The position numbers and the translations under genes were made by a program. Shown here one piece after another: positions 1 to 64,000 of a stretch of 64,000 nucleotides of DNA. Under the pieces are notes generated by a model. It was not told the origin of the DNA and did no database searches. It saw only the letters and a list, made by a program, of their open reading frames with translations. The stretch's first letter is position 1, and each line of letters starts with the position of its first letter. This DNA comes from Peribolospora baueri (lineage: Eukaryota; Basidiomycota; Peribolosporomycetes; Peribolosporales; Peribolosporaceae). The DNA is taken from contig JAMDHS010000036.1 in assembly GCA_029717555.1 (NCBI GenBank), positions 124,001-188,000 on the forward strand. Reading direction: 5' to 3'.

Positions 1-1222
1 AGATCCTCCTCCCTCCTCACGCCGCTCAACGGATCCTCGTCCTCCTCGTCCACCTTGTCGACCCCACCTCGACCGCCTGACTTGCCCAGCCGAGAGATAG
101 CGCCACTCTCGACACCGCTGGCGGCTCGCTTCACGGCTCCCTTGCCTCTGCTCGCCACAAGCGCAGCCGCCTCTGCCGCCAGCGCCGCGCTCGTCTTTTG
201 CAAGGGACGCTGGTTTTCGACGCTGGCTGGACCATCGCTAGGTAAGCGGGGCAGGACGGGAACAGCGCCGCCACCGGATCTACCGCTAAGTCGGAGGGGG
301 CCGACGGTGGAGGAGTAGGCGGGCGATTTGGAGCCCGAGGGGGATTTAAAGTCGGGATCGGCAATGAGAGCAGCAACATCCGCGTCGGAAATCTTCAGGT
401 CGCCGAGTCCAAGTTCGGCTAGCACGTCGTCCTCCTCCTCTCCGGTTTTGTCGCCCTCCTCCTTGCTCTTGTCTTCTCCACCTCCGGTCGCCGCAGCGGA
501 CGTCTCCCCTCCCGCAGTACCAGCAGTGTCAGCAGAGGCCTTGGGCTTCTTAGATTTGGACTTTTTCTTTTTCTTGATGCCCTCATCGAGTCGGAGGAAG
601 AGGTCCAGCTCTCCGTACTCGACCGCCTCTTCGAACTCCTCGAACGTCCCTCGCCATTCGCCATTCACTAGAATGTTCGGAAAGGTAGGGTCCCGAATAG
701 CCTAGTCGAGGTGGGATGAAAGACATATGCCGAGTCGGGCGATAAATGAGTCGGTCAATCATCTTTCCCTGCAGAACCAAAGACCTCTAACGGCGAAGGA
801 AAAAATTCGAAAGGACGCTCGCCCACCTTTCGTTTCCAGCGCTTTTTCTGCTCCTCATCCGATGCCAAGTCAATTATTGTGAAGGGTATCTGAAGGACCA
901 GAAGCATAAGACGAATTGCTGTCGGCATCGTACTCGCGGGCGAACGTCGCTGCACACGCGATCCAGGCCGCATCCGCGCGGCAAGCCTCGACCAGTCAGG
1001 ACGTAAAAAAGACGCACCTTCTTGGCCGACAAGACGCTGACGTATCTTTCATGCCTCCCTCGGACCTTGTGGTTGCTGAGGATATCTGGAAGAGACGGAG
1101 AGGGCACAGGCCGTCGGTCGGCCAACATCGGAACTCGATCAGCCTTGCGCTCTGCCGCCGTCCTGTTCTCCACACTACTGGCCGAGATACGCACAAGTGG
1201 AAAAGAGCTCTACGGTCGCCAT
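1..1222 (-). CDS. SH3BGR-like thioredoxin-fold protein (C-terminus beyond the window)
   Basis: Exons on the minus strand: 1222-1195, 1085-1018, 889-827 and 701 to the window edge, joined in phases 1, 0 and 0. The first ~95 residues form a glutaredoxin/SH3BGR-type thioredoxin fold. It starts MATVELFSTYILSNHK, followed by IPFTIIDLASDEEQKKRW, then a Pro-bearing strand (DPTFPNILVNGEW) and GTFEEFEEAVEYGELDLFL, which matches the end of SH3BGRL proteins. There is no CxxC, as in that family, so redox activity is unlikely. After the fold comes a Lys-rich run and a long acidic, Ser/Ala-rich, probably disordered tail of at least 190 residues that runs off the window, much longer than animal SH3BGRL (~110 aa). 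The start is the only ATG that gives the first beta strand. The role in fungi is not established. It is divergent from KGD4, 226 bp away. Confidence 0.8.
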
Positions 1223-1448
1223 TTGGAGTTGGGACTGAGTGCCATGGAAGCTATAGCGTCGCCGAGAAGGTGTGGTTGTCGTTTCTTATGATGGCAAGGG
1301 TTGTGTATTCTCGTCGGCCAGTCCGAATCTTTCGAGAAGGTGAGTCGGATGCTTAGCACCGTCAGCCGCAGCACGGCAAGAATGACCCCGGTCACCACCA
1401 CCAACATCACCGACTTCGCGTCCTCGAGTGCGAGCGCAGGCAGACGAC
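1223..1448. promoter_or_regulatory. Shared promoter of the SH3BGR-like gene and KGD4
   Basis: This 226 bp gap separates two divergent start codons, so it must hold both core promoters and both 5' leaders. I see no clear TATA box. The role is inferred from position only. Confidence 0.5.
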
Positions 1449-2158
1449 ATGTTCTCCCTCACGGTAGTTCGGAGGGCCCAGCATGTGCACAAGCCCCTAA
1501 TCCATTTCCTCGGCAAGCGCCAGGCACCTGTTGGTGAGCTTGGAGCTTGGGAGTGCGGCGGGGCGAAATCGCGTCAGAGAATGCCGAAGGTCGTGCTGAC
1601 ACTTTCGCCTTCCTTTCGTCTCATCGTCTCCTCATACGCTCTTCCTAGAACCTCATACCCTTCATGCGCACCCGTTAGCGCCAAAGGAAATTGTTTCTGA
1701 TTTTGACAATTTCCTCGAAAAGTAGGCCATATCGGACGAGAGGATAACGCGCCGTCACGGAAGCGGGACCTGGAGAGCTAGTTTGACCGGATACGTTGCC
1801 ATTTCCCAGGTTCAGGACCGGTCCACACATCAATTCCAATGCTATTTCCATCTCCTCTTCTTCCTCCCGTCCGTCGGCTCCGTCACATTCGTCCTCAGGC
1901 TCTTCGCCTTCAAGCGGTGGTAGTGCACAGCATGAGTACGTTGGGGAGCTCCCTTCGCGATACCGCAACGCGGGCGCTACTATTAGTCAGCGGGAGATAG
2001 AGGCGATTGAGGTGAGTAGAGTTGGATGGTTTTGAACATTATCCTGGTCTCCGTGCTGACTGACCGCGCTCGGTGTTAACATCATCCATTTTCTCCTTGT
2101 TTTCCGTGACACGATCTGCGCGCTATCACTGAAGTCGGGCGGCGCGACGCTGTTTTGA
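1449..2158 (+). CDS. KGD4: 2-oxoglutarate dehydrogenase subunit 4 (KGD4/YMR31 family)
   Basis: Exons: 1449-1533, 1649-1721, 1810-2011 and 2135-2158, with phases 1, 2 and 0 all consistent, giving 127 aa. Family motifs are in order: HVHKPLIHFLGKRQAPV near the N-terminus, HTLHAHPLAPKE, then GELPSRYR and REIEAIESGGA at the C-terminus. In yeast and mammals (MRPS36) this small matrix protein holds the E3 dihydrolipoamide dehydrogenase on the E1-E2 core of the 2-oxoglutarate dehydrogenase complex in the TCA cycle. The N-terminus MFSLTVVRRAQ is basic and fits a mitochondrial targeting sequence. The ATG at 1449 is chosen because it directly precedes the conserved block. The last exon is only 24 nt and encodes SGGATLF and the stop. 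A Ser-rich spacer of ~25 residues separates the two conserved halves. Confidence 0.9.
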
Positions 2159-2596
2159 CGGCCTTCTCGCGTCTTCAGTTCTGCTAGGCCATGGCCATAG
2201 ACCTACTCCGTCCTGGAGCGAGGACAGGAGTGGAAAGTTGAGGGCGCCTTCACAATGAAGTGACTTGCGAAGGGCGATGAGTCGGGTCTTTGGAGGCTAA
2301 GCTGGATACGCGTCGTCCCTTAGAATGGCATCCATTCGGGTTCGGATTTCGCAGCGTGCGGATTAGAACAGAAGAGAAGTTTACTTGGCACACGATGAAG
2401 AGTCATCAAGCATCGTTTTCTTAGCCATCCCTCCATTGAAGGCTACTGGCTCGTTCGCCGATGAAACATAAGCCCAAGGTGGCTGTAGACCGGGAAAAAA
2501 ACCATGCACCCTCCCCCTCTTCCTTTAGCACTGGAATGGTGGTCAGTGTGGGGGCTTCAGAACGGCGAGGGGTGGGAGCGGAAGGGGAAATCGACG
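2159..2596. other. Gene-free stretch between KGD4 and the LINE-like fragments
   Basis: This holds the 3' region of KGD4 and unassigned sequence. Reading frames are short and resemble no family I know. I see no RNA gene here. Confidence 0.5.
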
Positions 2597-3253
2597 TCAT
2601 TCAAAGGTGAAACCGGAGTCGCGGTGGGCGTCCTCGAGCTGCTCGCGTTTAGCTGCGCGAATAGGGCAGTCGTTGCTGGTGGGAGGTGGTCGATCTCCTC
2701 CCTGCCGTCCTCCATGCAAAGGACGCAGGCGAGCCCAGTGTGGGGACACTCTCCCGTTGAACATCACCTGACTTTCAGGGCAGACGCACTGGCGAAAGGA
2801 GTGGGAGGATGAAGCGCATCTAGCGCAGCGGGGGGGTGGCCGTACAGTGGACGGCCGTGTGGTCCAGGGCGCAGCACCGATAGCATTGGCGAACCGACTG
2901 CCTCGCCTTCTCCACCAGCTTGAGCTCGCACGCAACCGCGAGGCCACGTTGGATCGCGCGGTTGGCAGTCTCCTTGTTGCCGAAGAGCACGATCAGGCTA
3001 GACCTTGGGCTAAGTCGCCCAGGCACTCCTCGCTGCTGGGGACGAACGTCGTGGACACTCCGTGGATGATGACGGGGTAGAGGCGAGATTTTAACCTCAG
3101 CCCATCACTCAACAGGGGGATCCAGGTCTCGTCGGTTGTCGTCGTCTTGGTAGCGTCTTCCTCTTTGAGGAGGTGGATGACGATCTCCTTGGAGCGAGGT
3201 CGAACGAAGACCGCGGGGACTAGGATATCTTCGCCCCTAGAAGATTTTACCTC
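2597..3253 (-). mobile_element. LINE-like ORF1 (nucleic-acid-binding) fragment, left copy
   Basis: On the minus strand this reads as the middle and C-terminal part of an ORF1/gag-like protein. It has a zinc knuckle of CX2CX4HX4C form (CYRCCALDHTAVHC), a second knuckle (CARCASSSHSFRQC), and further on a CPIRAAKREQ stretch like the end of the third Cys motif in ORF1 of Tad/I-type non-LTR elements. No reverse transcriptase or endonuclease domain is present, so it is an old, broken remnant. It faces away from the right copy. Assignment to a non-LTR LINE rather than another retroelement rests on the multi-knuckle layout and is moderately sure. Confidence 0.6.
2789..3253. repeat. Left arm of a ~460 bp inverted repeat
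   Basis: The reverse complement matches 3472-3931. The match is essentially perfect from about 2800 to 3110 (68 consecutive residues are identical when both arms are translated) and weaker, with scattered substitutions and a ~5 nt offset, towards the centre. The spacer is 218 bp. Confidence 0.9.
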
Positions 3254-3289
3254 GCGACCAACTACTCACCCACCCCAGGCCGAACCCTG

Positions 3290-3931
3290 CTCCGACCCCT
3301 ACACCTAGTTGCCCATCAGTTAGGACCTCACCATAAGCTCGAGTCGTCTTTTTCCTCTCCATCCACCTTTGACGCTTATCTGGATGCCCCCCAAGGCCAC
3401 CCCAATAACCCCGACAAACCTGTCCTGGCTGACCTCGCCGCGACCGTGCTCAAGTACAGAGTACAGGCGGCGGTAAAATCTTCTAGGGGTGAAGACATCC
3501 CAGTCCCTGCAGTCTGGGTTCGACCTCGCTCAAAGGAGATCGTCATCCACCTCCTCAAAGAGGACGACGCTACCAAGATGACGACCGACCAGACCTGGAT
3601 CCCCCTGTTGAGTGATGGGCTGAGGTTAAAATCTCGCCTCTACCCCGTCATCATCCACGGAGTGTCCACGACGTTCGTTCCCAGCAGCGAGGAGTGCCTG
3701 GGCGACTTAGCCCAAGGTCTAGCCTGATCGTGCTCTTCGGCAACAAGGAGACTGCCAACCGCGCGATCCAACGTGGCCTCGCGGTTGCGTGCGAGCTCAA
3801 GCTGGTGGAGAAGGCGAGGCAGTCGGTTCGCCAATGCTATCGGTGCTGCGCCCTGGACCACACGGCCGTCCACTGTACGGCCACCCCCCCGCTGCGCTAG
3901 ATGCGCTTCATCCTCCCACTCCCTTCGCCAA
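3290..3931 (+). mobile_element. LINE-like ORF1 fragment, right copy
   Basis: The plus strand carries the more N-terminal part of the same ORF1-like protein. It includes a segment resembling the RNA-binding region of such proteins (VWVRPRSKEIVIHLL, then YPVIIHGVST) and the first zinc knuckle shared with the left copy. It lacks the C-terminal knuckles seen in the left copy. Sequence is almost identical to the left copy over most of the overlap, so the two come from one element or from a recent duplication. It is incomplete and without polymerase domains. Confidence 0.6.
3472..3931. repeat. Right arm of the inverted repeat
   Basis: Reverse complement of 2789-3253. Similarity ends at about 3931; the flanking DNA on the two sides is unrelated. 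Confidence 0.9.
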
Positions 3932-4211
3932 TGCGAGCGACGCGCGCTCGCGACGTCGTTGCCGTGATTCTGGTAGGCGCCCCGGGCGGAGGCCCAGAGC
4001 GGGCGCCGAGGTGGCCTGGGGGGAGACAGCCAGATGAGTGAGGTATGGGAAGCGTCAAATGAATCAGTGGAAGGTCGCCGAGGAGTAAGTAGGGTTATCA
4101 CCGCAGTCTTTCTGCGAAGGCCATCCTTCCCTCGCGGCACACCTTTAAGAAACCTCTCCGCCGCTCCCTCCTCCTTCACGGCAAGCAGTCTTCTGTCCAT
4201 CTCTCATCATC

Positions 4212-7072
4212 ATGCCTACGGTGACAAGATCCAAGCGCAGCCGCCCCGCGGCGACCACTTCTCCTGCAAAAAAGCAGAAGGTCGATGTCAAAGGCAAGGC
4301 CAAAGGCACCTCTTCTGCCGCCGCCGCCGTGCGAGCCGGGGAGGAGGCGGAAGGCGAGGTAGAGCAGAAGGTCACGGCAAAACGGCCTATCACTCGAGGG
4401 AAGGCATTGTCGGCAGTCTATGATGACGATGACACGAGCGAGGAGGAAGGCGACTCGGAGGTGGGCATGGATGGGGACGGAGACGGGGAAGGTCTGGAGA
4501 GCGATGACGGAGGCGAGGAGGAGAAAGATGAGGACGAGGAGATGCAAGATGAGGAGCAGCCGAAGCGAGACCCCAAAGGTGAAACTTGAAAGACGCAGTG
4601 GTTGGGGCTGGCTTGCGTGACTGTAGGCGTGGCTGACTTTCCCTGTCCTCTTCTTACCTCCCCACTCCTACAGCCAAACGAGAGGCCCGTGAAGCCGCCA
4701 AAGCTGCCCGGCAAGAGCGCAGAGCTGCCAAGCCCCATGCCTCTCTCATCGCCGAGGCCAAGCGTGTGTGGTCCTCTTTGCGACAGAAGGACATCAGTGC
4801 AAAGGAGAGGAAAGTGCATTTGGCGGAGATGATGGAGATCATCGGAGGAAGGGTGCAGGAGGTCGTGTTTAAGCATGACGTGGGTGACACGCTCGCACTC
4901 CTTCGTATCGAATTGCTTCAACGTGAAGTCTTAGAGCACGCACAGCTGATGCGATGGACTCGGCCTTCCTTTTTCTCCTACTATTTTTTTCATGTCGTAG
5001 GCTTCGCGCATCATCCAGTCTGTCGTAAAATGGGGAGGCAAGCCTGAGCGTGAGCAAGTCGCTTCTGAGCTCAACGGCAAGTATATTGAGCTTGTACAAG
5101 GAAAGTATAGCAAGGTGAGCCAGACTATAAACTGTTTCTGGAATGTGTGCTTCCAAGGCCTTTTTTTTTCTGCGTTGAGCTGTGCGGCTAACATGACTAA
5201 CTTGCCGGTTATTGCCGTTCCTCTTCTGCAGTTCCTCGTCGCCTCCATCCTCCGCCACACCCCTTCCGCCGTACCCATGATTCTGTCCGAATTTCAGGGC
5301 CATATCATCCGTCTCCTCCTTCACGCACATGCCTCGCCCATCGTCGCCGATACCTATGCCATCTTCGCCAACGCTGACGGTCGTCAAATGATGGTGCAAG
5401 ATTTCTGGGGCCCAGAATTTCGTCTTTTCGATAAAGAGGCTGGTGTAGCGGGGAAGAAGGGGGATGGCAAAGGAGAAGGGAGAAGGAGGTTGTTGGGTGA
5501 CGTGTTGGACGAGATGCCGGAGCCGAGAAGGAAAACGGTGTTGGAAAATGTGAGGGAGAGCTTGAGGAAGTTGTGGGACAATGAGTCAAAGAATGCCATC
5601 AGCTACGCTATCGTGCACAAGGGTGAGTGAAAAGGTTTCCGTTCATTTGCAGTCCTCTTCTAGCGATCGCTGCTGACACTTCCGGCCGCACTGTGCGACG
5701 CTACAGTCATGATGGACTACGCTACGTACGGTTCAGGAGACGATGCCGAGAAGCGTCAGAGAGACATGTTTGAGACGTGAGTGTGCAAATTTGTTGCATG
5801 CACACTGCACATCGCGGTGCTTCGTCACTCTCCCCATCCTGTCCCGCCCGCTCAAGGCTTGTTGTTTCCGCGCTTCCGACTCTTGCTTGTCAGCATTATC
5901 GACCAGCTCCCCGAGATCGTCCACACGCGCGATGGCTCTCAGCTAGCCCGCATGTTCCTCGCCGAGGGGAACGCTAAGGACAGGAAGCAGATCATCAAGG
6001 TTCTCAAGCCTCATTTGGATGCGCTCTGCAGGGACGAGCAGGCACAGCTGGTTCTGTTCACTGCGCTCGACGTCGTTGACGATACCAAGCTGATGGCTAA
6101 GAGCGTCATTCAGGTGGGTTCTCACCGGCCACTGGAAGGCGAGATCAGATTGTTGCATATTCACCCTCGTTTCTTGTTTGTTTCTTTCGTGCCCCTTCAG
6201 GAGCTTGCCCCGCTGTTCCCCTCTCTCTGTGCAGATAAGAACGGACGGAAGGTCCTCTTGTACCTCCTCTGCCCCCGTTCATCCCGTTATTTCACCCCAG
6301 CAACGACGCGTCTGCTGGCCGAGACGGACTCGATTCGGAGTCGAACGAGCAAAAAGGACCCGAAGGTCAGACAGGGGGAGGTGTTGGAGGCCGCAAGTCC
6401 TGGCCTGTTGAGGATGGTAGCGGGTGAGGGCGGTACCATGAGGCAGGAGGGCGAAGAAGTGGTGCTTCCGAGCGGCATCGAACTGTTCAGGGATACGGCC
6501 AGCTCATTGATAGTCCTGGAGACAATGTTGTACGCTCGAGGCGACAAAGCTCAGGCCATGTCCGCTCTTTTGGAGCCCGTCGGGGCGCCTTATCTGGATG
6601 ATAGCCAACGGGAAGCCGGTCAGGAGCATATCATGGATCTCTCCCATACCCAACGAAGTGAGTGTTCTTCCCATGCTTACGAACCTGCTATTTTTATTGG
6701 AGCTTAGCTCGTTCACCCTTTTCGCCCCGCTCTTCCCGCTTCACTTTTTTAGTCTACAAAACCCTCATACAAGGTGGCCACTTCGACATCAAAACGAAAA
6801 CGGTTCACGTCATCGACGCCGCCTTCTCGCTCTCCTTCGCCAAAGCCTTCCTGGCTGCTGCGGGGAAAGAGAATATCGGGGCGTTCGCAAAGGGCGGGGG
6901 AGCGTTCGTTGTCGTCGAGTTGATCGAGCGATTAAGGAAGGCTGGCGGGGAAGGGAAGAAGGAATTGGAGGAGATCAAGGGTCTGTTCGGTGGGAAGAAG
7001 ACCAGGGCAGAGATCGAGAAGGCAAAGCCGAAGGGCGGCGAGCTGTTGTTGAACAAGCTCGCTGAGCTGTGA
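4212..7072 (+). CDS. PUF6: Pumilio-family protein PUF6 (ribosome biogenesis / mRNA regulation)
   Basis: Exons: 4212-4578, 4674-4879, 5001-5114, 5232-5622, 5707-5776, 5894-6113, 6201-6657 and 6753-7072; all phases agree, giving 714 aa (yeast Puf6 is 656). The N-terminal ~120 residues are Lys-rich then strongly acidic, as expected for a nucleolar protein. From AKREAREAAKAARQE onward the PUF-like helical repeats begin, with typical segments VFKHDASRIIQSVVKWG, ASPIVADTYAIF and the paired helices around DALCRDEQAQLVLFTALDVVDDTK. The C-terminal part (ELAPLFPSLCADKNGRKVLLYLL to the end) is the CPL region of the Puf6/PUM3 branch. In yeast the protein acts in 60S subunit assembly and in ASH1 mRNA repression. 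Start choice: the first ATG of the Lys-rich tract, after a pyrimidine-rich leader. Confidence 0.92.
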
Positions 7073-7826
7073 TGTTTGGACGGCCGAGACGGAGCGGAGC
7101 GGGAGAGGTCCAATCGTTCGTCGTCCGGTTGCGTTTTCATCTCGTTTTTGGTCGCCCGCGATAAGTTTACCTAGATTCGGGCTTTCGTCGGGACCTCGCT
7201 CCGTGTCTTCTCCACATGCACACCCTGCCTTCTGCTCAACTCGATCTGTATATCAGTTGTCGACAAGCACCCGTCGAGCGAGTGTTGAACCGCACCGATG
7301 AAAAGCCCCTCCAACGACGCCATGCCTGCCGGCCGTCCCGGCTCGCCGCTTCCCACGTCGCGATCCGCTATATCGGAGCCCAGTCTAACGGCGGACGCCC
7401 GGGTGTGCAGCCTGAGTGAGACTACCTCGTCCCACAGGCTCCTCCTCTCCAACTCTTTCGAGACCAGGTGCACCGTCAGAAGGGAAGAGCAGGATCGGCG
7501 CGACATCGAGGGGCAAAGTAGGGCGGGCTGGAGCACGGAAACGGCTGGGGGGATGCAAGTGAAGGGCGGGCACCGGCACCACTGGCGCCCGACGCCCGCC
7601 GGAAAATCTTAAACTCGAATGTCCCGCTGTCGGTCTGAAAAGCGTAGAGTACATGAAGGCGAGGAGTTCGGCGGAATTTCGGCAAGATAGATGGACGAGA
7701 AAAGTCCGGAGAGATGAAACAAAGGCCAAGATAAACGGCGGGGAATAAGCGCCTAGCATACGGGGGGGCGCGGCGAGTTTTCCATGTAAAGGTGCTGAAG
7801 GGGGCTTTGGAGAAGGAGGCGCACGT
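7073..7826. other. Intergenic between convergent PUF6 and the SNARE gene
   Basis: This holds the 3' ends of two convergent genes. Open frames of 100-120 codons occur on both strands (for example minus 7171-7536), but none has a recognisable motif or clear splice-linked neighbours. I do not call a gene. Confidence 0.5.
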
Positions 7827-9051
7827 TCACTTAAAGACAGCGATGAGAAGGATGAGCAGGATGATGACGAGAAAGATGATCGTGCAGGTCGATCCTGAGA
7901 TGAGAAGCATGAAAGAGAAGGCGGGGTGTTAGTCTGGAAGGGGCCTTTGACAGGAGGTCTTACCTCGCTCCGTCCGCTCGATTTCCTTTCTCGCTCACCA
8001 TGATCTCTCAACCCCTGCTCGACGGCCTTCAATCTACCGCTCGCCCTGCCAAGCTTCAGTCCGGTGCGCTCCACGTCCGAGTCCATCTCCCCGAGCAGGT
8101 TCGAGTGCAACTCGAGCTCCTCGTTCATCTGCAAGGAGATATCCCGCTGTCGGTTGATCGAGACGGAGAGCGAGTCTAGTTGGTTGTCTTGTTCTGCGAC
8201 CGGCCGGGAGTGAGAGATTGTTAGCGAAAGATAAAGCAAAAGGAACAACCGTGGTCGTCGTCTGGCGCTCCCCTCGGCACCTTCGACTCTCTCGCAGCCA
8301 CCTAGAACCGGCCAGCTCACCGTTCATCATGTCCCTCTGCATCTGCACCATCTCGTCGTTCCTCAACCCGCCCTTTCCGCCCTCCTCCGCGCCCTCCTCG
8401 TCGTCGTACCGATACGGCTGATCAGCTATCGGAGCGGACCACGCCGATTTCCGCTGAGACGTCGAGGAGAGCTCGCCGGTCGAGTTGGTGTCGTCGTTGG
8501 AGGCCGTTGGCCGAGATGCAACAGATTGAAGGGAAGGGTAGCTATGGCGAAAAGTGGGCGGACGAAAAGAGAGAGAGAAAGAGAGAACGAGAACGAGAAG
8601 ACAGGGTAGGGTCGGTGGCCCCGTCGAGGATGGCAGGAAGGAGAGCGAGGGGACGTGTCCGAGCGCGAGCGCGCGCACCGCCCCCCAGCGACCAAACTCA
8701 CTTCTTCCGGAGCTCGTCCACCATCCTCTTCCCTTCCTCATCTTCCTCCAATATTCCCGTCAGCCTCTCGAGCCCCTTCTGCAACCCGATCAGCTCGTCC
8801 TCCTTCTCCTTCACCTCCGCCGGCCTGACCGCATCGCCTTGCTCGATCCTGTTCTGCTCCTCAGAGAGTTTCTGAATGCCGGATGCGAGCGTGTTGAGGT
8901 TCCGACCGATGGTGCGAGTGTTGGTGGCGGAGGTGGGAAGGGAGAGAGAGAGCGTGCGTTGTCGTTCGAGGAGCAGGGAGAGAGTCGAAGTGGTCAGCGC
9001 CGAGAGTCGTGTAGCGGCCGGGGAAGAGGAGAAGGGGTTCGAAGAGGTCAT
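7827..9051 (-). CDS. SYN8: Syntaxin-8-type Qc-SNARE
   Basis: Exons (minus): 9051-8702, 8541-8321, 8193-7999 and 7894-7827, phases 2, 1 and 1, giving 277 aa. Residues 1-117 form a helical N-terminal region. Residues ~185-255 are a SNARE motif beginning MVQMQRDMMNEQDNQLDSL and continuing VERTGLKLGRASGRLKAVEQ. The last 22 residues, TCTIIFLVIILLILLIAVFK, are a single tail anchor. SNAREs of this branch drive fusion at late endosome and vacuole membranes. The heptad position that normally holds the ionic zero-layer Gln is His (residue 220, codon CAC at 8105-8107, in EELELHSNLL), which is unusual. Family choice rests on short length, a C-terminal anchor without luminal tail, and similarity to syntaxin 8; Tlg1/syntaxin 6 is the alternative. 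Confidence 0.85.
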
Positions 9052-9815
9052 GCTGCAAGGCCCCGGCTAGGTGACGATGGCGAGGGCGAGGGTGAGGGGT
9101 GAGAAGGGATGAAAGCGACGAAATAGGAGTCGTCAGGTGGTACTCGAGGCCAGGCCAGCTCAGGTGAGATCGGTGTCGACGACGATGGCGCACCGGACGA
9201 CGTCCGACCGTTGTCTGGAGCTTTGGCCATCACGTGCGCGAACCGCAGCCACCGCAGCCACGTCGCCCTTTCTTTGTTTGGCCTTCTTCATCGATTCCAC
9301 GCTTCGACCGTGGTGAGATGAGAGCAAGGGGATGAAGAACGTCGCCCGTGGAATCGTCCCCGGGCACGCCGGGCGCGCACGGTGAGAGAGAACGTCCAAA
9401 GTAAGGACGGAACGGACGTCGCTGCCGACGGAGGTCGGACACCGATGACCACGTGACGAGTAGCATCCTAGGAGCTCAGCCAGACTCGGAGTACACAAAG
9501 GCGTTCCCCTGTCCAGATCCACTGGAATCGATTACCGAGGGAAGAAAGAAAGAAGCCATGGCGACGGAAGAAAGGATCATCGACCGTCCTTGACTTATAT
9601 ACATTCCAGCGCGCGGTCATGCGATCATCAGCGGGGGGAACGGCCCTCGGGCCCACAAGGGTCGTCCGATCGATCAGATCGAGTCGGTTTCGAGCGACGA
9701 GGACGTGAATCAAGCAAAGGCTTGAACGCCAGTGATGGCTTTGCCGAGGACTGTTCAGCGGGAAAGGAGGGACGGAGGCGAAAAAAATAAGGTTAACTAT
9801 TGTCCGACGAGGGGC
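9052..9815. other. Upstream region of the SNARE gene and 3' region of GCDH
   Basis: A gap of 764 bp between two genes on the minus strand, expected to carry the SNARE promoter. Frames on both strands are short and without family resemblance. No RNA gene seen. Confidence 0.5.
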
Positions 9816-12136
9816 CTATTGCGAACGACCAAGGACGACAAGACGAAAAGACTCGCTCAAGCCGTGGACGTCGTGGGTGCCTGGAAGAAGGAGAAGGCAA
9901 GGCAGACAGGCAGGCAGACAGACAGGGAGGGCAGAAGGCGAGATCAGCATCCTCAGTCGAGCCGACGCGGACGGCCTTGGAGCCCTTTTGGGCGAGCGGG
10001 GACGGACTGACCCTCGTACGTGTTGACGACGTGCAAGTTGGCAGCGATGCGGCCGAGTGGGTACTCGTCGCTGGCGGCGTTGCCTCCAAACACCTCCATG
10101 AGCGTCCTCGCGTGTTGAAGCGCCTTGCCGCAGTTGTTGCGCTTGATCATGCTTACCATCTCCGGCGACCACTGCTTGGCGTCCTTCAAGCGCCCGAGCT
10201 GCAGAGAGGCTTGGAGGCCCAACGCGGCTTCCGTAGAGGCGTCGGCGAGCTTCTTCTGTACGAGTTGGAATGCCGCCAGAGGCTTTTTGAATTGCTTCCT
10301 GCGGAGGAGGAGCGGAAAGGTAAGGAAACAAACGAAGAGGGAGAGGCAAGAAAAAGAAAAACGTTGAGGGGACGATTGGGTTGTAGATGACTTTCCTGGC
10401 ACGCCTTGAGGCGGCCAGGATCAGAAGACGAAAGACGGGGGCTTACCGGTCTAACGCGTACTCCCTCGTCCTCGTGATACACTCCTCCAAGGCGCCCATG
10501 GCGCCCCAACTAATACCATACCGAGCCGAGTTGAGGCATTCGAACGGCGCCCCGAGCCCGGGCTTGGCGTGTGGGAGGAGAGCGTCGTGAGAGACTTTGA
10601 CGGCGTCCATGAAGATGGAGCCCGTGACCGACGCGCGGAGGGCGGTCTTGTTCTTGATCGCCGGGGCGGACAGGCCTTTCATGCCCTACGATTCACGCAC
10701 GCGGTCGCCGTGAAGGGGGAGACGGAGAGGGGATGCACGCCAACGTCGTCGGTGACCAAGTACGCCGGGGAGAGTGGGCGTGGGTGGGTACGAACCTTTT
10801 CAAGAATGAACCCTCGGATTTTGCCGTCCCACTTGCAACGAGCCCACTGTGAACATGCGAGGGCAGCGTTTTGTGAGGAGGAGACGACGACGACGACAAC
10901 GATGGCTTCCCGACAGGCACAGCGAGACGAAAGAGGTGGAACTCACGATGATGAAGACGTCACTGCAGCGACACAGCGACATGGAAGAGGGAGGGTGGGG
11001 AAGTGGAAAGCGGAGCGAAGGCGGCGGCGGCATCAACCAGAGTGCCCGTCAAGTCATTTTCGCCTCGGTCAAAGCGAGGGGAGGGGAGGGATGAGCTGCT
11101 CACGCGTGAGGAGAATTGGAAATCCAGGTCTTGCTGCCGCTGATCTCAAAGCCGCCATCGACCTCTGTGGCGGTGGTCTCCATTCCGGCAGGGTCGGAGC
11201 CGTGGTTGGGCTCGGTCAAGCCCTGGCGGACGGGAGTAGGAGAAAAGGCGACAAAGATGTAGAAGGAGATGAACACATATGATCGACGCCCCCCTGCCGC
11301 TCAAAAACAAAAACTTGGCGCTCACAAAGCATCCCACAAGCTCGCCCTTTGCAAGGCCAGGCAAAAACCTCTCCTTCTGTCGTTCGGTTCCAAACTGATC
11401 GATGGGGCCCATGACGAGCGAGCTTTGAACGGACATGATGCTCCTGTAGCCCGAGTCGACTCTTTCCACCTCCCTGGCGATCAGACCGTAGGACACCGAG
11501 TTGACGCCCGCGCAGCCGTAGCCCTTGATCGTTGCGCCGAGCAGGCCGAGGGAGCCGAGGGAGCGGAGGATCGAGGGGTCCCATGCTGCGACGAGGGAAC
11601 GGAAGGGGGAGAAGAGCTATGAATACGACGAAATGAGCAATGGCGGACAACTTGGTGCGCGCGCGAACCACTCACACTCGTCCCGGTACATCTCGAGTAC
11701 CTTTGGCTGGAGCTGCTCTTGACAGAACTCTCTAGCGGTTTCGCTGTTTCGGCCCGGGGGGGGACGTCTTAACTACGACTGCAAACGCAAACGAAACGAA
11801 ACGAAACGATATGACGGACGGACGACCACGCACCTAATCGCAACCTCCTCATCAGAAAGTTGAGAAGCCAAGTTGAGCGGGTCTTCCCATTCGTACTTTG
11901 CAAACTCTGCACCGACAACGACAACGACAACAACAACGACACCCGTCAGTCAGTCAGTCGGTCGGTCGGTCAACCACGTCGGCTAAGATAAAGAAAGCCA
12001 AGCCAGACTCACTGGTCATGCGAAACGCAGCATCATCAGGGCGCGATGCAGAGCTAGCGACTGCCATGCCCCTGGCGGGTCGAAGCGCCGTGGCAGAGAG
12101 GGAGCGAGGAAACGAGGAGCGCAGCAAATTTGACAT
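9816..12136 (-). CDS. GCDH: Glutaryl-CoA dehydrogenase, mitochondrial
   Basis: Ten exons (minus): 12136-12013, 11906-11834, 11743-11676, 11585-11326, 11222-11104, 10962-10947, 10846-10796, 10685-10447, 10298-10012 and 9880-9816, all phases consistent, 433 aa. The N-terminus [20 protein letters not shown] is a good mitochondrial presequence. Acyl-CoA dehydrogenase motifs follow: [43 protein letters not shown] (flavin loop), [10 protein letters not shown], and VNTYEG, whose Glu (residue 412) is the catalytic base of this subfamily. The enzyme oxidatively decarboxylates glutaryl-CoA to crotonyl-CoA in lysine and tryptophan breakdown, passing electrons to ETF. Exon 6 is only 16 nt. After THDVH the usual ALILGRAITG is replaced by a longer [15 protein letters not shown] and the protein stops early, so the C-terminus differs from the family. 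Confidence 0.93.
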
Positions 12137-12839
12137 GGTAACGCGACGAACGACGTACGGAGGGGCTAAAGATGGGCGAATCTCGATGGGGGAGAGGGAG
12201 GGAGGAAGTGCGAAGAGGGAAGAAGAAGGATGCGAAAGCCAAGATGGATGCGGGGGTGGGGGACAGACTGCGCCCGGGTCGGCTGTTCGGTCGTGCCGGC
12301 GTCCGGGACCGCACCGCGTTCGGCCATTTCGGTCCAACGCGCCCTCTTCTCTCCACCACCCCACCCGGACGCTGCGAGGCCGGAGACCGTCAACGGACCA
12401 CTCTCACAAGAGCTTTCTAGCATCATCCTCGAGCCCAGCGCAATTTCACCTCGCCAATGATCGGCGCAAACACCATTTCTTCCGAGCGGCAGGAGCATGG
12501 GTTATAGGTCGATCCGATTCCAAGGGAAATGAAAAGGAAATACCACAGAGTCGTCGGCGCGGACGCAGTACACATACGCACGGAAGGGGGAGGAGGAAAG
12601 GGGGATCCATGTAGAAGCTACAAAGGGTAAAGCGACCCAAGAGGAGAAAAAGAAGAAGAAAAAAAGGGACCGATCAGGGTAGTTGTGTTGAGAGAGTGCG
12701 AGAGGCGAGTCATTACGGGGGTGGAAATATGCGAGCGACAAGAACGTCTCGGAAGGGGAGCGGAGATGCGCCACCGTTCCCGTCGGCGGACCGACAGGAA
12801 CCCGAGTGCGAGGATCCTGTCTCTTCTGGAGACATTGTC
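12137..12839. other. Upstream region of GCDH and 3' region of the acetate carrier gene
   Basis: 703 bp on the upstream side of GCDH. Contains A-rich and GA-rich runs (around 12645-12670). No gene recognised. Confidence 0.5.
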
Positions 12840-14070
12840 TTAGTTCCTGCCGCCGATCTCGAGGACAGGAAGGGTGAAGTAGGACGTGTCGGGCTGTGGA
12901 GGGGGGAGAACGAATGGGAAGGGTGAGCAAGTCGAGAGGACGAGAAGGCAAGGTATCGCCGAGAGAGTGGAGGCCTGCTCACCGTGAGCAAACCGGCGGC
13001 GGCGACGTAGTAGGCGATCATGGAGGTGATGCTGTGCGAGACGAAACGAGGACGATCCGTTAGTTACAGAGCGACATCGCTCGCGTATTGGGCGCTCTCA
13101 GTTCGTCCGACTCACATGCCGATGGCACCGCCGGCGGTCTTGACGGCCGCCATGCCGGTGAACTCGGCGGCGAAGAGGAGGAGGAAGGTGAGGTCGAGGC
13201 TAATGGATGGCGAGCGAGATCAAAAGCGAATTCAGCGGCGGTCGTGACGGAGGAAAGGACGAGAGGAAAGGCTCACAAGAAGAAGAGGGCGATGAGGCCA
13301 CCGGACGAGCGGAGGGAGGAGATGAACATGATCTGGAGCAAAGAAGACAGACGATGGTCGATGTGAGCCAAAGGCGGTCGTGGAAGACACACGCATGCAT
13401 GCATGTATGCACTCACGAACGTAAAGATGAACCAGCCGGCGAGGTAGATGCCGATGGCGTTGGCCATCTGCGTCTCGTCCGAGCCGTAGGCGGCGCCGAT
13501 GCCGGACCAGGGGATGAGGATGAAGGCGTAGGAGATCCAGAAGCCGCCGTAGGAGGAGAAGGCGGTGGCACCGAAGGTGTTCCCGGCAGCAAACTCCCAC
13601 ATGCCGGCGAGGAGCTGGCAGAGGCCTCCGTAGCCGAGGGCGAGGCCGACGATGAGGTTAGGGACGCTCACGCCACGGGTGGAGACGTTGTACAAGGAGA
13701 GAACGAAGGTGGTGGTGGCGAAGGAGCAGAGGCCTGTGGGAGAGAAGAGGGGGGACGGAGGTGAGAAGCGGCCGGTGTCGGTGCCAGCCTGTTGTTGTTT
13801 TGCGTGGCTGCCCACTCACCAAGAGGAGCGGGGCTGTGGGACGCGAAGCAAAAAAGAAGACACGAATCGGTACGATGGCTGGTCGCTCGCTCTCGCTCGC
13901 GCTCGCTACTCTCCCTACTCTACTCACTTGGCAAACTTCCTGTGGTAGACGGGGAAGGCGGGCTGGGTCGAGTCGAGGGCGTGACCGCCGGGGGTGACGG
14001 CGCGGTTGATGGGGGCGCCTTGGTAGCCGCCGCCGTTGTTGGGGGCCTTGTTCTCCTCGATGGAAGCCAT
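12840..14070 (-). CDS. GPR1/FUN34/YaaH (ATO) family acetate carrier
   Basis: Seven exons (minus): 14070-13928, 13833-13820, 13733-13417, 13332-13277, 13199-13116, 13031-12983 and 12893-12840, 238 aa. After a ~47-residue soluble N-terminus comes the family signature NPAPLGLCSFATTTFVLSLYN, then six membrane segments, with FGATAFSSYGGFWISYA (the second family block) and the C-terminal block PDTSYFTLPVLEIGGRN. Homologues (yeast Ady2/Ato1, Yarrowia Gpr1, Aspergillus AcpA) import acetate and other short monocarboxylates at the plasma membrane. The NPAPLG motif is split: a 14 nt exon carries most of it. The 5' leader just before the ATG is a CCA/CAA-rich run, likely an unstructured leader. Confidence 0.93.
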
Positions 14071-15686
14071 GGCTGTGGTGGTGGTTGTGGTTGTGGTGGT
14101 GGTGGTGGGGAGGACGGGGAAAGGGACGATGGGGGCGGCGACGACGGAGACGGCGAGGGGAGAGGGGAGAAGGACAGGCGGGAGGCGGAAGCGCGAGTCC
14201 GGGGAAAGGGCGGGGTTGAAATAGTCGACGACGACATTCGACAACATCCATCCATCCGGCCTCCCTCCCTCCTTCCCTTGCCTTTCCTCCGTACCTCCGC
14301 TTCCGTCGGCCCCCCCCTCTCGCCGTCTACGCCGTCGCCCCCGCGGATCCTTCTCCCCCTCCTTTTTCTTTTGTGCCTTCTTGTTGTTGACTTGGCGCGG
14401 ACGAGCGGGCGGGCGGGGAAGGCGACGCGACGGGGGGCGGCCAGGCGTGGCATGGCAAGACAAGAAAAAAAAAAGCAGGAAAAAAAAAGAGGCGAGGCGA
14501 GGCTCGGTGGACTAAGACTAGGGCTAGATCGTCAGTAGCCCCGACTCGCTAGGCCCTCCGCATCTGCACCGCGCGCCAGCCACCACACGCACCCACCCAC
14601 GCACGGCGGCCACCAGGTCGGCCGGCTGGGAGGGGCACGAGGCGACCAAGCAAGGCATTCTTCATTCCCCATCCTAATCCCACCGTAAATACATACATAC
14701 ATTCGTATTCGTGCACTCCTTCATTCCTTCCTTTGTGGACACGTACATACCCCACGCCACGCAGACCCTGGCCGCCAGGTCGAGCACGTGCACCGTCCCC
14801 CGCTCGCAACGCGCGGAGGAAACGAGAGAGAGGGCCGGGGCACCGCTCATTGACGAACGACCGACCGACCGACCGTAGACGCACCGCTGTGTGCGCTCGC
14901 GCTAACCACGTCGCGCTGACCGTAGACCGGCTTCCTTCGCGTCGGCCGCACGAGATGGACCGGCTCGAGGGCGGGCAGGAAGAAGGAGGGAGGGAAGGAG
15001 CGCTGCGCGTCTCCCTCTTCGCCTCCCCCCCGTCTCCGCATCCTTCTTCTTCCCCACCGGCGAGAGCCGGAAGAACATGTCAAACCCCGCACGGCCCTTC
15101 TCCCTCCCCCATCGCCCCTCCTTCCATCGTCGCGCACAGACGGGGGCAGTAAGACGTGAGGGAGGGGGCGAGAAGGAGCGGCGGATGTATCGGATTGTAG
15201 CGCGGCAGAAAAAGTAGGGGCCGAGAGCGTGTAGACCAGTCAAAACAAGACAACGACGACGACGGCGACGGCGACGCTAATTATTAGCTGCATGTCCCCG
15301 GAAGTCCGATCCCAACGCGCTTATTAAGCGTCGCCGTCGTCGTTCGTTATTATGGGGTCGCGCCCAAGCTAATGAAATCGGCCCTCCTTCGTTCGCCCTT
15401 GGTGCCGGACCGGCTTGTCTTGTCTCACCACCGACTGACCGGCTGGACTGACTTTTTGACCGACACGCGCGAATGGAATGGAGGAGAGATGGATGGCCAA
15501 AGAGAAGGAAGGAAGGAAGAAAGGTTCGGTTCGGCTTGGCGGCTCTCGCTCGCTCGGCACGGGCGGGGCGACCGACGTGAATTACATTACATGGTGCAGA
15601 TGACCACCCCCCACCGTCCCTCCATCCTCTAGCCTCCTCGTCCTTCCTCTTCTTTCGCGTTATCACCGATCACCATTCATCGATAC

Positions 15687-15720
15687 GATGGATGGATGGA
15701 TGGAGGGATGGATGGAATGG
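15687..15720. repeat. GGAT tetranucleotide tandem repeat
   Basis: About eight imperfect copies of GGAT/GGAG. No element attached. Confidence 0.85.
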
Positions 15721-16428
15721 GACCATCTATCCCCCTCCCCATGATGATGATGGATGACGTGGGACAAGATGGACAAAGTAAAGTGGCCCACGTGCGCATC
15801 CCTCCTTTCCCCTCGTTCACATCCACTCCCTCATCCCGTCCAATGCGTCGTCCGTGTAAAGAAAGAAAACGGCGAGCGGTTGGGGTGATAATATCGTATT
15901 GTATGTGCCGCAGTTCGTGAAGGGACGGACGACATGAACAACAACAGCAGCAGCAGCAGGCGTCCCCGCCTCGTGATGCACGGCGGGGCCCCGGCCGTCT
16001 GGAGGGAGAGACGGACGACCGGACGACCGTGCGGAAGAGGCGTCCGCGAGACGGAGTGGTCTCAGGTCCGACGAACGGACGAACGGACGGATGACTGGTA
16101 GGTTTGGTTGGTAGGTTAGGGTGGTGGTGATCAGCGCTCCAGTCCGAACAAACCGCTCTCCTCTCGCCCTCGCGCCCATGGCATGACATGGCATGACGTG
16201 ACGTGACGTACGCACGTCCACCGACCGACGTCTGACCACACCTCGCGATTATTTCTCCCTCTCCCCCATCGGCTAGAACCGGGGAATGGGAAATGGGGGG
16301 GAAGGAGGAAGGGAAAAGGGAAGAAAAAAGTGAACGACGGTCACGCTCGTCGGCGCCTGCCTACTTGCCTGCATCCGACGCGATCGACAAGGGAAAGCGA
16401 AACCAGGAGCTTAGCCCAGCTTAGCTCA

Positions 16429-16446
16429 ACACACACACACACACAC
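16429..16446. repeat. AC dinucleotide microsatellite
   Basis: Nine AC units, followed by ATATATAATATG and then alternating purine-pyrimidine GTATGTACGTACG, a stretch with Z-DNA or cruciform potential. Confidence 0.9.
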
Positions 16447-16800
16447 GCATATATAATATGTGTATGTACGTACGGTGACTTACTTTGGCACGCATGCATG
16501 CGTCCATCCATGCTCCTGCTCATGTATGTGCGTGCGAACTGCGCGCACGGGCGACCGGGACGACGAGGGGCCGGACGGACGAACGGAAGGAAGACGAGCG
16601 ATGACGAACGATGACTTTGCGTGCGTGCGTGTGTGTGTTGCATGTGTGTGTGCGTACGGTGTTACAAAAGAATAGATCCCAGAACGCGCGCCGTGAAAGG
16701 AATCTTCTCTCCGGTCCTCATCGCCCTCGCCCTCGCCCTCGTCCTGCTCCGCCATACAATGCAGTCAGTCACTCTCCATCCCCACCTCGCATCACCGCCG

Positions 16801-19800
16801 CTACCACGCTCCCCCCGTTCCCAGCTTGCCACCGACGCCCGCAGACGCAGGCGCAGGAGCAGGCGCAGCAGGCGCTGGTGCAGACGTTGTTGGTATTGGA
16901 GCCTCCAGCGGCAAGTCCGGGATCGGCGTGCTGAGGTAGACGGCGCCGATCAACGCCGTCGGCTTGATGCTGATCACGATCAGCCCGCAGTTTGGGTTAC
17001 CGAACTTGACGACGGCCACCTGGTTCGTTCCACGCAGCAGGGACGGAGAAAAGAAAAGAAAAGAAAAGAGAAACTAGCAAGCTTCAGCGCTTGCCGCTCT
17101 CAAAACACCCGGCTAGCCCACCCACCGTGCGCTTGTTCGCCAGGCTCTTGGCCAGCATCGCATACAGGCCCTCGTTCGTCAACGGTCGCCCGTTCACGGC
17201 CGCCATCGCGCCCGTCGACGCCATCGACCCCTCCTGCCCCGCCCCCGCCAGCGCCGACTGGGGCACGGGCTGGAAAGTGAGAAAGGGGATCTTGTGCGCG
17301 ATCGCGTGCTTCTGAAGCGCTTGGATGTTCATCTGCTGGATCGACGTGATGGTCAACTTGTTCGGCCAGCTCGTCGGGTTCCTTCATCGCCCGAGAGAGA
17401 GGAAATGGGAGCAACGGCCGTCAGCCAAGAAAAGAAAAAAAAAAAAAAAACAAGCCTTTCTCCCACACCGACTCACAGCTCCGACATTTGCGTCTCGCTG
17501 CCCCTCGGCCCGGGTGCCAAGACAGCGGCGACGACAGTCTGACAGTCCTTCTTGTTCTTGTTTGCGTCTGTCACGCTCCAGGTGATCGGTCCCGACCACA
17601 CCGTTCTGCCCACGTTGCCGAAGCCCAGACTGCTCGGCACGGACCCGACGCCGCCGCCGCCTCCGCCTCCGCTCTGATTCTGATTCTGATTCTGACTCTG
17701 AGTCTGTTGACCTTGCACGCCTTGTTGTGGTTGCTGACCTTGTGCTTGTTGCGGTAGTAGTAGTCGTTTTTGTTGTTGTTGCTGCTGTTGCTGCTGCTGC
17801 TGCTGTTGCAGAACGGAACCACCCACACCCACCGAACCCCCCATCCCGTTCCCGTTCCCATTCCCGTTCCCATTCCCATTCGCTCCATTAGCACCACCTC
17901 CATTCGCCTGCGAGCTCGCACCCTGCCTCCTCATCATAGCATTCTGCTGCGCCTGCGCCTGCTGCTGCAAAAACAGCGCCGCCGCCGCACCCGGCGGCAA
18001 CTGCGGCCCTCCAATATTGATGCCAAGCTGAGAGGCAGCTTGCGCGATGCCAGCTAGGTTGCCCATCAGTTTGCCTAAGTTCGAGTTGACTTCGCCCGGT
18101 GCGGCGGCGCTGGCCGTCGCGCCCGATGCGAGCAGGCGGGCTTGCTGCGCGAGCATGCCCTGCTGTTGCACGATTTGATTCCGGAACGCTTCCAGGTGCA
18201 CGTTTGAGCGGCTCTCCCCTCCTGGCTGTTGTCCCTGCCCTGTTGGTTGTTGTTGTTGCTGCTGCTGCCGAGTCAACATCTGCAGCACATTCTTGAGCAT
18301 GAGCGCCTGTTGTTGCTGAAGGAATTTGAGCTTGGCCACCTGACCCATGTCCGGCCTGGGGGGAGCGGCCCCCTGTGGCTGTTCCGACGACACGCCCCTC
18401 CCAGAAGTAGTATCGTTGGGGCCGACGGCGGTGATGGGCGCCGCCGCGAGTGGGTTCGGCGGCAGCTGCAGCTGCATGGGAGCCCCTCCGTTCAGCTTGA
18501 GCGCCTTCGCTCGGCCCGCATCGCCGACGGCTGTGGAAGCCGACCGTTTGAGGGCTGCGAGAAGAACGAGTACAGGTGTAAAGGGCGAGGGATGAGGGTG
18601 CGAACGCGACAAGAAAAGAAACACAGAGGTGGCGAAAAAGGCAAGCGTTGAAGCCCGTCAAATGGAGAAAACGGATGGACTTACCTTTTGTGAAACCGGC
18701 CTCTTTGAGGCCGGACAGCAAGACGACGTCCCCGTCCACGCGGCGCAAGGGCGCTCCTTTCTCGTCCGTAAGCACGCCAACGTCCTCGGGAGGGACACTC
18801 AAGAACTGAAAACAGAAGACGACGTGATCGGCCGGACGGAGGAGATCAGCACGGAAGTTGGAGATTCCAGATGGCGACGCCCCACTCACTTCCTTCCACC
18901 TCTCCACCACCTCCTTGGGCGCGTCCACAGCGACGTAACACCACCCGATGCCCCTCTCTTTGGCTTCCTGTGCGCATCTGTGCCACCCCCAATCGTCGTA
19001 CCGTCTGCGAATGTTGCAGCTCGGCCGTGCGGCGTCACCGTCGCCGTCGCCGACACGGGCGAGAGAGGAGGAGGCCGCCAAAGCCGAGGAGGAGGAGGAA
19101 AGGTGGAGAACATAGGTCGCCACGAGGGGTCCATGCGCCGCGCGGGCATGGGAGTGAGCATGGGGACGCGCGGGGAGGGCGTCGAGAAGCTTTTCGTCAC
19201 AAGTGGGCGAGCGAACGGGAAGAAAGAAAATGTGAGCGGGCACCGGTCGCGTTGGAACGTGCAGAAGAGGCCGAGATTCACGGCAGGCGGAGAAGCAGAA
19301 GAAAAAAAAAATCACCTCGAACGCCCCAACGAGCGTGTCCATGAGCGCGGTCTGGCCCTGCTTTGCCGCCTCCACCTCCGCGCTTCTCGCCTCTCCGGGA
19401 GGCCTATCACTTGCTTCCTCCGCGCCCAATTCTTCCAACACTTGCCCATCCCAATCGCTCCCCAACGGAGCATGCGCATACTCGCCCATCCAGTCATCCC
19501 GTTTACATTCCTCCAGGAAGGAAGACGATTTCTGCCAGGGTCTTCTAAGAAGCGGGGAGGTGCGGCAGCAGGGAGACGTCGGGTGAGAGGGATAAATGCA
19601 AGCCGATATGAGGAGCTGCGAAGGGAGGGTGAAGGAGTGGGACGAAGGTCAAAAGGTAAAGTGCGGAGGACGAGATGAATGAGTTACTGTGTGTGGTGCT
19701 GGAAAGAGGGAGAACGGAGGAGACTGGAAAGTCGGCTCACTTGCGCTGCTGGGTAAAGCGACCCGATCCGCCTAGCCGAAGAGAGTAGAGCAGGAAGCAA

Positions 19801-20056
19801 GGGCAAGAACGGATGGGTGAATGGACGCTGTGGGCAATTGAACGGAAGGGTCTTTCCTGTCTCTCTCTCCAAGAAGAACTCACCGAACGACGGCCTCCAA
19901 ATACCTCTCCCTGACGCCGCCCGGACCATTCCATCCTCGCCTTCCCTCTCGAGCGCCAAGGGCGCCGTCGACAAGACAGACGAGAGCCACCTCGTTGGAC
20001 AAGGGCGGCTGTGGACGGCTCGGCCCGGGCGCTGCTGCTCCCATCATCATCATCAT
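16801..20056 (-). CDS. MED25: Mediator subunit 25-like protein (VWA plus ACID/PTOV domain)
   Basis: Eight exons (minus): 20056-19884, 19827-19741, 19544-19316, 19189-18890, 18805-18685, 18554-17477, 17381-17126 and 17019-16801, phases consistent, 820 aa. Residues ~20-260 resemble the MED25 von Willebrand A domain (EVALVCLVDG at its first strand, ALMDTLVGAFE, then RRYDDWGWHRCAQEAKERGI). A Gln-rich linker (~290-610) has two poly-Q runs and Asn-Gly repeats. Residues ~620-780 resemble the ACID domain: VWSGPITWSV, then SWPNKLTITSIQQMNIQAL and CGLIVISIKPTALIGAVYL. In plants and animals MED25 links activators to Mediator in the nucleus. The second exon is the least certain join; the start is the first of five Met codons before the VWA domain, with no better ATG upstream in frame. 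Confidence 0.78.
17769..17810. repeat. CAG/CAA trinucleotide tract coding for poly-Gln in MED25
   Basis: Runs of CTG/TTG on the plus strand translate to ~13 Gln on the minus strand within the disordered linker. Mixed CAG/CAA codons suggest selection for Gln rather than simple slippage. Confidence 0.85.
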
Positions 20057-20729
20057 CGCCGAGCTTGGCCCAGGCCCCACGGCGGCGGCTGAGCTCGGGC
20101 CTGCGACAGCGGAGACGGAGGAGGACAATATGGGGGACAATGTTGGAGAGGCAGGTTTGGGACGGGAAGGAGGGAGGAAGCGAGCGTTGTGCTCGAAGCA
20201 GCGCTGTAAGTTACCGTTGGTGGGCGCTGGAAAGGGGGCTCGAGTGAGGTAGTGTGTCGGAGAGGCGGCGGTGGAGGAGGACGATGATGGACGACGGTGG
20301 GTGACGGCGAAGCGAACGGAAGGTGATGAATGTCGCTGAGCGCTCCTCTTTGGCGTCTGTGTATGCCAAACGGATGCGGGACTTGCTCGCAAACGTCGAC
20401 GTGGACGTCGAGTTGGGTGAAAAACGGACGAATAGAGGTCGTGGACGTGCACAGACGACGACGACGGCAGCGGCTGCGACGACAATAACAACAACAACAA
20501 CGACGACGACGACGATCGTCGATCGATCCTTTATTATTATTAGTCCGGCGACATCCGGCCCTCCTTTCCTTCCCCTTTGTCGCCATCCATCCACCCTCGA
20601 ACCATTCGTCCACCCCTCACGTGGCTCATCCGATCACCTCGGCCGCCGCCGACCTTTACAGAGGACGAGGGCGGGGACGAGGACGAGGACGAGCCGACAC
20701 GAGCACCAAGCGTATCCCCCGCTCCAGCA
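20057..20729. promoter_or_regulatory. Divergent promoter region of MED25 and the CCDC97-like gene
   Basis: 673 bp between two divergent start codons. It contains an ACG/ACA repeat block (about 20455-20520) next to ATCGTCGATCGATC. Promoter role is inferred from position. Confidence 0.5.
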
Positions 20730-22877
20730 ATGCCCAGACCAAACACCTTCAAAGAGCGCAAACGCCGACGCACCGCCGCCGGCGGGCGACCTGGTGGCGG
20801 CGCTCGCATCGACTATATCGACGAGACTGGCAGCGATGTCGAGCTGGGCGGCGGAGGTGCGGACCTTGCTTCCGGGGATTGGGGTGACATGGAGTGGTCG
20901 CAGGACGAGGACGAGGACGAGGAAGATCTGTGGAGGAAGGGGTTGGTGTCTTTTGGCGGCGGCGGCGGTGGTGCAAGGACGATTACCCGCTCCACCAACC
21001 GACAGTCACAGCAGCAGCGACGAGGCAACAAGCGAGACCGGCACCGGCACCACACCCAACAGCATCCAAGCGCCCCCTCGACGAACGAGGAGGAGGAGGC
21101 AGAAGCTCTCCGGGCGCGACGGCGCTCTGCGCTCGTTCAGCGAGCGTACGAAGCACGAGTCGTGCGAGATGACAAGCTGGCGGACGAGGTGATGCTCCCC
21201 ATGCCTTCTTACGCCGCCGACCCCCAGCAGGGGCGAGAGCGAGATCGAGACGGTGACGAGTGGCGAGAAGGCCTAGAGCATGTTGCAGGAGATGGAAGGG
21301 CGGCTATGGGTTTGGGCATGCACGGGCTCATCAAGTGGACCGGCGAGGTGGAGGGCAAGAGGGGGGAGACGGTGGAACTTTGGGTCGACAGGTGCGCTTT
21401 CCACCCTTCTGTTTGGTCATGTCAAAGGGATGCGGATACGTCCTCGTTTTCGGAACCACTTCAGCGAACCTTCTTTCTGCTCTCCGCCCTCGAACCGAGG
21501 CATTTCGATGTGGCCGAGTTGAGCGTATCATCTGTAATTCACCGCTTGTCTTCCCTTGGAGGCGCTCACCTTCTTGGAGGCCGCTGTCGCATCCATCTCT
21601 ACATACGCGGACGGGGAATGGTGTAGATGTCGTCTAGCGGACTGTTTCGAGCGAAGGGAAAGAAGAAGGGAGCAAGGGGAGGTACGGAGGGAGAAGGGCC
21701 AGCCTATCTGTCCCTCATGGCGTGACGACGGCGGCCACGCCAGGCCGGGCGAACGAACGCACCGGAGCCGCTCTCGCCCGCTCTCTACACTTCCTCCCAC
21801 TGAACTGCTCCTCTCCTCCTCCCCGCCGGAACTCGCAGGTTCGACGCCCTCCTCCTCCTCCCCACCGTGCCGGCCCCCCCGCCAGCGTCGGGCACGAAAG
21901 GAGAAGCCCTTCCTACGGAGACACAGGCGCAAGCTCTTCCTCCAGACCCTTCCTCGGAGCGAGGATGGTCGGACCTGGACAGCGACGCCGAGGACTTGTT
22001 CTTTATGGAAGATGACGAGGCGGAGGAGTACCTCCGGGACAGGAAGAGGAGGAGGCTACTGGACTTGAGACAACGGCGCGTCGAGGCCCTCGGCGCTGAA
22101 CGGGGCGACGAAGACGGGATGTGGGGAGGAAAGGAGGACGAGAAAAAGGACGAGGAGGAGGAGGACCCAAACGTGGTGAGTGCCGGTACAGGCGAACCTT
22201 TTTCCAATGCCATCTCACTCCATGGACTCTCGATCATCGCCGGCCCGGCCCAGCCCTGGCCTCGTCTCACGCTGACCGTCTTCATCGTTCCTTCTTCGTT
22301 TGCGACCCACCGATTCCGACGAGACCAGCCGTCAGAAGACCAGCTGACGCTGATGCGCGCGACAGCGCGTTCCATCCTCTCCGCTCCCAACACCTCGGTG
22401 GCGGAGATGCGCGTGCTCGTCAACCACGGCAGCGATCCCCGGTATGCGTTCCTTCGACGGGGGGCGCAGCAAAAGTGGAAGGAGGTGTGGGAGAGATTGA
22501 GGAAGGGAGAGGCGGTTGTCTTGAGGAAGAAAAAGGGCAAGGAAGAAGGGATGGAGGTGGTGGGCGAGCAGGAGGTGGAAGAGGAGGAGGATGACAAGGG
22601 CAAGGGCAAGAGCAAGGCTTTGCTGGTAGATTACGGGAGCGATAGCGATAGCGACAGCGGCGGACAGGGTGAGACGGACGTGGTCACGCACGGCCCGACG
22701 GCGTCGGCTCCCGCAGCTTCGACCTCAGCACCTGCCGCTCCGTCGACGACGACCCTCACACCAACAGCAGCAAGCCCTCGGGCGCCGCCGCCAGTGGACG
22801 ACGCAGAGAAGGCGAAGAGGCTAGCGAGGGCCAAGGAGTGGGCCAGGAAGCGCAAGGAGGCCAAAGCGTCGCTGTAG
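20730..22877 (+). CDS. CCDC97-like (DUF2052) protein, probably U2/SF3b-associated
   Basis: Exons: 20730-21391, 21839-22175 and 22329-22877, phases 2 and 0, 515 aa. Family-like segments are GLIKWTGEVEGK, ELWVDRFDALLLL (spanning intron 1), then GWSDLDSDAEDLFFMEDDE, RDRKRRRLLDLRQRRVEAL, and LMRATARSILSAPN with RVLVNHGSDPRYAFLRRG near residues 335-385. The human CCDC97 protein is known as a partner of the SF3b part of U2 snRNP. The N-terminus is Arg/Lys- and Gly-rich; the C-terminal 130 residues are disordered and end in a basic helix. Intron 1 (447 nt) is several times longer than the other introns of the window. Intron 2 is 153 nt, a multiple of three and without a stop, so its retention would keep the frame. 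Family assignment is from memory of motif order and is fairly but not fully sure. Confidence 0.75.
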
Positions 22878-23365
22878 ATAAGGCCGAACCAGCGTCGCAA
22901 ACGAGCGCCCACCTGTTCTGGATTCGTGCAGCGTCTGCCAAACGCCCGCCTTACTGCTTAAGCAGGCCCATCAAGACAAAATTCAAAGCCTCTTTTGTCG
23001 CACTGGGGACTCCAGACGTCTCGAAGATCTGGCAAAAAGTTTGTGCCCCTTTCCTCCTCTAGTACGTCTACGTACACGTACATGGAAGCGTCTACCGGTC
23101 AATGAATCCCGCGCGTCCTTTAAGCTCAAGCCAATGGGGCTGAGATAGGGAATAAAAAGGTCTCGTATCTTCCAAGCGTCTACCGATTGAAATGTCAAGG
23201 CAGTGACAATTGGTGAGCCCATGTCCAAAGCCAAAGGACCCCCGAAACCTGAAATTGCCAACGTCCTGTGGAGTTCCGCCGCTCGTCGCTCGTCAAGGAG
23301 AGGTCCAATTTGCCGTAAGAGGAACCCAGGGCGAGAGAATACGAAATGAGGAGCTCCGGATAAGT
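22878..23365. other. Intergenic between convergent genes
   Basis: 488 bp holding two 3' ends. No frame or RNA structure recognised. Confidence 0.5.
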
Positions 23366-26300
23366 TCAGTCGACGAGCTCAAGCATCAGCTCGCCTCGGA
23401 CGGCGTTGAATAGCTTCAGGCGCGCTCCCTCCTGTACGGGGCACAAAAGACAAGCAAGAAAGACGTGGGCGCGAGCCGACGAAACACGAAAGAGAAAGCG
23501 GTCCTATCAGTGAGGTCGAGCGAGGCAAGATGTCGGACTCGGCTCGACTCCACTCACCTTGACGGCTTGCTTCAACTCTGCCACGGTGAACTTGCCCTCA
23601 ACAAGCTCGCCCCTGTCCATCAGCTCCTCCCTCATCACTCCAGCGAGGAGCCCACAGTCCAAAGAAGGTGTGACCCATTTGAGCACCTTCTCTCCGCTCC
23701 TCACAGAGTCGTCCACCGGCATCTCCAAGGCGACGTTGCCGATGGAAGATTCAGTGACATAGGAGCTGGAATTGAACAGGATCACGTCAAAGAGCGCTGG
23801 TGGGGGTCCAAGACTGGCTCCTTTGGGGTCGATGATAGATGTTGATGACCAGTACGAGTTGAGAGATGGATAGAATGAGCCCTGGGCCTTGACCCAAAAC
23901 TCGCCAGGAACATCTCCTCTTCCGATAGCTCTGCTCACCATGCCTCGCCCTCGCATCATCGTACATGGCCCTGCGCGTCGTCTTGTGTGCTCCAAGCGCG
24001 CCTGGAGAGCCTGTCGGCCTGTCGTCCAGTTTGACCTTGTACAGAGCTGTGTGAGTGCGCAGTCAATTTTAGCCTGCTGCACATCTGCCCTGAGGCCAGC
24101 GAGGCATTTCATATCTGTTGCTTGCGGAGACATCCTCGTGACCGGCGCATGCTGATGGAAGAGCAAGGAAACACGATTCATACCCACTTGAATGCGCCTT
24201 TGGTTGCGTTGGGGGCAAGACCTGACTCGTAGCTTCCGGCCCACCCTTGCGAGGGATCGTGAGGCTGATCTGGTGCCGCACGAGTGTGTGGTGCGAAGGA
24301 ACTTGAAGAGATAAGAGAGCGAACAGAGTTTGACAGCAGTGAGGGCACTTCCTTCCTCTCACCTTCTGCTTGTGCTCCGTTCCAACGCTCTGCACACATC
24401 TCCTCAGCTCCTTCAACACCTCCTCTTCATCGATCCGTGCGCTTGCCCACTCTTCAGGGCTCTCCTTCCGGAAAGCGTCCAGCGACCGGTGGAGTCGCAT
24501 AAAATGCCGAGGCAGGAGAAAGAAAGTCTCTTCGACCATTGGACCGTTTGACTGAGATGGTGCCAAGGAAGGGTCGTACAGGATGGCCGTGAGCAGAGAG
24601 TAGTCGTTCTCCACGCCCTTCTCCTCGCATGCTGAAATCGGAGACGTTCCATTTTGGACATTGGACGAGATTACGGCCTGAAAAGAGAAAAAAAAAAGCG
24701 GGGCAAATCAGACGCAGTGATGCCATCAACACGCCGCTTCTCGGCTGTACCGAGGCCGCTTTAAGACGGCAATACGAAGATTCAACCCGACATCACTCAC
24801 GTATTTCCCGGTTCTCGTCCATGTACCTCCGCTCTCCTCCTCCAGTTGATGCAATTGCACCCTGCTCTTCAGTCCGACGCACACGTCCGCCTTGTTCGTC
24901 CTAAGAGAAAGCAAGGTGACCCCCTCCCATCTGTCTCTTCCTGCCGCGCGCTCGGAGGGAGAAGAGCCAATGGCGTCCAGGAAAGGAGTGAGGGGATCCC
25001 ATTTGGCGTCACTGACCAGTTTACGGTAGTTCAGGTCACCCTTGAAAATAACAAGCGAGGAGTTGCGGAGGTCCGAATGAAGATCCGGGGACACGGAGCG
25101 GAGGCGCCAATATGGGTTTTGGGTCTGTGGACAAGCGGAGGCGTACGATGGACATATGAGCTTGACCGTATGAGCTTATGCGCCGCCGAAACCACCCTAT
25201 TCTCAGGGCAGGAGCATCGGCGGCCGAACAACAGACGATCATCAGAGTGGAAAAGCAACTAACAGTCCAAAACTCATCCGCACGGACTTTGATCTTGCCC
25301 TGGTCGAAATAGACCCTCCACCTCTTTAGCAGTTCATCAATTACCTCCCTCTTCCCTTCCGGGCCAGTGCCAAACACGTTGGGGTCGGCGAGGAGGGAGA
25401 AAAGAGAGTCGATGTCGGAGGGGACCACGTCGGACACAAACCAAGAAAAGTTCTTGGGGTGAAGGAAGACTTGGGAGGCGTATCCCGCATCGAGAAGGTA
25501 CGAGGTAAGGATGAGGTCCGCATAGAGCTCAAATCCTGAGCATAATGGTCATATTGATGTGGCGAAGGGGAAGTCAAAAACTCAGTATATAGCGACCTTG
25601 GCTGCTGGTGGGAAAGAGAGAGGAAGCTAAAAGCAAAGCACAAGACCTCACCAGAGTTGTCCAATACAATATCGACCCTTCCGTCCCTCAAGTTCTTGAT
25701 GTGATTCCACACCTCGTCCACGTCGTTGACGATAACGTTCTTTTGCGAGGCTGCCAAGCCAAATTAAAGAGGGGTACTGTTCAAGCTCAATGACGTCACG
25801 CACACCAGAGGGGCCATGCTCCTCCAGTCACGATGGTCGCACGAAAGCATCCGCACGTCGCACCTTTGATGGCTTCCTTCCCTTGAAGCTTCTGGATGTC
25901 CTCGTAACTCAGGTTAGTGAGAAGAGAGAGGTCCGTCGCGTTTCCCCAGAGGGATATCTGGATCATCTCGTCCTGGGGGAACGCGACAAGTTCATATCAG
26001 CCGATAGAGCATGCTCGTCAGTCCAGTGTCAATATTGACAAACAAACAATGAACTCAAACGCACGAATATGAGCATCCTAGCTTCCTCCTCCCGCGTTTC
26101 TTTCCGTCCACTCTCGAGCTCCTTGACAAGTTCGATATACCTGGCCGCCAACTCCTCGATGGCAACCTTGGACGCGACGAAGGTGGAGTCCTTCTGACGC
26201 TTGAAAATGTCGTACGTCTTCCAGCGCGGTGATTTGGAATTTGAGAAAAAGGTGTGGAGGAGGCGGTAAAGATAGCATTCTGGACGATACCATACGACGG

Positions 26301-26918
26301 AGGAGGGCGTTAGGACAGTGGATTTCCTCCGATCAACCATGGCGAGGGGAGCAAAGCTCACCGGTGTACAGCCACGGGGAATCTATCCACTTGGCATCCT
26401 TAAGAAAGGCGAGCTCATCATTATAGGATGCGACGTCTCCACCGCCGTCCTCTGGGATGGGCCTGCACGCAAAAAAGAGTGAGTACCGACAGTAAATTCG
26501 GTGAGGTGGAAATTGGGCCAAGTATGCCGAAAGATGCACAAGCTCACTTTAGCTTCACGTTTCCTTTGATCGCCTCTACTACTAAGGAAATCTCTTCCGC
26601 AATCCTTTCTCCTTCCTCTTTCTCCTCTTCTGTCAACGAAGCGTCCTCGGCGAGCGTCTTGAGCACGTCCTCCCGAGCGCCGTTCACGATCTTCGGCCAG
26701 CGGTCTTTGGCGGTCTCGTGCGCGAAGGTGCCCGGTACGCCCAGATGGCACCAGGCTTTAAAGAGAGGATGAGTCAAGAGACAGAGGCTTAGAGCGCGGG
26801 CATGAGGCATTTGCAAGGCTCAGTAGACCCTGCTTGATCGAAGTAGTTGCGACCCAACATGGCGCAGGAACTCACGAACATCGCAGTCGTCGGGCGAGTA
26901 TTTGCGCAGCTCGGTCAT
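23366..26918 (-). CDS. Predicted fusion: ARMT1/DUF89 metal-dependent phosphatase + aminodeoxychorismate lyase
   Basis: Thirteen exons (minus): 26918-26876, 26755-26548, 26462-26362, 26279-26065, 25972-25864, 25750-25652, 25535-25264, 25124-24801, 24677-24363, 24269-24188, 24046-23939, 23796-23558 and 23431-23366; 726 aa. Residues 1-457 are a complete DUF89 subfamily III protein (human ARMT1, yeast YMR027W): [19 protein letters not shown] (~255-259), [10 protein letters not shown] (Asp379, metal site) and [12 protein letters not shown]. Residues ~470-726 are a complete class IV PLP fold like ADC lyase: [31 protein letters not shown] (Lys611, PLP lysine), [39 protein letters not shown] lyase makes p-aminobenzoate and pyruvate for folate; DUF89 enzymes hydrolyse sugar phosphates as damage control. 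The junction, exon 8 to exon 9, is phase 0 with standard GT-AG, and no ATG precedes the lyase part. The acceptor of exon 12 is the least certain. Confidence 0.8.
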
Positions 26919-27487
26919 AGTTTTTGGCTCGGATGGCTGATCGCTTCTATGTTTCCCTGAATCGAGCACAGGTATGGCGATTGGTTGGAAGACAAGGGGT
27001 GGTCTAGACGTAACCTTCCCGTCCGTAAACGAACCAAGCCTCATCGGTCTCGGCGAAACGACGTGGCAGGGCACGTGACCATCGATCACGCCTATTGACG
27101 CTCGGCGTCGGCCATGTTCGTAGCGGCAGCGCGACGAGGAGTACTTCGACGCCGGTGCCCGCGTTGGCGTCGTCTTGCGGCGACGTGGCCGGCTGGTCCG
27201 GTATTTTGTTGTCGGCCGGAGAAGAGTCCGTTCAACTTGGGCTGTACGTCTCGTTTGCCCAAGTCTCGCGGGCTTGGACGTTCTCTCGAAACTTCGGTGA
27301 TGTGAGTCCGTCCGGCTGGCGTAGTGTTCGCCGGACCGTGACGCGTACGATCGAAGTGATCGGCAGAGCGGATTGATTGATTTAACGGCTGCGTCCGACG
27401 TCGCCACTCGTCTTTCCTGCCTCCTTCCAACGTACCTCATCGACCGGCTAGCATCGACGTATTCGCTCCGTCCTAACACACACAGGC
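26919..27487. promoter_or_regulatory. Divergent promoter region of the ARMT1-lyase gene and the GHITM-like gene
   Basis: 569 bp between two divergent start codons. No TATA box or RNA gene seen; role by position. Confidence 0.45.
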
Positions 27488-29397
27488 ATGCAGAGCCTTC
27501 GCTCCGCCTTTCTGCCTCTCGGCGGCACCTTCCTTCGCGGTCTCGGGGTTTCGCCCGCGGGTTCCTCCCGACTAGGACTCGGGCTAGCAGCACCCGCAAG
27601 TGGTCTTCGAGGCTTTTCTAAATCGTCCACTCGCCTTGGCCTCGAATCCTCCTTTCGGCCTCGCCGTGTCCAGCGTCCCCTGGCACAGCACGCTCAAGCG
27701 CTTCGAAGCCCCTTTCCCGTTTCCGCTGGTGCCCACGGTCGCACCTTCTCCACCACCGCTCGTCGCACAGCGCGTCAAGGGGGCCGCTTCCAGCAAGCGT
27801 TTGCGAGTCCTCACGGCGCTCTCGACGCTGATGCGCCCACTTCTATCGCTCAGCCTGGTGGATGGGCGAGGGTGCTGACTTCGCTCGGGATCATTGGCGG
27901 CACAGCCTATGCCGGTGAGTGGCGAGGAAGAGCGGCCTGGACACCGAGGCGGTCGATGGCACGATGTTTGAAGGAGCACATGAACCTGGTTAGCGACGTT
28001 TCATGACCTTCCTTCCCTTTCCCTCTCGCACCAACTACTTCAGCGAATCTCTTCTTCAACCGCGAGACCCGTGCTCCTCTCCAGCTTTTTGAGCGTGAAT
28101 ACCTCAACTCAACCTTTCGGTACCTCGCCGGGGGACTGACGATGACGGCCATTACGGTGCGTAACCAATCTCAGTAAAGGCTTTCGTCTTTTTCACTTTC
28201 CCTTGGGTTGACAAGTACAGTGCCTAATTGAACTCGGTGAAGCCCTGCTTCCTCTTATTCACTCTCTTATATCCAGGCTGTCGGCCTGCACAGGATCGGC
28301 TTCTCAAGAACGGTTATGATGGCGAATCCTTGGGTCGTACTCGGTGTGGGCCTGCTTGGCAGCATCGGTGAGCATTTGTTGCGGGCATTTCATACGCGCG
28401 CCAGGCTATCGTCAACGCCATCCATCTGAGTCAACCTCTTCTTTGCGCACATGTAGGAGGAATGATCGGCACTCTAAGCATCTCTCCAGAAAACAGGATG
28501 TCTAAGTTCGCCAGCTGGGCGCTCTTCAACTTCAGTCAAGGTGCCGTTCTCAGCCCGCTGCTATTCTTCAGCCCTGCCATTCTGGCCCGCGCCGGGCTTT
28601 ACACTGCCGGAATCATGGGGGCCCTCTGTGCGTAGACTTTCCCTCGTTAGGTCGTCAGTTGGATTCCGGCCTCTCCCTTTCACTCATTCCTCCATCCACA
28701 CTCTGTGTCTTGAAGGTTATATTGGCGCTACTGCCCGCGACGGCCAGTATCTCTGGCTCGGCGGTCCTTTGCTGGCAGGTGTCACTGTGGTAAGTATGCT
28801 TTCCGGGCCCCTTTTTCGTCATGCTGTCTAAATAGGTTACATTTTCATCCGTCCCTGCCTTTTACTCCTTCCCACTCAACCTCGCCGCCAGGTCGCCCTC
28901 TCATCCCTTGCTCCGCTCGTCCTCCCGATGACTGCCTTTCGCGCCCTCGCCGTCACCGAGGCAGTCACTCTGTATGGAGGGCTCGCCGTCTTCGGAGGCT
29001 TCATCCTTTTCGACACGCAGAAGGTCCTTCGCGACGCTGGGTTGGTCGCTAGCGGCCAGATGAAAGCCGACCCTATGGCGGAGAGCGTCGGTCTCGAGCT
29101 GGATTTGTGAGTCTCCGATGTCATCACACTCTCCTCATTGTGGCACTCACCGTCTATGTGGTTGAGGTATCGATTGATGTCCTCCCGTTACCGACTTGAC
29201 TCCATGCGTGCAGCATCAACATTTTCGTAAGTGTCACCCATCGGCCTCTGCCCTCTTCTTTCCCGGCTCGTGAGGACCATACGTTCTCACTTACGAGGCC
29301 ACGCTCGCTGAATCGGCCCATTTCTCGCTTCTTCAAACTGTCACAGGTCCGCATGGTCCAGATTCTGGCTTCGAGGGAGGGTAATAAGCGGCGTTGA
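27488..29397 (+). CDS. GHITM/TMBIM5-like inner mitochondrial membrane protein (Bax inhibitor-1 family)
   Basis: Eight exons: 27488-27914, 28044-28156, 28277-28367, 28457-28627, 28716-28789, 28892-29106, 29214-29226 and 29347-29397, phases consistent, 384 aa. The first ~110 residues are Arg/Ser-rich with an RTFSTTARR element, a strong mitochondrial presequence. Then come the Bax-inhibitor-1 membrane segments: REYLNSTFRYLAGGLTMTAIT, NPWVVLGVGLLGSIGGMIGT, LYTAGIMGALCYIGATAR and LYGGLAVFGGFILFDTQKVL, where the conserved FDTQ appears. It ends INIFVRMVQILASREGNKRR. Animal GHITM (TMBIM5) sits in the inner membrane, acts in cristae structure and has been described as a calcium/proton exchanger. Exon 7 is only 13 nt. 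TMBIM family membership is firm; GHITM rather than a cytosolic BI-1 is supported by the presequence. Confidence 0.88.
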
Positions 29398-29702
29398 CGA
29401 CGTCCGGCTATGACGACGGCCTTTTTTTTCTTTCCTTGTCGTTCTGCCTTTACCTGTCGGTCTGGCCGGTGCGCTCGTCATGTGCAAACCATGCCGTGCG
29501 CGGACGTGCCTGATCGTTGTAATCCAAGATGGTTGTAATCCAATAGTCGCAATGTATACGTAATAACGTTGTCCCCTCCCTCCCGCTTCGAAGTCCGAAA
29601 CGAAAACGGAAGTCGACCCCCTCGTCGTGCTCGGAAGCAAGCAATTATATATTAAAAAGAGGACGGGGGATGGCGGAGATGGTATTGGGAAAGAGAAAGG
29701 AT
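29398..29702. other. Intergenic between convergent genes
   Basis: 305 bp with two 3' ends; T-run near 29420. Nothing else seen. Confidence 0.5.
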
Positions 29703-31654
29703 TCAAACGGACGGCGCAGGCTTCTTACGCGCCCAAGCGTACACCATCGTCATATAGGCGGTCTTGTTATCGTCCCACATTTCTTGCCGTGCTTGGGACA
29801 AGAAGTGTGCGATGCTGTTGTGGTTTGAGGGGGAGAGACATCTCGATAGATGAGCATCGAGATCGAGAACGCAAGGAAAAACTTGCCGGTCGTGTACGCT
29901 CTCGTAGGTGAGGAAGGGCTCGGGACTTACTATGCCTCATTGTGGTTGTCCTCGATGAGCAGGGGCCTGTCGAAGAGGATGGAGAGCGGGGGCTAAGTGA
30001 GAAGCAAAGCGAATGGACGGGAGCGACGCGTGTGAAAAAGTTCTGAACGCCTCACTTGACGAGAGGGACAGCGTATTCGATATCCTTGGCGAACCATGTC
30101 CCGGCTTGATTTGCCACCGGGTCTATCGAGCGAGCGCGACTCTGTGTTATTCCGCAATTCTTCTTGACCTTTGGACATCGACCCCAGAGGTGCTCACTCA
30201 CCAGTGCGAGAGGGGCCGAAAGGCCACTTCACGACCTCATATTGAACGTCGTACAGATCAGGATGCTCTTGCAGTAAAGGAAGAAGCTTTCGGCCCTGTT
30301 CAGAGCAGAAATGGTCAGCGGAAATGTTATGGCATGCTCCAAGACGCGGAGGACCCTTTGGAAGGTTTGGTCCGTTCACACTTACTCCAAGCGCTGTAGC
30401 TCCCTTCCCTTCCACCAGTCGGCGCAAAAGGTCGCCCAAACGACGCAGGTTCGGGACGGACTTTTCATCGGGGATTTCAAACCACTCCCAGATCTCGCAG
30501 AAGAGACCAAGTCCTCCGGGAGCGATGGCCGAGACGGCTCCTGAAATGTAGTCAGGCCAACTTTTCACGCCGTACCTAGAAGGGGAAGGTCACAGTAGCC
30601 CTTCTCAGTCGCTCGAACATACACAAGCGAGAAACTTGGGGAAGAATCCACTCAACGAGACGAAGCGAGAGTGAAGCAGGTCGTAGCGCTCATTTTCCCT
30701 TGTCTATGAGGGAGCAACGAAAACGACAAGCGGGTTGGGAGAAGAAGTGAAGCGATCAGCGGGAAGCGCGGGACGGACAGAGGGACGCGCCGAGACGCTC
30801 ACCATCCAAGGCTTGTTCAGGTCATCGATCTCAAATGTAACGTTGGGAGGCACGTCGAAAGGCTGAATGGGCACCATGTCCATGCCCGTAACGTCGCACG
30901 TGGGGAACTCGAGCGCCTGCGTAGTAGAAGGCGAGCAGTGATAAGCGACAGAGCCGAGAGAAGGAGCAACAAGAAGCAATGGGCGCGCACGCACCATTTC
31001 AATCGCCCAGATGCCCGAACCAGTCCCGACGTCGAGGACTGTTGTGATGCCAAGGCACATCACTCCATATTAGAGGCAGCGCCACGCAAGCGCATAAACC
31101 TAACGAGGAAGTGAAGAAAAGAGACACACTTCGCCTTTTTCGCGTGGCCGAAAAGTTCATCAGAACGTCCAACACGGGTGCCTTCGGATGATAGTTCCTG
31201 TCGCCCAGGAGTTTCTGGTGGATCTGTACGGGCGGATGGCAAAGGGAGGAAGGGGAAGGGAAGGGAATGAGCGAGCGTTGAATGTTCGGCGCTGCCGGTA
31301 GTAGACGGTCGCACGGAGAGCACGAGCTGTCATGCTTACCAGGTGTTGCACGTCCAACCGTGCGATCTCGTCGTCGTCGCTCGGCAGACTGTATGGGTTC
31401 TCCGTAGCATGGTACCTGCGTCCGGCTGCGTTGCGGGGATGTCCGTCACTCGCGGTTGGAGGCGTGCGCTACGCAAACATGGCAGGGCTTGACATCATAT
31501 CATGCATGCAAGGGCTCAACTCACCCTCATCTTCGCGAAAGAACGCGTCCATGCCAGAACTGCTGATGGTCATCGTGGACCTTGGTGACATGGTACCCGT
31601 CATGTCCGACTGTTGGTCATGGTCCTGGTCGTCGCGCTCTGGTTCGAGTGACAT
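29703..31654 (-). CDS. LaeA/UMTA-type SAM-dependent methyltransferase
   Basis: Eleven exons (minus): 31654-31525, 31425-31340, 31223-31130, 31038-30995, 30916-30803, 30703-30636, 30575-30386, 30295-30202, 30122-30056, 29966-29931 and 29814-29703; 344 aa. Motif order is that of fungal UMTA proteins: [26 protein letters not shown] motif [16 protein letters not shown] (from about residue 104), [33 protein letters not shown], then [20 protein letters not shown] and the C-terminal [14 protein letters not shown]. Members are nuclear or cytosolic methyltransferases, some controlling secondary metabolism; the substrate here cannot be told. No metabolite gene cluster surrounds it. The donor of exon 6 (GTTTCT) is weak. 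The start at MSLEPERDD is chosen because no other ATG lies close to the conserved part. Confidence 0.82.
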
Positions 31655-32189
31655 GCTGGCTGGACGACCTTGGAACGCTTTCGGAGGTTGGTTTGCAACG
31701 GAAAGACGGTGGGCTGGATGGAAGGAGGAAAGATATGGTGGGGTCGGGGGGACGAGAGAAAGGTACTTGTGGAAAATGTACACTATATCGGCCCTGTCAG
31801 TCCGTCCGGATCTCGAACCCGGTTTCGTGCGAGGTTCGGCTGCGATGGCGAAATTGAGTTTCGCGGTCTGCTTGTTTAAGGCTCGGTTTCATCTCCAATC
31901 TCGATCATATCCCAACTTAACCGACTGGCCACAAGCCATTGCTGACCTGACGAGAGAGCGTCTGACTGGAAAGAGAGAGATGCTTTGCCCGGGTTTAACG
32001 CCCTGGCCCGTACTTATATGCGCTAGTGGCATGGCGTGCAGTGCTAGCCAACCCGGCCATGTCCGCTTCTTGTCGGTCATAGCCGGCACGACGGGGTCTT
32101 GAGGATCCTCCACAAAGGGTATTACAACAATGCACAGTATCCTATTACACCTCAAACGTCGGCAGCGATTGCACTCCAGTGGTCCTCGT
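31655..32189. other. Upstream region of the methyltransferase gene and 3' region of ATG16
   Basis: 535 bp. One short stem-loop at 31805-31821 looks like a tRNA T-arm but no full tRNA folds around it. No gene called. Confidence 0.5.
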
Positions 32190-33395
32190 TCACGACGCCT
32201 CCGCCGCCGCCGCCGCCGCCTTCTCTTCTCCTTCCGGTTGCCGTCTCGCCTTGCCTTCTCCACCCTCTTCGCCCGCGCCGGCCGCGTCGTCACTTTCGCC
32301 CGCCTCGCCCTCCGTCTTCTTCTTCCTCCGATCGATCTCTTCGTAGAACTCGTTGGCATCGTTCATCTTCTCCACCTCCTCGTTCATCCTATCCAGCCAT
32401 CGTTGGAGCAAAGACGCGTTGTCCCGCTTCAGATCTTCGTTTCGTGCTTCGATTTGGGTGATCTCCAAAGAAAGCGCTGCGAGATCGTCTTGGAGAATCT
32501 GCGAGGGCGAGGGCAAGGGTCCATCATGAGGGCAAACGGAAAAGATAGCTTAACCGAGTGGATGAATGGCGGGCGCCTCTCCCCCTTGTCAAGTCAGCTC
32601 ACCTCGATGGCCCGCTCCTTCTCCCTTACCACGCCTTCGTGCTCCTCCGCTTTCTTCCTCATCCTTTCTCTTTCCTCTCTCAACACCCTCAGCTCCTCCT
32701 GATCCACTCGAGAAGTTTCTTCCCTCTCCCGTAGCCTCTCGTTCATTACCAGCAATCGCTGCGCGTTCTGTCCCTGTGTCTTGTATAACGACGCCATCTC
32801 ATCGCGGAGCTGGGACAGCTGCGTTTCCAGAGAGGCGACATAGGCTGCTCGGACAGGGTTGCTGTGATGTGGGAACGATGCGGGAGTGAGAAGCGAGAGG
32901 TGCGAAAGGTGTCGCGCTACAAGCAAGTTCCCGGGCAAGGACAACCCAGACTCACTCGGCCCCATCTCCACCCCCACCACCGGCAGACGCCACAGCGCCT
33001 TTCCCCTTGACAGTGCCCGTCCCTGCGTAGCCCCCTCCACCAGCTCCGTCGCTTCGGACCGAACCGGCCGCCCGAAGGAGCGACTGGTTTCGCTCTTTGA
33101 GCATGCGGGTCTGCTGCGCCAGTCGACGATCTACAGAATGATTTGTTGGCCAAAAAAGATCGAATCGACAGGGGGGATTGAATCGAAAGAAAAGTTAGCC
33201 AGTCCGTCCAAAGTACTACGCTCCATTCTCAATATTGGATTGAGAAAACCAAAGATTGAAAACGAAAGAGAGACCGATAGCAAGATATCAAATCCCCTCA
33301 CAGCTCTCAATAAACCCCAAATAAGCCTTCTCCCTCGTATCCCTCTCCTCTAGTCTCTGTCGCAATATTTCTTGCCACGGTACGCCCGCGGCCAT
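32190..33395 (-). CDS. ATG16: Autophagy protein ATG16
   Basis: Four exons (minus): 33395-33302, 33130-32956, 32861-32603 and 32498-32190, phases 1, 2 and 0, 278 aa. The N-terminus MAAGVPWQEILRQRLEERD is the short amphipathic helix that binds ATG5. It is followed by RRLAQQTRMLKERNQ, a Gly-rich linker, and a long coiled coil (residues ~95-235) starting YVASLETQLSQLRDEM and including LQDDLAALSLEITQIEARNEDLKRDN. The C-terminal 40 residues are Glu/Ala-rich. As in yeast there is no WD40 domain. ATG16 forms the ATG12-ATG5-ATG16 complex that conjugates ATG8 to lipid on the phagophore. Confidence 0.9.
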
Positions 33396-34274
33396 CGTGG
33401 CCATCGTATGCGGGTTGATCGGTCACTGGCGGTGGCGGTCGCAGTTGGTTCGCTCCCGAGCGCTCTTGCTCGCCCCGTTCGTCCGTCCGATTGCGCGAGC
33501 GTCGATGGAGCGCGAGCACAAAATAGGTGAAGCAGGGAGCGAGAGGAAATAGTCAGAGCCAGAAGACTTGCTCTACGCGTCTAATAAGCCGCAGGGGATG
33601 TAGAACTGCACCTGTGAGGCCGGGAGAGTTGAACGAGTGGTGGCCCTTGCTTACCGCAGTGCGGGGCACGTGCCGACCAGGGGTATCTACTCAAGATCCC
33701 CTGGACGCATTCGACGTACTTCGCAAACGCCTTCGGTGTGAAGTGGTCGAACGGCACGCAGAAAAGAACGAAGCGAAGGAGAAAAATCCTTCGTCGCCAG
33801 CTCCCTTGCGTCATTCACCGCATAGTTTATTTTGTTGTCCTCATTCCGCTGACAAGTCCAACTCTGACATGGAAATCGGACCCACTTCTCCTGGCGACCC
33901 TGCAACCGTTTGTACGCTCGAGCCAAAATGTTTTCCTGCACGTCCAATCTTCATGTCTTCATGGCGGTGACAACTACTATCGCCGCATCTATCCTGGTAG
34001 TCACAAGATGCGCTTACACGCCTCGAACGCAGTTGATTCCGTCGGATCAGGCACCCTTCGACGCGATAAGGTTCATAGAATGAACTTCGGTATACAATGT
34101 TCCCTTGACTAACTTTGAATGTCAATGTGCTCTGATTTACGGTTCTCGGCAGGGTGAAGCCTTGCATATTTCCCCAATCGCCTTAGCAACGTGTCCCCTT
34201 GGAATTAGAGCAACCGTTCATCGCCTCGAACTTGTCGATGCGGACGATATTGGACGTCCCACGCTTCCGTGGTA
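33396..34274. other. Upstream region of ATG16 and 3' region of FUR1
   Basis: 879 bp. Frames of ~100 codons overlap on both strands (for example plus 33738-34112 and minus 33841-34167), but their translations look like non-coding sequence and no splice partners with family motifs are present. Confidence 0.5.
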
Positions 34275-35547
34275 TCAGGTCAGGTTGTTGAAAAGACGGT
34301 CTCCCTGGGAGGGTGAAATGGGAAGAGCAACTGAGTTAACGGCATCAACGGCATAGCATCGACGAGACTGGTCTGCAACGCACAGAGTCACCGAGGCCAG
34401 GGAGGATATATCCCGCATCCGAGAGCGTTTCATCCACTGCTCCGACCCTGGTAGGTTAAATAGAGAAGCACATCGTGGAGCCCCAAATTGAGCAAGCAAC
34501 GATAGCGAACGGGGAAGCGATAGGCGGTCCCAGTTCATTAACAAAGTACGCGGAGCCGACACTCACCAAAGCTGGATGTCGGGACACTCGGCGAGGACGT
34601 GCTCGACGCCCTTCCTGGAGCCGAGGATGCACAGAAAGTGAATTTTGTCAAAGGGGATTCCCCATTCGTTCTGATAGCGTCAAATTGCATCACATTACGT
34701 AGCTCAGTTCAGGCGTTCAAATAGGGCATCCAATGATGAAAGGAGTCCTTGAAGGTCGCATTCACTCACGATCATCTTGACACACGCAATTGCCGTTCCA
34801 CCGGTCGCAATAAGCGGATCAAGGATAAAGACGGTGTCCACGTTGGGCTGGGCCGGCAGCTTGGAGTAGTACTCGACGGGCTGAATGACGAGCGCGAGAG
34901 ACAAGAAGAAAGGGATTAGATTAGATCGACGCGTATAGAGGAGGGAAAAAGAAAAGGATCTATGGGAGCTCATTCAATGTCATCTCACCTGAAGCGTGAA
35001 CTTTTCCCTAAATAAGCCGATATGCTGCACGACGGTCTGGGGCGGGAAGAGGTCGAGAAGAGCTACAGGCAAGAGAAGCAGGGAGAAAGGTGAGAGGGGA
35101 AGGAAACGATACTTCTCCCATCAGGGTGGGCGCAGCAACAAATACAACAATGAGCAATTGGAAGGTGCCTATTTCACTCACCATCCGTCATACCCAGACC
35201 TGCGCGAAGGATGGGTACAAGGCCGATGCGGTCCTGAGATTCGGTTGGTCCGAAGAGAGGGGCAGTGAAACGGGAAGGAACAGCATAGTGAGAAGCCTTT
35301 TCTCCCCGCCGTCAGCGCCACCTCACATCCAGAAGAAGCTCACCGCCAGCTCCTCTCCTGAAAAGGTCTGGAAAGGACTCTGAAGACCGTCGACCTTCTT
35401 AGTGGGGAGGCCCTTGCTGGCCTCGATGGCGAGGATGGAGGAGATGTCCTTGACGAGGGCGCGGAACTGCTTCGAGTCAGCCCATACTTGGCGAAGGAGG
35501 GTGAGCTTGGAGGAGAGAAGAGGATGCTGGACGACGTGGAGGGACAT
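34275..35547 (-). CDS. FUR1: Uracil phosphoribosyltransferase
   Basis: Seven exons (minus): 35547-35344, 35233-35182, 35062-34989, 34880-34770, 34670-34567, 34447-34384 and 34304-34275, 212 aa. All family blocks are present: SLHVVQHPLLSSKLTLLR, RIGLVPILRAGLGMTD, QTVVQHIGLFREKFTLQP, the PRPP loop FILDPLIATGGTA, FLCILGSRKGVEH, and the C-terminal YILPGLGDSGDRLFNN. The enzyme converts uracil and PRPP to UMP in pyrimidine salvage; in fungi it also activates 5-fluorouracil. The last exon is only 30 nt and completes the conserved GDRLFN end. The start is the ATG directly before SLHVVQHP. Confidence 0.93.
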
Positions 35548-38142
35548 TGTGATGGTCACTGGGAGAGATGGGGAGGGAGTAAGAGATGCAGAGGCAAGTG
35601 TGCTGAGGTCCGGTCTGGAAGGAGGCGGTTTGTGTACCGGGGCGACGGAAGCAGAATCGTTATCGCTCGATCACTATCTTCGACGTGGCCAGCCGAGCGG
35701 GATATAGAGCACGCAACGAAACCTGCTTAGCCCACCACCATCAAGATGGAAAAGCAGCCCACACGTCTCACAGACCGTAGACAATCTCGAGTTATCCCGA
35801 AACAGTCCCACCTGAGGGAGAGATGGACATTGAGACTTAGGATTTACGGCTTTTCCAGCTCGACCACAAGCTCTCCAACGGCTCATCCACAGCGCGGATC
35901 CAAGGCGAGCAGACTTGTCCGCACAGGCCCCAAGTCTTCGTATCTCTTTCTATCGCCCGACAAGGAAGACTACTCAAGAAAAGGGAGCGATAATTCGAGT
36001 TTTAGGATTCCATTGCCAACATTTGCACACACAAGCCTGCATCTCTGCAAGCTGGATACCTCTGCCGTCATACCGTCCTGCGGTCTTATGTCCGGGCTAC
36101 ACAGACTTCTTTACTTCCCTGCGAATGTCTGAAGATTTTCTGGCACTGAGTAATCCTGCCATGAAGACAGGTAGGGACCGTGCGCTTTGGAACGACATCT
36201 GCGTTGAGAACTTTGTTCTCTCCTGTCTGGCTGCTGAGACAAATAAAGTCACCCATGGCTCTTCTTTCGCTTTTCCGTCTCGTCGCCACCCGCATCGTCG
36301 CATTTCTCTCTTGCCTCCGACTTATCGTTGTACTTTCTGTGTAGAGTTTTCATGATGACGTCCAGCGGTAGTGAGAGAGTCGAACAGGTCGCACGGCGCC
36401 GGGTCAGAGCGCTATCTGTATCCGCTGGCGCCTTATCAGCCGGCCGTTGTGGGCTTCACTCGCTCTCCTCGTAACTGTATAGTTCACCAGCCTGTTGGCA
36501 GCAAATATGTGGTTTGAACATGAGAACGAAACTTCTCTAACAGGACCGGCTAAGCGCAGGTCCGGCTGGACTGTCTTTGAGCGCTTGGATGTTGTGACTT
36601 GAGGTCAAGGCCTTTCATTCATCTACGCGGGCATCGTTCACCGCAGCGACGTTCGAGCACGACAGGCTCGAACGAGACGGCCGAGAACGGTCGCACATCA
36701 TCGCACATCATCTTGTCCTCTACAACCGCCGTTCTTCTCCCCGTGAGACTGCCCCTTTCGCCTGCTTGTCTTTCGCCAGCCCGGAATTGGAGCGGACTGG
36801 CAACTGTCGACAGAGCCGACGGCGTTGCACTTTTCCTGCCTACCCTTTCCTGTGTGACCTTCAAGGGCAAGGAGTGTTTGGGGTATGATAAAGACGACGT
36901 GGACTGAATAGACGACTGGGGCGAGCTACTCACACACGGACGGCTCGTCCGCGGCGTTCCTTTGAGGAACTGGCCTAGAAAAAGTGCCAAGCGGTCGCGT
37001 ATGTATTGTTTGAATGTTGGCGATTCGCTTTAGTAAAACGTTCAGCTGTGCTCGTCTACAGCCCGAAGAAGAAAAACCAGAAATGCTGGCATCACAATTG
37101 GTTGAGCTGTGGTGAGCAACTTTGACGATCCATGCTTCCAGCGCCGGCTGGAGGTCTGGAGCTGATTGTCTTTCCCTCCGATTCCATCGTCAGCGCGTGT
37201 CTCCGTCCGTTGTCCGCACGGCTGCAAGACGCTCAAGATGGATTATATGCAACACGTCACCTCGATCACTTACGACGAGAAGAAGGAGCGCCCGCGCCTC
37301 GTGCGAATGTCGTGTCTCCGTGTGGTGGAGGAGTGCATCGTCTAGACGATAAAGGAATACGTCAGTGACTGTCACCCTTTCCTTCCGTTCCATCCCAATT
37401 TTACCTTCTGATGTCACCTTACCCACTTTCGTCTGACAAGCCTTGCTGGTGTGATGTCGATAACCCTGACTGGCTGGTCGACCTTATATTCGATTTCAAT
37501 CGTTCCTTTAATGTGCGCTTCCCTTCGAAGAAGATGGGAAGCTATTTTGAGGGAAGGGGGTGAAGCCGTCGTTGGTCAAGGGAAGATGCGGAAGACAACG
37601 TAAGCCCGACGCTGTTTCCTGGCGCATCGTAGTGGCCTCTCGTCCCGCCTGAGTGCAGCTCCGAGGTTAAGAGGCGGGGAAGGATGGATAGAATGTTTTC
37701 GATCTCAGTGTGACGATTCCCGTTTCGTCCGGTTCCTACCGACGTGGCATATATGCGTATACCTGGCCCCAGCGATCATGGCGGTTCGAGAAAAGAAAGA
37801 CTCTCATCGTTGTACAAGCGTGTACCTTGCAAGGTTCGTTGCAGCCCGTTTCCCTTGTTTGTCGCACGTTGTCTCCACGCGAACCGGTCCGCAGTCATGG
37901 ACTGATGCAAACCGGCGTATATTATTTGGGTTGCTGTACTGGATTAAATAAGTATACGTCCGGGCTCATATCACGAGCCGCCCCAACCGCCGCGATCGAC
38001 CCCCTACCGCCTCACCGTCACGCAAAGACACTGCTCATTCGGCCCGTCATACCACCGTAGAACGCCAACTTCGCTTGCTTGTCGCTTTTCTCCTTGTTGT
38101 TAGCTCGATTTTCTTCACCCATCTCCCCGACAATTGGCCACC
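35548..38142. other. 2.6 kb region between divergent FUR1 and YPT7
   Basis: Two divergent promoters lie at its ends. In between I find no convincing gene. A short ATG frame at 37238-37345 reads MDYMQHVTSITYDEKKERPR and continues to a stop after 35 codons, preceded in frame by CPHGCKTLK. It could be part of a small spliced gene but matches nothing I know. Many short frames elsewhere look random. Confidence 0.45.
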
Positions 38143-39504
38143 ATGGCTTCTCGCAAGAAGGTCCTCCTCAAGGTACGTTACTACTGTGAACGCTACGCTT
38201 GATCGGACTCTGTCGGAGCACAGCGACTAGTGCCTGACCCAGCTTTTTCCTCGACAACCAACGTCCTTCTCGACGATGTCCCTCTTCTACTGCTAGGTTA
38301 TTATTCTCGGTGATAGCGGGTGAGGTTTTTTTTTCTCGAAGTCTGGCGGTTGCACACGCTGTCCGATTCTGATGGCCGTCTCGGCCTCCCTATCCGTGGC
38401 CAACTGACACCCTCCGTCACTTCCCAACCCTTCCTGCTTTCGAAACCCCCTTGCCGATCGGTTTACTTTAGCGTCGGAAAGACCTCGTTGATGAACCAGT
38501 ATGTCAACAAGCGCTTCAGCTCGGCTTATAAGGCGACGATCGGCGCGGACTTCCTGACCAGGGAGGTCATGGTTGATGATCGATTGGTGACGATGCAGGT
38601 TCGTCTGCCTTTTTACGATGGGCTCCCAAAGGCGATTGGTACCAGTTCTGGGACTGACCGGCTACCGTTGCCTCCCTGCTCGTCTGTCTCTCTTACCTCA
38701 CTTTTTGCTTGGTCAGCTGTGGGACACGGCAGGACAAGAGCGCTTCCAGTCTCTAGGTGTGGCCTTTTACCGTGGCGCAGACTGCTGCGTCCTCGTATAC
38801 GACGTGAACAGCTCCAAGAGCTTCGAGGCGCTTGACAGCTGGCGCGATGAGTTCCTCATCCAGGCCAGCCCGCACGACGCTGAGAACTTCCCATTTGTGG
38901 TGTTGGGAAACAAGATTGACATGGAGGAGAGCAAGCGGATGGTGAGTCATCTCGCTCAGCGCCGCTCTTCGGGCAGAATTTTGCTAGGTTCCTCGCTGGG
39001 CCCGGGTTTGCTCGAAACGGGTGGACGTGGGACAGTCAAGACGTCTTCTCTCGCTGGGTTTACAATGGAATGGTGTTCAGAATGGCTGGCTCTTTCGTTT
39101 CCCCCACTTGCATGGTGGCGGACTCTTACCCTGTTTGTCTATTTCACTTGCTACACTCACAGGTGTCTCAAAAGCGCGCGATGACGTGGTGTCAATCCAA
39201 GGGCAACATCCCGTACTTTGAGACGTCAGCGAAGGAGGCCATCAACGTCGAACAAGCTTTCCAGACCATCGCTAAGAACGCTTTGCAGCAGGAGGCCGAG
39301 GCTGAGCTGTGAGTAATGGCTGTAGGGACCTCGGGGCAAAGTGGACGTTGGAACCGCTTTTTGCCTTTCTAGTCGAGCTGTGGCACCGATTATTGACGAT
39401 CGTTTCTTGTCGTCCACCTTGCTTGTTTCCATTACAGTTACGCCGACTACCCGGACCCAATCCGTATCGATTCTGACAACGCTCAGAGCGGCTGCAGCTG
39501 CTGA
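38143..39504 (+). CDS. YPT7: Rab7-type small GTPase
   Basis: Six exons: 38143-38172, 38297-38319, 38472-38598, 38717-38941, 39163-39308 and 39438-39504, 205 aa, the usual Rab7 length. GTPase motifs are intact: GDSGVGKTS (P-loop, assembled from exons 2 and 3), [10 protein letters not shown] (switch I), [22 protein letters not shown] (switch II), GNKIDM and ETSAKEA. The C-terminus SGCSC carries the two cysteines for geranylgeranylation. Rab7/Ypt7 controls late endosome and vacuole fusion, acting with HOPS and SNAREs. Exon 2 is 23 nt. The leader before the ATG is pyrimidine-rich, as common in highly expressed fungal genes. Confidence 0.96.
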
Positions 39505-40923
39505 GGGTGCTCCTCTCCGGAATAGGTGGTCGACCAGTTAGTCTCTCGTTCTCGTTCCCCCTCTTCTTCTTTTCCTTCCTATTGTCCCGGCTGGTCATGC
39601 TGTCGGAGGAGAGGCGGGAAGATGGATGGAGTGGAGTTGTCATGCCGTCCGTTGGCCGTCTCTGTCCGATCGATCCTTCGCTTCCAACTCACCTGTCCTC
39701 ACGCGTGTCTGCCACCCCGCCAGCATGGACTGACTGACTCGTCTGTTTGAGCTAGCTATCCTTCACTTCGTCTCTGTCCTCCCCCACGGCCGTGCCTACA
39801 TCTTATGGCTTCGCCTTTGTTATCTGTACGATCGAGTTCTTGCTGCTATTGCCACTATTTCCATGAGGCGGCCCCGAAGGTTTGTGCGCTGTTGGGTCGA
39901 GCGCAGGTCCGTTCCTGTCATTGGTTGTTCCCCCAATTGACCCGCGAGCGTTTATGAACAGGGGCCGTTCGTTTGACTGGTCAGTTGGGGGCCGTTCGGA
40001 CCAAGTGTTGCGTTGTCATGCCGAGGATGGCAACGCTACGAGAGACGAGCTATTTAGTCAGCAGAGATCGAGGGGATCAGGTCGAACTCATTTTCGCCTC
40101 CTTTTGGAACGCTCGCGGGCGGGGCATGTCCCATCTCTCGTACCTCCCAGGATGATGCCTCGTTACGCTTGCGTCTCCGAGACGGCCGCTCGCTGCCTGC
40201 GACCTGCTCACGCGTTCCGACGCGGCGACAACGACCAATGGACGGACGGAGGGGATGACCCGCCATCTTGGTCCTCGCTCCTCGCTCCTGCTCCTCGCCC
40301 CTCAGCCACTTCACTTCGTTTCACCCGCCTCTGCCTTGTCCCGGCGGTGCCCGTCGAGCAACGTGCTAACGAATACAATACAATACCGCCCATTCCATCG
40401 CTTACCGTCCACTTTCGACGGACCCACGTCGTGTTAGCCCGTCGTGTCGTCCGTCGTCCGCGACGTCGAACAGCGTTCGGACGGACGCCAAGGCACACAC
40501 ACTGAGCATTCGCCCGCCATTCAGCCCGTTCTCTCGCCTGTGTGTGTGCGTGCACTCAAGGGAAGATTGAGTGCGTGTGTGTTTGTGTGTGAGTGAGAGA
40601 AAGATATAGTAGACAATGATCCTACTTCCTAGACGACCTGGACGCTTCATTCTCCTCCACCTCCCGATTCACACCCTCTTTCCATTCGCTCCTCCTCGAT
40701 CCTGCCTTTCTCTCCTTTCACACTTGCGTTGACGTCCTATCGTTCCCATCCCCGTCGTGACCCTGGGACGTGGGCGTCCTCCCTCTTCTCTGCCCACTCC
40801 GACGTTTTCGGTCCTGCTCGGTTGCTGGTACAATCGCTCGGGCCACGAGGGACGCAAGCCCACAACTTTCCTTTCCTTTGACAGCCTCGAGCCGGACTCG
40901 GCAGGTCACCTTCCTTCGTCAAG
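39505..40923. other. Intergenic between YPT7 and the large intronless ORF
   Basis: 1.4 kb containing the YPT7 3' region and the promoter and leader of the next gene. It has GT-rich alternating runs near 40537-40590 and pyrimidine-rich DNA before 40920. Overlapping ~100-200 codon frames (39882-40505 plus) show no family resemblance. Confidence 0.5.
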
Positions 40924-43900
40924 ATGGGTCAAGCACCCTCCTCCCCCGACTTCCGCGCCTACGCTTATGAATCTTACCCTACCCCAGGCGACAAGGATCG
41001 CCTCGCTCCTCCCGCTCAGGCGGACACTCTCAAGGAAGGCAGATTCAGTCTTCGCAATCGCCGACGCGCCAACTCGCAGCCCTCGCGAACCGTCATCAGC
41101 GCGCCCATCGGGCCTCTGAAGCATGTCGATGGCGCAGGTGGACCGGGCAGCTCGGTGTTCGGAGTCACCGTAAGCGATGTGGCTCGCCAGAGGTCGAAGC
41201 GGCGCGGGCCGGAGGTCGGAGGGGCTGTGGACGCGATGGAGGAGATCCACGACGCCGGCGACGAGGCCCGGTCGCCCGCGGCGGAGGGAAGGCACAGTCT
41301 CAGTGGCGCGATCCTGCGCCCGTTCGCGACGGCTGAGCCGTCGCGTGCTTACAGCTCCTTCGGCTTCCGACCCGGCATCAGCCCGTTCGAACGAGACAGC
41401 CGATTCCAGAATGCGAGTAACGTCTTCGCCAGTGTCCAAGGGCAACACCGACCGTGGGCGGATGACGAGAATGGTCATGCCTCAGCTTGGCGGTCAGAGG
41501 GAGAAAACAAGAGGGCGACAGCCTCCGCGGGTGGTGTCAGTGTCGGGCGGATGCGCGCTTTGCGGCTGAAGCTGGCTTCGCACGCCAAAGAGCAAGGCAA
41601 AGAAGGCGGACGGACCAGGACGTCCACCGCCGCAAATGGTGACGATGCGCTCCCCTTCCCGGACACCGCGGGCGATGGTCAGCCCCGCATCCACAAGGCA
41701 GCCTTGGCGAGCATGGACACCCTCGTCTCGCCCGACGGCGCTCCTTCGAGCCTGGCGGCGGCCTCGGTATCATCATTAGGCTACCGTCATCCTCGCACCA
41801 AGAGTCGTGCAAAGGCCTCATCGACCTTCTCTTTCACCTCGTCCTCCACCGCTCATCCTCGCGCCGTCTCTGCGCCGATCGTGGACGCTTCGAAAAAAAG
41901 CGTTCGGGCGCGCTCCTGCACAGCCGCTCAAGTCGCCCCAGAGGCAAAGAACGAGGAGCAGAAGGAGCATGGCAAGCGTCGCGGCAACCGTCTCCGCCGC
42001 CCCGCTTCCCGCCGTCCTCCGTCCGCGATCGCGGAGGGTCGGAACAGGCCTGCGACGCAGGAGGCTGGGCGGCAAGACGAGGCGCATCGGTGGAACGAGT
42101 ACCTGGCAAGGATGACCGGCCGGGCGCAAGCGAACGAAGGCAGGGACGTGGTGGCCAGGCCGCACTCTGATGGCTGCCCGGCCGGCGTGCTCACTCCGGA
42201 GAGCTTTCAACGACCGAGGCGGATGCCGCACAAGTCCATTCCCCAATGGCTCGGCTCGGTGCAAGGTCGCACGGGCCAGGATGGGGGTCACGTGGTCCAT
42301 AGCATGACCTGTCGGACACTCGATTCGTTTCGCTCGCACTCAGACGCGGGCGAGGATGGTGGAGAGCCGGATGACGACGAGCGTTGGGTCGACGTCAGGC
42401 GGCGAGACGAGCAAGACGACCACGACCACGACCACGACCAACAAGCCGATGCGTCGACGCCAACATCTCGGACTCGCAGATCCCTCCTCCCAGCCCTCGA
42501 TCTCTCCGCGGCTGGCCCGCTCGGCTCCAAGATATTCGACGGCATCAGCAGCTCGCCGGTCTCGTCGCCCCGGCGCAAATCAGGAGCAGGGGGAACGCCT
42601 CGACGGCGCCGCGCACGCTCCGCATCTCCCGCAGACACACCGGGCAGAAAGCCGAGTCCACCGTGCGAGCTCGAGGAGTGGATGCTCCTCGCTGGACAGC
42701 AGGCGCGCTTCGCAAGCCAAGGCGAGGACCGCAGGACGTCTGTGTTCGTGCCCTCCTTGCTCGACGTGCCCATCCTCCCCTTCGTCGCCGCCGCTCTCGC
42801 AGGCACGGACGGCATGACCGACACCGTGACCAGCACCAAGTCGGACGACCTCTCGCCCGCCGAGGATCCGCCTGTCGGGCCTGTTCCGCCGCCTCGGCCG
42901 AAGTGGCGAAGAGGGAACAGCTCTTCTTCGATAAACAGCCTTTCTCATGCTGCCGCCGGAGTCAAGGCCCAAGCTCTCGCCCAAACGCAAGCCCTTCGGC
43001 TGATCGCGCACGATCGGCACTCGCTCAGCACCATCGCGAGTAGTCGCAACGCCAGTCGGCAGGGAAGCAGCAACGACATCGTTGACCAGAGTCTCAGCAC
43101 TACCGCCGCTAGCACCATCACGTCGTCCGCTCAAAGAACGACTTTGGCGCAGTACGGCCTTGGATCGGATTTCAACGTGGGTGGGAGAGGCCCGCTGCGC
43201 GTTGTCAATGGTACGGACGGCGAGGGATGTCCATCGCCCGCCGAGCCCGTCATCCAGACGACGGCGAGCCAGAGCATCTTCGGCTCACAGTCCGGTCGCA
43301 CCATGAATACGGTCACCAGCGGAACGGCATCTGGAGCGAGCACCCTTGCGATGTCGAGGAACAGCAGCTATAGCGCCGCGCCCGATCTGCTCAACTGGAA
43401 CGACGAAACCGCCGCTTCGGTCGAGACTAGCGCCCAGGATGGGCACGATGGGAATCACCTGAGCCCCCCGACGACATCTAGAAGCCTCAGTGCCAGTTCG
43501 AGGGGACGTCGTTCCAATGCTTCCACTCGCCCTTCTGCGGCATCCGCCACTCAGCCTTCGGCTGGGAAAGGCTCTAGGGTGAGAAGGAAACCAGTGCCGT
43601 TGTTCGAAGAGGGCCAGAAGGACAAAAATGCGGCCGCACAGCCCGGCACTGGCGTTCTTGCTCTGTCCGACTACCCGCCCACCGATATCGAGCAGCCCCC
43701 CGTAACCACCATCCACCCTTCAACGACACCCACATCGCCCATCTCCTCCGTCTCCATCCCACCCCCTCTCAGCCCGCCTCCTGCACAAGCGTCTCCACCT
43801 CCCCAGCTCCGTTCTCCATCTCGCAAATCCAGGCCTCTACCCGTGCCACCCACCTCTTCTGCCCGGGGCCCCGCTTCTCACTACAAGGTCTCCGCACCGC

Positions 43901-46008
43901 CGCCGCTTCCATCGTCGACACCGTGGCTGTTCGTCAACGAGGGACTCCAGCCCAAGCCGCTCTCGCCCGTTCCTGCCTCTCCCAAATCGTCAGCGGGGTC
44001 GGCTGGCAAGGACATTGACGGCAAGGACGGGAATGCCACCGTCGCCGCAGCCAAAGGCGGGAGGAGCGAAGACGAGGATGAGGCTTCTTCGGATTTGTTT
44101 CCAGCGCCTCCGACAAGATCTGATACGTCGAACGGGGGGCGATCGAGGCCTACATCAGGCCATGGGCCGCTCGCTCACGTCGAAGCTGGCCTCAATGCCT
44201 ACTTTGACGCCTTGGTGAGCGGCCGTGCGCAAAGCCCACTGGGTAAAGGCGCTGCTCGTCGTGATGGTAGATTAGATGTTCGCCCGACCGCACGAGGGCA
44301 GACGACGGAGGCTGCGCCTTCGGCTCGCCGCTCCCTGGCGATCTCTGCCGGCTCGGAGGAAGATGAAGAAGAAGAGCCGCCGGAGGAGGTGCAGGTTGTC
44401 GTCCCTCAGAGCGTGGCCGTCCTCGGCTACGCCATGCCAGTGATGGAGACATTTGGGCAGCGCAGGAGGAGCGCAAAAGAGGAGGAAAGGGAGGAGGCAT
44501 TGAGGAGGGAGAGAGACAAACAGGAGAAGGCGACGTGGGAAAGGGCGAGGAAGAAGTCGCTCGGTTCCAGAGAAGACGCCATCGAGGCTATCCGAGCTGA
44601 CATGGAGGCGCGCGGGGAAGACGGTGGCAGTCGACTTGCGTTCGGCTTGCACGGTCGGCAACCTGCTGGCGTATTCTTCCACCCTTTCCATCCAGACCAC
44701 CCTTCTCTCTCCGTCCCGGACATACCAGCCATGCGTGCCATGCCCAGCATTCCCACCGAACTCAACCTCGCATCATCATCGCCTTCCGCTTTCTTCGTCA
44801 ACGCAGGCAAGACTGCCCTTCCTCCACCCCCTCGGAGTAGAAAAAGGTCAAACAGTACTACGAAGCAGCGCTCGGTCTCGTCCCCCGGTCAAAAGTCGGA
44901 AGGTCGCAGTGGTCAAAAACGGCGTTCTCGGTCCGAACGGAGCCGCGCTCGCCGCCACTCCGAGCCGAGGACGAATAGTTCTTCAACCACTGGGTCTCAT
45001 CGAGGAAGCTCGTCCGGCTTTGGCGATTCAGCGGAAGAGGGCGGAAGAGATGCCACTGAGAGCTCTGGTTCAGCAACGAAAACGACCTATCCTGGTCATC
45101 CTTCGGGTCGCCGGCGTCCGTCCGCCCATATCAGGTCGCCTGCATCTCACGGCACCTCAATCCCTTCGCCGGCGCCGCCAAAACTGCCCAACATGTCCTC
45201 TCTCCCGCCTTCTTCATCATTTCCTCTCTCCTCTCAACGCGGCGAAAACGCGCTCCAGCGACACGTTGCCGCCGCGACCGTCTCCAAACCGCCCTCCAAA
45301 CACGGCAAAAGCGGTTTTACCAAGGGAGATATCCTCGAGTGGCGTAGGACGAGCGACGCCAATCCCTCCGCGGTAGCGGCGGGGATGATGGTTTCGGCTG
45401 GCGGTAGTAGTCTGACAGCTCAGGACCGAGTGGTTGCGACGCGATTGCCAGGTTCGACCTGGACGACTGTCAACGCTGAATGTTCCAACAACCAGCTCTC
45501 GGCGATCCCGCGACGAGACAGTGAGCCCTCGCTGTCCTCGCTCTTTGCCCCTGTTCCGGTCCAATCCCATAACGACTATAACGATGGCCAGCAGCACGAG
45601 GACGACCGCCGCCGCCGCCGCTGCAGCAAGAGCGTCGACGTCTCTTGGGGAGCACTCTCACAGTCGCAACCGCAACCGCAACCGCAACCGCAACCTTCCG
45701 CGCAGCCACAACCACATCTACAAATTTCGGCGCAGCCACCTACGTCATCGCCGACTTTGAAGAACGGCTGGACGCCTTTCTTCGACAGCTCAGATCCAAG
45801 GGTCCCCTTCCAAGGAGGCCAGCCCTATCCCCTGCACAATGTGAACGTCAAGAAGAAGCGGTTAGAGTGGGAGGCCAAGGCCAAGGCGGGTGGCATCAGC
45901 GCTGGAGCTAGAGCTGGAGCTTCCGCTCGCTCTACGGAGCCTTGGTCGACACCGCACCTACCTTTCTCTGCCACTATCGGTCAAGGCGTGCCGAGGAGGG
46001 TGACCTGA
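40924..46008 (+). CDS. Large disordered protein of unknown function with possible N-myristoylation signal
   Basis: A single uninterrupted frame of 1694 codons in a window where almost every other gene is spliced. I do not recognise the family. The N-terminus MGQAPSSP fits an N-myristoylation site (Gly2, Ser6). Most of the chain is Ser/Pro/Arg-rich and low in hydrophobics, so disordered, with a His-Asp repeat near residue 498, many PxxP-like and RRKP segments, and a PQ repeat at ~1579-1590. The most ordered-looking part is ~1155-1235: VQVVVPQSVAVLGYAMPVME, then a charged helix rich in Glu/Arg. The C-terminus is WSTPHLPFSATIGQGVPRR. A role as a membrane-attached scaffold is a guess. ATG at 40924 follows a pyrimidine-rich leader and is the only sensible start. 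Confidence 0.8.
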   Translation: MGQAPSSPDFRAYAYESYPTPGDKDRLAPPAQADTLKEGRFSLRNRRRANSQPSRTVISAPIGPLKHVDGAGGPGSSVFGVTVSDVARQRSKRRGPEVGGAVDAMEEIHDAGDEARSPAAEGRHSLSGAILRPFATAEPSRAYSSFGFRPGISPFERDSRFQNASNVFASVQGQHRPWADDENGHASAWRSEGENKRATASAGGVSVGRMRALRLKLASHAKEQGKEGGRTRTSTAANGDDALPFPDTAGDGQPRIHKAALASMDTLVSPDGAPSSLAAASVSSLGYRHPRTKSRAKASSTFSFTSSSTAHPRAVSAPIVDASKKSVRARSCTAAQVAPEAKNEEQKEHGKRRGNRLRRPASRRPPSAIAEGRNRPATQEAGRQDEAHRWNEYLARMTGRAQANEGRDVVARPHSDGCPAGVLTPESFQRPRRMPHKSIPQWLGSVQGRTGQDGGHVVHSMTCRTLDSFRSHSDAGEDGGEPDDDERWVDVRRRDEQDDHDHDHDQQADASTPTSRTRRSLLPALDLSAAGPLGSKIFDGISSSPVSSPRRKSGAGGTPRRRRARSASPADTPGRKPSPPCELEEWMLLAGQQARFASQGEDRRTSVFVPSLLDVPILPFVAAALAGTDGMTDTVTSTKSDDLSPAEDPPVGPVPPPRPKWRRGNSSSSINSLSHAAAGVKAQALAQTQALRLIAHDRHSLSTIASSRNASRQGSSNDIVDQSLSTTAASTITSSAQRTTLAQYGLGSDFNVGGRGPLRVVNGTDGEGCPSPAEPVIQTTASQSIFGSQSGRTMNTVTSGTASGASTLAMSRNSSYSAAPDLLNWNDETAASVETSAQDGHDGNHLSPPTTSRSLSASSRGRRSNASTRPSAASATQPSAGKGSRVRRKPVPLFEEGQKDKNAAAQPGTGVLALSDYPPTDIEQPPVTTIHPSTTPTSPISSVSIPPPLSPPPAQASPPPQLRSPSRKSRPLPVPPTSSARGPASHYKVSAPPPLPSSTPWLFVNEGLQPKPLSPVPASPKSSAGSAGKDIDGKDGNATVAAAKGGRSEDEDEASSDLFPAPPTRSDTSNGGRSRPTSGHGPLAHVEAGLNAYFDALVSGRAQSPLGKGAARRDGRLDVRPTARGQTTEAAPSARRSLAISAGSEEDEEEEPPEEVQVVVPQSVAVLGYAMPVMETFGQRRRSAKEEEREEALRRERDKQEKATWERARKKSLGSREDAIEAIRADMEARGEDGGSRLAFGLHGRQPAGVFFHPFHPDHPSLSVPDIPAMRAMPSIPTELNLASSSPSAFFVNAGKTALPPPPRSRKRSNSTTKQRSVSSPGQKSEGRSGQKRRSRSERSRARRHSEPRTNSSSTTGSHRGSSSGFGDSAEEGGRDATESSGSATKTTYPGHPSGRRRPSAHIRSPASHGTSIPSPAPPKLPNMSSLPPSSSFPLSSQRGENALQRHVAAATVSKPPSKHGKSGFTKGDILEWRRTSDANPSAVAAGMMVSAGGSSLTAQDRVVATRLPGSTWTTVNAECSNNQLSAIPRRDSEPSLSSLFAPVPVQSHNDYNDGQQHEDDRRRRRCSKSVDVSWGALSQSQPQPQPQPQPSAQPQPHLQISAQPPTSSPTLKNGWTPFFDSSDPRVPFQGGQPYPLHNVNVKKKRLEWEAKAKAGGISAGARAGASARSTEPWSTPHLPFSATIGQGVPRRVT

Positions 46009-46622
46009 GTGGCATCGCGCGGACACGGGCGACAGGGTGTCGCCCTTGTTAGTTAAGCCTCGTGCAGTTCGTACGACGCCCTTCCTCTTTCTCCCTCTGC
46101 GAATTGGCCACTCCCGCCCTTTCGGCTCCATTTGCCCCAAAACTCCACGTCACGCTGCCGATCACACAGATCACTCGTTTGACTCTCTTAACACTTGCTT
46201 CACTGTCTTTACGTTCGCTTGACTTTCGCTCGACTCTCTTGTAGAACTTTTCTCTTGAATCATCATTCGCGGTGGCCGTGTCCGCCTGTTGTACTCAATC
46301 CAATGTACGTTAGCTCGTTTTGGCCTACCCTGGATGGAAGGTCTTTGTTGTTGTGTTGATGGAGCGACGTCGTGGGCTCATTTCGCTCAGAGGCCCAAAT
46401 TTTTGAGGATGAAGAGGGAGGGAGGCTGAAGGGCGGACAGCAGGCATTTTATACCGTCGACCGAGAGGAGAGGTGCCCGCCGCCCACTTGTTAAAAAAAA
46501 AAAGCGAAGGACCACTGATCAAACTGAGACCAGCGTGAAATGTCCCATGAATTCCGGTATAACCAAAGACTACTCCACACGTCCATCCCCGTTCATTCAT
46601 CGCTCTTCTCGCCTTCCCTGCT
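46009..46622. other. Intergenic between convergent genes
   Basis: 614 bp with two 3' ends; A-run at 46493-46503. No gene seen. Confidence 0.5.
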
Positions 46623-48383
46623 CTACTTCTTCCGCTTCTCCCCCTCCTTCTTGGGTCTGGACCCGCCGTCGTCCACCTCCACGTCGGTGTCTCCATCTCG
46701 TCGTCGTTTCTTCTTCTTATCCTTCTCCCTCTCCTTTCCATCTTGCCTCTCCTCATCCCTTTCGCCTGCCTCTCGCTTTTTCTTCCTCTTCTTCTCCTTC
46801 TTTTCTTCCGCCCCTGTCGCTAGCTTGGCGTCTGCAGGCCCTTTAAGCGACACGGCAGGCTCTGCCGCACCCACAGCGACATCCCGGCCCTCTTCGTCCT
46901 TACGAAGGTCCTTCTCTCCCTGCTCCTCCTGTTCCTCCTCTTCTCCGACAACCCAAACAGTCTTCTTTCCCTCCCCCTTCTTCTCTCTCCCGCTCCTAGT
47001 ATGAGCCGTCGCTGCGCTCTCGACCGTCACAGGGCCCGCCCTACCTTCCCTCTTCGCCTTAGCAATGGCTACGGCGGCCTTCCGAGCCGCGAGCTTGCGA
47101 GAGAGGTACTCTTGTACAGACAAGCCGGCAGAGTTGTTCGCTATCTGGACTCGGTCTTCTGCGCCGTTGTTCGTCGAAGTCGTTGTTGCGGGGTCCGGTG
47201 CAGGCGTAGTTAGCGACGTTGATGGTGTCGTACCAGCGGGGGTGCCTTGCTGAGAAGAACTGGCTGGCGCGGTCGAGATAGGCTCCAGCTTAGTGGCAGT
47301 AGGCTCTTCATCGTTCGTCGTCGTAGAGGAAGACTCATCGTCCTCCTCGTTCCTTGCATCCTGGAACGCCAGCTTCCCTTTGTCCTTTTTTCTCTTCCCC
47401 TCCAGCTTCCGTGCGGCTTTTCGCTCTGCCTTTTCGCGTGCCTTGCGTTCCTTTCGCTCCGCCTTCGTCTCCTCCTTGGGCGGTTCGGCTGGAGTAGTCA
47501 CTTTGGCCGCTGGAGGAGACACTGGAGCAGGGGTGGAGGAGAGAGTAGCGGGAGACGACGTCCCGGAGGTGGAGGCAGAGATGCCGAGGATCTCGTTGAC
47601 CGACAGCATATTAACCCCAACGAGTCGCTTTGCGGCCAAAAACTTGGCTCGGTGACTTTGCGCAAAAGTAAGAAAGGACAGGAACTGGAATGTCATTCCT
47701 GTGATGCCTTCGAGCACATGATCAAATCATGCACCAACTTACGCTAATCGCACTGGCTTCGGAGCAGTAGGAACGTTCTCTGCGACGACCGTGGAATTCG
47801 TCTCAGTAGGCGAGAGGTGGGGCACGTCGATGGCCTGGGAATTGACAACACCAGTCGCCTCGGTAGTCTTATCCACTTTCCCTTCGGCCTTCTCGCCCTT
47901 CTTGTCCTTCTTGCCCTTCTTCTTCTCCTTCTTACCGTCTGCGCCGTCTGCTCGCTTGCGCTTCCGGGCAGCATTGTCGGTTGTAACCCCTTCCGTCGGT
48001 GGGGTCATTGTCGACGGCGAAAGACTGTCCATATTCACAGACTCCACAGACCCCGGAGCAGCAGGCGCGACAGCGTTGAGCTTGGCGAGCAAAGCGCCGA
48101 AGGCGTCGCTGTTGCCCAGCCAAGCCTCAGGGCCTGCCTTGCCGCTTTCCCTCAGCTCCTTCTCCCTGCGCTGACTTCCAACGCCCTTGAAATCTTGCTT
48201 GAACGCGACGGCGATGTGCTTGGACGTGCCCGTCCCCTCGAGGCCGAGCCCGCGGCCCGAGCCAGCGTCCCAGCCCATCTGGGCGAGCATTCGGTGGCCA
48301 TACGAGTCCTTGTTCGACACCCAGCTGTGGCCGCGAGGGTCGGGTCCAATCCGCTGCTTTTCGCGGCGGCCCGCTAATCCCAT
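46623..48383 (-). CDS. PXR1: G-patch nucleolar protein PXR1/GNO1 (PINX1 homologue)
   Basis: Two exons (minus): 48383-47743 and 47655-46623, phase 2, 557 aa (yeast Pxr1 is 271). The N-terminus MGLAGRREKQRIGPDPR leads into the G-patch: NKDSYGHRMLAQMGWDAGSGRGLGLEG, then GTSKHIAVAFKQDFKGVG, with WLGNSDAFGALLAKLN. The second conserved box, AHRAKFLAAKRLVG, is assembled across the intron and is followed by LSVNEILGIS. The rest is Lys/Glu-rich, ending in a basic KKKKRRRDGDTD-type tail typical for the nucleolus. In yeast the protein stimulates the Prp43 helicase in rRNA processing and restrains telomerase. Exon 2 is much longer than in the yeast protein, mostly low complexity. Confidence 0.9.
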
Positions 48384-48621
48384 GGCGTGCAACGAGCTCG
48401 AGGAGGAGTAGCAAGCTGATGGAGAAACGACTAAAGGGCAAAAGGACCGGAAGAGGGCCCTGAATGCTTAACTGAACGGCATCGCAGGCACCCACTCAAA
48501 AATTGACTGCGGCATATCGGGAATAAACGGGTTCAGGCGGCTCTAGTATCGACACCATCGAATCTCACGACCGCTCTTCTTCCAACGACATCGAGTTCCT
48601 TCATCACACAACGACAGCACC
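48384..48621. promoter_or_regulatory. Shared promoter of PXR1 and the mL59 gene
   Basis: A 238 bp gap between divergent start codons of a nucleolar and a mitochondrial ribosome-related gene. Role by position. Confidence 0.5.
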
Positions 48622-49346
48622 ATGGCCGCCTCGCGAACACAGGGCGCCCGAGTTCTAGCCCGTAAGGGCCTCGACGTCCTCGACCGATTCCTGGTTCGAG
48701 AGGAGGCTCTTGCTGCTCGAACCGCTGACTCCAGCTCCAACGACGCCAACACGAACAGCAACCCATTTACGCCTTCCCCAAATCCGCGCACTGGCAATTA
48801 CAACCCCCCGCGCTACTCCCTCCGACGACAGGCCGTGCTCGCCAAGAAGGCGATCCAGTCGGGACGAGTGGAAGACGTGCCAGCTTCTCCGAAGGTGTCG
48901 CGCATCCTCGCCAGGGCAGGCATCGAAGTTCTCACTCCTTCCGCAGCACCCGAAGTCGCCTCCGACGGAACCCGAAAACCGTCCACGGCAACGTTCAAGG
49001 ACGCGGAAGGCCGAACAGTATCGTTGGATAGGAGGGGACCTTACGAAGGGAAGGTCAGCAAGCGACTGTTCAAGGGCACAAAAGCTGAGAGGGACGCCCC
49101 TAGACGGCAACGGAGGACGAAGGAGAGCATGGAAGGGATGGAGGCTACTATCGCCGGCTGGAAAGCGGTGAGTACCTCAGAGAGGGACCAAGGACGGCAC
49201 TAGCCGTCCTCGGACGACCAGGAAGGGGATGTCCGGGTCTACCGCGTAGCTGTCAGAGTGAAGCTCATAATCGTTCGCGTTTTCGTCTCCCTCTTCAGGC
49301 GAAGGCGGAAGAGAAAGCCAAGTCGCGACCATCCCTTCCTTTCTAG
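48622..49346 (+). CDS. MRPL25: Mitochondrial large ribosomal subunit protein mL59 (MRPL25)
   Basis: Exons: 48622-49167 and 49299-49346, phase 0, 197 aa. The family core is present: NPFTPSPNPRTGNYNPPRYS, LRRQAVLAKKAIQSGRVEDVP and SPKVSRILARAG, as in fungal L25/mL59 proteins. The C-terminal half is basic (GKVSKRLFKGTKAERD, then KESMEGMEATIAGWKA) and ends AKAEEKAKSRPSLPF. The protein belongs to the fungus-specific part of the mitochondrial 54S subunit. The N-terminus is not a classic long presequence, as in yeast Mrpl25. Confidence 0.85.
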
Positions 49347-49759
49347 ATAGATGATGTATACAGTATTTCCGGCCTCTTCCCTCCTCGTAACATGACTGTG
49401 GATACGTACCACGTCTAGAAACAGCACCTGCACGCTTGCCTCTTTTGAATGTGGGGAGGTTCGTTTTGACTGCCAATAGACGATGGCCGCCCAGGGAACT
49501 GAGTTGTCTTGGCCATATGCGACGAACAGGCGAGAGATAGAAGAAGTGAAGGATGGGGAGTGGGGTTGGAGAGACAAGTGAACCGAAAGACTGGCTTAAG
49601 GATACAGGCACTATGTATGGTCATGACGGAACCATGCAGATGGATGGCTGAATCGATGAATAAATGGACGACTACGTTTGTAGAAGAGAAGGGCTTGGAG
49701 GATGGCCACATAACCTCACGGTTGAGGGAGAGAATGGAAGGTAGGGAGGGGCTAATGAT
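49347..49759. other. Intergenic between convergent genes
   Basis: 413 bp with two 3' ends. Nothing else seen. Confidence 0.5.
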
Positions 49760-52700
49760 TTATTTATGCTCCTCCTTGACGATGTCTTCCTTCCTCGGCC
49801 TCTCCTCCTCCTTCACCTCGCCGTCCTTCAAAAGCTGCTTGCCTTGCCCAGCAATATCCTTCGCGTCCTCGGTCCGAACGATCCCAAGCCCAATCTCCTC
49901 TCTTGCGAGGTCCAGGACGTGGTCGAGCGGTACGAGCCCGTCATGATCGATGTCAAGCTTCTTCACGAGCTTTTCGATCTCCTCTTCCGCCGGACGGTGT
50001 CGAATAACTCGAAGAGCCTGCTTGAGATCCTCGACGCTGATCTGACCCTGCTCGTTGGTCTGAATCGTGTTCATACGGTTCCCGAACTCCTTGTCGTACT
50101 CCTCCAACTGTTTGTCAATCTTCTCCAACAACACCCGTACCCGTTTGGCAAGGGAGCGCTGTGCGGCGGTCTGCGAAGTTGGCGGCGCCGCTTCGGCTTC
50201 CCCGCCTTCGGCCTTTGCTGCCTTCTGCTTATCCTCTTGCTCCTGCGGCTGCTGCGGCTGCTCACCCTGTGTGCACGAGCAAGGAAAGGAAAGGAAGTAG
50301 AAATGCGTCAGTTAGCTCGGAGGAGGACCCGCTTTATCCGAGCCGCATCTCAGTCTCACCTCTTCAGTCTGGACCACCTCGTTCATGAGGTGTGCCAGCT
50401 CTTCACGCTCTTTCAAGACGGCCGACTTGGCAGACAGGATCGCGCAGGCTTCGCCAAGCTCGTGGAGTTGCTCCTTCGTCATGCGTGCGTCTTCCTCGGG
50501 TAGTACCTCCTGGAACGAATGAATGTGATGTGAACACCAAAGCGTCAGCATCAGGTACCACTGCCTGTATCGCCCCGGTCGAGGAGTCGCTACTGATTTG
50601 AGAAGCACTGATTTGACACCAGGGAGACGATGACTCACCTCTCGCTCGGGCTTCATCTCCTTGGCCTTCTCCTCCTCCTTCTCCGCCTCGGGCGTCTCCT
50701 TCTCCTTCTGAGCCTCCCGCTCTCTCTCCTTTTCCTTTTCCGCCTTGCGTGCCTCCTCCTCTTTCGCCTCCTGCCCACGCTCCTCCTCGATAAGATCCTC
50801 CTGCTGCTCCAGGACCTCGAGCTTCTGCTTATATGTCGCAGAGTCCGGAGATACTTCGAGCTCGGCTTCGTTGAGCTGTTACGAGATGTGGCCGGAAAGA
50901 GGGAAAGGTGATACGGACGTTAGAGTATACCCTTGCTGTATCGGTTCCTAGCTGCGCAATCGACGGGAAAGAGGTACGAACAAGAGTATCGGGCAGAGAG
51001 CTCAACGTTGCTTCCAGGCTCTTCAGGTGACTATCGTCCTGATGTCCGTAGTTGAAGGCCTTGCTGAGGATGAGCAACGTCCCGGAGATGCGCGTGCGAA
51101 CGTGCAGATCGATCCACTGCTCTAGCTCCTCACGCAGCCGCGCCGGGGAGAGGCCAACGGTCTGGATACCGCGGGACTGGCAGGCCGACTGCAGCTCCGG
51201 AATCGTCAGCGAATCGACGCCTTCGGTCGCGATGGCCTGTAAGCGGGAGAGGGGGTTCAAAGTTAGACCGCTGTCCAGCAGCATCTGATAGCAAGCGATG
51301 AAATCGACGCACGATGTCGTCTCGTCTAATAGTCGTCAACCTGTGCCGAATCTGATAGCGAAGGTAGTTATCCGTGCCGAACGCGTTGATGCCCATGTAT
51401 CGACACATGCTGACGAGCTGGGGCCTAGAGAGGTTGTCGAGGGTGAGGTCATCCTCGAAGAGCTTAGCCACCTTGATGATGTCGTCCCGATTCGGCTCTT
51501 CACCGGTCGCGCGGACCTATATGAGATGGCAGATATATAAGAGGAGACAGAATCATAAGCACTTCGACCACCGCCTAGCAAGGTGAAGATGAAGGAGGAG
51601 ATGCGACGGCTTACCTTGCGGAAAAACTCTTTGAACTCTTCCGAGTTCTTAATCATCGCCGAAGCCTTGATGCCAGACTCGCGAATAGTTTCCTGCAGGA
51701 ACTTGGCCATCTGCAAGCGTACTTTGAGAAGCTTGCGCTTCTTCTCTTCCTAGGTAACCAAACCGGCCGAGATTACCAGTGCAAGACACGTGCGCCGTCA
51801 AGCAGGGTACATGAGATGATCGTGCAGTGTTAGCGCATCAAACTTACAGCAGCAAACTTGTCCTCGAACGTGCTCGGCAACATGTTGGGGAAGACCTTGA
51901 TGGCAACGGGGAGGAGTAGTTCTCCGAGCGGGATGATGATGAAGGGGATGAAAGGGATGAGGCGAAGGAGATCTTGCATTGTTCGCTTCAGCTGTGAGGC
52001 GCGGAGAGAGGTTTGTGCGGTAGAAAATCAAGGAGTCTATGTAAGCAAACTAAGGCTCTCTTGGTCAAATGGAAGTAGAAGAAAAAGGGGCGGAGGACTG
52101 GCCCCGTGAATTCACCTGACGGTGCTCTCGCCTCGTCAAAGTATATCCAGACATGACCCTCTTCAGCAATCTCGCCGAAATGCTGACTTCTTTCCCGAGC
52201 AGCTTGGTACCATGCCAATAGTGGATGGCACCATCCTTGACGGAGATCCACAAGCGCTTCATAAGAGGCTCTTTGGGCGTGGCTAGCGCCTTTGTGGAAG
52301 AGGAAGATTCCTTCCCCGTCTCTTCCTTCTTCTCCGCGACCGCCTGTGCTGGAGAAGACAACGAAGACTGAGATTCAGCTTTGGGAGTCGTTGTCTGCGT
52401 TGCTGTGGAGCTGGATTGCGATCGAGGGGGAGACAGTTGGGTCTGCGACTGAGGGGAGGAAGATGCAAAACGGGCGAGTACGAGAGGGGTCGCGGCTGTT
52501 CGACCCGGCCGTCTTCGCTCATCGGCCGTGAAGAGGTACGGCGATCGTGCGGAGCCGAGCTGGGCTGTCGCTAAGCGCACGAATGCGAGCGACGAGGCTG
52601 GTGGTGACGAGAAAAGAGGGAGTGTCAGAAGGGCGGCGAGTACGAGTCAGCAGCCTAATCCTGGAATCTGTGCAATTAGGCCATGGAGCGCATTATGAAT

Positions 52701-52793
52701 TACAAGCTCACCTTGCCGTGGTCGACTGGCAGCGAGCAAGCTCCTGCTTGCGAGCAATCCGATCGACCTCGTGTGAGAGAGTGCCAACGACAT
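49760..52793 (-). CDS. MDM38: LETM1/MDM38 inner mitochondrial membrane protein
   Basis: Nine exons (minus): 52793-52712, 52597-52116, 51991-51848, 51749-51615, 51516-51313, 51236-50982, 50875-50639, 50509-50360 and 50266-49760, 731 aa. The first exon, [20 protein letters not shown], is a mitochondrial presequence. LETM1 core: [19 protein letters not shown], the single membrane segment [20 protein letters not shown] with [15 protein letters not shown], then [20 protein letters not shown] and [10 protein letters not shown]. Coiled coils rich in Glu/Lys follow, and the C-terminus has an EF-hand-like stretch ([16 protein letters not shown]). The protein supports K+/H+ (and reported Ca2+/H+) exchange and binds mitochondrial ribosomes in yeast. 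The donor of exon 6 (GTTCGT) is non-optimal; using it keeps the family join LPDTL-NEAEL. Confidence 0.93.
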
Positions 52794-53075
52794 GGCTGGC
52801 TTTGCGGGTGGTTACTAGCTAAGTCTACGTGCGAGAGAGAAACAATTAAAAAACAAAAAAAGTACACAGAAAGAAGAGCGAGTGTAATGGATCCACAATC
52901 GGACGGGCGAGGTTGAGAAGGAGAGGCGGTTGATGGTGGTGGTGGAGGAGAAACGTTTCCGTTATTCGTAACTCTTCGCGGTGCCCGGCTCGGGACTCGG
53001 ACTTGGGTTCGGCCATAGGCGGACATATCGTGGGAAGACTAATCCTCGTCCCGACTGTTTCCATAATGTTACAAT

Positions 53076-54595
53076 CTAATCCGTCTTCGTCTTCGGAACT
53101 ACAAGGGAATCCGATCTGACCCTCAATTTTGGGACCGCCGGGTCCCAAGGTCCTGTGATCTCGCTGTGGAGAGGTTGGCAAAGTAGAGCACGTCAGTCGC
53201 CGCGTCTATCCCGAAAGCGAGTGTGCATATGCAAACCCACTTCTTCCACTTCTGAGCTCCCACGAGCCACGCGGGGCAAGCAAAGCTTACGAGGACGACG
53301 CTGACAATGTAGGCGAACGCCGCCGTGGCAGAGAGGGGTACGAGAAGGTATAAGGTGAAGGCGAGGAGGACGATGGAGAGGATGATATCGAACAAGTGAG
53401 ATGCCGGTGGAGGTAGTGACTGCATATTGAGTGAAGCGAACATGCGGTCGACGCGAAGGCAATAATAATGAGCGCAGGTAGGCGACGAACGACAAGGGCC
53501 ATCAAAAGTGAATACGACAACCCACGCGCATATACCGTCTGCCCAGAGGGAAAAGAGCAAACCACTGTACGGCGAACAAGATCAGCGCGAATACATCGTG
53601 ATCGGATGACAGACGGGAGGCCAGCACGACCGATGCAGAGATGCCGGCGTTGAGGGATAGCGTCGAAGAGAGGCTGAGGACAGTGAATGCAACACAGAAA
53701 GAAGATGAGACACCGACAAGGGGGGCAAACAGCCCTCTCTGCGGAGGGGACGTCACAACCCACCTCCTTCCACCACCTTTGACCTCCCCCCTGCCGTACT
53801 CCGCCAAAACGGCATTCATGCAAAACAAAGCAGCCGACATCGCCCAGATAGAATCGGATGTGGTGGCCTCCGTGAGAGTGCGGAGGACAGGAGAAACGGA
53901 CAGAAGGGTTACTGCTAGGACGAGAGAGGAACGGAGAGCAGAGAGGACTACGGAAATAATCGGACGTGTGGCGGAAGGGTAAGAGAGCAAGACGCGGATG
54001 GTGAGCGCATCGAGTGCGGACAGACGACGCTTCACGTTCGTCTTACATACGAGCCTAGCTCACCTCTTCCTCGCCTCGCCCATCCCACATTCGTTCCACT
54101 CCTCCGCTTTCCATCCTCCGCCTTCCCAAAGACCGTTTCCCAGGCGTACAACCCGGCAGCGGTAGCAAAAGAGCCCCACGAAACCAGCGTCCTGGCCTCC
54201 AGCGAGCCGTGGTAGAGCCGGACAAAGAGGGAAACAAATATCAGGATAGACGAAAAGTGTTGGGTTATGGCGAGGGAGGACAGAACCAGAGGAGTGTAGG
54301 CGTAGGGGCGGTAGTTGGCTGTGAACGGTACATGTTGGCGAAAGGAGAACGCTGAGCAATGGTCAACTTTTTCCACCTAGATATAAGAAACGACCCAAGC
54401 TTTACTTCTTTTAGACAGACCACACCACCCACCGTTGCGTTTCAGCTGACCGAGAAAAGAGCGCGGAACGAAGTTGTCTGGGTAGTCCTGCTTCTTCCAT
54501 AGTATTTTCTGCCAAGGTTCTTTTTGCTGATCCTCCCCCTCCCGCTTCTGTTCCGCTTCTCCTGTTCGTCTGCCGCGTCGCTGGCCCGCCGACAT
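53076..54595 (-). CDS. GPI2: GPI-GlcNAc transferase subunit GPI2/PIG-C
   Basis: Five exons (minus): 54595-54433, 54318-54064, 53947-53526, 53419-53241 and 53163-53076, phases 1, 1, 0 and 2, 368 aa. Family blocks are clear: PWQKILWKKQDYPDNFVPRS near the N-terminus, NYRPYAYTPLVLSSLAITQH, LSVSPVLRTLTEATTSDSIW, SLNAGISASVVLASRLSS, FAVQWFALFPLGRR, and at the end FACPAWLVGAQKWKNEITGP followed by WDPAVPKLR. It is a multi-pass ER membrane protein of the complex that makes GlcNAc-PI, the first step of GPI anchor synthesis. The last exon supplies the conserved GPWDPAVP end and a short extra tail. It lies 282 bp downstream of LETM1 on the same strand. Confidence 0.92.
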
Positions 54596-54863
54596 CCCCG
54601 GTGCCTCCTTGGTTACTCTATCCGGTTGGTCGTGATGTTGCCTGGCAGAGTTGAGCAGGTGGGACGTGCGGTGGTCGCCGCAGTACGTCACGACGTCGTA
54701 CCCGTCACGGATGGTATTATTACTTCTTGGCTTCCAAACCGCAATATTTGGACTACCTCCAACAACCCTCGAACCAACCTGCTCCTCCGCCGTCTTCACC
54801 TTCAGGCTCTGGTCAAGGAGGAGGTAGGACTGGCTGTAGGAACGACGCTGCGAAGGACGAAGG
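54596..54863. promoter_or_regulatory. Shared promoter of GPI2 and the dynactin p25 gene
   Basis: 268 bp between divergent start codons. Contains a palindromic ACGTCACGACGT-like stretch at 54684-54696. Role by position. Confidence 0.5.
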
Positions 54864-55867
54864 ATGGCGCCTAGATCGCTCAACACGTATAGTCGCGCCG
54901 AGTACATCGAAACGGTAAGCGTCGAATCTGGCTCCCTCCCCTCCGTCGAGCCACCACGAGGTTTTGTCTCTATTCCATCTCGTAATCTTGGCTGAGCGTA
55001 CCCCCACCTTTCGTCACTCATTTCCATATAATCCGTTTAGGCCGGTACTGGCAACAAAGTCTCCCGGCGCTCAGTGATCCTTGGCTCACAAAACATCATC
55101 CTAGGCGGCAAATGTATCCTGCAGACGTCCTGCATCGTGCGAGGAGATCTAAAGAGGGCGGGTTCTAGCATCGGTAATGCGGTGGTGATCAATATTGGCA
55201 AGTACTGTGTGCTGGGGGAGGGGTCTGTCATCCGACCACCTTACAAGACCTACAAGGGGTGAGTAAACGGTAGCGCAGGTCAAAAGCGCTCTCCTTCCCG
55301 CCAGGCGGTCTTTTTTCAGCTATCTACATCGATTTCTCTGCCCTGGCCTCTACAGCGTGTTTTCCTACTACCCCATGAAGATTGGTGATCACGTCATCGT
55401 AGGTGCCGGCACTATCCTAGAGGCCGCCAGCGTGGGCAGTCACGTAGAGATAGGAAGAAACTGTGTCATTGTGAGCTCGAATCATCTCTGACGCACCTTG
55501 GTCGAATCCCGTGCTTTGCTAACTCTACGGCCATCATCCCCCCGTCTATGCGACAAAGGGTCGATTCGCCATCATCAAGGACTGCGCCCGAATAGCTGAC
55601 AACACGGTGATTGCCCCAAATACTGTCGTTCCCTCTCACTCTGTGTACGCCGGTTCACCAGGTGCGTATGTGGTGAGGGGTCGTCGCGTCTGTTGCCTGT
55701 CGAGACGACTGTATCCTCAGCTGCTCTAACCTGACAAGAGGCCGTCCACCGCTTCGGCTGCCATCGCATCCACAGGTCGATTCCTTGAGCCCCTCGCAGA
55801 GACGTGGCTCGAGCAGAACGAGCAGAAGCGGAAAGCCTTTTACAATTCCTTCCTGCCTCACGACTGA
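54864..55867 (+). CDS. Dynactin subunit p25 (DCTN5)
   Basis: Five exons: 54864-54914, 55041-55258, 55356-55470, 55559-55661 and 55776-55867, phases 0, 2, 0 and 1, 192 aa. After MAPRSLNTYSRAEYIET come left-handed beta-helix hexapeptide repeats: GSQNIILGGKCILQTSCIVR, NIGKYCVLGEGSVIRPPYKT, GDHVIVGAGTILEAASVGSH and DCARIADNTVIAPNTVVP. It ends with the helix FLEPLAETWLEQNEQKRKAF, as in human p25 and Neurospora RO-12. In dynactin, p25 sits at the pointed end with p27, p62 and Arp11 and is needed for early endosome transport by dynein. Confidence 0.93.
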
Positions 55868-56215
55868 TCGACGGACTGACCTGTTGGCGGCCGTTATGGA
55901 CGTCTGTCTGGCCGAGTGTTTTCCAAGCGATAAGCCGACTCGCGCGGTAGATGTTTTGTACTTTACGTGGACGGGGACGGCTTGTGCATGATACCCACCT
56001 TGCCCGCGACCCAATTCGGCTTGCATCATAGCAATCCAGAAGAAAGCAGTCGCCCGTGCCTGACGAATAATAAATGGATATTTCAATGACCCGTCTTGAC
56101 TTGGATTTGCATCGACCACGTGGCAAAACGGCCGATCTCGAGGTGATCTTCAGTGAGTCCATCCCGTCCAGAGCCAAGCATTCCAACCACAATCTTCACA
56201 GCGAGGACGACGACC
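55868..56215. other. Intergenic between the p25 and DUF1764 genes
   Basis: 348 bp holding the p25 3' end and the promoter of the next gene on the same strand. No other feature seen. Confidence 0.5.
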
Positions 56216-57187
56216 ATGAAGGGCGTCAAGGCGTCCACGGAGATTGACGATATCTTCGCTCGCAAGGGCAAGGGCAAGGAGAAAGCCGGAGCTGGGAATG
56301 GAGTTGCAACGAGCTCGACGGGAGAGGAAGAGGGGAAGAAGAAGGGCGGCAAGACGAAGAAGCGAAAGGCCGCGGAGGAGAAGGAGAAGGAAGAGCAGGA
56401 CGTTCGGCCAGACGTGGGAGGGGTAAAGGTACAAAAGCGCAAGAAGACGAAGGTTGACGAGAAGGAGGACGAGGACGGTGCCGCCCCTGCCACTACCACC
56501 TCCACCGCCGACGGGAAGAAGCGTAGACGAATGCCCGAGACGGTGGTGGACCCCTCCACCGCCGTAGCTGGCGGATCAACGTCGACGGCTACGAAGGGGC
56601 GAGCCGCAGAAAAAGGGGGAGCGGGAAAGATGGGGACAAAGTTTGTGCCGGAGGAGGACAGGGACTTTGTCGATTCGAGGGGGTCGTCTCGTGAGTTGCC
56701 TCTTGGCGGTCTTTGCGCCGCCGCCGCCTCTACGCCGACTCTCCTTCGCTGTAGCGAGCATTAAGAGAGATGTTGTTCGTATGAAAGTACTGTTCAGACA
56801 GACCGCTGACTCCTTCCCTGGCTTATTCCATCGGTCTTCCATCGCATTATATTCCCTTCGACGGACTTCTCCGGCGCTTCGCTCCACCTCTGTCTTCGTG
56901 CGTCTCTGTAGGCAAACGAACGGAGGAAGGCTACCCCATCTACACCTTGGACGAGCTCAAGATTGGACAGGGCGGCGGTGAGTGAGATGCGTATACGCAG
57001 GCTGGCAAAGGGACGGGGGCGCCCATCTTTGTTCTCGTCGCTGCCGTGTGGTCGGCTTCGGCGTACGCAGACGAGACGGCCTGTGCGTGCGCCTTTCCGT
57101 CGGACCGCCTGGCTCACCCGTCGTCCTTTCCTTGCCGCCCGGTCAGACACATCACTTTGTCCATTCGACTGCGATTGCTGTGAGTGA
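56216..57187 (+). CDS. DUF1764 family protein
   Basis: Three exons: 56216-56690, 56912-56977 and 57147-57187, phases 1 and 1, 193 aa. The N-terminus MKGVKASTEIDDIFARKGKG and the long Lys/Glu-rich middle fit DUF1764. The conserved C-terminal box is present: DRDFVDSRG, then RTEEGYPIYTLDELKIGQGG and DTSLCPFDCDCC. The Cys cluster at the end suggests metal binding. The function is unknown; the basic composition suggests a nuclear or nucleolar place. The ATG at 56216 is used because the in-frame sequence upstream has no ATG. Confidence 0.85.
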
Positions 57188-58469
57188 TCACCCCCTTCCT
57201 TCTCTGTCTTCCCCTCTGCCCGCGGAGGACGGCCCCGCCCATCCACCCGTTTTGGTGTCTGCTCTTTTCATCTCTCTTTTCTCTATTCTTTGCACAGGTT
57301 TCTAAACGCTCTCCTCTTATAGCGATGACAAAATTCGGTCTTGCCGCCATCACACCGCCTCGTCTGTCCATATGTACGCGACCACCTCTCCTTCCGTTCG
57401 GTCCCTTCTTTCCATCCCGCCCCGCTTCCTCTGCAATCCAGCAGCCAATTAGACATGTACAAATACGGTGCGGCGCCTCCACTCTTCTCCAGAGCGACTT
57501 TCGGTAAGCCAGTTTAGTTGGCCAGTCGGTTCTGTCCCGTCCTGTCCGGCAAGGGAGAATACGAAACGAAACGAAACGGGCACGGGCACGGGGCCATCCA
57601 TCATCCCCCAGCCGGACCTGAAGGCGCGTTCGGGCTCGACTCCGCATTCATTGGCTTTCTAGGCGGCGACGGGCAGGAGGGCAGGCGGGGCAGGACTGGT
57701 GTGGCTTCTTCGCTCCCGGACCATGTAACAGGGTACTTACTGTGCGAGCAAGCCGCTCGAGCGAGTGCTCGACGGCGCTGGAGGGGAATGGGATGTGTGC
57801 GTGCACGTCGCAACATACACACACCGTGCCGTGCGTATGGTGATTCGACCCTCGGCGTCGTCCGTCGAAAAACGAACGTAATCCTCCCCTTTTCGCCCAT
57901 TCCGACCAAGAGTCTCTCTTCTCCTCACACGACATGGCCGTCACGTTATATTCATCGACGTTGCCATTTGATTGCTATTATTGCTATTGCCCGTTTGGTT
58001 GCTTTACCATTCAGCGTTCTCGGCTACATCATCTTACCCGCCGATCGGCCTTTCACTACACTACTACGTACGTGACGTGGACGTTGCTCGACCTTGCTGC
58101 CCCTCGGTCGGCCCGCCCGAAAACCAGCGGAGAAGCGAACCGAGACGAATCGAATGGGAGACGGATGGATGCGAAGGATGGGATGGGGACGAGAGAGGAG
58201 AGGAGGGTATGGCGGGACGAGAGGGGAAGAAAAGGAAAAAGAGGGCGATGAAAAATTTTCAAAGAAAAAGAAGGAACGAGGAAGGTTGGTTCGATGGAGG
58301 GCATAGAAAGCATATACAGGACAGGACGTACGAGGAGGCCAAACGAATCGAATCGCGAATGGAATCGAAAGACCGGATCAAGAATCAAAAAAGCCTAAGA
58401 ATTCGACATGAAAGGAAAAGAAAAAAACGCTTATCCAAACGACCCGATGCAATGGGCTCCAACAACCGA
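57188..58469. other. 1.3 kb between convergent DUF1764 and SSN6 genes
   Basis: Unusually long for a convergent gap. It contains an ACGAA/CGAAA repeat (57560-57585), a GGGCAC repeat, and A/G-rich DNA (58180-58300). Frames over 100 codons occur on both strands but show no family resemblance. Confidence 0.5.
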
Positions 58470-61400
58470 TCAAGCCGACGCCGAGCCGGACTTATCGCCC
58501 TGCCCTCCCGCCGCGGCCGTCGGCGTCTGAGCGCGACTGACCTCACCAGACTCCTTTTCTGTGCCTGCTGCGCTCGACGGTCCTGCGCCCGCACCCGCAC
58601 CGCTGGCAGATTTGGATGGCGGAAACGTGGACGTGGACGTAGCCGTCGCGGCAGCGGCCGCCGCCTCGGCGTCCTCGTTATCGTCATCCAGCTCGTCTAC
58701 CTCTCCGGCCTCTTTTTCGTCTTCCTCTGTCGGCGCCGCGGGCCCGTTCCTGCCAGCCGCCGTCGCCGCCGGCACAGTGGGCAGAGGTGCATCGACGCCA
58801 GCGGCCGCCGACGAGGAGGACGCGGGCGGAGCACCGGGAGACCGAGGAGGAGATCGGCTCCTAGCTCGCTTTGACGCGTCGTCCCTGTGCCCTTGAGCCG
58901 GGCTCGGGCCTCTCTCGTCGTCCCGTGCTCGCTTTCCGAGCGCACCGGGAACGTCAGCGTCTGACCGGCCGCCACCGGAGCGGGGTCGAGGCGCGGCGGC
59001 GGTGGCGCTTCTCGAAGGCGAGCTATGAGGAGCACTGGAGCCACCGTTGACTTCGGCCCGAGCAGATGCAGCGCCGGCGAGACCCATGAGAGCGTCGGCG
59101 GCGCCGTCGTCATAGTCCTCGTCGACGAGCCTAGAAGGAGGGGGCCCGGGTCTGGTGTAGGACGACGACGTCCTGGGGCTCGCCGGAGGCGACTTGGCGC
59201 GAGAGGGCGATGAGCCAGTCGAGGGTGGCCTGTTTTCCTCTTTCCTACCCGCCGCTCCCGACGTCGAAGATTTGCGATCGCTGCCCGAGCTCAAAGGAGC
59301 GCTCCGAGCATGGGCAGCGCTCGGCGAGCCAGACGTCGCCGCGGCGGTGGCACCCTGTTCATCCACCCGCTCTTTCCTCTTCCTCCCATTCCCGTTTCCG
59401 CTCCCGTTCTCGAAGCCGATCGGACTGGCAGAGACGCGAGCCCTCGCTCCCGACCCGGCCTCCTCCTTTCCCTTCGCACCGCCGCCACCACCACCACCAC
59501 CACCACTAGCCCTTCCCCTTGTGGGCCTGCCCTTGGTCGCCGGCTGAGGAGTGAGCGCGCCGCTGTCGGACGAAGGGGGTGGTGCGGCGGTAGCCGCGGG
59601 CGGAGGGTGCATCGCGCCGCTTCCGCTTTCGCCGCCTTCTTGTCTGGCCCACTCGACCGTTCCCCTCTCTCGCTCAGGCGCCTCGCCCGCGTACACCTGC
59701 TTTCGAGAAGGAGTAGAGGAAGAGGGAGGCGGCGGCGGCGGCGGCGCGCCGTAATAGCCACCTTGGGTCGAGCTTTCAGGGCCCCACGGCCGGTCGTTAC
59801 GCGGATCGTACCGGCGGTCGTGCTCGTAAGGCGAAGCGTCGTATATGTGTCGACCGTGCGGCGGAGGCGGAGGGTAGCCGCCAGGCGAAGGCGGCCTGCC
59901 TCCGGACATGCGCCTACTCTCGCGCGACGGTGACTGGGGGCCGCCGTGTGCGCTCGGCGGCCGACCGTACGCAGCGGGCGGAGGGTAGTGTTGGCCCGGT
60001 GACGCGCCGGTCCGAGCCTGACCTTCGACGGCAGCCCGGCTCCTCCCCCAATCTCTCCGATCTCGCTCGTCGTAGACTGGATGGTGTGAAGGAGGCGGGC
60101 CATACCTGCCATCAGGAGGATACGGGGTATAGCCGTGCTGAGACGGGTACGGAGGAGGGTAGCCCTGCTCGTGCTTCGTCCTGGGCGAGGTGCGCGGCGA
60201 GGGCGAAGGGCCATACCGACGGTCGTGTGGTCCGGGGCCCGGCGAGGGACCGCGCTCATGGGGTGGAAGCGCGTGCGGAGGCGGACCGGTAGGTTCATGT
60301 CTCAACGGTGGCGGTGGAGGCGGCGGCGGCGAAGGACGACCATAGTGGCCCGGCGGCGGCGCATGCTCGACCTCCATAGGAGCGAGAGGAGTATGAGGCG
60401 GCGGCTTGGTCCCGCGGTCATCAATGTTGGCGATCTGTGGCGGCTGACCGCGGAACGGATCTTGACCAGCGGGCGAGGGCGGGCGCGGTGGCAGTCCTGG
60501 ACCTGGGAGCTGTCGAGGACCATCGCCACCTTCGCCGATGGGCGGCGGCGGCGGCGGCGGTGGCGGTCCGCGCGCACCTCCTCCCGGCCCTTCCTGAGGC
60601 GGATAGCCTCCTGGGGCCGAAGGCCCTCCGGCCGGAGCGGAGGCTGGGGCCCCAGAAAATTGCGACGGAGGTCCGGCAACACCTTGAGTGGCATACGCCG
60701 TAGGATGAACGTCCTGCGGCATGGGAGCGCTCGGAACCTGACCTCCGGTCTGCTGTGCGTTCCTCAAGAGGGCCAACCTTTGCTTGATGCTGTGATTGTT
60801 CGGGTCGAGGTCGGCGGCACGCTGGTAAGCGTCGATGGCGTCGTTGACCTGGTTGTTGCAGCTCTCGTAGAGCGAGCCGAGGTCGAACCAGACTTCGGAA
60901 ATGTAAGGGTTGAGCCGAATGGCGCGCGAGTAGGCGTCCAAGGCGTCTCGGAACTGGTTGATTTGGTAATAAAGCACACCGATGGAGCACCAGAACGTCG
61001 GGTTTCGCCCGTCCCGGTAGACGGCTTGCTGGTACGCCTCGTACGCCTTCTTGTAGTTCTGACCGGCCATGTAAGAGCGACCGAGAAGATACCAGCTCTG
61101 CGCATCGTTGGCATCTGGGAAACCGGGAGAGAAGGAAACCGGATAAGTAAGGCGGTGGCCGCTCACCATTCGCCTCGTTCGACCCACTCACCCGACTCCA
61201 AGCTCTTGGTCAAGTACTGTATCGCCAACTCCTGGTTGGCGAAACTGGCGCCATTCTGGTGGTAGAGCCAGCCAAGCTGCTGCAAGACTTTGGCGTGCGT
61301 GGGGTTTTCCGCAAGCACGCGCTCATAGGCGTCTTTCGCCAAGTTGTACTGGAAGACGGGCGACCGCATACATGATCAGCATCACATCGGTCGCTGCTGT

Positions 61401-63017
61401 GAGAAGCTTGTGAGTCTCAGAAAAAGAAGCGCTGAAAGAGACTCACGTCTTTCTGCTGCTCATAAACGTGCCCGATTTGGAACCAGATGTCGATCTCGGT
61501 CAGAGGCCTCGGAGGGTTGCTGAGGATGTATCGGAAACACTGCCGAATCCGTTCGGATGCGCGACCGCTACGTGTCAGCACACACAGTTCACGAAGAAAA
61601 CGGACGGCTCTGGAGTATTTAACGTCCCGGGGACCGACGCTCACTTCCAAGCTCTGATCATACCGATGCTGGTGCTTGTAAATGATACCAAGGCGGAAAT
61701 AGATCTCGTTTGCCTTGTCATAAGCTGTGAAGCCCCGCGCGCGCAAGTCCGACCAAAGCGAAAAAGAATCAGCATCGCAGAACCTCACGACCACACCACG
61801 TCCAGTGCACGAGAGAAGCATCTATTGGACGGAACGGCCACTCACAAGGGTCCATTCTCACAACGCTAGCGAAAGCTTCCTCCGCGTGCTGCAAGCTGCC
61901 GTATCGGTCGTAGAGAATGCCGATGCCGTACCAGAGCTTGGGCTCTTTCGGGTTCGGCAGGTGGTACAACGCCTGCTGATAGGCGGTGTATGCCTTTTGT
62001 AGATCGTCCATCATGAGGTAGCAGTGGCCTTTGCAATCGTTTGCCGGCGACCAAGAACGGGGGACAAATCACCGTGTTGTTGAGTGACAAAAATGGGCGC
62101 CGATCGCGTCGAAGCGAGAAGATTCGATCTGACACTCACCCAACGCTCCCCAAGTCTCTCCGTTCTCCGGAGACAAATGGAGGACACGTTGAAAATAGTC
62201 GACGGCCTGTCGGAAGGGGAAAGAGCGGCAGGCGGTCTGAGCGCGATCGGGCTGAAGGCACTGGCTTTTCGATCACGGGCTTCGCGTTGACGGCTCACCT
62301 TGGCATGCTGATCCAGTCCCCTGTACACGGTCGCTATGTCACTGAGCGCCTGGATGGAATACGGGTTATGCCGAAGGGCTGACTCGTAGGCAGCAATCGC
62401 ACGGTCGTAATCTTCCATCTGCTCCGCCACGCGACCTGTTCGAGCGAAGGCGAAGGAAAATAAAGTATAGGACGGACGAGGTCAGAGGGAAAAGTGGCCG
62501 AAACGCATCGGATACCGGAGAGCACGGCATCCAAAGAAAGTAGCGCACGCCGCCCGCTCGAAAATGAATAGCTCGATTTCCCATGATTGGCGAACGGCAA
62601 GTTTTCACTCGTGGCCAAAACCTCCACCTCGGGAAGGGATGCAGATAGATGGGAAAGAGAAAAAAATCGCCAAAAGCTCCCGACCTTTACAGGTACTCAC
62701 CGATTTGCAACCAGGCGGCCTCGTTTGCCTGCGCGAGCTTGGCCAATGTCCCATTCGGCGGTGGCCCCTGTCCCGGCGCGCCGCCAGGCCCGGGCGGGGC
62801 GCCTTCCGGTCCCCTTCCCGGCGTGGGGGGGCCCGGTGCTCCTTGAGCGCCGGCGCCGGCGGGAGGCCCTGTCATGGGCACTCCTGCGCCGTTCTGCATC
62901 CCTGTTGAGCCGGGAGGCGGCGGGAGAGGTGGATGACCGGCGGAAGACGGCGGAGGCGGAGGAGGCACGCCATTTTGCTGATGTTGGGCCGCCTGCTGTT
63001 GTTGCTGCTGTTGTTGC

Positions 63018-63049
<32 letters not shown>

Positions 63050-63652
63050 CTGCTGCTGCTGCTGTTGTTGTTGTTGCTGCTGGTGCTGCTGGTGAAGATG
63101 GTGCTGGTGTTGCTGCATTTGGTGAGCCGTCATAGGGTGCCCCATCGGCGGAGGCGGCCCACCATTCATCATGGCCGCTTGCTGAGCCGCGGCGGCGGCG
63201 GCAGAGCCGGGAGGAGGACCGGGCATGCCATTCATAGGGGGACCGGCTCCGGGCTGCATGGCCCCCATTGGGGCGCCGGGCCCGCCTGGAAGGACGCCGG
63301 AGGGAGGAAGAGGCTGAGGTGCGTGGAGAGGCGTGTGGATGGGCGTGCTCTGGCTGTGCGAAGATGCGCCTGGAGGGGGCGGACCGGGCTGATTGGCGGA
63401 AGGATGAGCGCCGGGCGGCGGGGGTGGGCCTCTGTGGGGATGGTACTGAGATGGATGGGGTGCATGGTGGGGAGGCATAGGTTCGGCGCTCATGGGCGGA
63501 GGCGGCGGGGGCGCATAGTGTGCGACGGGCGGTAGGGGGTGAGCGGGATGGTGCGGATGAGAGGCATGCTGGGGGGGTCCAGGCGGAGGAGGACCTTGCT
63601 GTGGGTGATGATGGGTGGGATGGTGATGAGAACGATGGGAGGGGGGGGGCAT
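58470..63652 (-). CDS. SSN6: TPR general transcriptional corepressor SSN6/CYC8
   Basis: Eight exons (minus): 63652-62701, 62435-62299, 62206-62140, 62028-61846, 61724-61645, 61539-61447, 61348-61192 and 61114-58470, 1437 aa. Residues 1-300 are His/Pro/Gln-rich with ~30 consecutive Gln. TPR repeats run from ~305 to ~690: TLAKLAQANEAAWLQIG, YDRAIAAYESALRHNPYSIQ, GHCYLMMDDLQKAYTAYQQA, YFRLGIIYKHQHRYDQSLE, WFQIGHVYEQQKD, WYLLGRSYMAGQNYKKAYEA, TFWCSIGVLYYQINQFRDAL and VWFDLGSLYESCNNQVNDAI. The C-terminal ~740 residues are Pro/Ser/Gly-rich and disordered, ending in an acidic, Ala-rich tail. SSN6 joins TUP1 as a nuclear corepressor. Large frames on the plus strand here are its antisense. Confidence 0.94.
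62993..63082. repeat. CAG/CAA tract coding for ~30 Gln in SSN6
   Basis: Mixed CTG and TTG triplets on the plus strand; poly-Gln on the minus strand, ending in Gln-His mixed sequence. Likely length-variable between strains. Confidence 0.9.
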
Positions 63653-64000
63653 CGTCGTTCACTCGGCGCGTGTCGTGGTGGCCGGGTAAGGGCCGGCGAA
63701 GAGAAGGAAGGACGGCGGGGGACTGTGATCGACGTCAGACGGAGGTGGATGATGACGGCGTGGCTTGGATGGAGGGAGGGGGGGTGGTGGAAGAGGAGGA
63801 GGAAAAAAAGTGGAGGTGGCGAAGAGGAAGGAGTGGATGGATGGAGGCGGCGGCGGGTTGATTGATGTATGGAGGGGGTCGCGTGTTGGGATGGGATGGG
63901 ATGGTGGTGAAGAGGAGGAAGGAAGGAAGCCGGGCGGGCGGGCAGGCGGGAGGTTTTGATGAGGAGGGGCAGGCGCAGGGAAGGGAAAGGGAAGGGATGG
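63653..64000. promoter_or_regulatory. G-rich upstream region of SSN6
   Basis: Plus strand is strongly purine/G-rich with repeated GGGATGGGATGG, GGGCGGGCGGGC and AAGGGAAGGGAAAGGGAAGG runs. On the minus (coding) strand these are C-rich pyrimidine tracts. This is the SSN6 promoter/leader by position and runs to the window edge. Confidence 0.5.

Follow-up and report, generated by a model that had tools for sequence, protein, structure and literature searches.

The locus described here raises the question of whether one gene of the basidiomycete Peribolospora baueri encodes a DUF89 phosphatase and an aminodeoxychorismate (ADC) lyase as a single polypeptide and, if so, whether the two halves share any metabolic purpose. 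The gene lies in a stretch of 64,000 nucleotides (contig JAMDHS010000036.1, positions 124,001 to 188,000; hereafter the window, whose own numbering is used throughout) with 58.4% G+C and no N. An in-frame fusion had been proposed at this position from the sequence alone (the original prediction), and we followed it up by rebuilding the gene model, examining the joint between the domains and comparing each half with its relatives.

Gene structure and domain content

Rebuilding the model from the raw sequence returned the same single in-frame gene for DUF89 and a class IV PLP enzyme that had been predicted. Its coding sequence with introns, stop included, spans 23366–26918 on the minus strand, on which all features of the gene given below also lie. 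The open frame of 734 codons runs from 26918 to 23366, with an A at position −3 of the start ATG (26918), and is divided over 13 exons: 26918–26876, 26755–26548, 26462–26362, 26279–26065, 25972–25864, 25750–25652, 25535–25264, 25124–24801, 24677–24363, 24269–24188, 24046–23939, 23820–23558, and 23431–23366 (exons 1 to 13, respectively). The 12 introns are 82–141 nt long, and every one is GT-AG and phase-compatible. By arithmetic, a protein of 734 amino acids corresponds to about 80 kDa.

Pfam, searched with this protein at E 0.1 or better, returned two domains in the predicted order: PF01937 at residues 29–435 (E 4e-83) and PF01063 at residues 509–711 (E 2.6e-18). Both domains score well over their Pfam cut-offs, and the domain identity of both halves is far beyond chance. 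No second copy of either half was found elsewhere in the window at E 0.01. The joint between them is known from one sequence, and the same picture would result if an error in assembly or sequencing had deleted a stop, or a longer stretch, between two genes; given that the window contains no N and that nothing else in the domains or the twelve introns looks damaged, we regard this as very improbable.

The joint between the two domains

Intron 8 (24678–24800; GTGAGT...TTTTCAG) follows codon 457 in phase 0, and its boundaries, type, and phase were the same in the rebuilt model as originally predicted. Its acceptor is the most pyrimidine-rich of the 12 (17/17, against 9–13 in the others). The role assigned to it as the domain junction was not upheld, since DUF89 homology passes the intron by 3–4 residues (GKY/AVIS, the slash marking the intron) and ends at query residue 460 or 461, not 457, in all seven matched PDB sequences. 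These seven are distinct sequences, with table rows for all and residue alignments for five, although several are variants of one protein: one is SPAC806.04c and two are SPCC1393.13 (both from S. pombe), two are identical or close to yeast YMR027W, and two are DUF89 by name only. As homology continues through GKY and AVI, exon 9 completes the DUF89 domain, and the domain border lies inside exon 9 (approximately 24665–24609). Exon shuffling at intron 8 was ruled out on the same ground. It also follows that a DUF89 message cannot reach its proper end without entering the lyase exon.

The conserved parts of the two domains are separated by approximately 57 nt, a spacer of 19 codons (24609–24665) that contains neither a stop nor an in-frame ATG, and the frame is open from the end of DUF89 through to the lyase stop. 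Openness and frame on their own are weak evidence for a fusion, as 19 random codons of the window are open with a probability of 0.654, which after multiplication by 1/3 for the frame gives a chance of approximately 0.22. The case for the fusion rests on the missing stop, the missing start, and the spacing of approximately 57 nt, a distance that would have to hold the stop and 3′ end of one ordinary gene as well as the promoter and start codon of the next.

When all ATGs within 25200–24601 were listed, none was in the lyase frame, in line with the claim that the lyase part has no in-frame start codon of its own, and a simple in-frame lyase start was therefore rejected. A start could be supplied from outside the frame: the ATG at 24822, followed by splicing from 24800 to 24632, would provide a short leader exon (24801–24822) for a separate lyase message. 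Two overlapping genes would then share the locus, one producing a DUF89 message and the other, from an internal promoter, a lyase message. This route uses the GTGAGT donor and leaves the lyase strand intact. Seven routes consisting of an ATG in 25200–24601 and a single intron reach the lyase frame, and this is the one among them whose donor is on a list of nine hexamers. Its acceptor at 24632 (10/17 pyrimidines, without a branch-like motif) is poorer than that of intron 8 but not inferior to some others in the model: 4 of the 12 introns have 10 or fewer pyrimidines at the acceptor, and two, 23938–23821 and 23557–23432, likewise lack such a motif within their last 55 nt. However, the ATG at 24822 has a T at −3, a DUF89 message that uses the acceptor at 24678 would continue into the lyase all the same, and with the acceptor at 24632 DUF89 would lose its conserved AVI end. 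We consider such a pair of overlapping genes unlikely.

Production of both forms, the fusion along with a DUF89 protein made by retention of intron 8, was given a similarly low probability and would be compatible with a real fusion. Translation into the retained intron would add 24 residues to GKY before a stop at 24728–24726, but at the expense of exchanging the conserved C-terminal residues AVI. A single fused message is the more probable reading.

The DUF89 phosphatase half

The DUF89/ARMT1-like part comprises residues 1–461, encoded by exons 1–8 and the first four codons of exon 9 (24666–26918). Its whole-protein score against PF01937 was 279.6 bits, compared to a curated cut-off of 25. 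The match to S. pombe SPAC806.04c extended over query residues 15–460 (E 1e-103), and identity over the aligned pieces was 44% to S. pombe Duf89 and 42% to yeast YMR027W. In the alignment of these three sequences D203, D256, N257, D294, D379, and K427 are invariant, positions which we take to be catalytic or metal-binding. All six of the positions checked are kept, in support of a DUF89 protein of the yeast YMR027W type. Work on fission-yeast Duf89 is said to have established a mechanism via an aspartyl-phosphate. Two conserved DUF89 aspartates have been described as essential (PMC9352595), and deletion of duf89 in S. pombe derepresses expression of Pho1, the protein being termed a phosphatase-pyrophosphatase (PMC11253589). 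Judged from its residues, the DUF89 half should be an active phosphohydrolase.

Relatives and lineage of the lyase half

The class IV PLP lyase part comprises residues 481–734, from exon 9 to exon 13 (23366–24608). In a single-sequence search its best solved relative was Mlr3007 (3qqm; E 7.5e-11), followed by yeast Abz2 (4k6n; E 6e-5), whose start resembles that of the window lyase (PNFEVLATFRYDP; an alignment with no significant score of its own). Five PRK07546 models of NCBIfam matched this half, all below their cut-offs. When the N-terminal 120 amino acids of the lyase were searched alone with phmmer, three matches were obtained, the best at E 0.21 and none of them a PLP enzyme.

A scan of GTDB genomes confirmed at least 552 relatives of the lyase half, of which the best 80 (27–43% identity to the window lyase) were analysed; similarity to the window lyase was the basis of selection, and the counts that follow stand without a control family. 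A PabB-like match was present in the same open frame at 43 of the 80 loci and within 1.5 kb upstream on the same strand at 35, which together account for 78/80. Both loci that had no PabB match (L045 and L049) are at contig ends, so PabB may simply have been cut off. Pfam confirmed Chorismate_bind in all 10 of the loci tested from among the 80. The association with PabB at 78 of the 80 best bacterial loci places the lyase half in the PabB-linked lineage and agrees with its prediction as a member of the ADC lyase family. Its tie to folate is one of descent only. DUF89 itself was found in none of four bacterial genomes that carry a related lyase and in none of 299 genomes of that phylum, a search whose built-in control found it in 3 of 14 known genomes.

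Active-site residues of the lyase half

For comparison of alignment columns, 79 of the 80 bacterial relatives were used, as L049 did not pass the filter. In this set 46 columns are conserved at 80% or more; the window lyase has the matching residue at 28 of them and differs at the other 18. Residues H515, R518, K611, R615, N642, E649, N654, T676, P677, G686, and R689 match columns that are invariant in 79/79 relatives. The core K/E/R triad of class IV PLP enzymes, for which we compared the residue sets in PMC3174152 and PMC8105722, is among these (K611, E649, and R518, respectively), and the PLP-binding residues (H515, R518, K611, E649, G686, and R689) appear intact from the alignment.

One exchange is at residue 488, which is Ala in the window lyase and Thr in all 75 relatives with a residue at this position (the other 4 of the 79 are gapped); yeast Abz2 also has Thr here (LATFRYDP). 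Through the ungapped flanks and the text of PMC3174152, Ala488 maps onto Thr29 of P. aeruginosa PabC, which O'Rourke and colleagues favoured as the proton donor and whose column holds T in 123 and S in 5 of 129 PabC sequences (PMC3174152). A second exchange is Ser564, in place of an Arg present in 78/79 relatives. Leu490 was considered as the loss of a further conserved Arg and rejected, as this column holds R in 32, A in 31, and L in 4 of 75 relatives. Residue 562 is Lys in the chosen model (R in 78 and K in 1 of 79 relatives) and, from the order of the motifs, may be the counterpart of PabC Lys80, a residue discussed as a possible helper or donor (PMC3174152).

Because Ala488 and Ser564 replace conserved residues, ADC lyase activity of the C-terminal half is uncertain, and the prediction of a complete ADC lyase held in part: the PLP domain is whole and its binding residues are kept, but the enzyme is not canonical. 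On the alignment, a more accurate description is a PLP domain that is complete but altered at one catalytic residue. The C-terminal half may have left ADC lysis and shifted to another PLP reaction, for example transamination, which would be compatible with a real fusion. In favour of such a shift are the loss of a residue that is T or S in 128/129 PabC sequences (PMC3174152), retention of the core triad, and the precedent of Rv0812, an ADC lyase-like enzyme with transaminase activity (PMC8105722). Against it, the role of the Thr is a proposal from modelling (PMC3174152), and the Lys80 counterpart may be present as Lys562, subject to the choice of intron 9. We consider a changed reaction doubtful, albeit more probable than the other alternatives considered.

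Splice choices within the lyase

To place the lyase introns, 18,942 open combinations of candidate introns were scored against a profile of the bacterial relatives. The chosen model ranked 107th with 127.0 bits, compared to 135.7 bits for the best, so the exact ends of introns 9, 11, and 12 are uncertain. Intron 24187–24047 was common to all of the best 15 combinations; these used the acceptor at 23797 throughout, as opposed to 23821 in the chosen model, and the exact chosen intron 12 was absent from them. The gain of the higher-scoring models may come from shorter insertions. The choice of intron 9 decides Lys562, as the two top-scoring models give Gln at this residue. Neither the fusion joint nor Ala488 is affected by the alternatives, the latter because the N-terminal strand lies within one exon.

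Neighbouring sequence and wider searches

A divergent gene probably begins approximately 570 bp upstream of the fusion gene, at the first ATG of an ORF (27488–29107, plus strand); two ORFs in this interval match Bax1-I (PF01027) at E ~1e-6 each, both below the Pfam cut-off. On the minus strand, ORFs at 32193–32549 and 35326–35670 match ATG16 (PF08614; E 1.3e-14) and uracil phosphoribosyltransferase (PF14681; E 3.7e-7), respectively. The top four open stretches by codon usage were 21804–22874 on the plus strand, which converges on the fusion gene, and 46626–47726, 50315–50878, and 49763–50311 on the minus strand; the first three of these had no Pfam match at E 0.01.

Scans of viral contigs, made with each half alone and with alignments, returned 9, 5, 28, and 85 pattern matches, among which no relative was confirmed. 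A plasmid search by DNA gave no match, and Rfam and tRNA scans of the sequence found nothing.

Proposed function and origin

Taken together, we put a probability of roughly 70% on a real two-enzyme fusion in which each half works on its own substrate and coupling keeps their expression and dosage in step, with known families combined in a new way. One gene would be transcribed into one message and translated into one predicted polypeptide of approximately 80 kDa. As a DUF89 protein of the fungal YMR027W/Duf89 type, its N-terminal half would be a metal-dependent phosphohydrolase that acts via an aspartyl-phosphate on Asp256, with reactive sugar phosphates or another phosphoester as the probable substrate. 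The C-terminal half would be a class IV PLP enzyme of the PabB-linked ADC lyase lineage, carrying PLP on Lys611 and probably acting on 4-amino-4-deoxychorismate or a close relative. The anatomy of the joint suggests that the fusion most likely arose when two tandem genes lost, by a deletion within the present exon 9, the stop codon of DUF89 together with the start of the lyase.

A direct metabolic link between the halves is possible. In its strongest form, a functional fusion would be maintained across a fungal lineage, with the DUF89 half as a phosphatase dedicated to folate synthesis and a lyase that works without the usual Thr; we consider this combination improbable. Such a phosphatase could possibly remove phosphate from dihydroneopterin phosphates, a step left to "a non-specific phosphatase" in a comparative genomics study of bacterial and plant folate synthesis (PMC1971073). 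Alternatively, it could possibly dispose of reactive sugar phosphates before they glycate p-aminobenzoate, an idea for which we have no source. If true, the joining of DUF89 to a lyase of p-aminobenzoate lineage would indicate that DUF89 acts on a compound close to folate and could assist in identifying a phosphatase of the pterin branch, much as the joining of DUF89 to a gene of a vitamin pathway has earlier served as a clue to what DUF89 does (PMC4921024, PMC9352595). If the fusion occurs in a single species, or if the lyase reaction has been lost, it would be a curiosity of gene joining.

Comparison with known systems

As had been supposed, no description of this fusion was found in the open-licence PMC literature, among the matches listed, although fungal proteomes may already carry it in their annotation. 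The one paper in that literature that names both DUF89 and aminodeoxychorismate lyase, a survey of metabolic gene fusions (PMC4921024), lists DUF89 with CoA (the CoA entry of its Table 4) and ADC lyase with p-aminobenzoate synthase, separately.

The DUF89 half shares its active-site positions and the C-terminal end GK[YW]AV with S. pombe SPAC806.04c/Duf89 and yeast YMR027W. The solved fungal DUF89 chains, of 439–472 residues, end soon after this motif, whereas the window protein carries a second enzyme. With yeast Abz2 and the Mlr3007/PRK07546-type lyases found beside PabB, the lyase half has in common the class IV PLP family and the HKTT-type lysine motif, and its N-terminal strand and C-terminal motifs are similar to theirs; it differs from Abz2 and the PabB-neighbour lyases in sitting behind DUF89 and in having Ala for the Thr of the strand. 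In bacterial PabB-PabC fusions, which are mentioned in PMC4921024 and PMC1971073, the lyase is likewise the C-terminal domain, but there the partner is the ADC synthase that feeds it, whereas here it is a phosphatase. PANK4, a pantothenate kinase joined to DUF89, resembles the window protein in that a DUF89 phosphatase is paired with a B-vitamin pathway enzyme, and its DUF89 domain dephosphorylates 4′-phosphopantetheine (PMC9352595). PANK4 differs in that DUF89 comes second, behind a kinase domain, and in that it belongs to the pathway of CoA and not of folate (PMC9352595).
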